This document shows, one piece after another, positions 1 through 64,000 of a DNA stretch of 64,000 nt. Made by a program: the position numbers and the translations under genes. The notes under the pieces are model-generated. The model saw nothing but the letters and a program-made list of their open reading frames with translations. It was not told the origin of the DNA and did no database searches. Source of the DNA: Fodinibius sp. Rm-B-1B1-1 (lineage in GTDB: Bacteria > Bacteroidota > Rhodothermia > Balneolales > Balneolaceae); contig NZ_JBCFYD010000002.1 in assembly GCF_038594945.1 (NCBI RefSeq), forward strand, positions 1,302,001-1,366,000. The letters run 5' to 3'. Each line of letters starts with the position of its first letter. The stretch's first letter is position 1.

Positions 1-499
1 GATTTACTTAGTGATGGCTTCCCTGTTTGAGTCAGTACTGTTCCCATCCAGTATTATCACGTCCATCTTTTTTGGAATTATCGGAGTATTTTGGTTCTTC
101 GCCATTACTGGTACTACCTTCTCATTTATGGCTATGATTGGTATCCTTATTCTGATGGGAATTGTTGTTAATAATGGTATTGTGCTCATTGATCATATCC
201 ACCAAATGCGAGAAACCGGGCTTACCCGATTTGAAGCAATCATCAAAGGATGTAAAGATCGTATGCGCCCTATTTTGATGACCGCCGGAACGACCGTACT
301 TGGTCTGCTCCCCCTTTGCTTTGGCACTACCCAAATTGGCGGTGATGGTCCCCCCTATTTCCCCATGGCTCGGGCCATTGTTGGCGGACTCACCTTTTCT
401 ACCATGGTGACACTAATCATTCTACCTGCGATTTATCTTATCCTGGATGATATTAAACTCTGGGGAAGTCGGGTGTGGCATCGTGGAAAAGGAAGTTAG
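1..499 (+). CDS. RND family efflux transporter, C-terminal part (5' truncated by window edge)
   Basis: This is the last ~165 codons of an RND (AcrB/CusA-like) inner-membrane efflux pump; the reading frame is open from base 2, so the true start lies outside the window. Visible are the conserved segment LVMASLFES before one transmembrane helix, the strongly conserved MGIVVNNGIVLIDHI segment, the RPILMTAGTTVLGLLPL helix and a last helix ending TLIILPAIYLIL, in the order expected for the end of the second RND repeat. These pumps use the proton gradient to export drugs or metals across the envelope with a periplasmic adaptor and an outer-membrane channel. The substrate cannot be told from this fragment, although AcrB/MdtB-like drug pumps resemble it more than metal pumps do. 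A palindromic terminator follows at 540. Confidence 0.9.
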   Translation, partial: IYLVMASLFESVLFPSSIITSIFFGIIGVFWFFAITGTTFSFMAMIGILILMGIVVNNGIVLIDHIHQMRETGLTRFEAIIKGCKDRMRPILMTAGTTVLGLLPLCFGTTQIGGDGPPYFPMARAIVGGLTFSTMVTLIILPAIYLILDDIKLWGSRVWHRGKGS

Positions 500-539
500 T
501 TTTGTAACTATAAATAGATACTTATCTCTATCTGTACGA

Positions 540-572
540 GTAGGTCGGATAAATTATCCGACCTACATTTTT
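540..572 (+). terminator. Perfect 13-bp palindrome, probable terminator of the RND gene
   Basis: Bases 540-552 (GTAGGTCGGATAA) and 554-566 are perfect reverse complements around one central base, followed by ATTTTTG. A stable hairpin plus short T run 40 bases after the RND stop codon fits an intrinsic terminator. The arms are long and clean enough that it could also be a dispersed palindromic repeat. Confidence 0.6.
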
Positions 573-649
573 GACGCCATTCATGCTTCATAAACGCGTG
601 AGAAACATGTATTTTCTCCTTTCCAAATGCTAAATGATTACCATGAACC

Positions 650-1378
650 ATGTCGAACATCACTTACAAAGAAACATTTAAAGTAAGAGCTTCAGAAATC
701 GATTTTGAACAAAAAGCTACCCTGCCAGCTATTTGCAATCTATTGCAAGAAGTAGCTGGGAATCATGCACGGGAGCTCGAGTTTGATATCACAGATCTAC
801 AGAAAAATGAGCTTACGTGGGTCCTGCATCGCCTTACTGTTGAGATAGATCGCTTTCCAAAATGGAGAGAAACCATCACAATTAAAACATGGCCTTCGAG
901 CGGTGACGGACTTCGCGCACACCGTGATTTTCTAATCCTTGATCGTAATCAAGAGGTCATCGGTAAGTCTCTGAGCTACTGGTTGATTTTAAATATTAAA
1001 AATCGACGTCCCGTTCGTATCCCAAAAGAAATTATGCAAATGGCTCCGAACGATACCCAACATGTTCTTCCTGTAACTGAGGTAGATTTCCCCGAAATAG
1101 AAAGTCCCAAATACAAACACAAGTATGAGGTTCGCAAAACTGATTTAGACCTTAACAAACATGTCAATAATGTTCATTATGTAGATTGGGCGTTAGCTAC
1201 TCTACCAGAAGAAACAAACGTAAGGAAGGTAGATATTTCATTTTTGGGCGAAGCTGTATTAGGCGATACCGTTGGTGCTCAATTTCAGGAATATAAAAAC
1301 GATACAGATTATACGTTCTATCATCAGTTGCGCCGTCCCTCGGACAATAACATTTTAGCTCAAGCAGTTTCTGGCTGA
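650..1378 (+). CDS. Acyl-ACP thioesterase (FatA/FatB family)
   Basis: 242 residues, a double hot-dog acyl-[acyl-carrier-protein] thioesterase that releases free fatty acids from ACP in the cytoplasm. The N-terminal half has the substrate-side hot-dog (ASEIDFEQKATLPAICNLLQ, residues ~14-33). The second half has the catalytic strand DLDLNKHVNNVHYVDW, in which D167, N169 and H171 form the DxNxH pattern of plant FatB and bacterial homologues. Length matches bacterial members, which lack a plastid transit peptide. The ATG at 650 gives a full N-terminal domain. It stands alone between the RND pump and a convergent aldo/keto reductase. It may adjust membrane fatty-acid composition or recycle acyl-ACP; the chain-length preference cannot be read from the sequence. 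Confidence 0.9.
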   Translation: MSNITYKETFKVRASEIDFEQKATLPAICNLLQEVAGNHARELEFDITDLQKNELTWVLHRLTVEIDRFPKWRETITIKTWPSSGDGLRAHRDFLILDRNQEVIGKSLSYWLILNIKNRRPVRIPKEIMQMAPNDTQHVLPVTEVDFPEIESPKYKHKYEVRKTDLDLNKHVNNVHYVDWALATLPEETNVRKVDISFLGEAVLGDTVGAQFQEYKNDTDYTFYHQLRRPSDNNILAQAVSG

Positions 1379-1386
1379 AATAAAAA

Positions 1387-1411
1387 AGCCCCGCATTCAA
1401 CATGCAGGGCT
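1387..1411. terminator. Bidirectional terminator between convergent genes
   Basis: Arms 1387-1395 (AGCCCCGCA) and 1403-1411 (TGCAGGGCT) pair with one internal mismatch around a 7-base loop. It has an A run on its left (1382-1387), which is a T run for the minus strand, and an AT-rich right flank. It lies between the thioesterase and the aldo/keto reductase and can serve both. Confidence 0.65.
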
Positions 1412-1439
1412 CAAAATAATTCTATTCTCAGATTTTAGC

Positions 1440-2258
1440 TTATCCCCAATTGGGAGCAAAACTCGGATTAACCAAACGCATTGATTTGTCGAGCTGATCA
1501 ATACGTTCAAAATCCTCATCTTCAAGGAAGAAATCGAACACATCAAAATTTTCGCGGAGATGCTCTTCACTCGAAGCTTTTGGAATAGCTACAACATTTT
1601 CTTGTTCAATAAGCCAGCGGAGCGCGATTTGGGCCGGTGATTTACCGTATTTTTCAGCAATTTCTTGCATATTTTCGTTTTCTACAACTTTACCCTGCGC
1701 TAAAGGACTGTATGCCGTAATCATAATATCATTTTCAATAGCATAATCCAGTAGATCAAGCTGATCTATGAAGGGATGAAACTCAACCTGATCACAGAAT
1801 ATTGGAGCACGGATCTCCTCTTTAACTTTTTGCAATAAATGAAGAGGAAAATTGCTCACCCCGATATTCATTGCCTTACCTTGATCACGCAGTACAAGCA
1901 TCGATTCAATCGTAGCACGAAGATCATACTGATCGTTAGGCCAGTGTATCATCAAAAGATCAACATAAGGCGTATCGAGCTGCCGCAACGTCTCTTCCGT
2001 TGATTGCAAGACGTCATCGGCCTCTAAATTGGTGTGCCAAATTTTAGTACTCAAGAAGATATCTTCCCGAGGCACATTCGAAACATTTAGTGCCTCACCA
2101 ATGGCTCGTTCATTTTTATACATTTGAGCAGTATCGATATGTCGATAGCCAATATCAAGTGCCTGCCGTACGATTTGTGAACACTCTCTGTCGTGAAGTT
2201 TATAGGTTCCAAGACCGATTTCGGGTACTTCGAGACCCTGAATATTTTTGTATTGCAT
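1440..2258 (-). CDS. Aldo/keto reductase (2,5-diketo-D-gluconate reductase-like)
   Basis: 272-residue cytoplasmic NADPH-dependent aldo/keto reductase with a TIM-barrel fold. The catalytic tetrad is complete: D42 and Y47 in IDTAQMYKNE, K72 in STKIW, and H105 in LLMIHWP. Family signature segments GYRHIDTAQMY, IGVSNF and the coenzyme-binding AIPKASSEEHLREN are present. The length matches the AKR5-type group (YvgN/DkgA-like), whose members reduce keto sugars, methylglyoxal and other small aldehydes. The substrate is not predictable. It is downstream of, and co-directional with, the PID-CTERM gene (111-base gap), so co-transcription is possible but not shown. Confidence 0.9.
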   Translation of the reverse strand: MQYKNIQGLEVPEIGLGTYKLHDRECSQIVRQALDIGYRHIDTAQMYKNERAIGEALNVSNVPREDIFLSTKIWHTNLEADDVLQSTEETLRQLDTPYVDLLMIHWPNDQYDLRATIESMLVLRDQGKAMNIGVSNFPLHLLQKVKEEIRAPIFCDQVEFHPFIDQLDLLDYAIENDIMITAYSPLAQGKVVENENMQEIAEKYGKSPAQIALRWLIEQENVVAIPKASSEEHLRENFDVFDFFLEDEDFERIDQLDKSMRLVNPSFAPNWG

Positions 2259-2369
2259 TTGTATTAAAAGGAAAACTCCATTCTGGTTAAAATTTGATCA
2301 CTGCTTAAAACAGTTTCTTGCACTAAATGATTCATTGAAGATAGAGAATGTAAATCAGATCTAAAAAAG

Positions 2370-2591
2370 CTATTCTTTATTACGTAATTTTTTAATAGCA
2401 TAGGCTCCACCCACGGCTGCCAAAATTCCAAGTCCACCATCAATAGGAACCTCCTGTGAATCTTCTCCATCCCATAATTCGGGCTGAGCTGTCATTGAAT
2501 CTGGAATTACAAATAGTAATGACGCAAACACTGTAATCCCAAAAATCAATTGGTAATTTTCTTTTACAAAACGGGGTAATACAGATTTCAT
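2370..2591 (-). CDS. Small PID-CTERM-type membrane protein
   Basis: 73 residues with an N-terminal hydrophobic segment (QLIFGITVFASLLFVIP, probably a signal or anchor) and a C-terminal block VPIDGGLGILAAVGGAYAIK followed by a basic end. This PIDGG-hydrophobic-basic tail matches what I know as the PID-CTERM putative sorting tail of short Bacteroidota proteins; function unknown. The sequence between the two hydrophobic parts is short and acidic (ELWDGEDSQE). The ATG is 4 bases after the stop codon of the large T9SS cargo gene, so the two are almost certainly co-transcribed. A role in anchoring or processing next to a secreted protein is an inference from position only. Confidence 0.75.
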   Translation of the reverse strand: MKSVLPRFVKENYQLIFGITVFASLLFVIPDSMTAQPELWDGEDSQEVPIDGGLGILAAVGGAYAIKKLRNKE

Positions 2592-2595
2592 AGCA

Positions 2596-5500
2596 TTATT
2601 TAATTAGCGTCATTTTTCGGGTAAACACATTACCATTTACTTCAAAACGAGCAATATAAATGCCACTGGGCATGCTGGAGGCGTCCCAGCGGGGTGCATT
2701 ATCATCATCTGGACTTCGAACCCCATCAACCAACGTAGCTACTTTTTGGCCGATCATATTCCAGACTGTTAGCGTCACATCCGCTTGTTCTGTAAGCTCA
2801 AAAGGAATTGTCGTTGAATTGGTAAACGGGTTAGGATAGTTGGGATTCAATTTCACTGATTCAGGAATCTCGCTGCTATTTGTTAATCCAATATTGGGAT
2901 CAATTGACAATACGAACCGAGGTTTTTTTTCTTCTCCCGTATCTTTATGCAGAAGGTTTTCCTCTTCCCCAGTTTTAGTCTGACTTTTAGCATTGACTGT
3001 AAATTGATACTCCCGTGAATTGTTCATATCAATCTCCCTACCTGATTCTTGATCAATCAATTTTATACTCCAACCATTGGGAATATCACTATCTACATCC
3101 CACCGGAATGTTAATTGATCCCGGTCATTCGCAGAAAAAGAAAGAGGAAATTCCATGGCGTTTTCCAACTCAACAGGCAACTCCTTCGTTGTAATTCTAT
3201 TGTTTGAAATAACACTATAAAGGTTAATAGAATGTACGTCTAACGAGGTCAGTTGATAAGCGTCATATCTATTTAAATCCGTATTCCCATCTTCACTAAA
3301 CACTAATTTAAACGTATCAAAATATCCCTGCTCTCCATGCAAACCTATACTAAATTCAAACTCCTCACTGCTGGCAGACTTAATAAAATTAGTCCCCTGA
3401 TTTACGGCTAAATCCTCTTTGTTTAATGTCACATCTGCATCTATGCCATCAGTGTTATAACGTACCCAAAAAGCCTGAAAGGGGGCTAATCGTTCTTGAT
3501 CACCTTTTTTAAGCTGTACATATCCAGGCCCACCAGATTTATCATGATCCCAAACAGCAATATTAGTATTCACGTTTGAATTTGCATTTTCAAGAGCTAA
3601 AAAAAGAGCATCAACTGAAATATCGGTACCAAAGGGATTTCCAAGTAAATTCCATCCTTCTTCAGTACCATCTATGGATCCACTTCCATCAGCATCATTT
3701 GCTGTAACATTGACCGTGACCGGGCTATCATTTTCAACATTTTCGGTTCCATCAGTATGATTTGTATTAACTAATTTGGGAAAACCGCCCTGTATACCTG
3801 ATGCTCTTGCATCATCATCCTCATAGACATAAACGGCATACCCTCTACCGGGAACTAAGTTATCATCAACTGAAGATGGAGGGGTAAATGTTTTGTTTGC
3901 CTCATCCCAGCCCATGAGATTTTTAAATTGTGCGCCATCATGATCCGAACCTTGAATGCCCTGAATCCAAATATCCCCCAATAAATCCTTAAAAGAAGTA
4001 TTTTTAGTCGGCGTTGAAAGCAGACGCCATCCCGCAGAGCCACGAATACCCATGGCATATTTAGATCCAAAAGCTGTGCCATCAACTTTTGTGCCGGGAG
4101 AATAAAGCTCATCATTGTCACTTACCGATGAATGGGCAACAAAATCACCCGTAATTTCTGGATCTCTGACAATTGACTGGTCATTATCTGCAGCAGAATA
4201 TGTTAAAGAAAGCACTTCGTTTCCATCTGTATCATGCAAATAAATGGTATCGCCTCCATTGTTCAAACTTAATGTAGGTGATTCATTGCTTCCCTGAACG
4301 ATGGTGCCTCCAAAATTCCCTTTGGGATTAATCTCATCATCCGCAAATAACACCAAAGAACCTTCAGCAGGAATGGATGTCCCAGCAGGGAATGTATGCC
4401 TTAATCCGGATTCATCAGAAAAAGTCCAATTGCTAATATCAATATCTGATGATGTGTTATTTACAAACTCAACAAATTCATCATCACTGCTACTTACATT
4501 ATCATTACCATCAGCATCCCCATTATTAGGATCTGGATCAGCATGAATCTCATTAATTACAATACGGGGCGTATCATTGTCTTCTATAGTTAACGTAGTG
4601 GTACTTGGACTAATGATCGCGCCCGTAGAATTATTTTGTAACTGGAAAACCGCCTTTTCAGAGCCTTCGAAGTCAGAATCATCCGTTAGATTAATGGCAA
4701 TACTCTTGATTGTTCCATCAGTGTCTGTGTCCGAAAAGTTAACGGTTTGAGTAGCGTAGGTTGCAAAATCCTCTCCATTTGTTGCCGTGCTTGCGTCGCT
4801 TACAAAAGCCACTTCAACATCGACTGCCTCCCCATTAGCTTCAACCAGCTCTATTTCTATATCAACTGTAGAACCTTCTCCACCAGTAGTTTTTTCTGAT
4901 GTAAATGCTATGGTGGGTGGATCTAAAAGAGTAAAGTCAGAATCAAAAGGCGAAAAGGCATTTGTATCGTTATCTATCCAATTTTGTTCATCTCCTATCA
5001 AAGCTAATAACGTATTAGCCGTACCCGCTGTGCCAGAACCAACGGCATATTGATAATTATCAGTTGTGCCTAAATTTAAAATGGTATTAGCAGTCGTACT
5101 TAAGTTTGGAGGAATATCGGATGTATTTGATCCCTCATTATAATCCCAGCTACTGCCTCGTGCCCAACCAATGCCATACAAAAATGTAGTATCGGTATCT
5201 GCTTGATAGGAAATTATATTATCACCACTGACTAAGGGAGCAAAATTACCCGAAATCTGTTCAAAGCCATTACCATCAGAGCCACTGTAAGAAACAATCG
5301 AACCCGCATCAACTTTAGCCTGCGTAGTATACTTTAGAACCCCTTCCCTCGACTCTGAATCCAGACTCCCTAAACTTTCGATATAGGGAACATCAGTAAA
5401 ATAAATTTCTGTTCCCGTTTCAAGGTCAACGAGTGGTACAAAATCAAACTTTTTGTCATCATCGGCATTTGCGGTAACAATGGTCAAATCACCGGAGGTA

Positions 5501-5601
5501 AGTGTAGTCTGGGCATACCCCTCTTGAAATGCTATCCCCACCAAAAAGACAGCCACAAGTATGATTTTTTTATTTAAAAGAGGTAGTAACTTTTGGCCCA
5601 T
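2596..5601 (-). CDS. Secreted T9SS cargo protein with Calx-beta and lamin-tail domains
   Basis: 1001 residues. A signal peptide (residues 1-30, ending EGYAQ) is followed by an N-terminal region of about 200 residues with no fold I can name, a Calx-beta-like domain (~230-345, Asp-rich, ending TLTIEDNDTP), a lamin-tail domain (~346-480, starting RIVINEIHADPDPNN, with the characteristic DEFVEFVNN), a long middle region rich in Gly/Asn/Asp, and a C-terminal T9SS type-A sorting domain (~915-1001) with LNPNYPNPFTNSTTIPFEL, ADVTLTVWNMIGQKV and the final SGIYIARFEVNG...MTLIK. The last domain should direct export through the outer membrane by the T9SS and then be removed. Many Asp residues suggest calcium binding. 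No catalytic site was recognised; a surface or adhesive role is likely. It is the first gene of a pair with the PID-CTERM protein. Confidence 0.88.
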   Translation of the reverse strand: MGQKLLPLLNKKIILVAVFLVGIAFQEGYAQTTLTSGDLTIVTANADDDKKFDFVPLVDLETGTEIYFTDVPYIESLGSLDSESREGVLKYTTQAKVDAGSIVSYSGSDGNGFEQISGNFAPLVSGDNIISYQADTDTTFLYGIGWARGSSWDYNEGSNTSDIPPNLSTTANTILNLGTTDNYQYAVGSGTAGTANTLLALIGDEQNWIDNDTNAFSPFDSDFTLLDPPTIAFTSEKTTGGEGSTVDIEIELVEANGEAVDVEVAFVSDASTATNGEDFATYATQTVNFSDTDTDGTIKSIAINLTDDSDFEGSEKAVFQLQNNSTGAIISPSTTTLTIEDNDTPRIVINEIHADPDPNNGDADGNDNVSSSDDEFVEFVNNTSSDIDISNWTFSDESGLRHTFPAGTSIPAEGSLVLFADDEINPKGNFGGTIVQGSNESPTLSLNNGGDTIYLHDTDGNEVLSLTYSAADNDQSIVRDPEITGDFVAHSSVSDNDELYSPGTKVDGTAFGSKYAMGIRGSAGWRLLSTPTKNTSFKDLLGDIWIQGIQGSDHDGAQFKNLMGWDEANKTFTPPSSVDDNLVPGRGYAVYVYEDDDARASGIQGGFPKLVNTNHTDGTENVENDSPVTVNVTANDADGSGSIDGTEEGWNLLGNPFGTDISVDALFLALENANSNVNTNIAVWDHDKSGGPGYVQLKKGDQERLAPFQAFWVRYNTDGIDADVTLNKEDLAVNQGTNFIKSASSEEFEFSIGLHGEQGYFDTFKLVFSEDGNTDLNRYDAYQLTSLDVHSINLYSVISNNRITTKELPVELENAMEFPLSFSANDRDQLTFRWDVDSDIPNGWSIKLIDQESGREIDMNNSREYQFTVNAKSQTKTGEEENLLHKDTGEEKKPRFVLSIDPNIGLTNSSEIPESVKLNPNYPNPFTNSTTIPFELTEQADVTLTVWNMIGQKVATLVDGVRSPDDDNAPRWDASSMPSGIYIARFEVNGNVFTRKMTLIK

Positions 5602-5722
5602 CTACTCAAATTCAATCAATAATTTTCATCCTGAATTATAAATTCAATTACGTACTTTTAATACTATTTTTCAAAAATTTAGCCTCACATTTGTGTTATT
5701 AAACATCTTTTAATAAAGATCG

Positions 5723-6619
5723 TTATAAATTGTGAAGACGCGCCTTACTTTTTTGTTGAAGAATTTCTAATACTTGCGTGTTCATTTTCACAATTTGTTG
5801 GTACTTTTTGCGGGCTAACGTAGGCTGATTATTTTTTTCTAACAGCCGGGCTCGGTTATATTGAAAAATTATATTTTCAGGATAACGCTCACACAACTCT
5901 TCCAAATGAGTCAGTGACCGATCATACTTCTCTTCCCGCTCGTATAGATAGGCCAAAATCATCTTGGCATCATTACTTATATAACTGTCAGAGTTTGCCG
6001 CTTGTTCCAAAACCTCCAATCCCTCTTGCATATCGGCCGATATCCCCACCATATTTGTCACCCACTTTAACCCATTGGGAACACTGCCTATCATATAATA
6101 AAAAATCCCTTTCCCAATTAAAGCTTTGGGATTATCATCATTGATAGACAGTAACTGCCGGGTGTATTTAAATCCAGTCATCCCCCCTTGAAGCGCTGCC
6201 CGATAATTTTCTTCTGTTGCTAATACCAAACTCTGATAACCATACAATCCACTAAGCATTAAAACCATGGTTGTGTCTGAGGAGTTTTCATTGAGCTGCT
6301 GAGTACTCACTTCAATCGCCTTTTGTGAACGCTGCATAAATTCCTCGGCAGCCTCAGACGATTTTTCGCCAAAATAGTATTTCCAAAATGGAATCATTGA
6401 GTCAAAGAAATAGGCTCTTGAATCCGTTGGCTGTTGTTGCTTCAACGCATCAAAAATACGCTGGGCTTTGACCCATTTCGACTTGTAAAAAGCATCAATC
6501 CCCTCTTCCAATCGATGCTCATAAGAAGTGGAATCTGCAGAAATTTTTGCCTGACTGCCAGCAACTCCCATCAAAAAGAAACAACAAAAGAGAACGGGAA
6601 CAACATAAAGTATCCTCAT
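5723..6619 (-). CDS. Exported TPR-repeat protein of unknown function
   Basis: 298 residues with an N-terminal signal peptide (MRILYVVPVLFCCFFLMGVA), so probably periplasmic. The first helices (EEGIDAFYKSKWVKAQRIFDALKQQ) and the C-terminal helices (AKMILAYLYEREEKYDRSLTHLEELCERYPENIIFQYNRARLLEK) have TPR spacing. Between them is a Phe/Tyr-rich section (FFDSMIPFWKYYF) and a helix pair around residues 140-200. No enzyme motif is seen. It follows the symporter gene on the same strand with a 96-base gap. Probably a scaffold or binding protein; function unknown. Confidence 0.75.
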   Translation of the reverse strand: MRILYVVPVLFCCFFLMGVAGSQAKISADSTSYEHRLEEGIDAFYKSKWVKAQRIFDALKQQQPTDSRAYFFDSMIPFWKYYFGEKSSEAAEEFMQRSQKAIEVSTQQLNENSSDTTMVLMLSGLYGYQSLVLATEENYRAALQGGMTGFKYTRQLLSINDDNPKALIGKGIFYYMIGSVPNGLKWVTNMVGISADMQEGLEVLEQAANSDSYISNDAKMILAYLYEREEKYDRSLTHLEELCERYPENIIFQYNRARLLEKNNQPTLARKKYQQIVKMNTQVLEILQQKSKARLHNL

Positions 6620-6715
6620 CCCGATATACTTAGCATAAGATTATGTGCGTGAATCATAATATTTACCTGTTCATTAGTTCTAAGGGAATCCCGCTCTTCA
6701 ACGTTCACCTTTCAC

Positions 6716-8026
6716 TTATTCATCATCAAAATGCATTTCTCCTAATAATCCCTCGGTATGAGCTACCGCTACAGCAACAGCTGCATCGCCGGTAATATTC
6801 ACTGCCGTTCGGCACATATCCAAAATACGGTCAACACCTAAAATAAGTGCAATACCTTCGACCGGCACTTGAATAGCTTGTAACACAATGACCAGCATAA
6901 TAATGCCAGCTCCGGGAACCCCTGCTGACCCAATGGAAGCAAGAGTCGCGGTAAGTACAATCGTTAGCTGCTGAGCAATTCCCAGTTCAAGGCCCAACGC
7001 CTGAGCAATAAACACGGCCGCAACGGCTTGGTACAGGCTGGTTCCATCCATATTGATGGTTGCACCAATAGGTAGTACAAAACTCGCCACCTCTTCATCG
7101 ACGCCTACATTTTTTTCGACGCGTTCCATCGTAACAGGTAATGTAGCCGCACTTGAACTCGTACTGAATCCTAATAACATCGCCGGACGAATAGCTTTAA
7201 AAAAGTCGCGCAATTTCATATTGCTGAATATTTTAAACAACCCGGAATAAACAATCATTAAATGAAGGAATAGTCCTAAAACCACCACAACCGTATACCA
7301 TGCCAGTGCTCCCAGCAAGTCTAAGGCTTGCCTGATGTCGTCACCCGCCAAATCGACAATAACCCCTGCCATTAGAGCAAAGACACCATACGGGGCAATT
7401 TTCATCACCAAATCGACAATCTTAATGATGACCTCGTTAAGAGAATCAAAAAAGTTAACAAGTGACTTACTTTTCTCGGCTGGAATCTGTATCAATCCAA
7501 TACCGAGCAGGATTGCTACAAAAACAACCTGCAACATATTTCCATTATCCGAGGCTGCTGCAAAAAAGTTTTCGGGTACGATATCGACAAAAAACGTCAT
7601 GGGGCTCCGGTCCAAGACTTCCTGAGCCGATTCGGCAGAACCTTCAATATTATTCTGATAACCCGACATTAACTGTTCTTGCGTTTCTGGTGGTAAAAAG
7701 TCACCGGGCTGAACAATATTTACTACCGTAAGACCGATAGTGATAGCTAATATAGTAGTCACTATATAGATACCGATGGTCTTACCTCCCATTCGGGAAA
7801 GTTTGGCAACATCATTCAGACTTGTAACACCCACAACCAATGAGGCTAATACCAGTGGCACTGCTATCAATTTCAACAGATTTATAAAGATCGTTCCGAT
7901 TGGTTGCACGTAATCTGTTGTAAAATCTGTAAAGCCACCTATACTGGCTACCAATCCCCATATTAACCCTAATACAAGTCCAATGATAATCTGCCAATGT
8001 AGTTGTTTATACCATACTTTCTTCAT
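6716..8026 (-). CDS. Dicarboxylate/amino acid:cation symporter (DAACS, GltP/SLC1 family)
   Basis: 436 residues, inner-membrane secondary transporter importing glutamate/aspartate or C4-dicarboxylates with Na+ or H+. Family marks are the HP1 serine-rich hairpin GFSTSSSAATLPVTMERVE, the TM7 motif INMDGTSLYQAVAAVF (NMDGT ion/substrate motif), the HP2 segment ASIGSAGVPGAGIIML and the TM8 substrate-contact region DRILDMCRTAVNITGDA. Full length for the family. The start ATG overlaps the stop of the upstream DUF92 gene by four bases (ATGA), indicating translational coupling. The conserved D and R in DRILDMCRT suggest an acidic amino acid rather than a neutral one, though this is inference. Confidence 0.93.
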   Translation of the reverse strand: MKKVWYKQLHWQIIIGLVLGLIWGLVASIGGFTDFTTDYVQPIGTIFINLLKLIAVPLVLASLVVGVTSLNDVAKLSRMGGKTIGIYIVTTILAITIGLTVVNIVQPGDFLPPETQEQLMSGYQNNIEGSAESAQEVLDRSPMTFFVDIVPENFFAAASDNGNMLQVVFVAILLGIGLIQIPAEKSKSLVNFFDSLNEVIIKIVDLVMKIAPYGVFALMAGVIVDLAGDDIRQALDLLGALAWYTVVVVLGLFLHLMIVYSGLFKIFSNMKLRDFFKAIRPAMLLGFSTSSSAATLPVTMERVEKNVGVDEEVASFVLPIGATINMDGTSLYQAVAAVFIAQALGLELGIAQQLTIVLTATLASIGSAGVPGAGIIMLVIVLQAIQVPVEGIALILGVDRILDMCRTAVNITGDAAVAVAVAHTEGLLGEMHFDDE

Positions 8027-8832
8027 GCAAAAAACAGTTTAAAAATTATTGCCAGTAACCCACCCAAACCGGTAGAAATAGTATTCACTAAATTATTAGA
8101 AACTTTAAGCTCTACCTTTGTGGCTGGAACAGTTACTATGCGTTTGTTCTGTTGAAAAATTGCTCCTAAATAAGAATCGATAAAACATCCCAAAAAGGCT
8201 GTTATCAAAATGATGATAAAAACAGACAAATGAAGTGAAAAAACGTAAACGCTAACGGTAGAAATCATTACTGCAGCAAATAGCGCTGCTCCCGTACCCT
8301 TAACACTTATTGCACCATCAGTGCCCGGGGCTACGTGTTCAAAAGTAGTAATTAAATATGTATTATCACGATCTTTACTACCCAGTTCAGTAGCCCAAGT
8401 ATCTGAAGTAGCCGTTGCAATTGCAGCTATAGCTCCTATCAAAAAAATTGGGGCCTTAAAGATGGTAGAACATATCAAAAAAACAACCATCCAAAAACTA
8501 TTTGCCCAAACCTGCAATCCATCTCTTCGTGAGTACTCGGGAATATTATTTTTACCCCATGTTGGACGATCAGAAATGGCGACGCTACTCACAAAAAATA
8601 GCACTAACACAACGGCCAGTTTCCATCCTCCAAGACCAAAAGCGAAAATACCTACCACAATTGCTGAAAACATGCCATCGAGCGAAAGTCCTTTAAAGAC
8701 AAAAGCTCCAAAAGAAAAAATAGACGCCAATACAATTCCGACCAAAATATTCCACTGCTGGGTAGGATCAGCAGAAACAATAAATATGACGACTCCTACA
8801 AAAAGTAGTAACGCATTGAGCTTACGATCCAT
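8023..8832 (-). CDS. DUF92 family membrane protein (phytyl-phosphate kinase/VTE6-like)
   Basis: About 269 residues, polytopic membrane protein of the DUF92/TIGR00297 family. Recognisable are the N-terminal ASIFSFGAFVFKGLSLDGMF, the central ATATSDTWATELG with conserved polar residues, the TDGAISVKGTGAALFAAV segment and the C-terminal CFIDSYLGAIFQ. Plant VTE6 of this family phosphorylates phytyl phosphate; bacterial members are mostly uncharacterised, with polyprenyl-phosphate metabolism as the leading guess. I chose the ATG at 8832; a GTG at 8844 in the same frame is possible. The stop overlaps the symporter start by 4 bases, and the gene sits 17 bases after the DUF3098-like gene, forming a three-gene operon. 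Confidence 0.85.
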   Translation of the reverse strand: MDRKLNALLLFVGVVIFIVSADPTQQWNILVGIVLASIFSFGAFVFKGLSLDGMFSAIVVGIFAFGLGGWKLAVVLVLFFVSSVAISDRPTWGKNNIPEYSRRDGLQVWANSFWMVVFLICSTIFKAPIFLIGAIAAIATATSDTWATELGSKDRDNTYLITTFEHVAPGTDGAISVKGTGAALFAAVMISTVSVYVFSLHLSVFIIILITAFLGCFIDSYLGAIFQQNKRIVTVPATKVELKVSNNLVNTISTGLGGLLAIIFKLFFA

Positions 8833-8849
8833 GAGGTGCACCACTGTTA

Positions 8850-9092
8850 TCAGCTTGCCTTAGAAGTGCCCTGATCGTGTTTAAGAATTGCAACGACAAC
8901 GGTCAAATACCCACTCATTATTACGATAGGCGATACATAGAGTGATATAAATCCTTGAACTTCATTTTCAATATACATTGCCGCAAACCCAATAATGACC
9001 AAAAATATTCCTAATGCCAGCACTTTGTAGTTCCAGGCATCAAAAATCATTGGCTGCTTAGAACGATGTCGTCCTCTTTTATTTGAACTCAT
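8850..9092 (-). CDS. Small two-helix membrane protein, DUF3098-like
   Basis: 80 residues: a basic N-terminus (SSNKRGRHRSKQP), the phrase FDAWNYKVLALGIFLVIIGF as first helix, a short linker, a second helix SPIVIMSGYLTVVVAIL, and a polar tail. The pattern NY-helix-GF-linker-P-helix matches the DUF3098 family of Bacteroidota, whose function is unknown (in other genomes often near cell-division or lipid genes, from memory). It is first in an operon with DUF92 and the symporter; the divergent promoter region 9093-9341 separates it from maf. Confidence 0.7.
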   Translation of the reverse strand: MSSNKRGRHRSKQPMIFDAWNYKVLALGIFLVIIGFAAMYIENEVQGFISLYVSPIVIMSGYLTVVVAILKHDQGTSKAS

Positions 9093-9341
9093 ATCACCAA
9101 AGTCATTTTATGATATTACCATGAAAAGTGTAACGTCTGTACACTCAATTTCTTTCATCACAATTTTCAGCAAAAGTAACGATTGATTTATTGAGCTACA
9201 AAAAGTAGTAATCAATTTGCAAAATCTTTCGGGATGATCAACGTTTGGATTTTAGTTACCTTCCCCAATCAATACTTAAAATATCGCTTTACACCTACTT
9301 ATAAGCGACGAATATATACTTAATCTGGATATTCTACTATT

Positions 9342-9941
9342 TTGAAGACTATCGTTCTTGCTTCTGGAAGTCCGCGACGAAAAACTCTGCTCAACAAAAT
9401 TGACCTTACTTTTACAGTTACCCCCAGTGAGGTTGATGAACATTACAATCCACAATGGTCACCGGCAGAAATTGTCCGTACGCTTGCACAACGAAAAGCT
9501 GAAGATATAGCTCCCAAATATAACCATGGTCTTATTATTGGCGCTGATACTATTGTAGCATTTAATGATTCCATTTTGGAGAAACCTTCCTCCTCTTCTG
9601 ATGCTAAAACCATGCTACAAAAACTGAGCGGAAAAACACATGAGGTGCTAACTGGCGTAACCCTTATAAAAACAGATAACGATAATAACATTATTAGCCA
9701 GACAACGTTTGTTGAGAAAACAGAAGTTATCTTTGGAGATCTCGATCCCAAACTTGTAAATGCATATGTAGCAACAGGAAGTCCCATGGATAAAGCCGGC
9801 GCTTATGGCATTCAGGATCCACATGGTGCACTCTTTGTAAAAGAAATACGGGGCGACTATTACAATGTAGTGGGATTTCCGCTCCACAGATTTTATAATA
9901 CAATGAAATCTTTTGCTCCTGATTTTTTGGCGCATCAATAA
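9342..9941 (+). CDS. Maf family nucleotide pyrophosphatase (YhdE-like)
   Basis: 199 residues, cytoplasmic house-cleaning enzyme hydrolysing non-canonical or excess NTPs (dTTP/UTP in the YhdE branch) to NMP and PPi. Motifs: ASGSPRRKTLL at residues 7-17, the catalytic GADTIV with D69, KP followed by A..ML..LSGKTHEVLTGVTL, and the late MDKAGAYGIQ. The start is TTG at 9342: no in-frame ATG is near and the family's MxxIVLASxSPRR begins exactly there. The next gene starts within 20 bases after its stop, so the four plus-strand genes up to mazG look like one transcription unit. Pairing with MazG (two nucleotide-sanitation enzymes) is coherent. Confidence 0.92.
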   Translation: MKTIVLASGSPRRKTLLNKIDLTFTVTPSEVDEHYNPQWSPAEIVRTLAQRKAEDIAPKYNHGLIIGADTIVAFNDSILEKPSSSSDAKTMLQKLSGKTHEVLTGVTLIKTDNDNNIISQTTFVEKTEVIFGDLDPKLVNAYVATGSPMDKAGAYGIQDPHGALFVKEIRGDYYNVVGFPLHRFYNTMKSFAPDFLAHQ

Positions 9942-9957
9942 TGCTATGGGTATCCCA

Positions 9958-11889
9958 ATGAACAAAAGTTGCACCCCCCTATTGCTTATCCTTACAATAC
10001 CTTTGCTGATGCTCTGCTCCCTGCCTCTCCAGGCCCAGCAAAGTAACACCTATTTTGAGGCTGATCGGCTGTTAAGAGCCCAAAAGTATGAAGAAGCTGC
10101 CCAAAAGTTTGAGCAACTCTATCAAAATGAACCATACCGATATTTATATCTCAACAAGCTTACCGAAAGTTTAATAAACCTTAAGGAATACGACAAAGCT
10201 ATTGCCATAACCCAAGAAGCTATTGATGCAAATGAACAACGCATCCAGGCGAAGATTCGACTTGGAGAACTATATCATATCAGCGGCGACAACAAACAAG
10301 CACTTATCATTTGGGATGAAATTCTTTCGCAAAAAGAGGGAGATCAACAGGCATATCTGAACGTCGCCAGAACAGCAACAGAGCGAAAAGAATACCAAAA
10401 AGCTATTGAGATTTATCAACAGTTAAAAACCTCCTTTAGCAACTCTACTCTAATCGCATCCGAACTCGGTGAAACCTATATGCAGGCTGGCAATTATGAG
10501 CAAGCCCTAAAAGAATTTTTAAATCTTGTTCAAACTAATCCCGACCGACTCGGCTTCGTCCAGCGGCAACTAATAAGAGCCCGGGATGATTATATTTATG
10601 ACATAGCTATTTTAGAAATCTCGGATTTTCTTGAAGATCTTTCTGCTGATCACCCAAGCTATCAAAACCTGCAACAGCTCGAAATTTGGTTACTCGTAGA
10701 ACGCAAGTTATATAAACGTGCTGTTGCTACAGCCAAAAATGCTGAAGCCCAATCTCCAAATCTTACTTATACGCTGTATAATTTGGGATCTAAACTACTG
10801 GCTGCTGAAGAGTTTAAGCTGGCTGAGCAAGCCTACTCCTATTATGTCGATAACAACGTGGCCTCTTTAGCCGATCGCAGTAAAGAAGAATTGGGCAAGG
10901 TTTACATCCAATGGGCACAATATTTGGCAGACCATAATCTCGACTTGTCCTCCCAAAAAGATCAGCTCTACCAAAAAGCGTTAGAGACTCTTGAGGATCT
11001 ACAGAAAAATTCTTCAACCTATCATCGCCTTGATCAAGTTCTGCTAATGTTAAGTGATTTGGCCTTGGATGTTTTTCATGATCCCGAAAAAGCTCAATAT
11101 TACCTGGAGCAGCTCAAAGAAAATTCGCCTGATAATAAACATACTGCCCAAGAGGCTCACATTCGGGGACGCCTGTACCTTTATAATCAAGAATATACTC
11201 AGGCCCGTATCTCATTTTCAAAAAGCAATAATCAAGAACGCATTGGAGATCTGGCTCAAAAAAATCGTTATTACCTGGCCTTAACTGACTTTTTTGCCGG
11301 AGATTACGAATTTGCTAAAATACAGCTTAATGCCCTTGAGCGACAAACTACCTCTTACTATGCCAACGATGCGGTAAAACTACGAATTTGGATTCAAAAA
11401 GGATTACAGGCTGACAGTTCAGGTGCTCAGCTGCAACCTTTTGCTAATTTTATGGAACATCTTTCTCACGGCAAACACCAACAAGGAATTACTACAATAA
11501 AAAAGCTATTAAGTAATCAGCCAACCAATCCAATGATTGGATATGCCCTGCTTGAGTTAGACCATTCAAAAAATGATCAGAACGCACATTTCGTCTACCG
11601 CGCTGTTTCGTCGTATTTAAAGCAACAAGGTAACTATTCGCCCATTAAAGAACGGCTAATGTGGGTTAAAGCCCAACTGGCTGATCAAATTATAACGAAC
11701 GATGATATTGCTTCTGTTGATTTAGATACCTCAGTATCTGATAGCTCGCAAAAAAAGAACTTTCCGATTCCCCAAACTACTGAACAGTTAATTGAATTAT
11801 ACGAAGAGTTATTGCTTCAATATCCCAATGGATTTTATGCCACCTATGTCCGCAACCGCATTCAAGAACTCGAAGAAATACAGGTTTAA
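9958..11889 (+). CDS. Exported tetratricopeptide-repeat protein
   Basis: About 643 residues from the ATG at 9958, which gives a clean signal peptide (MNKSCTPLLLILTIPLLMLC ending LQAQ); an in-frame ATG at 9946 adds four residues. The rest is an all-helical TPR array: EADRLLRAQKYEEAAQKFEQ, EYDKAIAITQEAIDAN, QAYLNVARTATERKEYQKAI, GETYMQAGNYEQALKEFLN and further degenerate repeats to the end. No enzymatic motif. Such large periplasmic TPR proteins usually scaffold envelope complexes. It is 16 bases after maf, and its stop is one base before the start of the next exported protein, so it is probably made together with that GATase-like protein; a shared complex is inference. Confidence 0.82.
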   Translation: MNKSCTPLLLILTIPLLMLCSLPLQAQQSNTYFEADRLLRAQKYEEAAQKFEQLYQNEPYRYLYLNKLTESLINLKEYDKAIAITQEAIDANEQRIQAKIRLGELYHISGDNKQALIIWDEILSQKEGDQQAYLNVARTATERKEYQKAIEIYQQLKTSFSNSTLIASELGETYMQAGNYEQALKEFLNLVQTNPDRLGFVQRQLIRARDDYIYDIAILEISDFLEDLSADHPSYQNLQQLEIWLLVERKLYKRAVATAKNAEAQSPNLTYTLYNLGSKLLAAEEFKLAEQAYSYYVDNNVASLADRSKEELGKVYIQWAQYLADHNLDLSSQKDQLYQKALETLEDLQKNSSTYHRLDQVLLMLSDLALDVFHDPEKAQYYLEQLKENSPDNKHTAQEAHIRGRLYLYNQEYTQARISFSKSNNQERIGDLAQKNRYYLALTDFFAGDYEFAKIQLNALERQTTSYYANDAVKLRIWIQKGLQADSSGAQLQPFANFMEHLSHGKHQQGITTIKKLLSNQPTNPMIGYALLELDHSKNDQNAHFVYRAVSSYLKQQGNYSPIKERLMWVKAQLADQIITNDDIASVDLDTSVSDSSQKKNFPIPQTTEQLIELYEELLLQYPNGFYATYVRNRIQELEEIQV

Positions 11890-11890
11890 T

Positions 11891-13162
11891 ATGAGATTCC
11901 GAAATCTCTTACTTCCACTACTTATTACGTTTGTACTGTGTACATCCATACAGGCACAGGATAAACTTTTTATCCCCATGGATGCCTCACAGAGTAATCA
12001 TCTTAAAGCCTACGGCATCATCTTTAACAATCTGCAGGATGGAAATTCTTCGCAGTGGCTACTCAATTACCGTGGGGGTAGCTTTATGACCAACTACTCG
12101 GAAAACCTGCTCAAAAAAACCCGACTAAAAAATGTTAAAGCAGAAGTTATTTCCAATGCTGAAGCCGCAAAACTAATTAGTGAAGTTGAACAGCCCGATG
12201 CCAACACCTCTGTTATTCAACTTGACAAAGCACCCAAGATCGCAGTTTATACTCCCAAACAAGCACTTCCCTGGGATGATGCTGTAACGCTGGCCCTTAC
12301 GTATGCCGGAGTGGAATTCGACAAGGTGTGGGACCCGGAAGTGCTTAATGGTAAACTCTCGGAGTACGACTGGTTACATCTACATCACGAAGATTTTACT
12401 GGTCAGTATGGCAAGTTCTGGGTTTCATCACGCAACCAGCCTTGGTATATAAAACAGGTTCGAGAAATGGAAGCCATGGCCCAAGAGTTGGGGTATAACA
12501 AGGTAAGCAATGAGAAAAAAGCAATAGCTGCTGAAATCAAAGAATATGTCGGTAATGGGGGATTTCTTTTTGCTATGTGCTCCGGCACCGATACTTTTGA
12601 TATTGCTCTTGCATCTCAGGGAGTCGACATCGTACCGTCACAATTTGACGGTGATCCTATGGATCCCAATGCACAACAAAAGTTAGACTTCGAAAACACT
12701 CTGGCATTTACTGATTTTGTACTCAGTACTGATCCCTCCGAATATGAGCACGCTGATATTGATGTCCCTGTACAAATTGATGAAGTAGATAAAACGATTG
12801 ACTTTTTTACACTCTTTGAATTTTCCGCCAAGTGGGACCCCGTCCCAACCATGCTTACACAAAATCATGTAAGTAGTATCCGCGGATTCTATGGACAAAC
12901 AACAGCGTTCCAAAAAGATAAAATCAAAGAATCGGTTGTCGTGTTAGGCGAAAGTCCCGGCCGTGGTATGGTGAAATATATCCATGGCAATTATGGGCAG
13001 GGCACCTTTACCTTTTATGCTGGTCACGATCCCGAGGATTACACACATCGCGTCAATGACCCTCCTACCGATTTAAGCTTACACACCAGCAGTCCGGGAT
13101 ATCGATTGATTCTCAATAATATTCTCTTTCCCGCTGCTAAAAAGAAAAAACGTAAAACCTGA
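11891..13162 (+). CDS. Exported glutamine amidotransferase-like (class I GATase fold) protein
   Basis: 423 residues from the ATG at 11891, which gives the signal peptide MRFRNLLLPLLITFVLCTSI ending QAQ. The N-terminal part carries LFIPMDASQSNHLKAYG and WLLNYRGGSF. A central flavodoxin-like domain has PKIAVYTPKQALPWDDAVTL, YDWLHLHHEDFTGQYGKFW and GNGGFLFAMCSGTDTFDIA, where C230 sits at a GATase1-type nucleophile elbow. The C-terminus has GRGMVKYIHGNYGQGTFTFY and GHDPEDYTH. Homologues in Bacteroidota are, from memory, often labelled asparagine synthetase B, but I see no asparagine synthetase or PP-loop domain. Likely periplasmic amidase, protease or binding protein; function unknown. It is coupled to the TPR gene just upstream. 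Confidence 0.75.
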   Translation: MRFRNLLLPLLITFVLCTSIQAQDKLFIPMDASQSNHLKAYGIIFNNLQDGNSSQWLLNYRGGSFMTNYSENLLKKTRLKNVKAEVISNAEAAKLISEVEQPDANTSVIQLDKAPKIAVYTPKQALPWDDAVTLALTYAGVEFDKVWDPEVLNGKLSEYDWLHLHHEDFTGQYGKFWVSSRNQPWYIKQVREMEAMAQELGYNKVSNEKKAIAAEIKEYVGNGGFLFAMCSGTDTFDIALASQGVDIVPSQFDGDPMDPNAQQKLDFENTLAFTDFVLSTDPSEYEHADIDVPVQIDEVDKTIDFFTLFEFSAKWDPVPTMLTQNHVSSIRGFYGQTTAFQKDKIKESVVVLGESPGRGMVKYIHGNYGQGTFTFYAGHDPEDYTHRVNDPPTDLSLHTSSPGYRLILNNILFPAAKKKKRKT

Positions 13163-13231
13163 AATGGGTGGCAATGAGCAATCACTCATTTTCAGTAATT
13201 TTAATTCCTAATTCTTCATTTTTAACTCGCA

Positions 13232-14014
13232 ATGGCAGAAGACAGAAAACCGACCAGAAATTTTGAAGATCTTGTTAAAATCGTAAAAATTCTCCGTAAC
13301 GAATGCCCATGGGATCGTAAACAGACCCACCAGAGTATCAAAGATAATCTCATTGAAGAAGCTTATGAGGCTGTTGAAGCTATTGACGAAGAGGATTTTG
13401 AGGAACTGGAGAAAGAATTAGGAGACGTTTTGCTCCATGTCGTTTTTCACAGCAGGATGGCCGAGCAAACCAATACGTTTTCGATTGAGAACGTAATCTA
13501 TTCGATTCAAGAAAAACTAATACGTCGCCACCCGCATGTTTTTGGGGATGAGGTTGCTGTAGATGAAGACCAAGTTGCTGAAAACTGGGAAAATATTAAA
13601 ATGGATGAAGGCAAAGAATCAGTATTAGATGGCATCCCCAAACAACTTCCCGCCCTCATTCGTGCCCAACGGATGCAGGAAAAAGCTGCTAATGTAGGCT
13701 TCGACTGGCCAGAATCTTCACAGGTTTGGGAAAAACTGGAGGAAGAATTGCAGGAATTCAAAGAGGTTCTTGCAGAAGAAAACCATCAAAAAAGCCGCGA
13801 AGAGTTTGGGGACTTGTTGTTTTCACTCGTCAACATAGGGCGCTTTTTTGATCTTAATGCTGAGGATAGTCTGCGTGCAACAAACAAGAAATTTATCAAC
13901 CGTTTCCAATATATTGAACAAACGCTACAAGATGAGGATAAATCTATCTCAGAGTCTTCGCTTGAAGAAATGGACAAACACTGGAATGATGCTAAAAAGC
14001 TAAACGAAGGGTAG
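13232..14014 (+). CDS. mazG: Nucleoside triphosphate pyrophosphohydrolase MazG
   Basis: 260 residues, close to the E. coli MazG length and with two MazG repeats. The first repeat begins LRNECPWDRKQTHQSIKDNL and has the metal-binding EEAYEAVEAID plus ELGDVLLHVVFHSRMAE; the second begins ANVGFDWPESSQVWEKLEEE and has EFGDLLFSLVNIGRF. The enzyme hydrolyses NTPs/dNTPs to NMP and PPi using Mg2+, removing aberrant nucleotides and, in E. coli, lowering ppGpp. It ends the maf-TPR-GATase-mazG run (69-base gap from the previous gene) and is followed by a terminator-like hairpin. Confidence 0.95.
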   Translation: MAEDRKPTRNFEDLVKIVKILRNECPWDRKQTHQSIKDNLIEEAYEAVEAIDEEDFEELEKELGDVLLHVVFHSRMAEQTNTFSIENVIYSIQEKLIRRHPHVFGDEVAVDEDQVAENWENIKMDEGKESVLDGIPKQLPALIRAQRMQEKAANVGFDWPESSQVWEKLEEELQEFKEVLAEENHQKSREEFGDLLFSLVNIGRFFDLNAEDSLRATNKKFINRFQYIEQTLQDEDKSISESSLEEMDKHWNDAKKLNEG

Positions 14015-14085
14015 CCCCTTCCCTATTCAGCGTATCAAAGCTCCTTTAAGTAAACGCTGTTAACCTAACTTTCGTTAAGATATTT

Positions 14086-14134
14086 AAAATCAGGGTTTAA
14101 TGATTGATAGCGTTCAACTTATCCCTGATTTTTT
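14086..14134 (+). terminator. Hairpin with T run after mazG, upstream of citrate synthase
   Basis: Arms 14086-14095 (AAAATCAGGG) and 14123-14132 (CCCTGATTTT) are perfect complements, and the T run continues to 14134. The 27-base loop is long for a terminator but contains an inner TTGA/TCAA pairing. It can end the mazG transcript; because it is 67 bases before the citrate synthase start, an attenuator role is also possible. Confidence 0.5.
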
Positions 14135-14201
14135 CATCTGTTTTCATTACATTTAACCGCAACAAAAAGTTTATATCCAATCTAAAATTTCGGAGTATAG
14201 A

Positions 14202-15365
14202 ATGGCTGAGAGCACAAATACAGAAATTGATTTAAGTCAGTATCCGCACATTAATAAAGGTCTTGCAGGTATTGTTGCCTTTAGCAGTACCAAAAGTTTT
14301 ATCGATGGAGAAAAAGGAGAACTTATTTATGCCGGATACGATATTGATACGTTGGCTGAGAATGCAAGCTTTGAAGAGGTTTGCTTTCTTTTATGGAATG
14401 ACCGCCTTCCCAACCAGGAAGAATTAGACGAGCTTAACACCAAGCTGCAAAATAAGCGTGAACTGCCCGAACCGGTTTTGAATTATCTGCAAAATACTTC
14501 GAAAAATGCAGAACCGATGGCTGTATTGCGAACGGCTGTTTCTATGCTTGGCGACTTCCATAAAGTACAAACAAACGACGAAAAAGAATTCCGTCTTAAC
14601 CAGGCTATTTCCATTACTGCAAAAATTCCTACTATTATTGCAGCTTACGATCGGGCAAGAAATGGAAAAGAGGTTATCTCGCCACTTCGTGAGAAAAGCA
14701 CAGCTTACAATTTCCTTTATATGCTCAACGGCGAAGAGCCCGGAGAACAGGCCGAAAAAACAATGGACCTCTGCTTGATCCTCCACGCCGAGCACGGTAT
14801 GAATGCTTCGACGTTTACAAACCGTGCTATCTGCTCAACAGAGTCTGATATGTATTCTTCAGTGACAGGTGCTATCGGCGCTCTTAAAGGGCCTCTACAC
14901 GGTGGTGCTAACCAGCAGGTTATGAATATGCTGTTAGATATTGAAGAAAAAGATGCCGATCCGGTTGATTATGTACACGGTCGACTGGAGCGCAAGGAAA
15001 AAATCATGGGCTTTGGTCATCGCGTATACAAAACGATGGATCCACGTGCTCGTATTCTGCGAAGCATGTCTGAAAAACTTTCTGAAGAAACCGGTCACGA
15101 AAATCTTTATGAATGGTCAGAGGCTATCCTCAAAACAATGAAGGATGAGAAAAATATTGACCCTAACGTTGATTTCTTCTCTGCTACTGTTTACTACTCG
15201 ATGGGAATCAAACCTGACCTTTATACCTGTATTTTCGCTATGAGTCGCGTTTCTGGCTGGACGGGCCATTATATTGAGCAAGCCGAAAACAACCGCCTTG
15301 TTCGACCCCGTGCCCTGTATATTGGTGAAAAGAACAAAGAATGGGTTTCCGTTGAAAACCGATAA
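14202..15365 (+). CDS. gltA: Citrate synthase
   Basis: 387 residues, the short type-I (Gram-positive/archaeal-like) citrate synthase length rather than the ~430 of the E. coli hexameric type. It condenses acetyl-CoA and oxaloacetate as the first TCA step. Active-site elements are the first His region LHAEHGMNASTFTNRA, the GALKGPLHGGANQQVMNML loop, MGFGHRVYKTMDPRA (second His) and DFFSATVYYSMG with the catalytic Asp. A GGAG sequence at 14192-14195 lies six bases before the ATG and fixes the start. It stands alone between two hairpins (14086-14134 and 15394-15420), so it is probably monocistronic. Confidence 0.96.
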   Translation: MAESTNTEIDLSQYPHINKGLAGIVAFSSTKSFIDGEKGELIYAGYDIDTLAENASFEEVCFLLWNDRLPNQEELDELNTKLQNKRELPEPVLNYLQNTSKNAEPMAVLRTAVSMLGDFHKVQTNDEKEFRLNQAISITAKIPTIIAAYDRARNGKEVISPLREKSTAYNFLYMLNGEEPGEQAEKTMDLCLILHAEHGMNASTFTNRAICSTESDMYSSVTGAIGALKGPLHGGANQQVMNMLLDIEEKDADPVDYVHGRLERKEKIMGFGHRVYKTMDPRARILRSMSEKLSEETGHENLYEWSEAILKTMKDEKNIDPNVDFFSATVYYSMGIKPDLYTCIFAMSRVSGWTGHYIEQAENNRLVRPRALYIGEKNKEWVSVENR

Positions 15366-15393
15366 CCTGGTGAATTCTTTGTATTAAATATTC

Positions 15394-15420
15394 AGCCCCG
15401 AACCTTTCGGGGCTTTTTTA
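15394..15420 (+). terminator. Intrinsic terminator of citrate synthase
   Basis: Perfect 9-bp stem, AGCCCCGAA (15394-15402) with TTCGGGGCT (15406-15414), a 3-base loop and a T run from 15414, 30 bases after the stop codon. Textbook Rho-independent terminator. Confidence 0.9.
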
Positions 15421-15458
15421 TTTTCTTACTAAAACGACATTAGCAAAATATCTCCGTT

Positions 15459-16886
15459 TTGACTATCCGAGAAATTCAACAGCAACAACTTTTCCGTTTA
15501 CTACATACAGCCCAAGACACTGAATTTGGTCAACAATATGATTTTAAGTCTATTGATACCCTTGAAGAGTTTACCGGCCGTATCCCTATCTCTTTTTACG
15601 AAGATATTAAATCCCGGATTGAGTCTCTTAAACAAGGAAAAGAAAATATTTTTTGGCCTGGCAAGGTCAACAAATATGCCGTATCGGCGGGCACCTCTGG
15701 AGAAGGCAAACATCTGCCCTTGACTGATGCAAGACTTGATGCTGATCGCTCCTTCATGCGAAAGGTCGTATTAAACTACCTCAAGCAGCATCCCAATATC
15801 TTTGATCTGTGGGGGAAACATATCAGCATTCCCGGCACGCTCGAAAAGAAAGATCGCTATCAAATCGGGGAGATAAGTGCTTATACCGCTCAGCAAGCGC
15901 CATGGTGGCTGACCCCATTCCAGCTGATTGATCCTACCAAACTCAGCCAGCTTCCGTTTGATGAAAAAGTTAACCAAACAGTAACCAAGGCAATAAACAG
16001 TGATATTCGGGTCATCACCGCCGTACCCAGCTGGATATTAACCATGTTTAAAGAAGTGCTCAATAAAACGGGAGCATCAAATATTCGGGAAGTTTGGCCT
16101 AATCTGACACTGCTGGTCTGCGGCGGCGTAAAGCTGGCAAACTATAAACCTCATCTGGAAAAATTGCTCGATAAACCGGATGTCAGTTTCATCGAAACCT
16201 ACGGGGCTTCGGAAGGATATTTTTCATTTACTGATAAGCTTGCCAAAAAAGACATGAAGCTGGTGGCTGACAACGGCATCTTTTATGAATTTGTGCCCAA
16301 CCCCCTCCCCGATCAAGATTCAATGGCTGTACAAGAAACAGTTCCGCTTTGGGATGTAAAACCAAATACGCCCTATGCTATGTTGGTTACTACTAATTCT
16401 GGTTTGTGGCGTTACGCACTCAACGACATTGTGGAGTTTACCCAGACCGATCCCCCGCGAATTAAAGTTATGGGACGTGTAAGCGAAATGTTGGATGATT
16501 ACGGGGAAGCACTTTATGCCTACGAAGCAGAAGAAGCCCTTCATAATGTCTCAGAAGAAATGAATTTTGAAGTCGGTAACTTTACGATTGGAGCTATTCT
16601 TGAGGATGATGCCTCTGCTCCCAAACATATTTGGTTCATTCGTACCGAAACTCCACTGCATCGAGATACCCTGAACACCCTCTCCCAAAAAATTGACCAA
16701 GAACTCCGTAAAATTAATCGACATTATGCCATCCGACGAGAAAGTAGCGCGCTAACCCAACCTGATATTCATACTATTTCGCAACAACAAATAAACAACT
16801 GGTTAGCCAGTAAAGGGAAAGATAAAGCTCAGGGTAAACTGCCCGCTATTCTACGGAATAAGCAAGACATCACTTTTTTTCAATAA
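15459..16886 (+). CDS. GH3 auxin-responsive promoter family protein (acyl-adenylate/amide synthetase-like)
   Basis: 475 residues, GH3 superfamily, related to acyl-adenylating enzymes. Markers: AQDTEFGQQYDFKSI, ITVPISFYEDIK-like IPISFYEDIKSRIESLKQGK, the ATP-loop VSAGTSGEGKHLPLT, FIETYGASEGYFSF (adenine-binding) and the C-terminal NDIVEFTQTDPPRIKVMGR. Plant GH3s conjugate amino acids to hormones; bacterial roles are unknown. The TTG at 15459 is taken as start because a stop codon at 15441-15443 leaves no room for an upstream start, and no ATG lies near. The bacterial family usually has ~30 more N-terminal residues, so this copy is slightly short. Monocistronic, after the gltA terminator. Confidence 0.85.
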   Translation: MTIREIQQQQLFRLLHTAQDTEFGQQYDFKSIDTLEEFTGRIPISFYEDIKSRIESLKQGKENIFWPGKVNKYAVSAGTSGEGKHLPLTDARLDADRSFMRKVVLNYLKQHPNIFDLWGKHISIPGTLEKKDRYQIGEISAYTAQQAPWWLTPFQLIDPTKLSQLPFDEKVNQTVTKAINSDIRVITAVPSWILTMFKEVLNKTGASNIREVWPNLTLLVCGGVKLANYKPHLEKLLDKPDVSFIETYGASEGYFSFTDKLAKKDMKLVADNGIFYEFVPNPLPDQDSMAVQETVPLWDVKPNTPYAMLVTTNSGLWRYALNDIVEFTQTDPPRIKVMGRVSEMLDDYGEALYAYEAEEALHNVSEEMNFEVGNFTIGAILEDDASAPKHIWFIRTETPLHRDTLNTLSQKIDQELRKINRHYAIRRESSALTQPDIHTISQQQINNWLASKGKDKAQGKLPAILRNKQDITFFQ

Positions 16887-16943
16887 TTGATCTCGTTATT
16901 GAAAGATTGCTCCGAAAAATATTGACATTCAAATTCTATTTAA

Positions 16944-17882
16944 CTACCAATATCCCCGGACAAAAAACACCAGATATCCCAAAACCAATAGCGCTCCTGC
17001 CCAACGCGGAATAGATTTTTTTATCATCAATAAGGTTACAAAAAGTACAATGCCTAAACTGAAGGGCAGATAAAAGTTAAACACTTCATTCGTTATAGGT
17101 ACCGGATTAACAAGCGCTATTATACCGGCATTACATAGAAAAAAAGCTAACACTGACCCCACTATATTCCCGAAAGTAATCTCCGGACGCCCTTTTAATG
17201 CTGCGGGTAACTCACGGGCCACCTCTTCAATACTCACCAAAAGAGCAATAACTGTCATTCCAAATAGGGTATCTGATAATCCTAATCCCCCCATAAGTTC
17301 CCGGGATGCCCATAGAACCCATTCACTGCCAACTACAATGGCTACCAGTGACCCTGCCAGCATCATAATCGCCTGCAATCGGCTTAATTCTTTGCCCTCC
17401 TCTAAAACTTCCGCAACTTCACCCGTGGAACGAACATCTATCCCTCTTTGAGCGAGATAGATTAGATACCAGATTGCGGCAATATAACCCAGTAATAAAA
17501 TCACTCCATCAATGCGAGATAATTGGCCATCAAAACTGAGCGTCCCAAATAGCAGCACGGCCCCGACAGGAATTAGCGAAATCTGCATCGGTACTTTTTT
17601 AAACTTCATCGGCGCAACCAATGCCGTAATTCCCAGCGCAAGCCCTACAGCTACCATCGCCGACCCAATGATAGTACCAACAGCGATACCCGAAACTCCT
17701 TCATAAGAAGCTACCACTCCAAGCCCAAGGTTTTCGAGGTCAAACCCAATCACAATAACGCTAATCAAGAAAGAAGAAATACTAAAAGCTATGGAAGTAC
17801 CAACAGTAGCTTCCACCAATTTTTCGGAAAAATAGACGATAAGCAGAATCCCAATCAGAAAAATCGCAATGGGAAATATCAT
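16944..17882 (-). CDS. Divergent CaCA-superfamily cation exchanger
   Basis: 312 residues, about ten hydrophobic helices in two inverted halves, as in Ca2+/Na+ (CaCA) antiporters. The alpha repeats are recognisable: first ISSFLISVIVIGFDLENLGLG...GTIIGSAMVAVG, second FGMTVIALLVSIEEVARELPAAL...FGNIVGSVLAFFL. In ordinary members each repeat contains G-T-S-x-P-E; here the first reads GFDLEN and the second LVSIEE, so the ion-binding residues are rearranged (E shifted to the P position in repeat 1, EE in repeat 2). The transported ions may therefore differ from Ca2+/Na+. The middle loop (residues ~150-165, STGEVAEVLEEGKE) is cytoplasmic in the model. A single gene; no clear operon partners. Confidence 0.8.
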   Translation of the reverse strand: MIFPIAIFLIGILLIVYFSEKLVEATVGTSIAFSISSFLISVIVIGFDLENLGLGVVASYEGVSGIAVGTIIGSAMVAVGLALGITALVAPMKFKKVPMQISLIPVGAVLLFGTLSFDGQLSRIDGVILLLGYIAAIWYLIYLAQRGIDVRSTGEVAEVLEEGKELSRLQAIMMLAGSLVAIVVGSEWVLWASRELMGGLGLSDTLFGMTVIALLVSIEEVARELPAALKGRPEITFGNIVGSVLAFFLCNAGIIALVNPVPITNEVFNFYLPFSLGIVLFVTLLMIKKSIPRWAGALLVLGYLVFFVRGYW

Positions 17883-17996
17883 AACGCCCCCACAGTTATA
17901 CTTTTATTAATACTCTCTTGAAAAAAGTATTTCTAACTCAAAAAAGAAAAGGAAGTTATCAGAACACGAATTGGGCGAATGCTATTAACAAACTAA

Positions 17997-18029
17997 TTCA
18001 TCTGATGGCAAACCCAACCATCAGATGAA
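17997..18029 (-). terminator. Hairpin downstream of leuS
   Basis: Perfect 12-bp arms, TTCATCTGATGG (17997-18008) and 18018-18029, with a 9-base loop, 62 bases beyond the leuS stop on the minus strand. The flanking T content on the minus side (TTAGTTTG) is modest, so termination strength is uncertain. Confidence 0.55.
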
Positions 18030-18090
18030 CTTTTGCTACACTACAATACCAGAAATTATCGATTTAAATCTATGTAAACCTGCAACTATT

Positions 18091-20691
18091 TTATTTTACA
18101 ACCAGATTCACAATCCGTTCGGGGACAAAAATCTCTTTCACAACATTTCCGTCTTCCAAATATTTCTTCACATTCTTGTCGGCCTTCGCCTCTGAAAGTA
18201 CATACTTTTTATCCTTGGCTTTTTCACGGGGAACATGAATCTCTCCACGCACCTTGCCATTCACCTGGATAGGATACAGCTGCGTATCGGAAATCAAGTA
18301 TTCCTCGTTAAATTCTGGCCATTCGGCATAAGTGATCGACTTATCATGACCGAGCCTATTCCATAACTCCTCAGCGATATGCGGTGCAAACGGAGACAGA
18401 AGCTTAACAAAAGGCTCCAAAATAGACTTGGGGTGGTCATCCCACTTATTGGCTTCATTGATAAAAATCATCATCGCTGAAATAGCCGTATTAAACGCCA
18501 GTCCCTCAATATCACCAGTCACTTTCTGAATACATTCGTGCAAGGTTTTCAACTGTTCTTTAGATGGTTCCTCATCCGTAACAGAATCATTTAACGCCCC
18601 ACTATCTTCATCAATCATCAGACGCCACACGCGTCCCAAGAAGCGATATACACCATCCACATCTTGGGTGCTCCACGGCTTCACCTGCTCCAGCGGCCCC
18701 ATAAACATTTCGTACAGCCGCATGGAATCCGCGCCGTACTGCTCCACAATATCATCGGGATTTACTACATTCCCGCGCGATTTCGACATCTTGTGCGCTT
18801 TGGCATCCACGGTGATTTCCGTGCCTTTGATCACAAAGTTATCACCTTTTTTCTCTACCTGATCTTCACTTAGCTTCACACGCTCAACATCCTCTACCTC
18901 ATCGGCAGCATCAGTAGAAATCCAATTGCCCTCACTTTTGAAACCAGTAAATTCCATCTCACCAAGTATCATGCCCTGGTGAACCAATCGCTGGAACGGC
19001 TCTTTGGTAGATACCACTCCGCAATCATACAATACCTTGTGCCAAAAACGGGCATACAACAAGTGCAACACGCTGTGCTCGGCACCACCCACGTACATAT
19101 CCACCGGCATCCAGTAGTTTTCTTCATTGGGATCTACAGGCCCTTCATTAAATTCGGGACTACAATAGCGAAGATAATACCAACATGACCCCGCCCATTG
19201 CGGCATCGTATTCGTTTCACGCTTAGCCGGTTTTCCAGTTTCAGGATCCTCGGTATTTACCCAGTCAGTTGCTTTGGCCAGTGGCGGCTCACCGTCTTCT
19301 GTGGGTTCAAAATCATCCATTTCGGGTAAGGTTACCGGCAAGTTATCTTTGCCAACAGGCTTTGGTTCACCATCAACGTGGATAATAGGGAATGGTTCGC
19401 CCCAATAACGCTGACGGGAGAATAGCCAATCACGAAGCTTATAATTGACGGCTTTTTCTCCCTGCCCGATTTTCTCGAGCCAGTCAGTGATTTTTTCAAT
19501 CGCTTCATCAACCGACAATCCATTCAGTGAAATATCATCACTTTCCGAGTTGACCAGCGTTCCCTCTTCGGTATCCGTATAAGCTCCTTCGGTAATATCA
19601 CCACCTTCAACAACCTCTACGATATCCAGATCAAACTTTTGGGCAAATTCCCAGTCGCGGTCATCATGTCCCGGCACAGCCATAATCGCCCCGGTGCCAT
19701 ACGTCACCAATACATAGTCAGCTACCAGAATGGGGATCTCTTCCCCTGTTGCGGGATTTATCGCATGGGCCCCTGTAAATACGCCCGTTTTTTCATCACT
19801 AAGCTCCGTGCGTTCTAAATCAGATTTTCGGGCCGCTTCTTCTTGATAGTCTTCTACCGCTTTTTTCTGATCTTCCGTCGTAATCTTATCAACTAAATCA
19901 TGTTCCGGAGCCAGTACCATATAGGTTGCCCCAAAAATAGTATCGGGACGTGTGGTAAATACGCGGATTTCTTCGTCATAACCGGCAATTTCAAAATCAA
20001 TGTCGGCGCCGATGGATTTTCCGATCCAGTCGCGCTGCATCTTTTTAGTAGATTCCGGCCAATCCAAATCATCAAGCCCTTCCAACAAACGATCAGCATA
20101 TTCGGTAATCTTAAGCACCCACTGACGCATGGGCTTTTTCACAACCGGAAAGCCACCTACTTCACTCTTTCCATCGATCACTTCTTCATTAGCCAACACG
20201 GTTCCCAACTCAGGACACCAGTTTACCGGCACATCATCTTCGTAAGCCAGTCCCTTCTCGTACAGTTTCAGAAAAATCCACTGTGTCCACTTATAATAAT
20301 CGGGATCAGTGGTATTCACTTCGCGGTCCCAGTCATAGCTAAAACCCAAATCCTGGAGCTGTTCCCGAAACCGATTTACATTCTCCTGTGTGGTTTCTCG
20401 TGGATGCGTGCCCGTCTTCACGGCATACTGTTCGGCCGGCAATCCAAAGGCATCCCATCCAATAGGATGCAACACGTTAAAACCGTTCATGCGCTTGTAG
20501 CGCGCCAGGATATCGGTAGCCGTGTACCCTTCGGGATGCCCTACATGTAACCCCGAACCACTGGGATATGGAAACATATCCAACACATAATATTTGGGCT
20601 TATCATGATCTTCTGGCGTTTTAAACGTTTTGTTCTCCTGCCAATACTGTTGCCATTTGGATTCAATATCTTCCGGCTTGTACGAACTCAT
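18091..20691 (-). CDS. leuS: Leucine--tRNA ligase
   Basis: 866 residues, the bacterial LeuRS length. The class-I signature is [12 protein letters not shown] (H49-H52), the KMSKS loop [16 protein letters not shown] is near residue 630, and the editing domain CP1 has [12 protein letters not shown] (~245) and [20 protein letters not shown] with the [10 protein letters not shown] end. The catalytic-core motif [11 protein letters not shown] and the C-terminal [12 protein letters not shown] are also present. It charges tRNA-Leu and edits mischarged norvaline/isoleucine. The ATG at 20691 is unambiguous. It appears to be transcribed alone; the upstream 290-base gap holds a palindromic repeat. Confidence 0.98.
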
Positions 20692-20764
20692 TCAGTAATT
20701 TCTTAGTCTTTGATATTAGTTTTTTGCGTAATAGCACGCTAATGATCTGGTTGATAAATCTTAT

Positions 20765-20825
20765 GTCACCCTGAATTTATTTCAGGATCTATCAGATGTA
20801 GAGGCTGAAACCAGTTCAGCATGAC
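20765..20825. repeat. Palindromic intergenic repeat (REP-like), copy 1
   Basis: In the 290-base gap between leuS and the Na/Pi cotransporter gene. The ends are inverted: GTCACCCTGAA at 20765-20775 and TTCAGCATGAC at 20815-20825 (10 of 11 bases pair), and the left arm is itself a small hairpin (CCTGAA...TTCAGG). Its left 26 bases match the element inside luxE at 27319 at 19 of 26 positions. Translating through it gives the peptide CHAELVSAS, well known from dispersed repeats of many bacterial genomes. The rest of the gap shows no gene. Confidence 0.8.
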
Positions 20826-20982
20826 ACAGATACTGCGATTCACCAAGTATCAAATTTTTAAAATACGCGTTACTGCTCTTATCATCAGTCGCCAAAGATA
20901 AGCAAAATTTGGGCTGGTTTGAAGAAAGGATTCTCCATCCTCTCCTTTGTTGTAATAAATCCAACAGTATAACTTAGAGCAA

Positions 20983-22725
20983 TCAGCCTCTTTCTTCCAT
21001 AACCGTCTTATAAGCTGATTTCACCTTCACTCCGGCCAGGGCTTCGTTAACGTTAAACAAGTGATCCCCAATTTTTTCTAACCGATTCAAATAATCCAGA
21101 AATATAAAGCCTACTTCGTTTGAATAGATTTTTTTCTCAAGCTGGGCATAATGAAATTCCATTAATTCATCCCGACAATCATCAATAGCATCTTCAATTT
21201 CCATCGAGTTATCGAGATCGATTTCGTTACCGTCTTTATCCAAATTCTCACGAACATTGCGAATGGAATCGTGAACTAAATCGAGTAGTTGCCCAAGTTT
21301 TTTCATAGCATCATCCGGAAGTTTACTTCCTTCATTTTGCATCCGCTCAAAAGTCTTCGACATCTGGTAATAAATATCAGCTACCCGTTCCAAGTCGTTA
21401 ATCATACTATGCATTCCGCGGATACGACGGGTTGCTTTTTCAGTAAGATTATAACTCGATATCTTTGTCAGATATTCGGCAATTTCCAGCTCAATATTAT
21501 CGGTAATTTGTTCCCGCTTTTCGATCTTTTTCAAAAATCGGTCTTGCCTGTTCTGCTTATTGAACAATAGCCCCTGAAAACTAAAGTGAATTTTTTCAAT
21601 CAGTTTGGCAAACAATTCAATTTCTTTATGCGCCTGCGACATAGACAGTTCGGGCGAAGACATCATACCTGAGGATATGTACTGCAGTCGGTGCTGTGTG
21701 TCTTTTTCTTCCTTCTGATACTTCTCAATGAATTTAACGATATAGGGTACAAACCCGACCAGTAGCAGCACGTTTAATACATTAAATACCGTGTGAAATA
21801 GTGATACCGCCAAGGTTGCATTAGCACGACCGACCTGATCAATATTCGCACCGAGCACAGACGTATAATCCGCCATAAAATAGCCCATGGCATTATCGAT
21901 CCCCATCAAAAACGGATCAATCATTAACAGCATCCAAAAGACCCCAAAGATATTAAACACAAAGTGAAATCGAGCTGCTCTCTTTGCATACACATTACCA
22001 ACCACTGCTGCAATGTTTGCGGTAACTGTTGTCCCTATATTTTCTCCCAGAACCATAGCAGCCGCAATAGGGAAATCGATCCACCCCTCAAATAGCATTA
22101 CAAGAGTGATTGCTGAAGCGGCCGAAGATGACTGTGTAACTAAGGTCAACAGGGTTCCCACGACGACAAAAATAAGGATGGAAGCAAACCCGAATTCCGT
22201 AAACGAATCCAAAAACATAAACATTTCGGGATTGTCTTGGATATTAGGCACTCCATTTTTGATAAAATCGAGTCCAATAAAAAGAATCCCGAAACCGATC
22301 ATCGCCTCGGCAAGGTTTTGCAACTTTTCGCGGCCAAAAAAGATAAACGGGAAGAAGACCCCAATCAGCATCATAGCCAACGGTGTTATCTGCATTTTAA
22401 ACCCGAAAATAGAAATCATCCAAGCTGTTACGGTTGTACCAATATTGGCCCCCATAACCACCCCGGTTGACTCCAGAAATGTAATAAGCCCCGCATTCAC
22501 AAAACTTACAACCATTACGGTAGTCGTTGATGAAGACTGAGTAATGGTTGTGGTAGTAAAACCTGTTAAAATGCCCCGAAAGCGGGTACTGGTCATCCCT
22601 TTAAGAATAGCCCGTAATTTATTTCCTGCCACTTTTTGGAGACCATCACTGAAAACCTTCATCCCATAGATGAAAATTCCCAAGGCTCCAATGAGTTGCA
22701 GAAAATCCCAAAAAGTATACGTCAT
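20983..22725 (-). CDS. Na/Pi cotransporter family protein with PhoU-like C-terminus
   Basis: 580 residues, NptA/YjbB-like. The N-terminal ~330 residues are the Na_Pi_cotrans membrane domain with two inverted repeats, each marked by a QSSS motif: GFTTTTITQSSSTTTVMVV and TLVTQSSSAASAITLVM, and the paired VVMGANIGTTVTAWM and MVLGENIGTTVTANI. The C-terminal ~220 residues are helical and PhoU-like (EIELFAKLIEKIHFSFQGLL; MIEDLERVADIYYQ-type MHSMINDLERVADIYYQM; LNRLEKIGDHLFNV), suggesting cytoplasmic regulation or metal/phosphate sensing. Likely exports or imports phosphate with Na+. Full length; single gene divergent from the exported methyltransferase. No PhoB box recognised. Confidence 0.9.
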   Translation of the reverse strand: MTYTFWDFLQLIGALGIFIYGMKVFSDGLQKVAGNKLRAILKGMTSTRFRGILTGFTTTTITQSSSTTTVMVVSFVNAGLITFLESTGVVMGANIGTTVTAWMISIFGFKMQITPLAMMLIGVFFPFIFFGREKLQNLAEAMIGFGILFIGLDFIKNGVPNIQDNPEMFMFLDSFTEFGFASILIFVVVGTLLTLVTQSSSAASAITLVMLFEGWIDFPIAAAMVLGENIGTTVTANIAAVVGNVYAKRAARFHFVFNIFGVFWMLLMIDPFLMGIDNAMGYFMADYTSVLGANIDQVGRANATLAVSLFHTVFNVLNVLLLVGFVPYIVKFIEKYQKEEKDTQHRLQYISSGMMSSPELSMSQAHKEIELFAKLIEKIHFSFQGLLFNKQNRQDRFLKKIEKREQITDNIELEIAEYLTKISSYNLTEKATRRIRGMHSMINDLERVADIYYQMSKTFERMQNEGSKLPDDAMKKLGQLLDLVHDSIRNVRENLDKDGNEIDLDNSMEIEDAIDDCRDELMEFHYAQLEKKIYSNEVGFIFLDYLNRLEKIGDHLFNVNEALAGVKVKSAYKTVMEERG

Positions 22726-22910
22726 TCTTCTACGATTTGTATGCTGATAATAAAGTGTACAACACTGCTTCCCTAAAATTTTGATGAGCTAATATAACGG
22801 AAGTCAACGTTTTTATACAGTTGGAAATAAACTTAGATTTATTTGTACGAATGTGTTATTCCATAAGGTGGTTCGCTCTAAATAATTCCTTGTAACCAAA
22901 TCCTCTGATT

Positions 22911-23552
22911 ATGATTTCTTTCACAAACCATTTCTATTGTAAGAGAGTCCCTTTAATATTGCTCGTTATACTTGCTTTCACTTCTCTGGCCTGTGCGCAA
23001 GCACCGGGCAACCAATCGGATGTTCAATGGATTATTGAAGCACTCAATATTGAGAAAGGTGCAACAGTAGCAGATATTGGCGCGGGTGATGGTGACCAAA
23101 CGCTGGATATTGCTGAGTATATTGGTCCCCAGGGAACAATATACAGTACCGAATTGGGAGATGCGCAAATTGCAGAATTAAAGCAGGCAATAGAAAACGC
23201 TGACCCAGCTAACATTACAATCCTTGAAGGTCACCCGCAACGTACCAATCTGCCAGAGCAATGTTGCGAGGCTATATATTTACGCAGGGTATATCATCAT
23301 ATTACTAATCCTAAAGATTTCAACGTCAGCTTGTATCAATCCTTAAAACCAGGTGGCAAGTTAGCAATCATAGATTTTGAACCGCGAAGTTCTGAGGCTG
23401 ATCCCGAAGGACGCTCTTCTGGCAACCAACACGGGGTTACCGCTGAAACTGCAATCGATGAACTGTCGCAAGCAGGATTTCGACTTGTTAGTTCCAAAAA
23501 ACAATCGGGACGAAACATCTACATTGTAATGCAAAAACCAACTTCTGACTGA
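22911..23552 (+). CDS. Class I SAM methyltransferase-like protein with export signal
   Basis: 213 residues. The N-terminus is a hydrophobic signal (RVPLILLVILAFTSLACAQ) that fits either a lipobox (SLAC) or signal peptidase I cleavage after ACA. The remainder is a Rossmann methyltransferase: motif I GATVADIGAGDGDQTLDIAE, motif II YSTELGD, motif IV-like AIYLRRVYHHITNP and KPGGKLAIIDFEP. SAM is not normally present outside the cytoplasm, so either the protein binds another ligand or the signal acts as an anchor with a cytoplasmic domain. It is the first of three plus-strand genes (cupin, FAD oxidoreductase follow at gaps of 122 and 219 bases). Substrate unknown. Confidence 0.8.
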   Translation: MISFTNHFYCKRVPLILLVILAFTSLACAQAPGNQSDVQWIIEALNIEKGATVADIGAGDGDQTLDIAEYIGPQGTIYSTELGDAQIAELKQAIENADPANITILEGHPQRTNLPEQCCEAIYLRRVYHHITNPKDFNVSLYQSLKPGGKLAIIDFEPRSSEADPEGRSSGNQHGVTAETAIDELSQAGFRLVSSKKQSGRNIYIVMQKPTSD

Positions 23553-23663
23553 TAAACCAAAAAACTTTTCTCCCTTAGTAATAAATAGAATTTATTCGTC
23601 TTATTGTTTTCTCTATTGGCTAATTCTGATTAGATTACTTCTATCAATACCCACCAAAACATC

Positions 23664-23668
23664 GGAGG
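23664..23668 (+). promoter_or_regulatory. Shine-Dalgarno sequence fixing the cupin start
   Basis: GGAGG at 23664-23668, six bases before the ATG at 23675. Such a full SD is uncommon for this window, where most starts have no clear SD, and it selects the ATG over the in-frame TTG at 23669. Confidence 0.75.
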
Positions 23669-23674
23669 TTGATT

Positions 23675-24016
23675 ATGCGTTACGGACACGTACAATCAGG
23701 GGATCCCATCAATCTTCAATCTTTGCGTGAAGAGCTGGATGTAGACACATCTTATGCGCTGGTGAAAACGGATAACATGGAAGTTATTCGCATGGCCCTG
23801 CCACAGGGTAAATCAGTAGAAGAACATGTCCTGGACAGTGAAATTTCGGTGCAATGCTTACAGGGAGAAATACTATTTCAAATAGATGGCAGGGCAAGTT
23901 CATTAACGCATGATGATTGGTTATATCTCAAAAAGGGACAGCCCTATTCCTACAGTGTTAAATCAGATGCTATCGTTCTTATAACTATTGTCTTTGGAGA
24001 GCAACAATCATCTTAG
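23675..24016 (+). CDS. Small cupin-domain protein
   Basis: 113 residues from the ATG chosen by the GGAGG at 23664. A single-domain beta barrel of cupin type: strand patterns MEVIRMALPQGKSVEEHVLDSEISVQCLQG (given in part: VIRMALPQGKSVEEH) and the second half GRASSLTHDDWLYLKKGQPY, which fits G(x)nP..P-like cupin motif 2. The usual metal-binding HxH of motif 1 is reduced to EEHVLDSE, with one His, so a catalytic metal site is doubtful. It may be a ligand-binding or dimeric regulatory protein. Neighbours are an exported methyltransferase and an FAD oxidoreductase; no evidence that they act together. Confidence 0.75.
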   Translation: MRYGHVQSGDPINLQSLREELDVDTSYALVKTDNMEVIRMALPQGKSVEEHVLDSEISVQCLQGEILFQIDGRASSLTHDDWLYLKKGQPYSYSVKSDAIVLITIVFGEQQSS

Positions 24017-24235
24017 TCCAGGCAAGCCCCTCACCTGTATTAGATCTTTTAACGATTTCAGCTGGTGGTTATGAAAGAATACTAAGCCAACTGATTCCAC
24101 TTTCTATAACCGTTTCCCTATATGAAGCTTGAGGAAAAAACAATTCCCAGCTTCAAATGGCTCCATTAAATTGGATATATTTCCCTTCCATTGATAAAGA
24201 TTATCTTTAAAAGAAAGAAATTACATAAGAAGCAG

Positions 24236-25291
24236 ATGAAAAATATAGTTGTACTTGGTGGTGGACTCAGTGGATTAACTACAGCTTACCTACTCAAAAA
24301 TGAAGACATCTCCACGACCATTTTAGAAGGCCGAGACCGCATTGGCGGACGCATTCACACCCTGCGTAACGATGCTGAAGCTCCTATCGAAATGGGCGCC
24401 ACTTGGCTGGGTAAAAAGCATACTCATTTACTGGATTTACTTGATCAATTAAATATTGGAACTACTCAACAGTTTATGGGCAACAAGGGATTCTATGAGC
24501 CAATGTCAGTTTCACCACCACAGCTTGTAGACCTGCCTCCTAATAAAGAGCCCAGCTATCGTATCGATGGCGGATCAGATAACTTGATACATTCTTTAGC
24601 AAATCAGCTTGACCAAAACCAAATCCTACTGAATGAGAGAGTAAGATCTATTGCTGATATTGGAAACTCACTACAAATACAAACCAATAATACTAATTTT
24701 GATGCTGATGCTGTTATTAGCACTCTACCGCCCAAGCTGCTAATCGAGTCGATCAGGTTTACTCCTTCACTACCCGATAAACTCCAAAATATCGCAGCAG
24801 GCACACACACCTGGATGGCTGACTCCATTAAAGTGGCCCTTACTTTTGAGCGTCCATTTTGGAAAGGTTCCAACTCCAGCGGCACTATCTTCAGTAATGT
24901 GGGCCCCGTCAACGAGATGTACGACCATTCCGATGAGCAACAATCCAGATATGCACTAAAAGGATTTATGAATACAGCTTACCATTCGGTATCACAAGAG
25001 AAGCGAAAGCAGTTAGTTCTCGACCAGCTCCGCCGATTTTATGGGGATAAAACCGACAGCTACATTTCCTATCGGGAGACCGTATGGAAAAACAAGCCCC
25101 TTACCTACACCGAATATGACGACCCCATCATCCCTCACCAACATAATGGCCACAAGGTATTTCAACAATCGTATTGGGATCACCGACTATTTATATCAGG
25201 ATCTGAAACGGCCCCCTCTTTCCCGGGATATATGGATGGAGCGGTAGAAAGTGCCCAACGAGTAGTTACACAACTCAAAAAGCTGATATAA
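24236..25291 (+). CDS. FAD-dependent amine oxidase-family oxidoreductase
   Basis: 351 residues from the ATG at 24236 (MKNIVVLGGGLSG), which places the dinucleotide-binding GGGLSGL at residues 8-14. The following ILEGRDRIGGRIHTL is the FAD-ribose Glu plus the GGR(I)xT motif of the monoamine oxidase/protoporphyrinogen oxidase superfamily, and the C-terminal HRLFISGSETAPSFPGYMDG with GAVESAQR is the flavin-binding end. It is about 100 residues shorter than typical amine oxidases (~450), with a compact substrate domain. FAD chemistry is secure; the substrate is not. It ends five bases from the convergent acyl-CoA reductase gene. Confidence 0.88.
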   Translation: MKNIVVLGGGLSGLTTAYLLKNEDISTTILEGRDRIGGRIHTLRNDAEAPIEMGATWLGKKHTHLLDLLDQLNIGTTQQFMGNKGFYEPMSVSPPQLVDLPPNKEPSYRIDGGSDNLIHSLANQLDQNQILLNERVRSIADIGNSLQIQTNNTNFDADAVISTLPPKLLIESIRFTPSLPDKLQNIAAGTHTWMADSIKVALTFERPFWKGSNSSGTIFSNVGPVNEMYDHSDEQQSRYALKGFMNTAYHSVSQEKRKQLVLDQLRRFYGDKTDSYISYRETVWKNKPLTYTEYDDPIIPHQHNGHKVFQQSYWDHRLFISGSETAPSFPGYMDGAVESAQRVVTQLKKLI

Positions 25292-25296
25292 AATAC

Positions 25297-26370
25297 CTAA
25301 TCAATTAACCATTCCAACAGATCTACCCCATCGGGTTTCCAAAAAAGGGCTGGTTGCTGCACATGAGTTAATAACTCAATTTCCTGCTTCAAATCGGGTA
25401 CCTCCGTTTGGGAATCTGTTACATATATGCTCTGCAATTGTGACTCATACCGTTGGGACAACTCAGCCACCTTAGACTTACCTCCCTGCACCCAGTAGCA
25501 GACAAAATCCTGATCAAGTTCAAAACCGCCCTCCTGCAACAAAAAGTATTTTAGCCACAACTGCGGACGTTCGATAGCCTCGTTGTACGCATACTGCTGT
25601 TTAAGCTTGGCAGGCGGTAGTTCGTGCTGGGGATTTTCGAGCCAAAAATTTTTTATCTGATCAGTAAGCCCCTCCTTTACATCATCTATCAAAAAGGGAG
25701 AAACAACCACTGCAACTGAACGGCATCCCTTCCCACCATATCGCAATATTCCATCAGCTAACTCCCGTAGTGTTTTGTTGTCTTTTTGGTCCAGATAAGC
25801 CATTGAAAAATGGGCTGTGCGAATCAAAAATTGGGTACCTTCATGAGCCAACTCAAACTTATCTATCGCATCTCTTACCTCCGGTACCGAAGACTCCGAT
25901 CCGGCAAAAACAACTGCATCGTGCGGCATGCCCTCAAAATCACCTAATCGGTGCGTCCACTGTACATCCATATCTGACCACTGCCCTGTTTTCTTAACCT
26001 CATTCAAAAATGTAGGGAGCAAATACGGATCTTTTCGTGAAATCTTTCCAGTATAGCGGGCGCCACTTAACAGTGTTGCAAACGCATCCTGAAATCCCAC
26101 CAGCGGCAGATTTCCTGCGTGCAGGCACAATACATTTTTTCGAGATGCATTATGCTCATCATCTAATTCCGCGCGCTTAACCCACTTTTCTATGACTGAC
26201 TCACTGATACTCTTTCTAATAACATCAATAGCATAATTGACATCCTCAAAACTGAAATAACCTTCCCGCACCGTTCGGTCGATGGCATCAGCTAAATATT
26301 GATTGTCATCGTGAAGCCAATTTTTGGTGGCTTCAAACAACGCATTTATTCTTTTTTGGGTATTTGTCAT
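25297..26370 (-). CDS. Acyl-CoA reductase, LuxC-like
   Basis: 357 residues of the LuxC family (PF05893), an aldehyde-dehydrogenase-like fold reducing acyl-thioesters to aldehydes with NADPH. Seen are VLCLHAGNLPLVGFQDAF, DAVVFAGSESSVPEVRDAI (nucleotide-binding) and GILRYGGKGCRSVAVVVSP, where the Cys is the probable acyl-accepting nucleophile. The C-terminal RPQLWLKYFLLQEGGFEL matches the substrate domain. It follows the LuxE-like gene with a 102-base gap containing an inverted repeat. LuxC and LuxE together convert fatty acids to aldehydes for luciferase, but no luxAB is in the window, so the product aldehyde must serve another purpose. Confidence 0.85.
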   Translation of the reverse strand: MTNTQKRINALFEATKNWLHDDNQYLADAIDRTVREGYFSFEDVNYAIDVIRKSISESVIEKWVKRAELDDEHNASRKNVLCLHAGNLPLVGFQDAFATLLSGARYTGKISRKDPYLLPTFLNEVKKTGQWSDMDVQWTHRLGDFEGMPHDAVVFAGSESSVPEVRDAIDKFELAHEGTQFLIRTAHFSMAYLDQKDNKTLRELADGILRYGGKGCRSVAVVVSPFLIDDVKEGLTDQIKNFWLENPQHELPPAKLKQQYAYNEAIERPQLWLKYFLLQEGGFELDQDFVCYWVQGGKSKVAELSQRYESQLQSIYVTDSQTEVPDLKQEIELLTHVQQPALFWKPDGVDLLEWLID

Positions 26371-26386
26371 AAAAATTATTCAGCTA

Positions 26387-26454
26387 AAACCCTGCGGATC
26401 TAACAGATATTGATAAAGTAAAATATGAAAACCCTTGAGAGACCCGCAGGGTTT
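26387..26454. repeat. 68-bp element bounded by 11-bp inverted repeats between luxE and luxC
   Basis: AAACCCTGCGG at 26387-26397 and CCGCAGGGTTT at 26444-26454 are perfect inverted repeats with 46 bases between them, part of which (AACCCTTGAGAGACCC) resembles the right end again. In the transcribed gap between the LuxE-like and LuxC-like genes. It may be a dispersed palindromic repeat or an mRNA stem; its similarity to other copies could not be tested here. Confidence 0.6.
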
Positions 26455-26472
26455 AGAGTTCTATTTAATTAT

Positions 26473-27531
26473 TTAATCTTCATCGATTAAAAAATTGCAG
26501 CCACGCAAATCTTTGGGATTCCATCGCCCCAATACCTGGAAGCGACCCTTTTTATCCATCACTCCTTTGTCGCCCGTCAATAAAAAAGAACAGCTATGCA
26601 CATTGGCCAGATCAATTACTCCAATCAGTCCCTCCTTGTACGGCGGTAAAATCTCGGCTGGATTATTGGGATTGCGAATCGTTACCTGCATCCAAGGCAC
26701 CGTCTGAAACCACTTTCCTCCAGTTGTATAAGCCTGACTTAATAACTCAGCCATGCCGTATTCCGAATGAATGCGACTACCATCCAATCCAAAACCGTTA
26801 GCTAAGCGGCTATGCAATTCACTGCGAGAAACTTCTCGACGATGCGTTTTCATTCCCCCGGTTTCAATAATAATACTATTGGATGGCAATTCTACTTTTT
26901 CCATCTCTAATAAATCCAATAATCCAAAAGCAGCGCCAAACAGAATAAGCTGCTTACCCTGACGCTTGACTTCTTTCACCGCGCCGGGGTTCAAGGGCTT
27001 ATCCAGTGGCAAAAACCGACTCAGCCCACTATTATCCTGATCAATGAGCTTCTGAATCATATAAATCAGCGAGGAATGCGGGTTTTCAGAATACCCCGGT
27101 GTATAGCCCCAGATCACAGTATTATCAAGCTTGTAAAAATGACGAAATCCCTTTAACAATGACTGATCATAAAGCTCTGGATCATGCACTCGGTGGATAC
27201 TTCGCTGCATTTCCGAAGTGCCACTGCTTTTGAATACAAGCCCCGATTCCTGTCCGGAATGCGTAGTTACCGCAGCATCTTTAAACACTTTGATGGGTAG
27301 TAAAGGATAAGAAGTAATGTCATCCTGAACTCGGTTCAAAATCTTTTCCTTTACATTTTTTGATACAGACTCCGAGGCAAGGTCGGAATGACACGAGCTT
27401 TTAACGGTTTCCAATGCTTTACAATACCGCTGATACACCAAATTATTTTCAAACTGGTATTCGAAAACCTGTTTGGCTTTCTCTGCAAAGGGAAGCTCCT
27501 CAGAAAAAATAAATTCTGACCAATTCTCCAT
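26473..27531 (-). CDS. Acyl-protein synthetase, LuxE-like, with internal repeat-derived peptide
   Basis: 352 residues of the LuxE family (PF04443), which activates fatty acids as acyl-AMP and transfers them to the reductase subunit. Markers: SSGTSEMQRSIHRVHDPELY (AMP-binding-type Ser/Thr loop), ILFGAAFGLLDLLE, IIIETGGMKTHRREVSR and GLDGSRIHSEYGMAELLSQAY. At residues 46-73 the sequence reads SCHSDLASESVSKNV...ILNRVQDDI, which is the translation of an inserted palindromic repeat (27319-27392) and is not expected in LuxE. The frame is kept, so the protein is probably functional, with the insert as a loop near the N-terminus. It precedes the LuxC-like gene. Confidence 0.83.
   Translation of the reverse strand: MENWSEFIFSEELPFAEKAKQVFEYQFENNLVYQRYCKALETVKSSCHSDLASESVSKNVKEKILNRVQDDITSYPLLPIKVFKDAAVTTHSGQESGLVFKSSGTSEMQRSIHRVHDPELYDQSLLKGFRHFYKLDNTVIWGYTPGYSENPHSSLIYMIQKLIDQDNSGLSRFLPLDKPLNPGAVKEVKRQGKQLILFGAAFGLLDLLEMEKVELPSNSIIIETGGMKTHRREVSRSELHSRLANGFGLDGSRIHSEYGMAELLSQAYTTGGKWFQTVPWMQVTIRNPNNPAEILPPYKEGLIGVIDLANVHSCSFLLTGDKGVMDKKGRFQVLGRWNPKDLRGCNFLIDED
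27319..27392. repeat. Palindromic repeat inserted in frame within luxE, copy 2
   Basis: Begins GTCATCCTGAAC (27319-27330) and ends GGTCGGAATGAC (27381-27392), imperfect inverted ends. Its left 26 bases match the intergenic copy at 20765 at 19 of 26 positions. On the coding strand it is translated to CHSDLASES...ILNRVQDDI, a peptide characteristic of such repeats. It thus behaves like the protein-coding palindromic elements known from Rickettsia. Confidence 0.8.
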
Positions 27532-27628
27532 ATTAAGTTTTAATTATTAAACACCGATAACACTATTTCTGAAAATGACCACAAAGTTTTGACCCGTGAT
27601 CATCTGTTAAATCCGTTCAACCAGTGTA

Positions 27629-28924
27629 TTATTCTAACCCAACGCGCTCAAAAATGCGATCTACATTGCGGGTATGGTGATCCAAATCAAAAGCTTCTTC
27701 GATTTCTTCATCGGTAAGGTTTTCCTGTACCGTTTTATCAGCCTCGACCAGATCACGGAACATGGTCTTTTCTTCCCAAGCCTTCATGGCCAGCGGTTGT
27801 ACCGTATCGTAAGCTTTCTCGCGAGACATCCCCGTATCAATAAGCTTGTGGAGCACGCGTTGGGAGAACGTCAACCCAAAGGTCTTATAAATATTATCGT
27901 GCATGTTGTCTTCGAAAATGGTCAATTTTTCGACTACCCCAGAAAAACGATTGAGCATATAATCCAGCAAAATCGTGGCATCAGGCAGGATAACACGTTC
28001 CACAGACGAATGAGAAATATCGCGTTCGTGCCACAGCGGGATATTCTCGTAGGCCGACATCATATAACCGCGAAGTACGCGGGAACAACCCGAAATGTTC
28101 TCTGAACTCACGGGATTTCGCTTATGTGGCATTGAAGAAGATCCCTTCTGTCCCTTACGGAAAAATTCTTCGGCCTCCCGCACCTCACTTCGCTGAAGAT
28201 GGCGAATTTCCACAGCCATCTTTTCCATAGTTGATCCAATCAATGCCAATGTTGAAATGTAGTCAGCATGACGGTCGCGCTGTAGCGTTTGGGTTGAAAT
28301 TGGAGCCGGAGAAAGTCCCAATTCCTCACAAACAGAAGCTTCAACTTCCGGCGGAATATTAGCAAAAGTGCCCACTGATCCGCTCATCTTTCCGAACTCA
28401 ACATTCTTAGCCACCTTCTCAAACCGTTCCTGGTTTCGCTTCATCTCGGCATACCAAAGCGCACATTTGAGTCCGAAGGTTGTAGGCTCGGCATGCACCC
28501 CGTGCGTCCGCCCCATCATCACGGTGTACTTGTGCTTTTTCGCCTTCTCTGCCAACACATCAATGATATGCTGAATATCTTTTCGCAGGATCTCATTGGC
28601 CTGCTTCAGGCGGTAACCATTGGCTGTATCAACTACATCAGTAGAGGTAAGTCCGTAGTGAACCCACTTTTTTTCTTCGCCAAGCGATTCCGAAACCGAT
28701 CGCGTAAAGGCCACTACATCGTGACGCGTCTGTTTTTCAATTTCCTTAATCCGATCTACATCAAACGATGCCTTTTCATAGAGCTTCTCAACATCTTCTT
28801 TTGGGATCTTACCCAGTTTGCTCCAAGCATTACAGGCGGCCAACTCGACCTCCAGCCAAGCCTGAAATTGGTTTTCCAGTGACCAGATGTCGGCCATCTC
28901 CTTTCGGGAATATCGCTCAATCAT
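27629..28924 (-). CDS. purB: Adenylosuccinate lyase
   Basis: 431 residues, fumarase/aspartase-superfamily lyase acting twice in purine synthesis (SAICAR to AICAR; adenylosuccinate to AMP). Visible are [20 protein letters not shown] at the N-terminus, [17 protein letters not shown] with the His/Asp substrate contacts, [35 protein letters not shown] with the catalytic His, and the signature [19 protein letters not shown]. Length matches the short bacterial type. The ATG at 28924 is clear. It is on the same strand as the M48 gene upstream and the LuxE gene downstream, with ~100-base gaps. Confidence 0.97.
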
Positions 28925-29035
28925 TGCTAATAAATTTGGGCTGTGATTAAATAGAAAGTTCGCCCAAAGATATTGGATTTTTTAACCAAAATAAGGAGTA
29001 ATAAATGACAAACGATATTCCTTCCAATATGCAAA

Positions 29036-30526
29036 TTACCGGCGGGGTATCTTAATCCAACTACCCTGTTCTACCGTAGCATCTGCCTCAACCTGATTGA
29101 TGATAGCCACATCTTCAACCGTTATATCCATCGGTAAATTACCCACAAATGATGACAGAGCGTTCGACTGATCTACTTTTTGTGTTTGCAAACGTACAGG
29201 CTCACGGTTCAACTTATCCTGATCGGTAAGCGCTGCAAATGAATAGCTTGTTTGCTCAAAATTGTCGCGGTACCCATCAAACTTTTCGGCCAAACTATAA
29301 TTGGTAAACCGATAGATATTGCCATCATACATTACCGCGTAAACCAAAAAACGATATGTAGTTCCATCTTCTGTTTTAGCCGTTGCCAGCGCCTGATAAC
29401 CATCCAATCCATTTTGCCGGGTAGATTGTTGAGACTGCACAGTAAAACCATCCTGACTCACATAATTCATAACGGAACTCTCAGGCGAATCAGCTTCCCC
29501 ATCAATTTCCATCAGCGAAATTGCATCCTGCTCTTCATTTACTGCTGCAACCAGTGTAGGCTGATTGACAATTTTCCAATTATCGGGATAGTCGAACTGG
29601 AATTTCAAGTCTGGATGATAAAATACTCCTTCTTCTGAAAAACCTTCACGCGGATTATCTCCGAATATTATACCATCAATTATATTCATATACGCATCGG
29701 CATTTTCAATATTTTGCTGATACCCCTTCTCAGCCCACTGATTAGCAAGTTCTGGGATCCTGTCAGCGCGTTCGGAAGGGTCTGGATGTGAGGATTGCCA
29801 TGTGGGAATACTTTGTCCGGATTGATCAGAAATACGCTCCAGGGCTACAAAAAAACCAGCCCCATCGGCGGCTTCGTAATTTTTCATCGCGGCATATTCT
29901 ACGCCCAGCTGGTCAGATTCACGCTCATCATCGCGACCGTAACTCAAAAACATAAATTGCGCAGCCTGGCTCCCAAGTTGCAACACACTTTGCCCCGGCA
30001 CGCCTAATAGCTCTTCACCAGCCACGGCACCGCCAAGTAAGGCAAGTTGACCTATTTGTTGCTCAAAAGCACGTTGTGATGCATGTCGGGCAGCGACGTG
30101 GGCGATCTCGTGTCCCAATACCACAGCCAATTGCGCCTCATTCTTCAGATGGGCCAACAACCCACGGGTCACATAAACATACCCGCCGGGCAGTGCAAAA
30201 GCATTTACTACCGGACTATTAAGTACTCTAAAATAGAACTCCGTTTCTCGGTATTTGGGATCGGTGTCTTCGCGACGCATATGGCTGACTTCCAACACCT
30301 CCTGGCCAATGCGTTCTACATACTGTTGTACCTCATCATCGTTGTACACACCATATTGCTGCTGAATTTGTTGATCAGACTCTTTCCCAATCTGCACCTC
30401 CTGTTCCCAACTATACCCATACGCTCGTTTAGAACCGGTAATGGGACTTTTTTGAACCGTACAAGCAGAAGCAACTACTGAAATAATCAGAACAAGACAA
30501 AAATTTCGATATAATGATTTCTTCAT
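29036..30526 (-). CDS. M48-family metalloprotease, putative lipoprotein (BepA/YfgC-like)
   Basis: 496 residues. The signal peptide ends VVASAC with C22 at a lipobox-like site, so probably an outer-membrane or inner-membrane lipoprotein facing the periplasm. The catalytic zinc motif VVLGHEIAHVAARHAS has H139-E140-H143; the third ligand is in the segment ERESDQLGVEYAA. A domain of about 200 residues follows (SFAALTDQDKLNREPVRL), and the final residues (DITVEDVAIINQVEADATVEQ) resemble a LysM-like or TonB-type end. BepA-type proteases quality-control outer-membrane protein assembly. It is the first gene before purB, with a 111-base gap; co-transcription is unproven. Confidence 0.9.
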   Translation of the reverse strand: MKKSLYRNFCLVLIISVVASACTVQKSPITGSKRAYGYSWEQEVQIGKESDQQIQQQYGVYNDDEVQQYVERIGQEVLEVSHMRREDTDPKYRETEFYFRVLNSPVVNAFALPGGYVYVTRGLLAHLKNEAQLAVVLGHEIAHVAARHASQRAFEQQIGQLALLGGAVAGEELLGVPGQSVLQLGSQAAQFMFLSYGRDDERESDQLGVEYAAMKNYEAADGAGFFVALERISDQSGQSIPTWQSSHPDPSERADRIPELANQWAEKGYQQNIENADAYMNIIDGIIFGDNPREGFSEEGVFYHPDLKFQFDYPDNWKIVNQPTLVAAVNEEQDAISLMEIDGEADSPESSVMNYVSQDGFTVQSQQSTRQNGLDGYQALATAKTEDGTTYRFLVYAVMYDGNIYRFTNYSLAEKFDGYRDNFEQTSYSFAALTDQDKLNREPVRLQTQKVDQSNALSSFVGNLPMDITVEDVAIINQVEADATVEQGSWIKIPRR

Positions 30527-30626
30527 GAATATATGTTTTTAGAATCCAGATAAACGTTTTTAAAAATCCTTCTAATAGGTTTAAATATAATCATTTCCAA
30601 AAAGTTTCATCCCAGAAATTTTTTGG

Positions 30627-32534
30627 CTATTTCATCAGTTCCTGCCAATGCTGATAAATCATCATCATAGCCAAGGTATCCAACTCACAGTATTTTAGCA
30701 GCGCTTTTTGATAAGTTGCAAGCTCATCAGCACAATAATCGCGGGCAATAAGTTTGCCATATACGACCATCGCCTGCGTACCACGACGGATCGATGAATC
30801 CCCGCTTTCCGTCAATATTGAGTATGGGTTTTGGGCCCCTCCCTTCCCATCAGCCTGCCACCAGATCATGTTATCAAAATTTGAACTACTATAAGGCTTC
30901 GTATAAATATTCTTCAAATAGGGACTGTGACTCATTACTGAACTTAGCACATCTTTAATACTCAGAGAATTTTCCATCTCTCGATTGTAATAGAATTTTT
31001 TTACGAGCCGGCTCAGATCAGCAATATAGGGCGGCTGATGGTGCGAGGAGTCATGACGATTAATAATTTTCTCAAGCCAGAAGATGAGATCCCCAGCGTC
31101 GGAAACCTCGGAAAAGTCTTCGGTAAGTTCACCTCGAATAGTCTTTAGGGCATGCCGTTCAAAGTTTGAGTATTGCACAATCGTCCCCTCTTCGATATAA
31201 GGCACCTCCTGTAGCTGACGAATTAATTCATAATTAGGATATCCACTTTTAAAATCGTCGATCCATTCGTAATGGCGCCATCGTCCGTCACTAAACAGCG
31301 TATGACAAGAAAACTGAAACACTACCAAATGGTACGGCCTGCAACTACGACGTACAGGAACCGCATAATTTCCAGCCTCAAAATCCAAAAAATGAAGGGG
31401 GAACTGCCATCGATTCAACTCCTTAAAAAGAGCCGGACGAACAATCTCTTCGGGCACCTCTTTTTGTTGCGATTTATAAATCTGTAAAGCTTGGCGCATC
31501 TCTTGGGATATTCGTCCCTTTCCCTTCACAATACTTTCTGGCGAAAATATGGTCGCTGTAGAAATATCAGTTTGCCAATAATTTTTATTTGACAACCGCG
31601 TATTCGTTCCCGGACCAATTAAATCAAAAATATGATTCTGGGATGCATTATTTCTACCTGTTATCGCTTCCCAACACTCATTGAACCCACTTTTCGTACC
31701 GGCCTCCAGCCGTTCATGTTCAATGCGGAACTCACACCTTTTACATTTTATGCCCACACCGGAATCCGCCTTTGTTTTATTGAAATACAGATCTCTGAAA
31801 AAAGTTAGCGTGTCTTCAAGATTTGACTTCGGCAAATAGTTTTCCGCATACGATGAATCATCCAATAATCTTTCGACAATATTGGTAACATCAAGTTTTG
31901 CCAGCAGCTCTTGGTTTGATTCATCAACTTTCTCCCAACCGTCTCTTCCATCATCAAACGGCTGCAACAAATGGGGTAAATCATCCATATACGACTGACC
32001 CGATTTTTCCGGCATTACTAATACCGCGCGGAGATTAGCATTAGGATAATTATGGCGCGCTACAAACACCTGGTAGGCAAAATCGAGAAGATATTTCTCC
32101 CACTTGCTTTTGAGATTGCCTTCTGAATTCAACAACCGATTCTTCCGGGAATCGAATGCCTTGGTACGCACATAGTATAAGGTCAGCTCATTCTCCGACT
32201 TTTCTACAATGGGCAAACGAGCCATCATATTTTGATGCTCAAAAACCGCATCAAAAAGAACGGCACTCTGTTCATTTAACAATTGGTCGGTTTCAGAAGC
32301 CGCCTCCGACACCTTTTGGCCGTTAACAAAATGGGCATCCGAAAAGACCGATCGCGCTAAAGCCGTAAGCAACCGCTTATTATAAATAGCATGCTCAATA
32401 AACGGTCGCGACTGTTGGTTTTGGGGATATCCTTGCGCGTAATAATAAAGCTTAATTGGACACTCAAGACCTGCGCCAAACAGATGCCGGGTAAAATATG
32501 TCGACCAATCGTTAAAGCTGGCCATCGTTCCCAA
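30627..32534 (-). CDS. DUF2779 protein: Cas4-like Fe-S region fused to DnaQ-like exonuclease domain
   Basis: 635 residues. The N-terminus has GAGLECPIKLYYYAQGYP (C25) and later CKRCEFR (near residues 264-267) and NECWE (~285), the four-Cys layout of Cas4/AddB-type Fe-S nucleases. The putative PD-(D/E)XK core between them (ELTLYYVRTKAF, where E-V-K is expected) looks altered. The second half is DUF2779, with FPLHFLDFEAGNYAVP (~383), the PYHLVVFQFSCHTL strand, IVQYSNFERHALKTI and the terminal LKYCELDTLAMMMIYQHW, all fitting an RNase-H-like DEDD exonuclease. Likely a DNA-processing or defence-related nuclease; its partner is unknown. Its 5' end overlaps murB by 23 bases, and it ends the ssb-gldE-murB run. 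Confidence 0.78.
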   Translation of the reverse strand: MGTMASFNDWSTYFTRHLFGAGLECPIKLYYYAQGYPQNQQSRPFIEHAIYNKRLLTALARSVFSDAHFVNGQKVSEAASETDQLLNEQSAVLFDAVFEHQNMMARLPIVEKSENELTLYYVRTKAFDSRKNRLLNSEGNLKSKWEKYLLDFAYQVFVARHNYPNANLRAVLVMPEKSGQSYMDDLPHLLQPFDDGRDGWEKVDESNQELLAKLDVTNIVERLLDDSSYAENYLPKSNLEDTLTFFRDLYFNKTKADSGVGIKCKRCEFRIEHERLEAGTKSGFNECWEAITGRNNASQNHIFDLIGPGTNTRLSNKNYWQTDISTATIFSPESIVKGKGRISQEMRQALQIYKSQQKEVPEEIVRPALFKELNRWQFPLHFLDFEAGNYAVPVRRSCRPYHLVVFQFSCHTLFSDGRWRHYEWIDDFKSGYPNYELIRQLQEVPYIEEGTIVQYSNFERHALKTIRGELTEDFSEVSDAGDLIFWLEKIINRHDSSHHQPPYIADLSRLVKKFYYNREMENSLSIKDVLSSVMSHSPYLKNIYTKPYSSSNFDNMIWWQADGKGGAQNPYSILTESGDSSIRRGTQAMVVYGKLIARDYCADELATYQKALLKYCELDTLAMMMIYQHWQELMK

Positions 32535-33564
32535 TAATATTTACTTCGGGTATTAGCAGAATACCAAATTTTTCTTCTACTGCTTTCTTAATGCGATCCG
32601 CAAGTTCAAGAATTTCACGACCAGTAGCGCCGCCGTGGTTAACAATGACCAACGCTTGCTGTTTATATGTACCTGCATTTCCTACGACCTCTCCTTTCCA
32701 GCCGGCCTCCTCAATCAACCAGCCGGCAGGCACTTTCATTTTCTGATTTCCCATATCGTAGCCAGGTGCTTGGGAATATTCTTCTTTTATCTGTTGATAC
32801 ACTTCATCACTTACTACCGGATTTTTAAAAAAACTTCCGGCATTGCCCAGTATTTCGGGATTCGGCAGCTTACTATTTCTGATATCAATCACAATATCGC
32901 TAATGTCACGAATTGTGGGGTTAGAAATTTTCCGGCGTTCAATTTCTGATTGTATAGCCCCATACGACGTATTTAGCTCGGGCTTTTTAGACAACTTCAG
33001 TACCACAGTCGTCACAATAACAATCCCTTTTAACTCTCCTTTAAAAATACTGTCTCGGTAACCGAACTCACAGTGCTCCTTTTCATACCGGCGGACTTCC
33101 CGTCCTTCAATATCAACTGCTTCTAACCACTCAAAAACATCCTGAAGCTCAACGCCATAGGCACCAATATTTTGAATGGGAGCCGCCCCCACCGTACCAG
33201 GAATAAGGGAGAGGTTTTCGATTCCGCCCCATCCCTTTTCCACACAATAGCGGACCGTCTCGTGCCAGTTTTCTCCGGCCCCCACTTTCAACCAAATATG
33301 CTCATCCGTCTCCTCAATAACTTCCCTTCCTTCAATCTCAACATGTAGTACCAGTCCGTCAAAATCATCCGCAAAAAGTACATTACTGCCCCCGCCCAAC
33401 ACCATTATTTTAAGTCCATCGGTTTTGGGATGCCTCAAAATTTCCTTCAACTGCTTTTCCGTACCAACAGAAGCAAAATATCGGGCTCGAGCAGAAATAC
33501 CGAGCGTATTATACGGAGCTAAATCAACATCATTACGAACGAGTGATTCAAATGGTACAGACAT
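32512..33564 (-). CDS. murB: UDP-N-acetylmuramate dehydrogenase (type I)
   Basis: 350 residues from the ATG at 33564 (MSVPFESLVRNDVDLAPYNT); an extra upstream in-frame extension is not conserved in the family. MurB reduces UDP-GlcNAc-enolpyruvate to UDP-MurNAc with NADPH and FAD in peptidoglycan synthesis. It has the E. coli-type layout: LAPYNTLGISARARYFAS, LGGGSNVLFADDFDGLVL, GGIENLSLIPGTVGAAPIQN and IGAYGVELQDVF, then SFFKNPVVSDEVYQQIKEEY with the catalytic Ser/Asn region, and EKFGILLIPEVNIIG with the catalytic Glu. The 10-base gap from gldE and the overlap with the DUF2779 gene suggest one operon. Confidence 0.95.
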   Translation of the reverse strand: MSVPFESLVRNDVDLAPYNTLGISARARYFASVGTEKQLKEILRHPKTDGLKIMVLGGGSNVLFADDFDGLVLHVEIEGREVIEETDEHIWLKVGAGENWHETVRYCVEKGWGGIENLSLIPGTVGAAPIQNIGAYGVELQDVFEWLEAVDIEGREVRRYEKEHCEFGYRDSIFKGELKGIVIVTTVVLKLSKKPELNTSYGAIQSEIERRKISNPTIRDISDIVIDIRNSKLPNPEILGNAGSFFKNPVVSDEVYQQIKEEYSQAPGYDMGNQKMKVPAGWLIEEAGWKGEVVGNAGTYKQQALVIVNHGGATGREILELADRIKKAVEEKFGILLIPEVNIIGNDGQL

Positions 33565-33574
33565 TAAGAAAAAA

Positions 33575-34966
33575 TTACTTTGGGGTATGTTCTTGTGAAG
33601 ATTTGGGACGATCCTGAACTTTAACACGGAGCTTCTTTACCCGGTTATTCTTGATCGAATGGATCGTAAGCTCCATGTTTTTATAATACACGCGTTCTCC
33701 CACATTGGGAATGCGTTCAGTAAGATGATAGACGAGTCCCCCCAAGGTTTCATATTCATCATCTCCGGTAGTGATATCGATATCCAAAATCTCCTCCATA
33801 TCATCCAGGTCAACTTTAGCATCAAAAATATAGACCCCGCTTTTGAACTTGGTATAGAGATTTTCTTCCGTCTCATCATACTCATCAGAAATTTCTCCGA
33901 CAATCTCTTCCAGGATATCATCAAGCGTAATGAGCCCTTCAGTACCGCCGTATTCATCTACAACGATAGCAATATGGGTTTTCTCCTGCTGGAAGTCGCG
34001 AAGCAAATCATCCACTTTCTTTGTAGATGGAATAAATAGTGCCTTTCGCGCAATAGTCCGCCAGTTGATGGTCGTGCGCTCAACATCAGCATTAATGTAA
34101 GGTAGCACATCTTTCGAGTGTATCACACCTACAATATTATCCAGATCATTTTCGTAGATCGGCATCCTTGATAATCCTTTCTCACGGATAAGCTGTAACA
34201 CTTCGTTGAGCGAACTTTCGATAGAAATCGCCACAATATTGACGCGTGAAGTCATAATTTCGCGCACGGTCGTACTGCCAAACTCAATTACATTTTCGAT
34301 AATTTCGCGCTCATCACTTTTGATCGATCCCTCCTGCTCGCTTACCTCAGCCATAGTCATAATATCTTCTGAGGTCATTTTGCTATTCGGTTTTGGCAGT
34401 CGTTCCTCAAGACTCAGCGTGCTGTTGGCAATAAGGCTTGACAGTGGCTTGAGCAACAAAAACAACCCATAAATAAACCCACTTACCCGACGGGCACTTT
34501 TTACGGGATTGTTAATTGCCATAACCTTTGGAGTAATCTCACTTAGAATAAGGATCATAAATGTTAATACAACCACTTCTACCGTATAGATCCACAACTC
34601 AGGAAGTCCAAAATATGCAACTATATTTCCTGTCACTACAGCTGCCAATACCGAGGCTATAATATTAGCAAACGTATTGCAAATAAGGATAGTTGCTAAC
34701 AAGCGCCGGGGCTTCTCAAGCATCTTTGCAATCTGGCGATCTTTAGTACCCTCCACGTCTCGGTCAGCAAGTAAATCCTGCTGATTGATAACCGAAAAGA
34801 AAGCGACTTCAGACCCCGAAAAGAGTGCCGAAAACAGTAATCCCAAAATAATGATTACAACCTGTATCGTAATTGAGACAGGATCTAAGGTTGGTTCAAT
34901 GAGAATGGATTCTCCCTGTCGGGAAAGAACATCGAAAAGAAATAGTAAACTACTCGGGTCGTCCAA
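33575..34966 (-). CDS. gldE: GldE-like hemolysin/CorC-family protein (CNNM + CBS + CorC domain)
   Basis: 463 residues: a four-helix CNNM (DUF21) membrane domain with LLFSALFSGSEVAFFSVIN, two CBS domains (VREIMTSRVNIVAISIESSL; GLSRMPIYENDLDNIVGVIHSKD) and a C-terminal CorC/transporter-associated domain (KSGVYIFDAKVDLDDMEEIL). CNNM proteins act in Mg2+ homeostasis; in Bacteroidota the homologue next to ssb is called GldE and is needed for gliding in Flavobacterium. A stop codon immediately precedes the first codon, so the TTG at 34966 is the start (MDDPSSLLF). Order ssb-gldE-murB supports the GldE assignment; whether this cell glides is unknown. Confidence 0.85.
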   Translation of the reverse strand: MDDPSSLLFLFDVLSRQGESILIEPTLDPVSITIQVVIIILGLLFSALFSGSEVAFFSVINQQDLLADRDVEGTKDRQIAKMLEKPRRLLATILICNTFANIIASVLAAVVTGNIVAYFGLPELWIYTVEVVVLTFMILILSEITPKVMAINNPVKSARRVSGFIYGLFLLLKPLSSLIANSTLSLEERLPKPNSKMTSEDIMTMAEVSEQEGSIKSDEREIIENVIEFGSTTVREIMTSRVNIVAISIESSLNEVLQLIREKGLSRMPIYENDLDNIVGVIHSKDVLPYINADVERTTINWRTIARKALFIPSTKKVDDLLRDFQQEKTHIAIVVDEYGGTEGLITLDDILEEIVGEISDEYDETEENLYTKFKSGVYIFDAKVDLDDMEEILDIDITTGDDEYETLGGLVYHLTERIPNVGERVYYKNMELTIHSIKNNRVKKLRVKVQDRPKSSQEHTPK

Positions 34967-35031
34967 CTACTTATTATTGAGTTTGGGTTACCTTAAAGCT
35001 ATTGACTGTAAGCCTTCGGTGCAAGAAAAGT

Positions 35032-35062
35032 AAAAGCGGTAAGGGCTGCCCCTACCGCTTTG
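35032..35062 (-). terminator. Terminator hairpin after ssb
   Basis: AAAGCGGTA at 35033-35041 pairs with TACCGCTTT at 35053-35061, and a shorter GGG/CCC extends the stem; on the minus strand it is followed by TTTTACTTTTC. It lies 31 bases beyond the ssb stop and before gldE, so gldE may have its own promoter. Confidence 0.7.
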
Positions 35063-35092
35063 AAATGTAAATGAATTATAGAACGGATACCA

Positions 35093-35533
35093 TTAAAATG
35101 GCAAGTCGTCATCGATATCGTCAAAGTCCTCATTTAAGTCGACATTGCTCGATACCGGCTGAGAGTTATCGGGCTTGGGAGGTACATCTCCGCCGCCTTC
35201 ACCTTTACTGTCAAGCATCGTCATAGTCAATGCTTTAATCTCGGTAGTATAGCGCGTTTGCCCTTCTTTATCTTCCCACTTGCGTGTCTGAATAGGTCCT
35301 TCGATATAAACCTGGGACCCTTTCTTAAGATATTCCTGGCAAATTTCTGCCAAACGTCCCCATGCTACAACACGGTGCCATTCGGTATTCTCCTTCCATT
35401 CGCCCATGTTATCCTTATAACGCTCTGAGGTGGCGATCGACATATTAGCTACGGCCGTATTGGACTGTGTATAACGCACATCCGGATCTTGCCCCAATCG
35501 GCCAATAATCATTGCTTTATTGAGTGAACTCAT
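35093..35533 (-). CDS. ssb: Single-stranded DNA-binding protein
   Basis: 146 residues with an OB fold: [53 protein letters not shown] and [20 protein letters not shown] with the conserved Trp. A short acidic linker leads to the C-terminal tip DIDDDLPF, the partner-binding tail of bacterial SSB. Binds ssDNA as a tetramer in replication, recombination and repair. The spacer is short (about 35 residues), typical of small SSBs of this group. Single gene flanked by a terminator hairpin and a divergent promoter region. Confidence 0.96.
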
Positions 35534-35623
35534 AATGTTTTCCTCGTTTATTTTTATTATTTCGTTCTAAAGGTAAGATATATTTCGGAGGAAATCCTTA
35601 CAGAAAATTTTGGCTTTATGCTC

Positions 35624-35645
35624 TTACCTATTAATAAATAGGTAA
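35624..35645. promoter_or_regulatory. Perfect palindrome in the divergent ssb / S9 peptidase promoter region
   Basis: TTACCTATT at 35624-35632 and AATAGGTAA at 35637-35645 are perfect reverse complements around AATA. It is about 90 bases before the ssb start and 100 before the peptidase start. Operator or transcript hairpin are both possible; no matching regulator is recognised. Confidence 0.4.
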
Positions 35646-35747
35646 AAAGTTTTAATTCCCATTGCCATTTCTACTTTATTTATTTATCTGTTCAAGGTGT
35701 TTCTATTGTTCGTCTGGTATCAACTTTAATAAACTAACCAACTTGAT

Positions 35748-38465
35748 ATGAAATTTCTGCACTCATTGCTATGTATTGGCTTTCTGCTATTATCTGTCCA
35801 TAACGTAGCAGCACAAACTAATGAATGGACTGTCGAAGATGTTATCAACCAGGCACGAGCATCTTCGCTTACTTTTTCTCCCGATGGAAATGCTATGGTG
35901 TGGGTAAAATCACAACCAGATAAGGAAAAAGATGCCTCCCAAAGTGATCTTTATCTAACGCATTTGGATAAACGGGAAAATGGAGACTATAAAACTGTTC
36001 AGTTAACCCGTGGCAATGAATCGGATTATAGCCCGCTCTTTTCAACAGATGGAGAAACAATCTATTTCCTATCATCCCGTGATGAAGGCAAAAAACTCTG
36101 GGCCATGAGTACGCTGGGCGGCGAACCGTATGAAGTGCACGAATTTGAGACTGGTATTTCCAATATACAATGGATGGGCAAACAGAATCTGGCATTCGAA
36201 TCCAACGAAGGAAAGACACTTTATGAGCAAAAATATGAGGAAATGAAGGACAACACGGTTGTTGTTGAGGATACCGCTCATTTTAAAGCCAGCCGTATTT
36301 ATTCGTTCGATTTACAGGAAAAGGACATACAACGTCTTACTGATAATGAATATCCCGTTGGAGAATATGAAGTTTCTGAGGATGGTCAATGGATGGTGAC
36401 TTCTCATATCATGTCTCCTTCATATGCTGCAGATGCCAACCCCAAACCTAACTACTATTTATGGAATCTTGAAGATGGAACAAAACAGCAGATTCTAAAA
36501 AGTGGATACCAAACCCCGGGTAATTTTGAGTTTACAGCAGATGGTAATGGATTCTATTTTGTTTCAGTAATTTCATCCGACCCGGAGTGGAACGGAGCTG
36601 GTAAAAGCGTGCTGCATTACTATTCGGTTAAAAATAATAGCGTTTCCGATGTACCTATCGATTGGGAATGGGGACTTGGCGGCGGTTTTGATGTCTTTGG
36701 CAATGATGTGATGGTGAGTCTGGCCAACGGTCCCACTCGCAAGCTGGCCTACTTGGAAAAGAATGGTACCAATTGGCGAAAAAAATCGGTCGATGCCGGA
36801 GATATGGACGAACACGTTACCGTTACTGCCGTTGGAGAAGATCATAGAAAACTGGTATATGTCTATTCTACCGCTTCCCTACCTCCGCAGTATCGCCTGG
36901 CGGAACTCAATGAGAAACGACGATCTGTAGAAATCCCTGAAGGCAATGAAGTCATTAAACTTAATGAATACCTCGATAAAAAGAAGAAAGCTAAGACTGA
37001 AGTGGTGCGTTGGACAGGCGCAATGGATGAGGAAGTCAACGGCATTCTCTACTATCCACACGACTATGAAGAAGGCAAAAAGTATCCACTGGTCGTAACA
37101 ATTCATGGAGGCCCATCAGGGGTGGATTTAGATCAGTGGAATGAATCATGGACCGATTTCAACAACATCATGGCTCAGAAAGGAGCCTTTGTGCTACAAC
37201 CAAATTATCACGGCTCAGGCAATCACGGGCAGGAGTTTGTGGAATCAATCAAGGGGCATTATTACGAATATGAGCTCCCCGATGTCGTTAGCGGCGTAGA
37301 AATGCTTGTTGATCAAGGCAAGGTTGATCCGGACTCTATGGGTGTTAAGGGATGGTCAAACGGGGCTATTATTACCACAATGCTTACAGTCAAACATCCC
37401 GACATGTTTAAGGTTGCGGCACCTGGCGCCGGGGATGTCAACTGGACCTCCGATTACGGAACGTGCTCGTTCGGTGTCTCTTTTGATCAAAGCTACTTTG
37501 GTGGTGCCCCTTGGGATGATACCAATGGTAAAATTTTTAACGAGACTTACGTACAGAAATCACCCCTCTTTGAGATGGAAAAGATAAAGACTCCAACAAT
37601 TATTTTCCACGGTAGCGAAGACCGTGCCGTACCGCGTGATCAGGGTTGGGAATACTACCGGGCGCTGCAGCAAATCGATCAGGCCCCGGTACGGTTTCTG
37701 TGGTTCCCCGGTCAACCGCACGGACTCCAAAAGATCACTCATCAAACACGCAAAATGAAAGAAGAAATACGCTGGTTTGATAAATACCTGTTTGGGACTT
37801 ACAAAAAAGAAAACGAAGCATTCAAAAAAGAAAGCCCTATTGCTGATCTGCTCACTAAAGACAAAGCCCAAACCGATACTGGACTATTTGGCGTGATGAA
37901 AGATGGGGTTCTTATCCCGGAAACAGTATCTATGAAAAAGGATTCTACGGCTATCGGCCGATTTGAAGTCACCAATGCCCAGTATGCTGCGTTTGATGAC
38001 AACTATTCCTATGCCGATGTCCGCGCCAACTACCCAGTCACGGGTATCAGCAAAGAAAACGCTGAACAATACATCCAATGGCTCAATAACCAGACCAATG
38101 AAAAATACCGCTTGCCCAATGCCGAGGAGGCCGAAAGTCTAAACAAACAGGCTCGCAAAGTAGCCACTTCAGAAAACACGCTCAATTATTGGGCCGGCTA
38201 TGATATTACTTACGATGATGTCGCCGAATTTCGCAAAAAGCTTGATGAGCTTGACCATAGTATGCTCAAAGAAGTAGGATCCTACAAGGCGGTAAAAGTC
38301 GGCGAAGCTGAAGTGTACGATCTGGGAGGTAACGCTGCTGAATGGCACAGTGGATCAACCCAGAATAATACCTACGGCTACTCGGCAGTCAGCTATGTGG
38401 ATGAACGCAGTGAAACTCCACAAACGTCAATTCGTTATACCGGATTCCGCGTTATTAAAGAGTAG
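35748..38465 (+). CDS. Exported S9 family peptidase fused to a formylglycine-generating-enzyme-like domain
   Basis: 905 residues. A signal peptide (1-22, ending NVAAQ) is followed by a WD40-like beta-propeller (TFSPDGNAMVWVKSQPD, GNGFYFVSVISSDPEW) to about residue 420, then a prolyl-oligopeptidase alpha/beta-hydrolase domain: KYPLVVTIHGGPSG, the nucleophile in GVKGWSNGAIITTM (S537), D625 in IIFHGSEDRAVP and H658 in FPGQPHGLQ. The extra C-terminus (~720-905) has IGRFEVTNAQYAAFD, PVTGISKENAEQYIQWLN, KYRLPNAEEAESL and YDLGGNAAEWHSG, with GFRVIKE as end, i.e. a SUMF1/FGE-sulfatase domain without recognisable copper-binding Cys pair. Usual S9 peptidases end near residue 690, so this is a fusion. 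It probably trims proline-containing peptides in the periplasm. Confidence 0.87.
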   Translation: MKFLHSLLCIGFLLLSVHNVAAQTNEWTVEDVINQARASSLTFSPDGNAMVWVKSQPDKEKDASQSDLYLTHLDKRENGDYKTVQLTRGNESDYSPLFSTDGETIYFLSSRDEGKKLWAMSTLGGEPYEVHEFETGISNIQWMGKQNLAFESNEGKTLYEQKYEEMKDNTVVVEDTAHFKASRIYSFDLQEKDIQRLTDNEYPVGEYEVSEDGQWMVTSHIMSPSYAADANPKPNYYLWNLEDGTKQQILKSGYQTPGNFEFTADGNGFYFVSVISSDPEWNGAGKSVLHYYSVKNNSVSDVPIDWEWGLGGGFDVFGNDVMVSLANGPTRKLAYLEKNGTNWRKKSVDAGDMDEHVTVTAVGEDHRKLVYVYSTASLPPQYRLAELNEKRRSVEIPEGNEVIKLNEYLDKKKKAKTEVVRWTGAMDEEVNGILYYPHDYEEGKKYPLVVTIHGGPSGVDLDQWNESWTDFNNIMAQKGAFVLQPNYHGSGNHGQEFVESIKGHYYEYELPDVVSGVEMLVDQGKVDPDSMGVKGWSNGAIITTMLTVKHPDMFKVAAPGAGDVNWTSDYGTCSFGVSFDQSYFGGAPWDDTNGKIFNETYVQKSPLFEMEKIKTPTIIFHGSEDRAVPRDQGWEYYRALQQIDQAPVRFLWFPGQPHGLQKITHQTRKMKEEIRWFDKYLFGTYKKENEAFKKESPIADLLTKDKAQTDTGLFGVMKDGVLIPETVSMKKDSTAIGRFEVTNAQYAAFDDNYSYADVRANYPVTGISKENAEQYIQWLNNQTNEKYRLPNAEEAESLNKQARKVATSENTLNYWAGYDITYDDVAEFRKKLDELDHSMLKEVGSYKAVKVGEAEVYDLGGNAAEWHSGSTQNNTYGYSAVSYVDERSETPQTSIRYTGFRVIKE

Positions 38466-38538
38466 TATACATATTTATCATCCTGACAAAAATGGGATTT
38501 ATGCACTCTAATGGAGGTTCAATAAACTATTAAAAACC

Positions 38539-40320
38539 ATGTGGTTACGAACATTTTTGTTAAGTGCACTATTGTTCACTGTAGGATTAACCGAACCATC
38601 TGCAAAGTCGTACGAAATTCCTGAAATTCATATTGAGGTTAGCATAAATAAAGACGGTACTGTCCTCATCACCGAACACCTTACGTATGACTTTGATGGT
38701 TCGTTTTCTTGGGCCCAATACCAATTGCCGAAACAAGGATTTACAGGAATTCGGAATATCAAAGTTTCAGAAAACGGAACAGTATATCTCAACAAAAACA
38801 ATGAAGAAAAGGGTACGTTTAGTGTCTCTGAATCCGATGAGTATATCCGTTTAAAATGGCACTTCATTGCGGAAGACGAACGACGTACTTTTACAGTTTC
38901 GTACACGCTTGAGGGCGCCCTGACCATTGGGCCAAAATGGTCCCAATTTTTCTGGAATTATCTTTCTGATGAACGAGATAAATCAACAAAAAAGCTGAAT
39001 ATCTCGATCAATTATCCAGAGGCGGTTCCTTCAGATTCCTTGTTCGGGTGGACCCGTCGGCCGCTCGGACGAATGGATCTTCAAAAAGAACAGGGGCGCG
39101 TAAAAATTAGTGGTAAAAGTATCGACGACAACGATTTTGCTAAGGTGCGAGCTTTGTTTCCTACCTCAATATTAACCAATCCAGAAATTACCGTTCCCGA
39201 TTTTACTCTAAGCCAAGTACGCAGCGAAGAGCTGGCCTACGATCAAAAGATAGCTGAACGCAATGAAAGGAAACAGTATTGGGATCAAACAGGCGAAGTG
39301 ATAAACTATGTAATCCTCTTATTAGCTCTTATCATCTTCTACGTTTTGTATCAAAAGTATGGCAAGCGATACTCGACCTCTCACCTATCGTCGACCGAAA
39401 CAATTGTCACACCAAGTCGTGAGCGTCCTGCTGCTGTTGGATGGCTTTTAAATGGACGACATATTGTAAGCGTTCATTTGATATCTACCGTACTTGATCT
39501 GGCCCGCCGGGGATATTTCAAAATCCGGGAAAGAAAACCCAAAGAAGGAATGCTTGAAGATGATGACCCAACTTTTCTCGTCGAACGCACCGGACAATCT
39601 TTGCAGGACGACTTGCTGGATTGGGAACAAGATACTATCCAATTTATAGAAAAACGTCTTGACGAGGATATTCAACAATTGCACAAAATTTTTAAAGGCA
39701 GTAACTCCGAGGTTTCGGGTTGGTTCTCTAAATGGAAGAACAAATTTAAAACATATTGCTTCAACCAAAATTGGATTGACCTAACAAGCTATAACGGTGC
39801 ATACTGGAATTTGGGCATCCAGTTGTTGCTGTTTTCTATTGTTGTAGGACTTATATTCTATATCGGCACCGACATTTTTTCTGCGCTATCTCCATCATTT
39901 GTGTTTAGCTGGTTTGGGGCATTAATTACAACATTTGTTTTAGCGATACTTTCATTGATAATCATCAGACCTACCCAAAAAGGAGAGGAAATCAAACACC
40001 AATGGAACAATTATAAAAAGGGACTAAAGAATGCCGAAGAGCATCACATTTCATCCGATAAACTGGATAAACACTTTATTTACGCTCTGGCATTTGGACT
40101 TGGAAAAGATAAGATTGAAAAAATTTTCACCTCACATACCGACACCATGCCTGTCATTGCATGGATGGTGTTCAACACAAATACGACCTCTCCGGCAGCC
40201 GTAGCCAACACCTTTTCGACGCTCAGTGCCACTGGAGCCGCATCAGCACCGGGAACCTCGGGTGGGGCAGGCGCCTCAGCAAGCGCTGCAGGTGGCGGTG
40301 CGTCAGCCAGTGCTGGTTAA
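38539..40320 (+). CDS. DUF2207 family membrane protein
   Basis: 593 residues. A signal peptide (1-22) precedes a DUF2207 N-terminal domain (EIPEIHIEVSINKDGTVLIT, EHLTYDFDGSFSWAQYQLP) exposed outside the cytoplasm. A TM at ~255-275 (VINYVILLLALIIFYVLYQ) leads into a cytoplasmic winged-helix-like region (STVLDLARRGYFKIRERKP), then two further TMs (~420-475), a helical segment (QWNNYKKGLKNAEEHHISSD, HFIYALAFGLG) and a Gly/Ser/Ala-rich tail (last ~25 residues), all typical of the YciQ-like family. Function unknown. The stop overlaps the convergent AidB-like gene by 4 bases. Downstream of the S9 peptidase with a 73-base gap; possibly co-transcribed. Confidence 0.82.
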   Translation: MWLRTFLLSALLFTVGLTEPSAKSYEIPEIHIEVSINKDGTVLITEHLTYDFDGSFSWAQYQLPKQGFTGIRNIKVSENGTVYLNKNNEEKGTFSVSESDEYIRLKWHFIAEDERRTFTVSYTLEGALTIGPKWSQFFWNYLSDERDKSTKKLNISINYPEAVPSDSLFGWTRRPLGRMDLQKEQGRVKISGKSIDDNDFAKVRALFPTSILTNPEITVPDFTLSQVRSEELAYDQKIAERNERKQYWDQTGEVINYVILLLALIIFYVLYQKYGKRYSTSHLSSTETIVTPSRERPAAVGWLLNGRHIVSVHLISTVLDLARRGYFKIRERKPKEGMLEDDDPTFLVERTGQSLQDDLLDWEQDTIQFIEKRLDEDIQQLHKIFKGSNSEVSGWFSKWKNKFKTYCFNQNWIDLTSYNGAYWNLGIQLLLFSIVVGLIFYIGTDIFSALSPSFVFSWFGALITTFVLAILSLIIIRPTQKGEEIKHQWNNYKKGLKNAEEHHISSDKLDKHFIYALAFGLGKDKIEKIFTSHTDTMPVIAWMVFNTNTTSPAAVANTFSTLSATGAASAPGTSGGAGASASAAGGGASASAG

Positions 40321-42002
40321 TACTCCCAGCCGATAAGCGTTTTAATTTGATCAACTTCCAGCGAATTCTGCGGACGTAACGTCTCGTCAAAATCATCTAC
40401 TAAATAATTAAGGGCAATCTCATATCGGTCACTATTCCCCAGCTTTTTTTCTTCAATTAATAACGCCATCTGGAAAAGTTTAATTAATTGGCTGAATAAC
40501 GGCTTGGCCGTAGCCTCCCTGTGATCCTGGTTATTTAACTCACAAATATCTTTCCAGACCATTTTTGTCTCAGTCAATTTCTCTGCTAAAAGTCCTCCAT
40601 ATTTTGAAGATTTATCAGCCGCTTGTTCAATCATTTCAAAAATAATTTCCAGTCCCTGAGACTTTTCTGTTGCACGAAGCATATCCAGTACAATAATATT
40701 CCCTGAACCTTCCCAAATTGGCAACACATTTACATCGCGCAACAGCTTCGGCATTACAAAATCCTCGATATAGCCATTGCCACCCATAAGCTCCATGCAT
40801 TCGCGTACCCCATAGACCGCATTCTCAGCCGACCACCATTTGGCCATAGGTGTAATCATTCGTAACAGATGCTGTTCCCTTTCATCCCCTGATTCAGCGG
40901 CATCCATCGCTTGCAAACCACGCCAGACCAGTACAAAATCGGCCAAATAGGTTGATCCCAACTCCAGTAGCTTCTCTCTGATCAGTGCATGTTCCACCGC
41001 TCGTTTCCCAAACGTTTTCCGGTGACTCAAATACTGCCACGCCTCAATAATAGCTCGACGATGTCCCGCCAATGCCGCCACAGAATTGTAATTTCGAGAT
41101 ATGTTAATCATCTGTGCCATAACCTTGAATCCCGTCCCTTCTTCTCCCAGCCGCTTGCCAACTGTATCCTGTAAATGGACTTCGCCAGTAGCCATCGACC
41201 GCACTCCCAACTTATCCTTCAAGCGAATAATGTTCATCGGATTTCGCTCGCCATTCGGCAACTCTTTTTCAACTAAGAAAAGCGAAAGTCCGCGCGTACC
41301 TTTTTCAACCGGACCCGTACGAGCCAACACCATAATGACATCGGCATTAACGTTGCTACAAAACCACTTTTCGCCATTCAATCGATAGTGTTTCCCATCC
41401 ATCCGCTCAGCTGTACACAAGTTTGCCCCTACATCCGAACCACCGGATTTCTCAGTCAAAAACATCGCGCCCGAGAAAAGCCTATCCCCTGTTTCTGCTC
41501 CCAGCATTGGCAACAAACGCTTTTTATCTTCTTCATCCCCAAATTTCTCAATCAACAACGCTGCACCATCGGTCATGCAATGTGGACAATATTGCCCCAA
41601 TTCGCTCATTGCATACAACTGGCCCAACGCAAATCCCATTTGATGTCGACTCCCTAAAAATTCTTCCCTTTTCTCAGGATGGTATTTCAAATAGAACATC
41701 TTTGATTGGGCTGCGATATCCATCAATTCCCAATAAGCCGGATGAAATTCAATCTCGTCGATATTCTCACCAAACTTGTTACGTTTTTTGAGGACTGGTC
41801 CATTTTTATCAGCCTTCTGCGAACGTTCGTCCATCTCAATGGCCGCTTGTTTTCCCAGCTGATTTAATTTCCCATCCAAAAATTGCTTCGCCTGCTCAGA
41901 AAAATATCGGCTGACGTAATCACGAAGAATGAGATCAGATTTATAAAAGTTATAGCTGGCGTTATAATCATCGGTAAGCACTTTGTTTTCGGGATGCGAC
42001 AT
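40317..42002 (-). CDS. AidB-like acyl-CoA dehydrogenase family protein
   Basis: 561 residues, in the AidB/ACAD subclass with an extended N-terminus. FAD-binding and ACAD signature segments: AMFLTEKSGGSDVGANLCTA, GEKWFCSNVNADVIMVLA, NIIRLKDKLGVRSMATGEV, GHRRAIIEAWQYLSHRKTFG and AVYGVRECMELMGGNGYIED, with VLPIWEGSGNIIVLDMLR near the end. The catalytic Glu of acyl-CoA dehydrogenases would lie near PIWEGSGNI, which is retained. E. coli AidB binds DNA and is linked to alkylation stress; here activity on acyl-CoA is equally possible. Its 3' end overlaps the convergent DUF2207 gene by 4 bases. Confidence 0.88.
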   Translation of the reverse strand: MSHPENKVLTDDYNASYNFYKSDLILRDYVSRYFSEQAKQFLDGKLNQLGKQAAIEMDERSQKADKNGPVLKKRNKFGENIDEIEFHPAYWELMDIAAQSKMFYLKYHPEKREEFLGSRHQMGFALGQLYAMSELGQYCPHCMTDGAALLIEKFGDEEDKKRLLPMLGAETGDRLFSGAMFLTEKSGGSDVGANLCTAERMDGKHYRLNGEKWFCSNVNADVIMVLARTGPVEKGTRGLSLFLVEKELPNGERNPMNIIRLKDKLGVRSMATGEVHLQDTVGKRLGEEGTGFKVMAQMINISRNYNSVAALAGHRRAIIEAWQYLSHRKTFGKRAVEHALIREKLLELGSTYLADFVLVWRGLQAMDAAESGDEREQHLLRMITPMAKWWSAENAVYGVRECMELMGGNGYIEDFVMPKLLRDVNVLPIWEGSGNIIVLDMLRATEKSQGLEIIFEMIEQAADKSSKYGGLLAEKLTETKMVWKDICELNNQDHREATAKPLFSQLIKLFQMALLIEEKKLGNSDRYEIALNYLVDDFDETLRPQNSLEVDQIKTLIGWEY

Positions 42003-42052
42003 GAAGAACCTCTCTATTTGAAATTTCGGGACGGGTTAATAAAGAAGTATAA

Positions 42053-42084
42053 ATAAAAAAAGGACGGGATATCATCCCATCCTT
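42053..42084 (-). terminator. Terminator after the thioredoxin-like gene
   Basis: AAGGACGGGAT (42060-42070) pairs with ATCCCATCCTT (42074-42084), one mismatch, 3-base loop; the minus-strand side ends in TTTTTT (42055-42060). It lies 58 bases past the thioredoxin stop and before the AidB-like gene. Confidence 0.75.
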
Positions 42085-42142
42085 ATAAATAACGCTAATA
42101 ACCATGCACCAAATGTACCGGTTAAAACCGCTTATGCAACAA

Positions 42143-42676
42143 TCAACAATCTACAAAATCCTTCAATTCCTGATAAGACAAGGCACCTGCATACCGCTTT
42201 AATTCGTCATTATTTTTAACCAGTAACAGCGTTGGCAATCCTTTCACATTATATTGGTTGACAACTTCTTTATGCTTCATAGTATCAATTTTAACAATCG
42301 TACAATCCATATTGTCTAATTCTGCCAACCTTGTTAAAGATTTATTCATCATAATACACGGCCCACACCATTCTGCCCAAAAGTCTATCAGCACCAAATC
42401 TTCACTCTGTAAAATTTGCTCTAACTCTTTTGCATTAACTTCATTGACTACATTTTTTAGAATTTGAGCCTGAGAATGATTTTTCTCACTGACAAGTCTC
42501 CGTTTTATTGAAGCAATAGGCCAACGAATAATAGCCAAGAGATTGCTAAGTATTAATATCAGAAACAAAAACAAATACCCAACAATTGTTAAGGGGAAAA
42601 GATAAAATGTAGATTTATTGACCTTCAACCATTCTTCGAGCTTGTTTAGTTGATGTATGATAAAATTCGAATTCAT
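42143..42676 (-). CDS. Membrane-anchored thioredoxin-like protein
   Basis: 177 residues from the ATG at 42676 (MNSNFIIHQLNKLEEWLKVN). An amphipathic start and one long hydrophobic region (residues ~24-54, FYLFPLTIVGYLFLFLILIL...) form an anchor, then a thioredoxin domain LVLIDFWAEWCGPCIMMNKS with C104 and C107, VKIDTMKHKEVVNQYNVKGLPTLLL (cis-Pro in GLPT) and GALSYQELKDF. WCGPC is the classic thioredoxin active site. Which side of the membrane the domain faces is not clear from charge alone; RWPIASIKRR following the anchor would favour the cytoplasm. Neighbour of the DNPH1-like gene. Function probably disulphide reduction. Confidence 0.85.
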   Translation of the reverse strand: MNSNFIIHQLNKLEEWLKVNKSTFYLFPLTIVGYLFLFLILILSNLLAIIRWPIASIKRRLVSEKNHSQAQILKNVVNEVNAKELEQILQSEDLVLIDFWAEWCGPCIMMNKSLTRLAELDNMDCTIVKIDTMKHKEVVNQYNVKGLPTLLLVKNNDELKRYAGALSYQELKDFVDC

Positions 42677-42727
42677 TTTTAAATAAATAAAATCGAGACC
42701 CGGCACTCCCGGGTTAGATGGTATAGG

Positions 42728-43132
42728 TTAACATCCATTGAATATTTGCTTGATTAAACTTTGAGCTTCTTTAACTGTAGAGTATTTATAACAGTTGATA
42801 GAAGGTGAACCATTGATCATAGCTGAAACAGATTTATTATTCTGCCGGCGATATAAACAAAAAACCTTTTTATCCAACGCTACAGCTCGACCAATTTCAT
42901 AGCCAACTCCATGAGAAGGGGTTGTTACTTCCCCAATTAAAATATCAGCTTCATTAAGCCATTTCATATCCTGCTCATGGATTTTACTATCTGATAGTTC
43001 ATGGCTGATATCTGAAGAGCCAACATGTTCAGTCAAAACATCTCCGTAATTTTTTATTTCTTCGATAAGCTGTTTATACAGTTTGGCATCTTGTCTTCCT
43101 CCTCTGATTGAGCCAGAAAAATAAATCTTCAT
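42728..43132 (-). CDS. 2'-deoxynucleoside 5'-phosphate N-hydrolase (DNPH1/Rcl-like)
   Basis: 134 residues, nucleoside 2-deoxyribosyltransferase superfamily, close to the human DNPH1 length and layout: KIYFSGSIRGGRQDAKLYKQ, VLTEHVGSSDIS, KIHEQDMKWLNEADILIGEV and TTPSHGVGYEIGRAVALD, with E79 as the probable nucleophile and D55 conserved. It hydrolyses the N-glycosidic bond of 2'-deoxynucleoside monophosphates such as 5-hydroxymethyl-dUMP, removing modified nucleotides. Alongside Maf and MazG elsewhere in the window it adds another sanitation enzyme. Same strand as PGK (upstream, 48-base gap) and thioredoxin (downstream), probably one transcript. Confidence 0.85.
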   Translation of the reverse strand: MKIYFSGSIRGGRQDAKLYKQLIEEIKNYGDVLTEHVGSSDISHELSDSKIHEQDMKWLNEADILIGEVTTPSHGVGYEIGRAVALDKKVFCLYRRQNNKSVSAMINGSPSINCYKYSTVKEAQSLIKQIFNGC

Positions 43133-43180
43133 TCGAAAGATATTTTTTAGAGAGTTTGACTATTTTATACAACCTAACTT

Positions 43181-44374
43181 TTATTTATCCGTCAGAGCCA
43201 CAACGCCCGGCAGATCTTTGCCTTCTAAGAACATCAAGCTGGCCCCGCCACCAGTAGAAACATGAGAAACGGCATCTTCGAGTCCAGCCTGTTTAATCGC
43301 TGATGCAGAATCACCGCCCCCAATAATTGATGTTGCTCCCAACTTAGTGGCTTCTGCAAGCGCTTCCGCCACGGCATTCGTACCCTCGGCATAGTTTGGC
43401 ATCTCAAAAACACCCATCGGACCATTCCAAACTACAGTTTTGGCATTCTTGATGATATTCCCAAACGAGAGACAGGTCTGCGGACCAATATCAACGCCCA
43501 TCCAACCATCTTCGATGCCGTCTTCTCCTACAACTTTGTGCTCAGCATCATTATTAAACTCTTTAGCAGCTATCGAATCCACAGGCAATACAACATTAAT
43601 CCCCTTCTCCTCGGCTTTTCCCAGTAGTTCCTTGGCCAGATCAACTTTTTCCTCTTCCACCAGGGAATCCCCAATTGATAGTCCCTTGGCTTTATAAAAA
43701 GTGTAGGTCATACCACCACCAATGAGAATGCTATCGACCTTATCCAACAAATTTTCGATAACACCAATTTTATCAGAAACTTTAGCTCCGCCCAAAATGG
43801 CCACAAATGGCTGTTCAGGATTATTTATGGAGTCATTTAAATACTTAATCTCTTTTTCCAGCAGATATCCCGATACCGCCGGCTGAAGAAAACGTGTGAC
43901 CCCCGCAACCGATGAGTGCGCTCTGTGGCTGCTCCCAAACGCATCATTACAAAACAGGTCACCGTGCTTAGCCAACTGCTTACAGAACCCTTCATCATTG
44001 GCTTTCTCTCCCTTGTGGAAACGCACATTTTCGAGCAGCACAATTTCACCGCTCTCGGCCTGACCAATTACAGAAGTTGCCGTTTCTCCAATACAATCCT
44101 CTGCAAAATGTACCGTGGAGTCTACCAGTGTTTGCAAATGCTCTGCTACGGGCTTCAAACTCAAGGATGAATCGACTTCTCCACCGGGACGTCCGAGATG
44201 ACTCATAAGGATAAGTTTTCCACCGTTTTCTATCACATAATTGATTGACGGCAGCGCCTGAACAATGCGATTATCATCACCAATTTTACCATCTTCAATC
44301 GGTACATTAAAATCTACGCGCATCAGTACCCTTTTGCCTTTAACTTCTACATCCTCGAGCGTCATCTTATCCAT
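43181..44374 (-). CDS. pgk: Phosphoglycerate kinase
   Basis: 397 residues, bacterial PGK length. Reversible transfer of phosphate from 1,3-bisphosphoglycerate to ADP in glycolysis. Motifs: [18 protein letters not shown] at the N-terminus, [57 protein letters not shown], and C-terminal nucleotide-binding [19 protein letters not shown] with [18 protein letters not shown] at 44374 is used; an internal ATG at 44365 is possible. Divergent from the cysteine desulfurase gene, 248 bases away. Confidence 0.97.
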
Positions 44375-44582
44375 AAGTAGCTATAGTTTTGAGCTAATTA
44401 ATAATTTTGTAGCTGAATTTACCAGTTCATCGAAAAGTGTCCAAACTAATTTAGATGATCTGTAACCTAACTGATCAGATTATTGTGGGAAGGTGCACAA
44501 ATAAAAGCTGATCAACGTTAAACAATATCCCATTACCCTATTTATCCATCTATCGTTTCTGTTTTTCCACCTTATTTTTAAA

Positions 44583-44590
44583 TATCTTTG
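44583..44590 (+). promoter_or_regulatory. Possible Bacteroidota-type -7 element upstream of cysteine desulfurase
   Basis: TATCTTTG matches the Bacteroidota -7 consensus TAnnTTTG and lies 32 bases before the ATG at 44623. The -33 region (TTTCTGTTTTT) is only weakly TTTG-like, so the assignment is tentative. Confidence 0.3.
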
Positions 44591-44622
44591 AACTGTTTTA
44601 ATCGTTAACGAAAATCAGTGAT

Positions 44623-45786
44623 ATGGATACCGTTTATTTCGATCATGCCGCTACTACACCAGTAGATGAGCGCGTGCTTGATGCAATGACCCCCTACTTT
44701 ACCGAACACTATGGAAATGCTAACTCTCCCCACGGATTGGGCAATAACGCTAAAGTAGCTGTTGAAGAAGCAAGGGAAACCATTGCTGAAATAATCGGTG
44801 CTGAACCGGCTGAAATTATCTTTACCAGTGGCGGAACAGAAAGTGATAACTGCGCAATTAAAGGGGTTGTTAATGCTACTGGAAAAACTGAAGTCATCAC
44901 CTCTCCTCTTGAACACCACGCCGTACTTCATACAGCAGAAGCCTTAAAAAGAAATGGTGCCAAACCAGTATACGTGGAGCCAACATCAGAAGGAATTATC
45001 ACAGCCAAACAGGTTGAAGAGGCCATCACTGAAAACACCGCCATGGTTTCGCTGATGCATGTCAATAATGAAATTGGGTCTATCAATCCACTCAAAGAAA
45101 TCAGCGAGGTTTGTAAAGAACATAATATTCCCTTCCATTCTGATACGGTTCAGAGCGTTGGTAAAATTCCGGTGGATGTGGAAGAGCTCGGACTCGATTT
45201 TCTGAGCATTAGCGGACATAAAATTTATGGTCCAAAAGGCATTGGCGTGTTGTATATGCGCCATGCTACACCCTGGCTACCTTGGATGCACGGTGGATCG
45301 CAAGAACGACGTCGACGTGGTGGAACGCTAAATGTGCCCGGCATTATTGGATTGGCAAAAGCGCTGGAACTTTCTCAGCAAGAAATGGACGACCACCGTA
45401 CCCATTTTATCAAGCTTCGCAAGCGACTTATCAATGGACTTGATGAAACGTTTGGCAATCGTTATCAAATTAACGGTGATACCGAGAACGGCGTACCACA
45501 TATTATTAATATCTCGTTCCTCGATCCCAACGGGGATGGCCTTGACGGTGAAATGCTACTACTCAATCTTGATGTAGAAGGAATTTGCATATCCAACGGA
45601 TCGGCCTGTACATCGGGCGCCATGGAACCTTCTCACGTACTCGAAGGCATTGGATTAGATACCCAAACAGCAAATTCAAGTATCCGTGTAAGCCTGGGTA
45701 AACAAAATACCGCAGAAGAAATCGATTACTTTATCAAAAAATTGGAAGTTGTTGTTAAACGCATGATGGGTCCCGTTAAGGCATGA
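44623..45786 (+). CDS. Cysteine desulfurase (IscS/NifS-like)
   Basis: 387 residues, PLP-dependent enzyme making sulfane sulfur from cysteine for Fe-S clusters or tRNA thiolation. Seen are VYFDHAATTPVDERVLDAM, the PLP-contact region FTSGGTESDNCAIKGV, SPLEHHAVLHTAEALKR with H99/H100, LDFLSISGHKIYGPKG with the Schiff-base K200, and NGSACTSGAMEPSHVLEGIG with the catalytic C329 in a long active-site loop, i.e. class I (IscS/NifS) rather than SufS type. No IscU, IscA or HscBA partner is adjacent, so specificity cannot be assigned. The stop overlaps the LOG gene start by four bases. Confidence 0.94.
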   Translation: MDTVYFDHAATTPVDERVLDAMTPYFTEHYGNANSPHGLGNNAKVAVEEARETIAEIIGAEPAEIIFTSGGTESDNCAIKGVVNATGKTEVITSPLEHHAVLHTAEALKRNGAKPVYVEPTSEGIITAKQVEEAITENTAMVSLMHVNNEIGSINPLKEISEVCKEHNIPFHSDTVQSVGKIPVDVEELGLDFLSISGHKIYGPKGIGVLYMRHATPWLPWMHGGSQERRRRGGTLNVPGIIGLAKALELSQQEMDDHRTHFIKLRKRLINGLDETFGNRYQINGDTENGVPHIINISFLDPNGDGLDGEMLLLNLDVEGICISNGSACTSGAMEPSHVLEGIGLDTQTANSSIRVSLGKQNTAEEIDYFIKKLEVVVKRMMGPVKA

Positions 45787-46334
45787 GTTCACAACATAGA
45801 GTTTGCGTTTATTGTGGATCTAAAACGGGCAAAAACTCCACCTTCATCCCCCAAACCAAAGCATTAGGCCACGCGTTGGCATCCAATAACATTGGCTTAG
45901 TTTATGGTGGCGGTTCGGTAGGGTTAATGAATGAAATTGCCAACGCTACCTTGTCACGCGGAGGGCAGGTTCACGGTGTAATCCCCCAGCATTTGTATGA
46001 TTTGGAGGTCGCCCATGAAAACCTTACTGCCCTACATATCACAGATACTATGCACGAGCGTAAGGCGATGATGGCTGAGCTTTCGAATGCTTTTATTGCC
46101 CTACCCGGCGGATTTGGAACCTTCGAAGAGCTGATGGAAGCCATCACCTGGCTACAACTGGGTATCCATAAGAAAACTGTTATTATTTATAATATTGACG
46201 GCTATTATGACAAACTCATTGAGTTTATCAATGAAGCTGTCGGACAGAAATTTATTACCGAAGAAAACCGCACCTTACTAAAAACAGGCAACAGTGTTGA
46301 AGAGTGTCTCCAACACTTGCCATTTCAAAATTAG
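45783..46334 (+). CDS. LOG family protein (TIGR00730 cytokinin riboside 5'-monophosphate phosphoribohydrolase-like)
   Basis: 183 residues, Rossmann-fold LOG family. The family motif PGGFGTFEELMEAITWLQLG is complete, and HRVCVYCGSKTGKNSTFIPQ and LVYGGGSVGLMNEIANATL form the N-terminal nucleotide site; HERKAMMAELSNAFIALPGG links them. Members remove ribose-5-phosphate from adenosine-type monophosphates (cytokinin activation in plants; also AMP in bacteria). It starts at an ATGA overlap with the cysteine desulfurase gene, so translation is coupled. Its stop codon lies inside the shared bidirectional terminator. Confidence 0.92.
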   Translation: MSSQHRVCVYCGSKTGKNSTFIPQTKALGHALASNNIGLVYGGGSVGLMNEIANATLSRGGQVHGVIPQHLYDLEVAHENLTALHITDTMHERKAMMAELSNAFIALPGGFGTFEELMEAITWLQLGIHKKTVIIYNIDGYYDKLIEFINEAVGQKFITEENRTLLKTGNSVEECLQHLPFQN

Positions 46335-46358
46335 ATTATTCGTCGATCTAATTTGAAA
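46323..46358. terminator. Bidirectional terminator spanning both stop codons of convergent genes
   Basis: Arm 46323-46336 (TTTCAAAATTAGAT) pairs with 46346-46358 (ATCTAATTTGAAA), one base bulged, with the A/T runs on both flanks. The stop codons of the LOG gene (46332-46334) and of the acyl-CoA synthetase gene (46348-46350) lie within the two arms. Confidence 0.75.
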
Positions 46359-48222
46359 AAATATCGTCAATCAGATAGCCGTATTTATCCTCAACGATAC
46401 GGCGCTTAATTTTTAAGGTCGGCGTCAACTCTCCGGTCTCTACCGTAAATTCATTGGGTACGATACGGAAGTCACGAATTTTCTCGTGTGATGCCAGCTC
46501 ATTCGATGTACTTCGTACTTCTTTACCATAAATATTCTGTATCTCTTCTTTTTGGATCAGATCCTCAAGAGAATCATATTCAATGCCCTCTTCTTTGGCA
46601 TATGCTTCTAATGCTTCAAAATCAGGTACAATAAGAGCTGCCATATATGGTTGACGTTCCCCGACAACTACCAGCTGATCAATCCATTTGCTTGTTTTAA
46701 ACAGGTCTTCGATAGGCCCGGGATAAATATTTTTTCCACCGGCGTTAACAATCATGTGCTTAATGCGATCGGTAATCTGTAACTTTCCATCCACAAACTT
46801 ACCCACATCACCCGTATGCAGATAGTCATCATCATCAATCATTTCACGGGTAGCCTCATCATTCTTCCAATAGCCCTTCATCACATTGGGCCCCTTACAT
46901 AAAATTTCTCCCTGTTCTGAACTGTGATCAGTAGGATAATCTTCACCACTCAGCTCAGCAATAATCTTACTGTCTTCCAATCGTTGAATGGCAACTGTAA
47001 CGCCTGGCAGTACCTTTCCGACGGTGCCCATCTGCTCATCACCATAGGTATTACAACACATAACCGGCGATGTTTCTGTAAGTCCATATCCCTCAATAAT
47101 ATGCAGGCCGGCCCCCATAAAGAAATTACCAATCTCGGCCGGCAGCGCTGCACCACCAGATACAAAAAACCGAATACGTCCACCGGTACGCTCTTTCAGC
47201 TTATCAAACACCAGTTTATCGGCCAGTTTCTTCTGCATCGACACCAATCCACGCTGACCATCGGCATACTTTCGACCAACCTTCTGTGCCCAGCCAAAAA
47301 TCTTCTGTTTAATAGCACTGCCTTCCTCCACACTTTTCGAAACAAGGTTATAAATCTTTTCAAACAGCCGAGGCACACTCATAATAATTGTCGGGTGTGC
47401 CTCGGTCATATTTTTAGCCACCGTATCCACACTCTCGGCATAATAGATCTCAGCGCCACCGGCCAGCATCGCATAGTAGCCCGCTGTACGCTCAAAAGAG
47501 TGACAAAGCGGCAAAAACGACAAACACCGATCATCTTCATTAATATCAATACGTTGGTGGGCGGCCTTAATATTACTCACAATATTACGGTGAGTAAGCA
47601 TAGCTCCCTTCGGCTTGCCAGTCGTTCCTGAAGTATAAATTAGGGTTGCCAGATCTTCGGGCTCGATCGCTTTACTGCGACGATCAATTTCCTCTTCCTG
47701 TTTGGGCAGCTCCTTAATCCCTTCGCTCATCACTTTTTTAAAAAGGGAGACATACGCATCATCCAAATAACTGGATATATTGGGTTCGTCGAAAGCAATA
47801 ATCCGGTTCAAATCCGGGCAATTATCAAACACTTCACGCGCCTTTTTGAGCTGAATGCCCGTTGACACAAAGAACATCTCCGCCTCAGAATTTTTCAGAA
47901 TATATTCGCACTGCTTCGGCGGCAGCGAGGTATACAACGATACATTAACCGCTCCAATTAGCTGAATTGCCAAGTCTACCACAGCCCACTCATAGCGATT
48001 CTCGCTAAGAATGGCTACCCGGTCTCCAGCCTCAATGCCATGCTTAATCATATATGCTGCCAGCGTGTGTGCATCTTCATCAACCTGATCCCAAGTAATT
48101 GTTTCGTAAGGCTCATCCGTTTTGGGTTTTCGAGCAAAAGCCGTTTTGTCCGTGCCCTTATATTTTTTGGATAGATTAAGGAACAGGTCAGTCAAGGTTT
48201 CAAAAGCTACAACTGTGGGCAT
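46348..48222 (-). CDS. Long-chain acyl-CoA synthetase (FadD15-like)
   Basis: 624 residues, AMP-binding superfamily, of the long bacterial/eukaryote-like long-chain acyl-CoA synthetase type. Motifs: ATLIYTSGTTGKPKGAMLTH (P-loop), CLSFLPLCHSFERTAGYY, FFVSGGAALPAEIGNFF, IIEGYGLTETSPVMCCNTYG (adenine-binding), DYLHTGDVGKFVDGKLQITD and RIKHMIVNAGGKNIYPGPIE with hinge region. It activates fatty acids to acyl-CoA via acyl-AMP at the inner face of the membrane. It may supply substrate for acyl-CoA dehydrogenases. Monocistronic on the minus strand; shares a bidirectional terminator with LOG. Confidence 0.93.
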   Translation of the reverse strand: MPTVVAFETLTDLFLNLSKKYKGTDKTAFARKPKTDEPYETITWDQVDEDAHTLAAYMIKHGIEAGDRVAILSENRYEWAVVDLAIQLIGAVNVSLYTSLPPKQCEYILKNSEAEMFFVSTGIQLKKAREVFDNCPDLNRIIAFDEPNISSYLDDAYVSLFKKVMSEGIKELPKQEEEIDRRSKAIEPEDLATLIYTSGTTGKPKGAMLTHRNIVSNIKAAHQRIDINEDDRCLSFLPLCHSFERTAGYYAMLAGGAEIYYAESVDTVAKNMTEAHPTIIMSVPRLFEKIYNLVSKSVEEGSAIKQKIFGWAQKVGRKYADGQRGLVSMQKKLADKLVFDKLKERTGGRIRFFVSGGAALPAEIGNFFMGAGLHIIEGYGLTETSPVMCCNTYGDEQMGTVGKVLPGVTVAIQRLEDSKIIAELSGEDYPTDHSSEQGEILCKGPNVMKGYWKNDEATREMIDDDDYLHTGDVGKFVDGKLQITDRIKHMIVNAGGKNIYPGPIEDLFKTSKWIDQLVVVGERQPYMAALIVPDFEALEAYAKEEGIEYDSLEDLIQKEEIQNIYGKEVRSTSNELASHEKIRDFRIVPNEFTVETGELTPTLKIKRRIVEDKYGYLIDDIFSN

Positions 48223-48415
48223 AAATGGTAAATTAATTGCTGTTTACAAGACTCTGATCACAAACTATTTATACAGCTCGAATATAACATTCTGAATTGA
48301 AAATTCAGCACCCTGCCAAATATTTGCGCTTATGTACATTAGAATACTGCAGTGAATGAATTTTTTTAGGAAGCCCAATTCCTTATATTAAAAGAAAAAT
48401 TTGGTCTGATTTTTT

Positions 48416-48925
48416 ATGGCTCATCCGGCAAGTGAAGAAACTATCGATTTAGTAAAGGAGATTTTTAGCTCCTATCTGAAAGAACATAACCAACGGCAAA
48501 CGCCCGAACGGTTCATGGTTTTGGAAGAAATATACCGGGCCGACGGACATTTTGATGCCGATGATATCTTCTTCAATATGAAAGAAGGTGGCACTCGCGT
48601 ATCACGGGCAACAGTATATAACACCCTTGATCTTTTGGTGGAATGTGGATTGGTACAACGACAACAATTTGGCGAAAACCAGTACTACTACGAACGTGCT
48701 TACGCCTACCAACAACACGACCACATCATCTGCAAAAAATGTGGTAAAGTGTTAGAATTTTGTGATCCACGTATTCAGGAGATCAAAACGATGATGGAGA
48801 AAATCCACAAATTTGATATCTCTGGACACTCCCTCCACTTTTTCGGTACCTGCCAAGATAAAAAAGCCTGTAAACAGCGCCAGAAAGAACAAGCTGGTAC
48901 TAAAAAATCAAAGGTGGAGTCATAA
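48416..48925 (+). CDS. Fur family transcriptional regulator
   Basis: 169 residues, somewhat longer than classical Fur through a basic C-terminal tail. The winged helix is RQTPERFMVLEEIYRADGHF with recognition part GTRVSRATVYNTLDLLVECG. Metal-binding residues follow: H101 and H103 in HDHIICKKCG with C106 and C109, and a second cysteine pair near FFGTCQDKKAC. This is the Fur/PerR/Zur family pattern of a dimeric metal sensor binding DNA upstream of target genes; iron, zinc or peroxide cannot be distinguished. Its targets are not obvious from neighbours. An AT-rich gap precedes it (48223-48415). Confidence 0.88.
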   Translation: MAHPASEETIDLVKEIFSSYLKEHNQRQTPERFMVLEEIYRADGHFDADDIFFNMKEGGTRVSRATVYNTLDLLVECGLVQRQQFGENQYYYERAYAYQQHDHIICKKCGKVLEFCDPRIQEIKTMMEKIHKFDISGHSLHFFGTCQDKKACKQRQKEQAGTKKSKVES

Positions 48926-49112
48926 GCACTTGCTCGATAAACGTTTTGATTGAATCCCTCCCAATCAATAACAGAGCTGTACAAGAAGTATATTCAATCC
49001 TATTAAAAATTTAATTTTTTGCTATTAAAAATCGTCGTAATATGCTGTTGCGGGATGGAAAAATGTGCTGCATTTCCTACCGGTATCAACTAAAATAAAT
49101 CGACTTAATAGC

Positions 49113-49376
49113 ATGAATATTTATGTAGGAAACCTTTCGTATAAGGTTTCAGATCAAGAATTAATGGAAGTTTTCGAAGAATTTGGTAATGTAACTTCTG
49201 CCAAAGTTATCAAAGATCGCGAAAGTGGCCGATCAAAAGGATTTGGTTTTGTAGAAATGACAAATAATGATGAGGCGCAAGCCGCTATCGACGAACTGGA
49301 TGGAACAGAAATTAACGGCCGCACCGTGAAGGTGAATAAAGCACGCCCCAAAGAACAGGCCGGCAGTCGACGGTAA
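49113..49376 (+). CDS. RRM-domain RNA-binding protein
   Basis: 87 residues from the ATG at 49113 (MNIYVGNLSYKVSDQELMEV), a single RNA recognition motif: RNP2 IYVGNL and RNP1 RSKGFGFVEM are complete. The short C-terminus (RPKEQAGSRR) is basic. Such small RRM proteins of Bacteroidota and cyanobacteria are RNA-binding and sometimes cold- or stress-induced; here no induction signal is visible. It follows fur on the same strand (187-base gap) and ends in its own terminator. Confidence 0.92.
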   Translation: MNIYVGNLSYKVSDQELMEVFEEFGNVTSAKVIKDRESGRSKGFGFVEMTNNDEAQAAIDELDGTEINGRTVKVNKARPKEQAGSRR

Positions 49377-49404
49377 AACATCCCTTTTCCAACTAAATGA
49401 CATA

Positions 49405-49434
49405 AAGCCTCGGATTACCCTCCGAGGCTTTTTT
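49405..49434 (+). terminator. Intrinsic terminator after the RRM gene
   Basis: AAGCCTCGGA (49405-49414) and TCCGAGGCTT (49421-49430) form a perfect 10-bp stem with a 6-base loop, followed by TTTTTT, 28 bases after the stop. It separates the RRM gene from the metal-resistance operon. Confidence 0.92.
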
Positions 49435-49477
49435 GTTATTAAACAATTACCTTTATCCGCATAAAAACAATTCGTAT

Positions 49478-49503
49478 TTTATATCATCATATAATGATAT
49501 AAA
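49478..49503. promoter_or_regulatory. 26-bp palindromic operator of the ArsR-P1B ATPase operon
   Basis: Perfect half-sites TTTATATCAT (49478-49487) and ATGATATAAA (49494-49503) around six bases, 8 bases before the arsR-type start. The spacer and second half contain TATAAT (49490-49495), a good -10 hexamer, so binding would block RNA polymerase. This is the size and position typical of ArsR/SmtB-family operators; direct binding is inference. Confidence 0.75.
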
Positions 49504-49511
49504 TATAGAAC

Positions 49512-49862
49512 ATGGCAGATCAACAACGCAATATCGACGAAGAATCAATCAGAATTAAAGCAAAACTGTTCCGGGGGTTTTCTGATCCTTCTCGTTTAAG
49601 CATTATAGAAGCACTACGTGATGGTAAACAAAGCGTGAGTGATTTGGTAGATATTACCGGACTTTCACAACCCAATGTATCGAATCATCTGCGTTGCTTA
49701 GCCGACTGCGATTTGGTACGAAAAGAACGTGATGGGCGTTTTAACTACTACCGACTCAGTGATTCACGGGTTCATACCATTCTTCAAGAATCGGAACAAC
49801 TACTCTCGGAGGTTGCCAAAGGCGTTTACGAATGTACCCGATATGAAGCGATAAATCAGTAA
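49512..49862 (+). CDS. ArsR/SmtB-family metal-sensing repressor, CmtR-like
   Basis: 116 residues, winged helix: FRGFSDPSRLSIIEALRDGK, then recognition helix LSQPNVSNHLRCLADCDLVR and wing KERDGRFNYYRLSD. Cysteines C62 and C66 lie in the C-x3-C of the recognition helix, with C108 near the C-terminus. M. tuberculosis CmtR uses C57, C61 and C102 at nearly the same spacing to bind Cd(II)/Pb(II), whereas the classical ELCVCDL arsenic box of ArsR is absent. It should therefore sense a soft metal such as Cd, Pb or Zn and release DNA. It precedes a P1B ATPase by 15 bases; the palindrome at 49478-49503 is the likely operator. Confidence 0.87.
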   Translation: MADQQRNIDEESIRIKAKLFRGFSDPSRLSIIEALRDGKQSVSDLVDITGLSQPNVSNHLRCLADCDLVRKERDGRFNYYRLSDSRVHTILQESEQLLSEVAKGVYECTRYEAINQ

Positions 49863-49877
49863 GTATAAACTAAGATC

Positions 49878-51974
49878 ATGAGTAAAAAAGAAATTGAACT
49901 CACAGTTAAAGGCATGGACTGCTCGGGCTGTGCCCAAAACGTAAAAAGCGCACTCGAAAAGCTGGATGAGGTCGAGTCGGCCGAGGTATTGCTATCTGCC
50001 GAAAAAGCTCACATTCGCACCCAAACGACCCCCAATCTGGATGTCATTAAAAAGGCCGTTGAGGATATCGGCTATCATATTCCGGATGCATCGGAGGATC
50101 AACCTACAAACGGGAAAACATCCCTACAAGAAAAAGCCCAAAAGTCTTTTCGATTATTTGGACTCGTTTTCGGGGCTATATTACTGATCGTTATTGCCGG
50201 TGAATGGCTGGGACTTTTCCAAACGCTTACGCAGTGGATTCCCTTCTGGGTGGGCGCACTGCTCGTCCTGTTTATGGGTTATCCCGTATTCAAACAGGTT
50301 GTGGTAGCTGCTAAAAAGGGACTCGTTACGCCACACGCACTCATGGCACTGGGATCGCTGACCGCCCTGGCAGCCGGCGAATGGGTGACGGCGGGTATCG
50401 TAGTGTTTTTTATGCGTACCGGAGATTATATCGAAAACTACACTACTGAGAAAGCTCGCGACTCGCTGCGATCATTAACAAAATTGGCACCTCAAACGGC
50501 CGTTGTGCTGCAAGAAGATGGAACCGAAAAGGAAATCCCTATTAATGAGGTACAGAAAGGAGATCGAATTCTTGTACGTCCCGGTGGCAAAGTGCCTGTC
50601 GACGGAAAAGTGCTGGACGGACACGCAACTATTGATGAATCGCCCATTACTGGTGAGTCGATGCCAGTGGAAAAAGCGGAAGGCTCCAAGGTTTTTGCAT
50701 CTACTATTGCCCAAGGGGGATTTTTAACACTACAAGCTGAGGCTATCGGTAAGGATACCACCTTTGGAAAAATCATCAGCATGGTCGAGCATGCCGAAGC
50801 CCACAAAGGAGCAGTCCAGCGCTACGCCGACCAATTTTCGGCCTGGTATCTGCCAGTAGTAACTTCCATTGCAATTCTCACTTACATTTTATCCGGCAAC
50901 TTGATGGCAACCGTAGCCGTAATGGTCGTGGCCTGTGCCTGCGCCTTTGCCCTGGCAACACCCGTGGCCCTGCTGGCTTCCGTGGGATCTAATGCTAAGC
51001 GCGGCGTGCTCATCAAAGGTGGAAAATATATTGAGGCACTGGCACGGGCCGATGTGTTACTAATCGATAAAACGGGGACCCTAACCTTCGGCCGCCCCGA
51101 AGTTTCAGATATCATTCCTCTAAACGGCATTTCGGAAGGCGAGCTGCTCATTATGGCGGCCAGCGCGGAGCAATACTCAGATCACCCCATTGGAAAAGCA
51201 ATTGTTGAAGCTGCCCAAAACCAGTTTTTATCCCTTAAAAATCCCGATAACTTTGAAGAGATAACAGCCAGTGGTGTTCGGGCTTCATTCGACAATGAAA
51301 CCATTACCGTTGGTAACGAACGTCTGATTGAAAACGATAACCAAGACATTCTCCCAAATCTTAATAGCATTAAGGCTGAAGGTAAAACGGCCGTTATTGT
51401 GCAAAAAAACGGCACTCCTGTCGGCTTGTTGGCCGTACGTGATGCGGAGCGTTCGGAGGTTAACAATGCTTTACAAATGCTTCGCAAGGGGCACTCATTT
51501 TCGTCCGTAGAACTTTTAACGGGAGATAATACAGAAACTGCCCGTCACCTGGCGAATCGACTAAAAATCGATTTTCAAGCTGAGCTGCTTCCCGAAAATA
51601 AGATTGATATCGTAAAGAAATACCAATCTGACGGACATACCGTGGTGATGGTTGGTGATGGCATCAACGATGCACCAGCTCTTGCACAAGCGGATGTAGG
51701 CATTGCCATGGGAACCACTGGCACCGACGTAGCCATAGAAACAGCTGATATTACCCTGATGCGTGATGACTGGAACTTGGTTCCTGAATTATTCTCATCC
51801 GCTAACAAAACTATGCAGATTATTAAGTGGAACTTCGGATTTACCACCGTTTATAATATTGCGGGACTTTCGCTCGCGGCTTTTGGGATCCTTCCTCCTG
51901 TTTTAGCGGCCGCCGCGCAATCACTACCCGATGTGGGTATCCTTTTAAACTCATCCCGACTCATCAGAAAATAA
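49878..51974 (+). CDS. P1B-type heavy-metal-transporting ATPase with CAC motif
   Basis: 698 residues. N-terminal heavy-metal-associated domain LTVKGMDCSGCAQNVKSALE with C15 and C18; transmembrane segments; actuator loop with TGES (ATIDESPITGESMPVEKAEG); TM6 motif in VVACACAFALATPVALLASV, where the usual CPC/SPC/CPH is CAC (~353); phosphorylation loop DVLLIDKTGTLTFGRP (D ~396); HP motif YSDHPIGKAIVE (~435); hinge VMVGDGINDAPALAQADVG (~593). It pumps metal ions out of the cytoplasm using ATP. Pairing with a CmtR-like sensor suggests Cd, Pb or Zn rather than Cu, but CAC is non-canonical. Second gene of the operon. Confidence 0.92.
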   Translation: MSKKEIELTVKGMDCSGCAQNVKSALEKLDEVESAEVLLSAEKAHIRTQTTPNLDVIKKAVEDIGYHIPDASEDQPTNGKTSLQEKAQKSFRLFGLVFGAILLIVIAGEWLGLFQTLTQWIPFWVGALLVLFMGYPVFKQVVVAAKKGLVTPHALMALGSLTALAAGEWVTAGIVVFFMRTGDYIENYTTEKARDSLRSLTKLAPQTAVVLQEDGTEKEIPINEVQKGDRILVRPGGKVPVDGKVLDGHATIDESPITGESMPVEKAEGSKVFASTIAQGGFLTLQAEAIGKDTTFGKIISMVEHAEAHKGAVQRYADQFSAWYLPVVTSIAILTYILSGNLMATVAVMVVACACAFALATPVALLASVGSNAKRGVLIKGGKYIEALARADVLLIDKTGTLTFGRPEVSDIIPLNGISEGELLIMAASAEQYSDHPIGKAIVEAAQNQFLSLKNPDNFEEITASGVRASFDNETITVGNERLIENDNQDILPNLNSIKAEGKTAVIVQKNGTPVGLLAVRDAERSEVNNALQMLRKGHSFSSVELLTGDNTETARHLANRLKIDFQAELLPENKIDIVKKYQSDGHTVVMVGDGINDAPALAQADVGIAMGTTGTDVAIETADITLMRDDWNLVPELFSSANKTMQIIKWNFGFTTVYNIAGLSLAAFGILPPVLAAAAQSLPDVGILLNSSRLIRK

Positions 51975-51981
51975 TATTATT

Positions 51982-52599
51982 TTGTCTGAAACAACGATAA
52001 AGCGATACAATCAGAGAGCTGAAAAATATGAGCAACGATGGGTGAAATATCTTGAACATACGCATCACAAACTTTTAGAACATCTTGAAACAACGCCAGA
52101 AGATATCATTTTGGATGCCAGTGGTGGTACGGGACTCCTGCTCCAAAAAATGATCGCCCAAGATCTGCCTTTTACCCAGTTTGTTGTTAATGATCCGTCT
52201 GATAACATGCTCAATATTGCTCGTCAACGCTTTCAGTCTCATCCCGGAGTAGAATTTAACAACGAGAAAGTCCAGCAACTATCCTATCCCAAAAACTATT
52301 TCGACAAAATAGTTTGCCTTAATGCTTTCCACTTTTACCGGGATCAACAACAAGTATTAGATCACTTTTATAACATACTTAAATCCGATGGACAGCTTTA
52401 TATTTTGGACTGGAATCGAAAAGGGCTTTTTAAGTTTGTCAATCAACTTTTAGACTGGACAAGCTCGGAATTTATTGACACTCGTTCTTTTACTGAGATG
52501 AAAGAACTCTTAATAAAAAGTAATTTCATGATTAAAACGTCCAAGCAGTGGAATTGGCGCTATTGGAAGTTCTTCCTCATAAAAGCTGAAAAAGACTAA
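51982..52599 (+). CDS. Class I SAM-dependent methyltransferase in the metal-resistance operon
   Basis: 205 residues, starting at a TTG (51982) eight bases after the ATPase stop, so probably co-transcribed. Methyltransferase motif I is ILDASGGTGLLLQKM, motif II FVVNDPSDNMLNIAR, motif III-IV FNNEKVQQL and FDKIVCLNAFHFYRD, then LKSDGQLYILDWNRKGLFK. Arsenite methyltransferase (ArsM) would have conserved cysteines that are not seen. The substrate is unknown: a small-molecule or metal(loid)-related role is suggested only by position. No ATG in the first 60 residues fits the family start better than this TTG. Confidence 0.8.
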   Translation: MSETTIKRYNQRAEKYEQRWVKYLEHTHHKLLEHLETTPEDIILDASGGTGLLLQKMIAQDLPFTQFVVNDPSDNMLNIARQRFQSHPGVEFNNEKVQQLSYPKNYFDKIVCLNAFHFYRDQQQVLDHFYNILKSDGQLYILDWNRKGLFKFVNQLLDWTSSEFIDTRSFTEMKELLIKSNFMIKTSKQWNWRYWKFFLIKAEKD

Positions 52600-52703
52600 C
52601 TTGTATTCTACACGTATAAAATTCTCTTGGGGCTACAGTTTCGAAATCCTATTTTAGAGATTCCTCAAAACAATACAACCCAATCATTTCTTTTATTTGA
52701 TAT

Positions 52704-53597
52704 ATGAAACGCTGTGCTTTTCTGTCGATGGATAATTACGACGATTTCGAAGTCTATGACCACCTTCTTTTTGATCCCCTTGAACAATTAGGATGGCAGG
52801 CTAAAGAAATATCCTGGCGCAACAATGAAGTTAACTGGGATAACTACGAAGCCGTAATTATCCGTAGTCCATGGGATTACCAAGACGACCCACAAGCTTT
52901 TATAGACGTTCTAAAAGAAATCGAAGCCTCCAATGCGGTGCTCGAAAATCCGCTCGAAATCGTCGAATGGAATATTGACAAAACCTATCTCCGTGACCTG
53001 CAAAAACAAGGTGTTAAAATAGTTTCGAGTCTCTGGTACGATAAATTCGAAGACAATTTATTTCCCGCTGTTTTTACGGATCTCAAATCCAAAGAAATTG
53101 TCATAAAACCCACCATTAGCGCCGGCGCCGAAAATACATTTCGTATCCACCAGGAAAGTTATCCGGCATTTATCAAAGATTTAGAAACAGTCTTTGACGA
53201 TCGACCTTTTTTAGTCCAGCCTTTTATGGATAATATTACAGCAGAAGGCGAATTTTCGGTCTTCTTTTTTGGGAATACCTATAGCCACACTATTCTGAAA
53301 ACACCCAAAACCAACGACTTTCGCGTGCAGGAGGAACACGGTGGCAGGCTAACATTAGTTGAGCCCGAAAATGATCTCTTAGAAACCGCTCGTGAGATGC
53401 GCAATATGATTCAGCCAGAACCACTATATACCCGCGCCGATTATGTCCGCACTGCTGACAACTCTTTTGCACTCATGGAGCTTGAACTTATTGAGCCTTC
53501 CCTCTACTTCAACATGGACCCAGAATCTCCCGAACGTTTTGCAAAAGTTTTTGACGAGTGGATGAGCAAAAAATCTCCTGCTCACGATCAAAAATAA
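52704..53597 (+). CDS. ATP-grasp family protein (DcsG/glutathione synthetase-like)
   Basis: 297 residues. Begins with FLSMDNYDDFEVYDHLLFDP and AVIIRSPWDYQDDPQAFIDV (pre-ATP-grasp region), then ATP-grasp core KEIVIKPTISAGAENTFRI, PFLVQPFMDNITAEGEFSVF, RVQEEHGGRLTLVEPEND and YTRADYVRTADNSFALMELE with ELIEPSLYF as the metal-binding end. Such proteins, including the cycloserine pathway ligase DcsG, join a carboxylate to an amine. The ligands are not predictable. It follows the methyltransferase with a 104-base gap and looks separate; the terminator after it is shared with the convergent dnaJ. Confidence 0.78.
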   Translation: MKRCAFLSMDNYDDFEVYDHLLFDPLEQLGWQAKEISWRNNEVNWDNYEAVIIRSPWDYQDDPQAFIDVLKEIEASNAVLENPLEIVEWNIDKTYLRDLQKQGVKIVSSLWYDKFEDNLFPAVFTDLKSKEIVIKPTISAGAENTFRIHQESYPAFIKDLETVFDDRPFLVQPFMDNITAEGEFSVFFFGNTYSHTILKTPKTNDFRVQEEHGGRLTLVEPENDLLETAREMRNMIQPEPLYTRADYVRTADNSFALMELELIEPSLYFNMDPESPERFAKVFDEWMSKKSPAHDQK

Positions 53598-53626
53598 AAA
53601 AGGTCACACCGCAGAGCAGTGTGACC
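53592..53626 (-). terminator. Terminator between the ATP-grasp gene and dnaJ
   Basis: GGTCACAC (53602-53609) pairs with GTGTGACC (53619-53626); on the minus side a T run (A6TA4 on the plus strand, 53591-53601) follows, so it best serves dnaJ. Confidence 0.75.
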
Positions 53627-53676
53627 AGATAACAATATACAATTAGGATCTTCCAAAATTTTTATCTCAACGCTTG

Positions 53677-54831
53677 CTACGTAAACACATCTTTAATCTT
53701 AGAAAAGAATCCCTTACCGTCGTCTTCTTTATTTGAGGCTTTAAAATGTTCTTGCCCACGCAATGCCTGAATATGATCACGTTCCTCATCAGAAAGATCT
53801 TCGGGAATATATACATTCACCCGCACAAATTGATCCCCAATGCCGGAGCGATTCAATCCATGGATGCCCTTCTCTTTCATACGCAGCAATCGACCAGGTT
53901 GGGTACCTTCTTCAATCTTTATTTTGGCTTTACCTTTTAGCGTAGGCACTTTTACCTCGGTACCGAGAATGGCATCGGGCACACTAAGTACCAGATCGTA
54001 ATAAATATCGTTGCCATCGCGTTCAAAGTGTTCGTGCTCTTTTTCCTCAATTAGTACAACCAAAGCACCAGATTCGCCACCGCGAACACCAGCATTTCCT
54101 TTACTACGGAGCGTAATATAATTTCCTTCTGATACCCCAGAAGGCACATTTACCTTCACTGTTTCCTCACCGCGATAACGTCCTTCTCCCTGGCATTTTG
54201 AGCATTTATTGCGAATTTTACGTCCTTCCCCATTACACTCGGGACACGGTTGTACATTCACCATTTGTCCAAGCATGGTTTTACGAACCTGCCGCACTTC
54301 ACCAGTACCGCTACATGTGCCACACATTTCGAAATCCTCTTCTGTCTCAGCACCAGTTCCGTTACATTCGTCACATTTGATATACTTCTTAACCTTCAGC
54401 TTTTTCTCCGTTCCAAAAGCAATCTCTTCCAACGACAGTTCAATACGGAGCTTCATATCTGAACCGGGCTGACCCGAAGAGCGACGTCCACGTGACCGGC
54501 CGCGCCCTCCAGCAAAATCACCGCCAAAAATATCGCTGAAACGACTAAAAATATCTTCGAAACCGATATCTTCGAATCCAGCACCACCGCCAAATCCGCC
54601 ATTACCATTAACACCCCGGTGACCAAACTGGTCGTATCGTTGACGTTTTTGATCATCACTTAATACTTCATAAGCTTCCGAAGCTTCTTTGAACTTCTTT
54701 TCCGCTTTCGGGTCATCAGAGTTTCGATCCGGATGAAACTTCATGGCCTTCTTGCGATAGGCCTTTTTAATTTCACTTTCGGATGCATCTTTACTGACGC
54801 CGAGTACTTCGTAGTAGTCTCGTTTAGACAT
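53677..54831 (-). CDS. dnaJ: Molecular chaperone DnaJ
   Basis: 384 residues, type I DnaJ. J domain with [16 protein letters not shown] (HPD intact) at residues ~30-45; glycine-rich segment [18 protein letters not shown]; zinc-finger domain with four CxxCxGxG repeats ([32 protein letters not shown]); C-terminal substrate-binding domains to [17 protein letters not shown]. Stimulates DnaK ATPase and delivers unfolded substrates. It follows grpE by 31 bases and was probably co-transcribed with it; dnaK is not in the window. Confidence 0.97.
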
Positions 54832-54862
54832 GAATTAAATACTAACCTAACCTTTAAAAATT

Positions 54863-55474
54863 TTATTCGCTTACAATTACCTTTGCATGTCGGATAGTGC
54901 GATCGCCCATGCGGTAGCCACTTTCCACAACATTGAGCACCATATCACTACCAATGCTATCATCTTCCGGCTTCTGACGCATCATCGCATCATGCAGATC
55001 TACATTAAAAGGAACTCCCTCCTCATCGATACGCTCAACACCATATTTGTTAAGTACCTCTTTAAATTTACTGGCCACAAGATTCACGCCGTCCATCAGC
55101 GTATCATTTACATCGAGATCTTCGGCTGCTTTAAGCGTGCGTTGTAGATCATCATTAATTTCCAGAAAGTCTTCCAACGCATTGGCTTTGGCTGTCTCAT
55201 ATACCTGCGAACGCTCGCGTTGAACACGCTTTCGATAGTTTTCAAGCTCTGCTGCCTTTCGTAAATGGCTATCCTTCGCTTCAGCCAACTCTTGCTCTAA
55301 TGCCTGTACTTCCTGATCGCGTGCTACTAATAAATCACGAAGTTCATCCGCTTCATAATCCTCATACTGAGCGTACAGCTCCTCGGTCTTATTCTCTTGT
55401 TCAGCCGATTGTTCATTCTGTTGCTGCTCCTCGGCTGTTTGTTCTTCAGTTACCTTTTCTTTTGATTCGCTCAT
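54863..55474 (-). CDS. grpE: Nucleotide exchange factor GrpE
   Basis: 203 residues with an acidic Glu/Gln-rich N-terminus (EEQTAEEQQQNEQSAEQENK), a long coiled-coil (ALEQELAEAKDSHLRKAAEL, RKRVQRERSQVY) and the GrpE beta domain containing LVASKFKEVLNKYGVERIDE, HDAMMRQKPEDDSIG and GYRMGDRTIRHAKVIVSE. Releases ADP from DnaK. First gene before dnaJ. HrcA and a CIRCE element are absent from the flank, so heat-shock control must be different here, perhaps by an alternative sigma factor. Confidence 0.95.
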   Translation of the reverse strand: MSESKEKVTEEQTAEEQQQNEQSAEQENKTEELYAQYEDYEADELRDLLVARDQEVQALEQELAEAKDSHLRKAAELENYRKRVQRERSQVYETAKANALEDFLEINDDLQRTLKAAEDLDVNDTLMDGVNLVASKFKEVLNKYGVERIDEEGVPFNVDLHDAMMRQKPEDDSIGSDMVLNVVESGYRMGDRTIRHAKVIVSE

Positions 55475-55656
55475 GTAAAACTAAATTATCGATTAAATTC
55501 TTTTGATTCATTCAGGATGCAATTATGCAAATAATATGCCATGCCTATTCACACCCTTATCTAATGACAAAGTTACGGAAGTTCCTTCTGCTGACAAACT
55601 GAAAGATTCAGAGTGTCATCTTTTTTTGATAAAACTATAACGGCCTTCTACCAAAA

Positions 55657-56049
55657 TTATTCGTCATCTTCTTCGTAGAAAAACTCCAGCATATTCCCAT
55701 CCGGATCAGAAATGAATACAAAACGACCCCGTTTGCGATTGGCCGGACCACTCAATATTGATACTTCATGTTCACGGAAATATTCAGCCATTTCGTCAAC
55801 CTCTTCTTCTGAATCAAGATAAAATCCAAAGTGATCTACCCTGTAGTCACGCGATTCAGGATCGTAGCTGGTTTCGGCTTCAACCAGCACAATGGTATCC
55901 TCTTCCCCAACTTTATAAACGGCCATACTTTTACCCATTTTACGAACGAGCTCAAATCCCAAAACATCACCATAAAACTCCTCGGCTCGCTCTATGTCAT
56001 TCACGCGAATCGTAATGTGATTAATACCTGAAGGATTAAAATCTGCCAT
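55657..56049 (-). CDS. VOC family (glyoxalase/bleomycin resistance) protein
   Basis: 130 residues, one VOC domain of two beta-alpha-beta-beta-beta units: SGINHITIRVNDIERAEEFY with His as metal ligand, a second ligand near TIVLVEAE, RVDHFGFYLDSEEEVDEMAE and GRFVFISDPDGNMLEFFYEE with the final Glu. Similar to lactoylglutathione lyase-like or fosfomycin-resistance-like proteins, but the substrate is not recognisable. It lies upstream of grpE on the same strand, 182 bases away. Confidence 0.85.
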   Translation of the reverse strand: MADFNPSGINHITIRVNDIERAEEFYGDVLGFELVRKMGKSMAVYKVGEEDTIVLVEAETSYDPESRDYRVDHFGFYLDSEEEVDEMAEYFREHEVSILSGPANRKRGRFVFISDPDGNMLEFFYEEDDE

Positions 56050-56263
56050 AATAATTTTTACTTAGTAAATTTTTGATAGTGCCTGTGAAATCCCAAACAA
56101 CAGCAAAACCTGTCATAATCATTCACTTTGCAATGCAGCTAAGTATAGCCTTTTTACGCCCAAAATTCAGCCCTATATCCATCCAGAAACAGTCGAAATA
56201 GTTTATAAGTTTTTGTTACTTTCATTCGGATTTTAAACCGTAAACTTTCAAATCTTTCAACCG

Positions 56264-56947
56264 TTGAGCACCCTTTATATTGTAGCCACCCCCATTGGCA
56301 ACTTGGAGGATATCTCGCAGCGAGCTATCAACACGCTCAAATCAGTATCTTATATCGCCTGCGAAGATACGCGCACGTCAGGTGTGCTGCTCAATAAGTT
56401 TGGAATCAATGCTAACACTTTTGCCTTTCATGCACATAACGAGCATCAAAAAGTAGAGCATCTACTCAATATTTTAGATGCCCGGCAAAACGTAGCCGTC
56501 ATTTCTGACGCTGGCATGCCGGGTATTTCTGATCCGGGCTTTCTGGCTGTGCGTGCTGCTCACCAAGCCGGACATTCGGTTTCGGTCATTCCTGGTCCCG
56601 ATGCCGCTACTACTGCATTGGTTGCCAGCGGACTACCCTGCGATAAATATGTGTTCGAAGGATTCCTGCCCCAAAAGAAAGGACGGCAAAAACAGCTCAA
56701 ACAACTGGTGGATGAAGAACGCAGCATTGTACTGTATGAAAGCCCTCACCGGCTAATAAAACTCTTGCAAGAGCTACGAGAATATATGGGTGACCAGCGT
56801 ATGATAGCAGTCTGCCGAGAACTCACTAAAAAGTTCGAGGAGACTGTTCGCGGCACTATTAAATCAGTCTATGACACCTTTCAACTACGAGATGACATCA
56901 AAGGAGAAATCGTCGTAATTATTGGCCCAAAAGACTACAGCGAATGA
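56264..56947 (+). CDS. rsmI: 16S rRNA (cytidine(1402)-2'-O)-methyltransferase
   Basis: 227 residues, tetrapyrrole methylase fold. STLYIVATPIGNLEDISQRA, YIACEDTRTSGVLLNKFGI, VAVISDAGMPGISDPGFLAV, SVIPGPDAATTALVASGLPC and LYESPHRLIKLLQELREYMG are all characteristic of RsmI. Methylates C1402 in the decoding site together with RsmH. The start is TTG at 56264, where the family's S-T-L-Y-I-V-A-T-P begins; no ATG is available nearby. ATGA overlap with lnt shows coupling. Confidence 0.94.
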   Translation: MSTLYIVATPIGNLEDISQRAINTLKSVSYIACEDTRTSGVLLNKFGINANTFAFHAHNEHQKVEHLLNILDARQNVAVISDAGMPGISDPGFLAVRAAHQAGHSVSVIPGPDAATTALVASGLPCDKYVFEGFLPQKKGRQKQLKQLVDEERSIVLYESPHRLIKLLQELREYMGDQRMIAVCRELTKKFEETVRGTIKSVYDTFQLRDDIKGEIVVIIGPKDYSE

Positions 56948-58515
56948 AAACAATCCTCAGACAATCTTGGGATAACAGTTGGCTATTATCTGTAACAGCA
57001 GGACTTCTATTGGGATTAAGCTACCCACCCGTACCCCTGCCTTTTCTTATTTTTATAGCCTTTTTACTCATTTTTCGCATCGTTGATCTATCTGATTCTG
57101 CACGGGAAGCGGCCTATAAGGTCTATCCCGCATTCCTCATATGGAATATTATCACCACCTATTGGCTGGTCATGGCCACTGTAGCAGGCGGCGTAGCGGC
57201 CATTTTGGCAAATGCGGCCGTAATGACCATCCCCATTATGCTGCAGTACAAAGTACAGCGAACGAAGTTGAGCCCATGGCTTATTGCCCTCTTCCAAACT
57301 GCTTTCTGGCTCAGTTATGAATACCTGCATCATCTCTGGGATCTGGCCTGGCCTTGGCTTGCCGTAGGTAATGCCTGGGCAAACATGCCACAACTGGTAC
57401 AATATATTTCAGTTACAGGATATTGGGGAATCTCTTTCTGGGTAATCTTTGCTACGGCATTGTGTCATCAATACCTAAAAAAGCCGAAGCAATCCACAAG
57501 ATTTGTCGCCATTGCAGTACTATTGATATTCCCACTGTGGTCAATACTCATCTCGGCTTTGGGTAAGGCTACAGAATCTAAAGAAACACATGAGGTAGTT
57601 GTCGTCCAACCCAACTTTGATTCCTATGAGTCCAACGGTGGATTTCCATCAGCACGGCAAGCCAACAGCCATCTCTTATCACTTACCGATTCGGTAATTA
57701 CTGATAAGACAAATCTCATCGTTTGGCCAGAAAATGCGGTACAGAATCAAGTTTTAAATATCGATGGCTATCGACCAGCATCAGACCAGGCTAAAAATCA
57801 ATTAACAAACTACGTCCAAAAACAGCAAACTACTCTCATTACTGGTGCCACCTTTTTTGAATTTTATGAGGATGAGATTCCTGCTTTGCCACATGCTGAT
57901 CAGCGCGGACCCTACTTAGCCTTCAATGCCGCTCTCGGCTTTTATCCCAATAGACAGATGCAAGCATACCGTAAACACAATTTGGTGCCCATCGTTGAGC
58001 GCATTCCATTTGTTCACTTTTTAAATGCCATAGATGTTTTTGGATGGGTCGACTGGAATCAAATCCAAGGCTACGGCAAGGGATATCTTGCGAACCAATT
58101 TTCCGTTAATGGAACACAAACTCCGGCCCTTATTTGTTACGATTCGGTATTCCCGAACTGGATTCTAAACTATGTGCGCAACGGGGCGGGCTATCTCACT
58201 ATTATCACCAACGACGGGTGGTGGGGCAATACCAGCGGACACTCACAACATTTTGCCTATGCACGACTACGTGCCATTGAATTTGACCGCTGGATCGTCC
58301 GCAGTGCCAACAACGGTATCTCGGGCATTATCGCGCCGGATGGATCTGTTAAAGTAGAAACACCTTACTGGAAAACCACCGCCTTTAATTATAAAGTGCC
58401 CGTCCTTACATCTCAAACCTGGTATGTTCGGTTGGGAGATTGGCTTCCCTACTTGATGATAATTATTTCAGCAATTGGAATCGGTATTCCTTACGCAAGA
58501 TTTTTAGATGATTAA
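56944..58515 (+). CDS. lnt: Apolipoprotein N-acyltransferase
   Basis: 523 residues, inner-membrane enzyme completing triacylation of lipoproteins. About six N-terminal transmembrane helices (LLLGLSYPPVPLPFLIFIAF; TTYWLVMATVAGGVAAILA and others), then a periplasmic nitrilase-type domain with the catalytic triad E263 in LIVWPENAVQ, K344 in AYRKHNLVPIVE and C398 in PALICYDSVFPNW, and a C-terminal helix. Typical Lnt length. It overlaps rsmI by 4 bases and ends 5 bases from the convergent SprA gene. Supports a diderm envelope with triacylated lipoproteins, consistent with the M48 lipoprotein. Confidence 0.95.
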   Translation: MKTILRQSWDNSWLLSVTAGLLLGLSYPPVPLPFLIFIAFLLIFRIVDLSDSAREAAYKVYPAFLIWNIITTYWLVMATVAGGVAAILANAAVMTIPIMLQYKVQRTKLSPWLIALFQTAFWLSYEYLHHLWDLAWPWLAVGNAWANMPQLVQYISVTGYWGISFWVIFATALCHQYLKKPKQSTRFVAIAVLLIFPLWSILISALGKATESKETHEVVVVQPNFDSYESNGGFPSARQANSHLLSLTDSVITDKTNLIVWPENAVQNQVLNIDGYRPASDQAKNQLTNYVQKQQTTLITGATFFEFYEDEIPALPHADQRGPYLAFNAALGFYPNRQMQAYRKHNLVPIVERIPFVHFLNAIDVFGWVDWNQIQGYGKGYLANQFSVNGTQTPALICYDSVFPNWILNYVRNGAGYLTIITNDGWWGNTSGHSQHFAYARLRAIEFDRWIVRSANNGISGIIAPDGSVKVETPYWKTTAFNYKVPVLTSQTWYVRLGDWLPYLMIIISAIGIGIPYARFLDD

Positions 58516-58520
58516 ATTAT

Positions 58521-61500
58521 CTAATTCGAACGAATAGACACCACAATATTAAACCGGATATCGTGGTCGGTACGCCCATATACTCCAGATGTTTTGGGCA
58601 ACAATTTATTGTAATTATACTCAAAGTTGGCCTGAATCATCTGCGAAAACTGGTAGCCCACTACCGCTGAACCATTGATACGTGCCTGTCCACCCGTTGT
58701 GGTACCCGAAAACTGGGCTCGGTCAGGATCTTTGACAATATCATCCGGGCCGGCTGACAATGCTTCAGCCAGGTCAGAATCGAGCTCAAATTTTTTCTCT
58801 TCATCTTCGATATAGCTGCCATTCAAGGTGATATCTACAGCATTATCAAGACGCTTAAAGAATGGAATCTTGAAATTGCGGATAGTGTAGGCAAAGGTCA
58901 GTTTCAAACCCTTTGAATACCGCTCAATCACCGTGGAGTTTGATAGTGCTAAGCTCGTTACCTTACTCTGCTCATATTGCACATTCGTCCGCAAGTTAGA
59001 TTCCCAGGTCAAATTTAGCCCTACAAGCGGACTAAACCGTTTCTCAATATTAATACTGTTCGGCTCATATTCCGGCCGCTGATTGGTTACTGAATACGCA
59101 CCCAACGAGATATCAGAAAAACTTTGATCTTCATTAAAAATCCATCCCAAGCGGTAAGTCCCACTATAATTATGAGAAATCGAGGCACGAGATATAAAGT
59201 TGCCTAAATAAGGAATAAATTGTTCCAAACCTGTCCACGTAATCCGCCAGCCCGGCAGCGGAAAGGGGGTAAAATTTCGATCACCAATGGCTCCCTGGTT
59301 CAAAGCCAAATATGACTGCCGGAAGTCTTCTTGCAAAGCTGTACGCCCCAGAACCGTTCGACCATCAGCATTACCGGTCGAATCCGTAATCGTCGTCGTG
59401 TTTCGAATATCATCAAAAGCAGTGCTTAATTGCTTCTTGAAAAACGCTTCGTAGCCCCTGCCAAATGCCCAGATACTTGATGAAATAGATCCATTTTGAG
59501 ATTGTACGCTACTTTGGTTTTGATTGGGATCAATAGTGATAGTGCTTGAAGTACTTTCATTCCACTTGGAATTCCAAGATAGATCAACACTCAAATTATT
59601 AAAAGGTTGTAGGCGTGATCGTACCGTAAGATCATCCGTGAGATTTTTATTTGAAGGCAGTTGCAAAGACGACGTCTCGCTGGGGTTATCAATTAATCGG
59701 TCTAAGCCTATTTCGTTGGCCAGTCCTGTGCGATACGAAAACGGCGGTGAATACTCTCCACTGCTTCGTCCAAACATATCATACAAGGGTGATGTGCCTG
59801 CATATCCACTCTGTAGTGAGCTTTGTGAAATATTAAAGGAAAAATCTAACGACTGGATACTCAATACCGCTCTGGCAGCTTTCTTGCCAATAGCAGCAAA
59901 GTCGATCCCCAGCTCACTATCCATCGTATCGGCCGAAGTGCTTCTGCTATTGCCGGCATCACTCTGCATTTGACGATACCACTCCATACCACTCAACAGA
60001 TTACTAATATTGAAATCGAGCGTTTGGCTCAGCGAAAAGTTGTTGGATACATTGGCTCCTAAATCCGATCCTCGCGGACTATTTCGCCACTGATAACCCC
60101 CACTATAGTTTGCCGAATAATTCACCCAGCTCAAGGCACTAACCTTGTTTAATCGAGGCTGCCAGCCGGCCGTATATGATTCCTGGTAGTTGCTACGCCG
60201 CGAAGAAAGCGTATCAAAAACAACATCATTGAGTACATCAAAAGACGGCCGCACATCATATCGCGTGGAATCAGCCATCGGATCCCCCGGATCAGATGGG
60301 GATATGCCCGCTCTGGATAAATCAAATACCGTACGCGACCGAAATGTAGTTTTTACAGCCGGCGTCAGATTATATCCAAAGCCAAACTCCGTATCATAGG
60401 TAAAGCTGTGCGACTGTTGCAAAGAATTATCCCGATCCATATTGGTCGTCCTACGCAGCTGCTCATCATATTCACGATCAATTCCCGCTGAAGCATTAAT
60501 CGAGGCCGGCGTATATCCTAACCGAACACCTGCTAACGGATGCAACAGAGGAACATCCCCCAAAAATCCGAAGGGGCGAAATATTTTGGTTTCAGTAAAA
60601 TTATAGTTGTATCGTACCGAGCCACTGTAATTCCAATTATCTTGCTGTAGGTATTGGGGATTTCTACGCTCGGTAAGATTATATACATAATTGATCGTCG
60701 TTTTATCCAGCGTATATTCGGCTAAATTCCACTCAGATCTGGATTTTGATAAATTAGATAAGTTAATAGAATAACTTTCGGTAAATGTCTGACTTTCGCG
60801 GATACGCTGGTCGATAATCTGTTGTTTTTGGGATTCAGTGATATCATCACGGGCATTTACCGCATTCTCAAACTCGGACAAACGAACATCACCTTGGTTT
60901 GGCAGATATCGTGGCGTTGACAATGAACGACGAGTTGACAACGACACAGGAATATTCCACCCAAACCGATCGGGAATAAACTTGTGCATATTCACCGTTG
61001 AGTTAAGATCATATGCCTCTACATTCGACATTCGACGCTGTCCCAATCGCGAATTTAGTGCCCCAAAACCATCCGTTTCGCGATTAAAGTTGGCATTAAA
61101 AGTAGCAAAATCTGCCATTTTCACCTCGGCCTTTGCATTCGCTGCCCAGCCCGATTTATTATCAAATCCCGATACCCGAAGCTCATTAAACCAAAACTGT
61201 CCATTCAATGAAGAAATGCCTCCCTCATCGGGATTTTGTGGGTCAAAAGGATTTTGAATTCCCATCCCTATTTCACCCACCCGATCAAGAGAAGGATTCC
61301 CCTTGATCCCGATAACAGCTCCAGAGGGCGCATCCTGCAACAAATCGCCGCGCTCAAAAACAGTATTGCCATCTACACCCTGCTGATCACGTAACTGCTT
61401 GAGCTCATTAAAAGCACGCAGCAAAATATTCATACTGTTTTCTTCGTACAGCCACACCTGCTCAGCTTCCATTTCCCGCTCGGCTTCACTCATCTCACTC

Positions 61501-64000
61501 AGTTGCTTTGTGCTGTATGGATAATTGGGATCGGAAGGCGAAAGAGGCTGACGATACTCGTAATAATTGTTCGTGAGATCAGTACCAAAGCGCACCACCA
61601 ACTCCGCATCACCACGGTTATCATATCCTTCACCGTGGATAAACATACGCACGTTGGAATAGTTGATCATATTTAATCCACCGGGATATACCCGCTTCAT
61701 CATCTTGAGCTCACCCGGTCCCAGGTTTTCAATATTCATCACAATGGATTGCTCATTGGCAATAGTTTGGCGCTGACGATCGCGATTGACCGCACGAATA
61801 GCACCCTCTGGCTGACGATATGGAATAGGACTACGCTGGCTGTTTTCTTCAATATTAACCGACGAAATATTAAACTCTCCCTGTGTAGTCCCCTGCTCTT
61901 GGTCTACATTTTCGGCCGGACGCCACTGACTTCCTACTAACTCAAAAGTTGCAAAACGAAGTGTAAATGGCTTCTCATAACCAGAAAGCCATACCCTGAT
62001 GTATGAAACATTCTGAAAGTTTTCGATTCCACCTACCTTGCGCACCCATTCCTTAAGAGGTAAACGAACTTGATACCAGCGGTCCTGCTGATTAGGGCCG
62101 TCCACTTTATCCACAATAAAAGTCCCCTCAGAACCGGGTTCGAGATCAGAAAAGTCGGCAGGGTTCCAATCAATTTCGTACTGAAAGTAAGCGTTATTTT
62201 GCTCAACGATGGAAGGCGTAATCAAGCCCTCGGTATCGGGCTTGTTCGTTACCGCCTGCTTATCACCCTCATTGGGAGGAGTATTCCCATCGTGGTAACC
62301 ATACATCCGAGAAAACCGTTCCTGAAGCTCTTGGCCCGCTACCTCGCTCTCACCGTAATACACATAATCATCATTCGATGGATCATCGACAATGTCCCGA
62401 TAATTTTCAGTCCCTGCACCATAGGCTGAGGCCATCGCATCAATAAATTCAGAGAATAAGTTCTGCTCATTCTTATTATCGATCCCCCCTTCGTTAGGCG
62501 CACCATCCAGTCCCACATCCGATAGCTCTCGCGTATCATTTGCAAACTGTCCCTCTGGTGAAGGCAGTGGGGATGGAATATATGACCGTGACTGACCACT
62601 AATATTATCTTCCTGCAAATCCTGCGGCCGACGAACCAACCCATCCTCAGTATTGGTTTTGAAGTTTGGTACTACATCTTCCGAAACAACACCAATATCG
62701 ATATACATTTTGCCGTCATAATCTTGTAGGTCTTGCGCTGTAGGAGTACGACCATTTGGTAATACCGACTGCACCCAAAATTCAAGAAACTCAATATTAT
62801 TTTGCGTCAAATCTTCTTGCCCAGAAGGGAGTGTTGTCGTCATCCCACTCCAGGTACGCTCGGGCTCATCTTCGAGCAACGTTCGGAGATTTTCATTATA
62901 GTTATACGGCCCGCGCTGGGTAGGATCAAAATGGACATCCAGCGTGTTGATAAAATTCTCCTCAGTCAACACATCGCGATTGGGAAATACATCCGTAACT
63001 TTCACCTGTTCCGTTTCGGGCGTAAAGTTAACGCCACCCAAAATTTGATCAATATTTTGAGGGATAGCATACCAGGCAAAAGTACCTCGCAAATCAGAGC
63101 GGGCAATTTTATCGGCAATATTAGTTGAGGGATTTTCAGGCGGATTATCTTCAAAAAACACCTCATCAGGCCCGTAACCCGGTACGGCAGCCGGTGCAGC
63201 CGCTAAATTCCAGCGTGATGGGTTCATAAAACTGAGTCCAATATCCGAACCCTCAAAATCATCAATAAACGACAACCCATTTCGCTCGTCCTCAAAGAGA
63301 CGATTCTGTTCAATGGCATCATTTACTGCACTGGTCTGCGATACATCGGGACGCAGATGAGCAAATTCACCGCTCAACGAAAAATTTGAATTTTCCTTGG
63401 TTTGCAGTAAGGGCACCTGATCAATAAGACGCGTTAGCCAAGGCGCATCGAAATAGGCATTGGCATCGACCCCAACAACGGAATTGTTCACCGGTTCATC
63501 GCCAATACGAATTTTATCTTGCAGTGGACGCTCTTTCAAATTAAAATAAGTGCTGCCCAACGTAATATTATCAGTAAACTCGTACTCTGCCCTAAGTCCT
63601 GTAAAACTCTTTTTCCCAATTTGAGTGAGCTGATTGTTTTCATATTCAATTTTGATCTCCTGTCCCTGGCGCAGATACTGCTCATTTAAAATCGTAATAC
63701 TCCCGATCGAATAATCCACAGCATAATCAGTCCCCTCCTGCAGTTCCCGACCGTTAGCAAAAACCTTAACTGATCCTTCCACCAACGAATATCCAAGTGA
63801 ATAACTCGATGAAATACTCCCCTTTGAGGTACCCTCAATTCTATAAAAACTATTCTTTGAACTTTGATTGGCATTTACCTTTTTCTCATCGTAAAGCTCA
63901 TCAAACGTAAGATCATTAATCCTCGTTTGATCAAGCCCGGTTTCGGAAAGCAGCGTTTGAATGCGATCCCCGAAGGGTTCCAAATACGGAAAGATGATTG
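58521..64000 (-). CDS. sprA: SprA-type T9SS outer-membrane translocon, C-terminal part (5' truncated by window edge)
   Basis: At least 1825 residues are visible; the frame is open to the window edge, so the N-terminus lies beyond it (Flavobacterium SprA is ~2400 residues). Typical SprA phrases: GSVKVFANGRELQEGTDYAV followed by DYSIGSITILNEQYLRQGQE, plus FIDDFEGSDIGLSFMNPSRW, FWVQSVLPNGRTP, and many beta-strand-rich segments that form the very large 36-strand barrel, ending YGRTDHDIRFNIVVSIRSN. SprA is the outer-membrane channel of the T9SS through which cargo such as the 2596-5601 protein passes. The gene ends 5 bases from lnt on the opposite strand. Confidence 0.9.
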   Translation of the reverse strand, partial: IIFPYLEPFGDRIQTLLSETGLDQTRINDLTFDELYDEKKVNANQSSKNSFYRIEGTSKGSISSSYSLGYSLVEGSVKVFANGRELQEGTDYAVDYSIGSITILNEQYLRQGQEIKIEYENNQLTQIGKKSFTGLRAEYEFTDNITLGSTYFNLKERPLQDKIRIGDEPVNNSVVGVDANAYFDAPWLTRLIDQVPLLQTKENSNFSLSGEFAHLRPDVSQTSAVNDAIEQNRLFEDERNGLSFIDDFEGSDIGLSFMNPSRWNLAAAPAAVPGYGPDEVFFEDNPPENPSTNIADKIARSDLRGTFAWYAIPQNIDQILGGVNFTPETEQVKVTDVFPNRDVLTEENFINTLDVHFDPTQRGPYNYNENLRTLLEDEPERTWSGMTTTLPSGQEDLTQNNIEFLEFWVQSVLPNGRTPTAQDLQDYDGKMYIDIGVVSEDVVPNFKTNTEDGLVRRPQDLQEDNISGQSRSYIPSPLPSPEGQFANDTRELSDVGLDGAPNEGGIDNKNEQNLFSEFIDAMASAYGAGTENYRDIVDDPSNDDYVYYGESEVAGQELQERFSRMYGYHDGNTPPNEGDKQAVTNKPDTEGLITPSIVEQNNAYFQYEIDWNPADFSDLEPGSEGTFIVDKVDGPNQQDRWYQVRLPLKEWVRKVGGIENFQNVSYIRVWLSGYEKPFTLRFATFELVGSQWRPAENVDQEQGTTQGEFNISSVNIEENSQRSPIPYRQPEGAIRAVNRDRQRQTIANEQSIVMNIENLGPGELKMMKRVYPGGLNMINYSNVRMFIHGEGYDNRGDAELVVRFGTDLTNNYYEYRQPLSPSDPNYPYSTKQLSEMSEAEREMEAEQVWLYEENSMNILLRAFNELKQLRDQQGVDGNTVFERGDLLQDAPSGAVIGIKGNPSLDRVGEIGMGIQNPFDPQNPDEGGISSLNGQFWFNELRVSGFDNKSGWAANAKAEVKMADFATFNANFNRETDGFGALNSRLGQRRMSNVEAYDLNSTVNMHKFIPDRFGWNIPVSLSTRRSLSTPRYLPNQGDVRLSEFENAVNARDDITESQKQQIIDQRIRESQTFTESYSINLSNLSKSRSEWNLAEYTLDKTTINYVYNLTERRNPQYLQQDNWNYSGSVRYNYNFTETKIFRPFGFLGDVPLLHPLAGVRLGYTPASINASAGIDREYDEQLRRTTNMDRDNSLQQSHSFTYDTEFGFGYNLTPAVKTTFRSRTVFDLSRAGISPSDPGDPMADSTRYDVRPSFDVLNDVVFDTLSSRRSNYQESYTAGWQPRLNKVSALSWVNYSANYSGGYQWRNSPRGSDLGANVSNNFSLSQTLDFNISNLLSGMEWYRQMQSDAGNSRSTSADTMDSELGIDFAAIGKKAARAVLSIQSLDFSFNISQSSLQSGYAGTSPLYDMFGRSSGEYSPPFSYRTGLANEIGLDRLIDNPSETSSLQLPSNKNLTDDLTVRSRLQPFNNLSVDLSWNSKWNESTSSTITIDPNQNQSSVQSQNGSISSSIWAFGRGYEAFFKKQLSTAFDDIRNTTTITDSTGNADGRTVLGRTALQEDFRQSYLALNQGAIGDRNFTPFPLPGWRITWTGLEQFIPYLGNFISRASISHNYSGTYRLGWIFNEDQSFSDISLGAYSVTNQRPEYEPNSINIEKRFSPLVGLNLTWESNLRTNVQYEQSKVTSLALSNSTVIERYSKGLKLTFAYTIRNFKIPFFKRLDNAVDITLNGSYIEDEEKKFELDSDLAEALSAGPDDIVKDPDRAQFSGTTTGGQARINGSAVVGYQFSQMIQANFEYNYNKLLPKTSGVYGRTDHDIRFNIVVSIRSN

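Follow-up and report, generated by a model that had tools for sequence, protein, structure and literature searches.

A head-to-head REP dimer in frame within the LuxE gene of Fodinibius: probably one old insertion, found whole, halved, decayed or lost among relatives

Introduction

How does a mobile palindromic repeat come to lie in frame within an enzyme gene, and what becomes of it there? The question is raised by a stretch of 64,000 nucleotides (the window) from the genome of Fodinibius sp. Rm-B-1B1-1, a member of a salt-loving genus (Balneolota; genome 97.7% complete), in which the gene for a LuxE-like acyl-protein synthetase holds a 74-bp copy of a dispersed repeat. An earlier note on this DNA had described the copy as a palindromic element translated within the coding region, and had proposed that it may change a loop near the N terminus of the enzyme. 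Events of this kind are already known, in-frame intragenic REPs being on record in two papers (PMC3733652; PMC3767692). The host lineage, the gene and the graded series of copies are new to us; our literature search was too narrow to claim that they are unpublished. The reading that we prefer, with a probability of about 0.75, is that one old insertion of a REP dimer into the LuxE linker was tolerated and then worn down by in-frame changes.

Results

The host gene and its insert

The host gene (26473-27531, minus strand; 352 residues) is an open reading frame that matches Pfam PF04443 (48.7 bits; cut-off 24.9) and, by profile, the LuxE chain (chain E) of PDB 7xc6 (E 3e-23). PaaK-type adenylating enzymes head the fold matches of its predicted model, the best being PaaK1 (2y27; E 6.8e-12, TM 0.59). 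The enzyme motifs are kept: SSGT, SEYGM and other columns are invariant in 29 aligned LuxE sequences. The adjoining gene (25297-26370, minus strand) encodes a LuxC-like acyl-CoA reductase (Pfam PF05893, 34.8 bits; cut-off 21), likely the partner enzyme of LuxE to judge by sequence.

The repeat in the LuxE gene (27319-27392) was borne out as an in-frame, 74-base element by sequence, pattern search and DNA comparison. It reads GTCATCCTGAACTCGGTTCAAAATCT, a 22-base spacer and AGACTCCGAGGCAAGGTCGGAATGAC, and with the flanking T and A it runs TGTCAT...ATGACA. Two REP units, arranged head to head, make it up: the first (27319-27344, plus strand; 3' half on the gene strand) has no mismatch to the degenerate unit pattern and encodes ILNRVQDD; the spacer occupies 27345-27366; the second (27367-27392, minus strand; 5' half on the gene strand) encodes CHSDLASES and is too diverged for the 26-base pattern search. 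The first unit retains six of eight stem pairs; the second retains seven, one of them G-U.

On the gene strand the peptide CHSDLASESVSKNVKEKILNRVQDD falls into the blocks CHSDLASES-VSKNVKEK-ILNRVQDD. The insert had been put at residues 46-73; its place in the N-terminal part of the protein stands, and its span is corrected to residues 47-71. The insert-derived extension comes to about 28 residues in the N-terminal linker, between an N-terminal helical pair and a conserved PLLPI segment, distant in sequence from SSGT and SEYGM.

A gene start downstream of the insert, or a pseudogene, would make the in-frame position an artefact of annotation, and the nearness of the insert, at residues 47-71 in a protein of 352, to the N terminus speaks for such an error. 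We regard it as scarcely credible: residues 1-45 align across genera (e.g., FEYQxENN), Q26 is conserved in 29 of 29 orthologues and later residues are invariant, and no stop codon occurs within the LuxE matches of the genus.

AlphaFold gave the same pTM (0.87) for this LuxE and for that of a relative without insert (G005). Of the five models of the former, two fell well short of the others (mean pLDDT 72 and 62). In the top-ranked one 223 of 352 residues reach a pLDDT of at least 90; residues 51-57 fall below 50, residues 60-70 form a helix (block mean 76 for 61-70), and the last residues of the chain are low too. Confidence in the insert is thus low to moderate, and the core of the enzyme is predicted intact. 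The suggested change of an N-terminal loop holds insofar as the linker is lengthened; no change of the enzyme as such is seen, its predicted core being alike whether the insert is present or absent. As for the surface loop looked for in the earlier note, the model points to a low-confidence segment followed by a helix, probably exposed at the surface.

The repeat family

The degenerate 26-base unit pattern is matched 77 times in the whole genome at up to two mismatches and its reversed form not once, which excludes chance for the repeat family; the element is dispersed, as had been supposed, and has further copies throughout the genome. Matches with more than two mismatches were sought in the fetched loci and the window. 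At up to four mismatches 92 matches were obtained there in 65 clusters, of which seven (single matches with four mismatches) were dropped as chance, leaving 58 sites. All 27 two-match clusters are head-to-head, three of them being minimal 27-bp palindromes read on both strands; the clusters with two separate units are so without exception (24 of 24), and the remaining 38 of the 65 clusters are single matches. The related intergenic copy reported earlier is real and was matched in sequence and in the pattern search: it is a full copy of 61 bp (20765-20825) upstream of a minus-strand ORF (18091-20691), which we take from its sequence to encode leucyl-tRNA synthetase.

Every unit folds as a hairpin, its 8-bp stem closed by a loop of 5 bases. 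The "inverted ends" first described are therefore indeed an inverted pair, but not a simple inverted repeat, each end being a hairpin itself with covariation in its stem. Stem position 1 is A-T in 75 of the 77 units and position 2 is T-A in 61 and C-G in 8; the loop is CTTGT in 30 and TTTAT in 20; TGTC precedes the stem in most of the full copies listed; the tail is CT and a variable base. Covariation was assessed on 74 of the 77 units (50 distinct), with three units from two minimal palindromes left out. Pairing was found in 91.8% of stem cells, against at most 52.3% with a slid partner, and both sides had changed in 27 stem cells, where shuffling gave 8.4 on average (0/500 shuffles as high). 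Three of five covariation measures lay above all 500 shuffles, and two lay within them (pairs with both-side change, 237/500; further pair types, 380/500).

Two variants of the unit pair were seen. A subclass of 60-61 bp in the genome of Rm-B-1B1-1 (e.g., C1:446924, C1:1123782, C2:524135, C2:1136121) has a very short, near-palindromic spacer resembling RTTGYAAT, and some partner units at two loci (L011 and L018, near position 1500) hold an extra nested hairpin (CCCCGAAAGGTCGGGG-like) inside the unit. Rfam has no family at the element (two listed matches elsewhere are below cut-offs), and a literature search for the peptide HAELVSAS and two 15-base cores found no paper.

The insert in LuxE folds at -22.3 kcal/mol (z -2.84; 3/200 shuffles as good), and that of Fodinibius (Aliifodinibius) salipaludis (G002), a few bases of which are missing at one end, folds at z -4.83 (0/200 shuffles). 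Such folding could speak for a role of the nucleic acid itself, a hairpin in luxE mRNA tuning translation or stability of the luxE-luxC message. That reading is very improbable in our estimation, as there are species with half an insert or none, and as two 3' stem pairs have been lost here by changes that are both silent relative to the family consensus (ATC -> ATT, CTG -> TTG). Stable folding is, besides, shared by the intergenic copy at 20765 (z -4.45) and hence characterises the family rather than the LuxE site.

The insert in related species

The LuxE gene is present in 12 of 12 Fodinibius genomes, and the insert occurs in graded states. It is whole at the DNA level in Rm-B-1B1-1, F. salipaludis and an uncultured Aliifodinibius (G004); the 3' half stands alone in a second uncultured Aliifodinibius (G008) and in G009; the 5' half stands alone in F. 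salsisoli (G007); a decayed 3' half is left in G003 and G010; relics are probably left in G001 and G006; G011 has no clear copy and G005 no insert. All recognisable pieces in the genus share one frame, one orientation and similar flanking codons. The linker of G005 is shorter than those of other genera, which would fit deletion of an insert rather than a site that was never occupied.

Beyond the genus, LuxE was matched in 46 genomes; 17 orthologues were aligned, and 16 of them have no such insertion. The protein alignment drew on 30 fetched loci, with the partial gene L049 left out. The residues of the insert are thus absent from repeat-free homologues, as the earlier note would have it. In the exception (G021, L045) the site is occupied by an extension of similar length. 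Its segment DKLMGLAREDV resembles EKILNRVQDDI (shuffle P 0.001; rest of the extension P 0.047; both post hoc), and the extension may go back to this insertion, in a copy that has decayed completely.

These states bear on whether the insert has been domesticated, its peptide (chiefly the 3' half, [IL][LM]xx[VIA][QR]xD[IV]) working in LuxE, for example as a helix contacting LuxC, and being kept by selection on the protein. The 3' half is retained most often, ILxxVQDD-like residues being recognisable in 7 of 12 genomes (Rm-B-1B1-1, G002, G004, G008, G009, G003, G010), even where the hairpin has decayed to three of eight pairs (G010). The silent changes that break the 3' hairpin of Rm-B-1B1-1, the similar peptide in G021 (a post hoc match) and the predicted helix at 60-70 point the same way. 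Against this, the insert is absent from G005, has no clear copy in G011, has lost its 3' half in F. salsisoli and is missing from 16 of 17 orthologues of other genera, and non-silent changes are common within the 3' half.

Codon comparisons were mixed. Of 27 pairwise comparisons 23 were not significant, which counts against this reading; the other four, all in the 3' half, gave P 0.011-0.029, uncorrected (Rm-B-1B1-1 with G009; G002 with G008; G002 with G009; G008 with G009). Domestication is accordingly a doubtful alternative to a tolerated and decaying insertion. Its fullest form is to be held just as tentatively: a selfish REP whose 3' unit has become a LuxE helix, retained at the protein level in much of the genus and perhaps in a sister genus too, while the palindrome decays or is refreshed through exchange with further copies.

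One insertion or several

A tree of LuxE alone left 10 of its 14 inner branches open and was replaced by one of neighbouring proteins without LuxE (2,713 columns, of which 1,188 are gaps in G009). Rm-B-1B1-1, G002, G004 and G008 form a clade (100%) in which G004 joins G008 (99%); F. salsisoli and G005 fall in the other main Fodinibius clade (100%); support for other deep branches is 44-70%. As G008, with the 3' half only, is nested in the clade of whole inserts at 99-100%, its 5' half was lost secondarily, by in-frame deletion. With F. salsisoli and G005 on the other side of the main split of the genus, the simplest assumption is an insertion older than that split.

Some evidence is left unexplained by a single insertion with neutral decay, namely full hairpins and discordant sites. 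All eight stem pairs are present in half-elements of G002, G008 and F. salsisoli, although at identical residues elsewhere in the gene only 60% of codons agree between G002 and G008 and 43% between G002 and F. salsisoli. Between the 5' halves of G002 and F. salsisoli, two stem positions have changed in both partners of the pair. A site pattern uniting Rm-B-1B1-1 with G004 against G002 with G008 accounts for 7 of the 42 sites in the 3' half plus flank but for 25 of 828 in the body of the gene (Fisher P 0.0005), and this grouping of Rm-B-1B1-1 with G004 contradicts the species tree. This points to recombination at the site, to gene conversion or to a further insertion; local exchange, be it from one lineage to another or with copies elsewhere, is likely.

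The same observations could be read as repeated targeting, the site having been hit or overwritten several times by insertion or gene conversion, with the intact copies of G002, G008 and F. salsisoli recent. Inserts also appear to be in better condition in genomes rich in the family (12 genomes, grouped post hoc; one-sided Mann-Whitney P 0.03). This too we consider unlikely: the pieces share frame, orientation and similar flanking codons, and no donor with the spacer of G002 was found in five genomes (the query being the 5' half and spacer with a small part of the 3' half). That a single codon should be struck in frame more than once is, moreover, improbable when nearly all other copies examined avoid genes.

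Where copies lie relative to genes

Two of the 58 sites in Rm-B-1B1-1 lie wholly within an ORF of at least 80 residues, and of these the LuxE copy alone lies far from the ends of its ORF; the other stops four bases before the stop of an 89-residue ORF. Nine further sites overlap the edge of an ORF, seven by 5-10 bases and the others by 25 and 47. In 400-kb blocks of Rm-B-1B1-1, G004, G002 and G008, where ORFs of at least 90 residues sum to 91-92% of the length, 22 elements with E <1 were found, 18 intergenic and four intragenic, and all four intragenic elements lie in LuxE; a reversed control search gave none at E <1. LuxE is also the only site of the Rm-B-1B1-1 block with an element in all three other blocks. 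At its six intergenic sites an element is present in G002 at four (one of them weak), in G008 at one of the six, and in G004 at one of five that could be judged (weak, with non-adjacent flanks).

Units in ORFs of at least 100 residues were counted in samples of 30 from two genomes: five in G101, a genome of another Balneolaceae genus (219 units), and one in G003 (93 units). Four intragenic cases of G101 were read and none is a convincing mid-protein insertion. In an Rrf2-family regulator (L238:981-1553) a C-terminal tail, MEILNQVQDDV, is element-derived, a counterpart of the LuxE case; one unit lies near the start of a 102-residue ORF, one lies in an ORF without Pfam match, and one precedes a stretch that we presume to be a signal peptide. 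No second convincing mid-gene copy was met in the stretches examined. The consensus of the 5' unit is open in two of three reading frames and that of the 3' unit in one of three; so few open frames, together with selection, would explain the rarity of copies within genes.

Search for a mobiliser

PF01797 (Y1/REP transposase) has no match in the genome of Rm-B-1B1-1, nor in those of G004, G006 and G008. These four genomes hold 77, 37, 29 and 43 units, respectively; the number of repeats does not track the presence of the transposase. The sole trace in Rm-B-1B1-1 is a broken REP-transposase remnant (NF047646, 17.1 and 14.7 bits). It lies at G000:C1:1522084-1522377 (L119), near a GTPase gene that we read as era, as a 125-residue open frame with its HxH motif kept and the middle of the domain missing; the 3.2-kb locus around it contains no repeat unit.

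Twenty weak PF01797 loci in relatives (G002, G003, G007, G009, G016, G034) have no convincing unit in the 1.6 kb around the ORF, though one has a pair 1.6 kb upstream and one a poor match 429 bp downstream; of four such proteins checked against NCBIfam, two reach the REP-transposase cut-off. With no intact gene found in Rm-B-1B1-1 and no convincing units beside these weak loci of relatives, a Y1/REP transposase is not supported as the mobiliser, though it may have been one in the past. At least one unit match is present in 66 of 92 genomes of the wider family (Balneolaceae); G101, with the most matches among the 92 (219), is a candidate host of an active mobiliser.

Discussion

The course of events under a single, tolerated insertion would be as follows. 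A non-coding, TGTC-tagged head-to-head dimer would have entered LuxE a single time, no later than the common ancestor of Fodinibius. It would have survived there as it landed in a variable linker, running from the N-terminal helices to PLLPI, and in a reading frame that leaves both units open. From then on, changes would have been limited to in-frame deletions and to substitutions that leave the enzyme working; since losses had to keep the frame, halves remain. The insert is probably read into the protein, where it would add a helix or loop, and its effect is probably near neutral.

With whole, halved, relic and lost states of one REP insertion in one genus, the fate of in-frame mobile palindromes becomes testable outside Rickettsia. 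One site in 58 well inside an ORF indicates strong exclusion from genes, which aids the reading of REP-derived peptides in protein databases. According to PMC3733652 CGTC repeats have no dedicated transposase, and Balneolaceae genomes, with up to 219 units, are a place to seek one. A lead towards the mobiliser is offered by PMC6006769, in which the TnpA-REP transposases include a Bacteroidetes subclass (2.6) flanked by "atypical secondary structures".

Comparison with known systems

As a protein, the host belongs with LuxE acyl-protein synthetases and PaaK-like enzymes (PF04443; chain E of 7xc6; PaaK1 fold matches), and differs from the LuxE family by the element-derived N-terminal linker extension.

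As a repeat, the element fits the CGTC/TGTC REP superfamily (Di Nocera et al. 2013, PMC3733652). In that paper the superfamily has an unpaired terminal CGTC, often TGTC, tag; a stem of 8-9 bp with A-T complementarity at the first two positions; a loop of 4-5 bases; tails of which most fit CCA; a predominance of head-to-head dimers; no linked transposase; and hosts that include Bacteroidetes. Flexible linkers and loops are named there as possibly neutral places of insertion. The TGTC tag, the stem, the 5-base loop, the dimers, the mainly intergenic position with occasional in-frame copies and the lack of a linked transposase among the genes searched are alike; the tail (CT and a variable base, not the usual CCA) and the host phylum (Balneolota) differ. 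The exact family would be CGTC-2, to judge by stem and loop length.

REPINs and RAYTs (Bertels and Rainey 2011, PMC3116915; PMC6006769) are alike in inverted doublets of units that form a larger hairpin and are largely extragenic. They differ in a GT[AG]G tag and a linked RAYT gene, neither of which was found here, where the tag is TGTC.

The comparison with Rickettsia drawn in the earlier note was apt, RPE-4 and RPE-6 being placed in the CGTC superfamily in PMC3733652, where in-frame intragenic copies are on record, most of them in R. conorii (RPE-4, RPE-6). PMC3767692 reports an ATGAC motif in RPE-4, -6 and -7, and inserts at the same site of Rickettsia orthologues, taken there as one old insertion or as hotspots. 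Shared in-frame inserts at an orthologous site are thus common to RPE-4, RPE-6 and the element described here. In Rickettsia, by these accounts, many genes carry inserts; in this genome one gene does, and the frequent in-frame insertion typical of RPEs is not seen in Rm-B-1B1-1, where one of 58 sites lies well inside an ORF.
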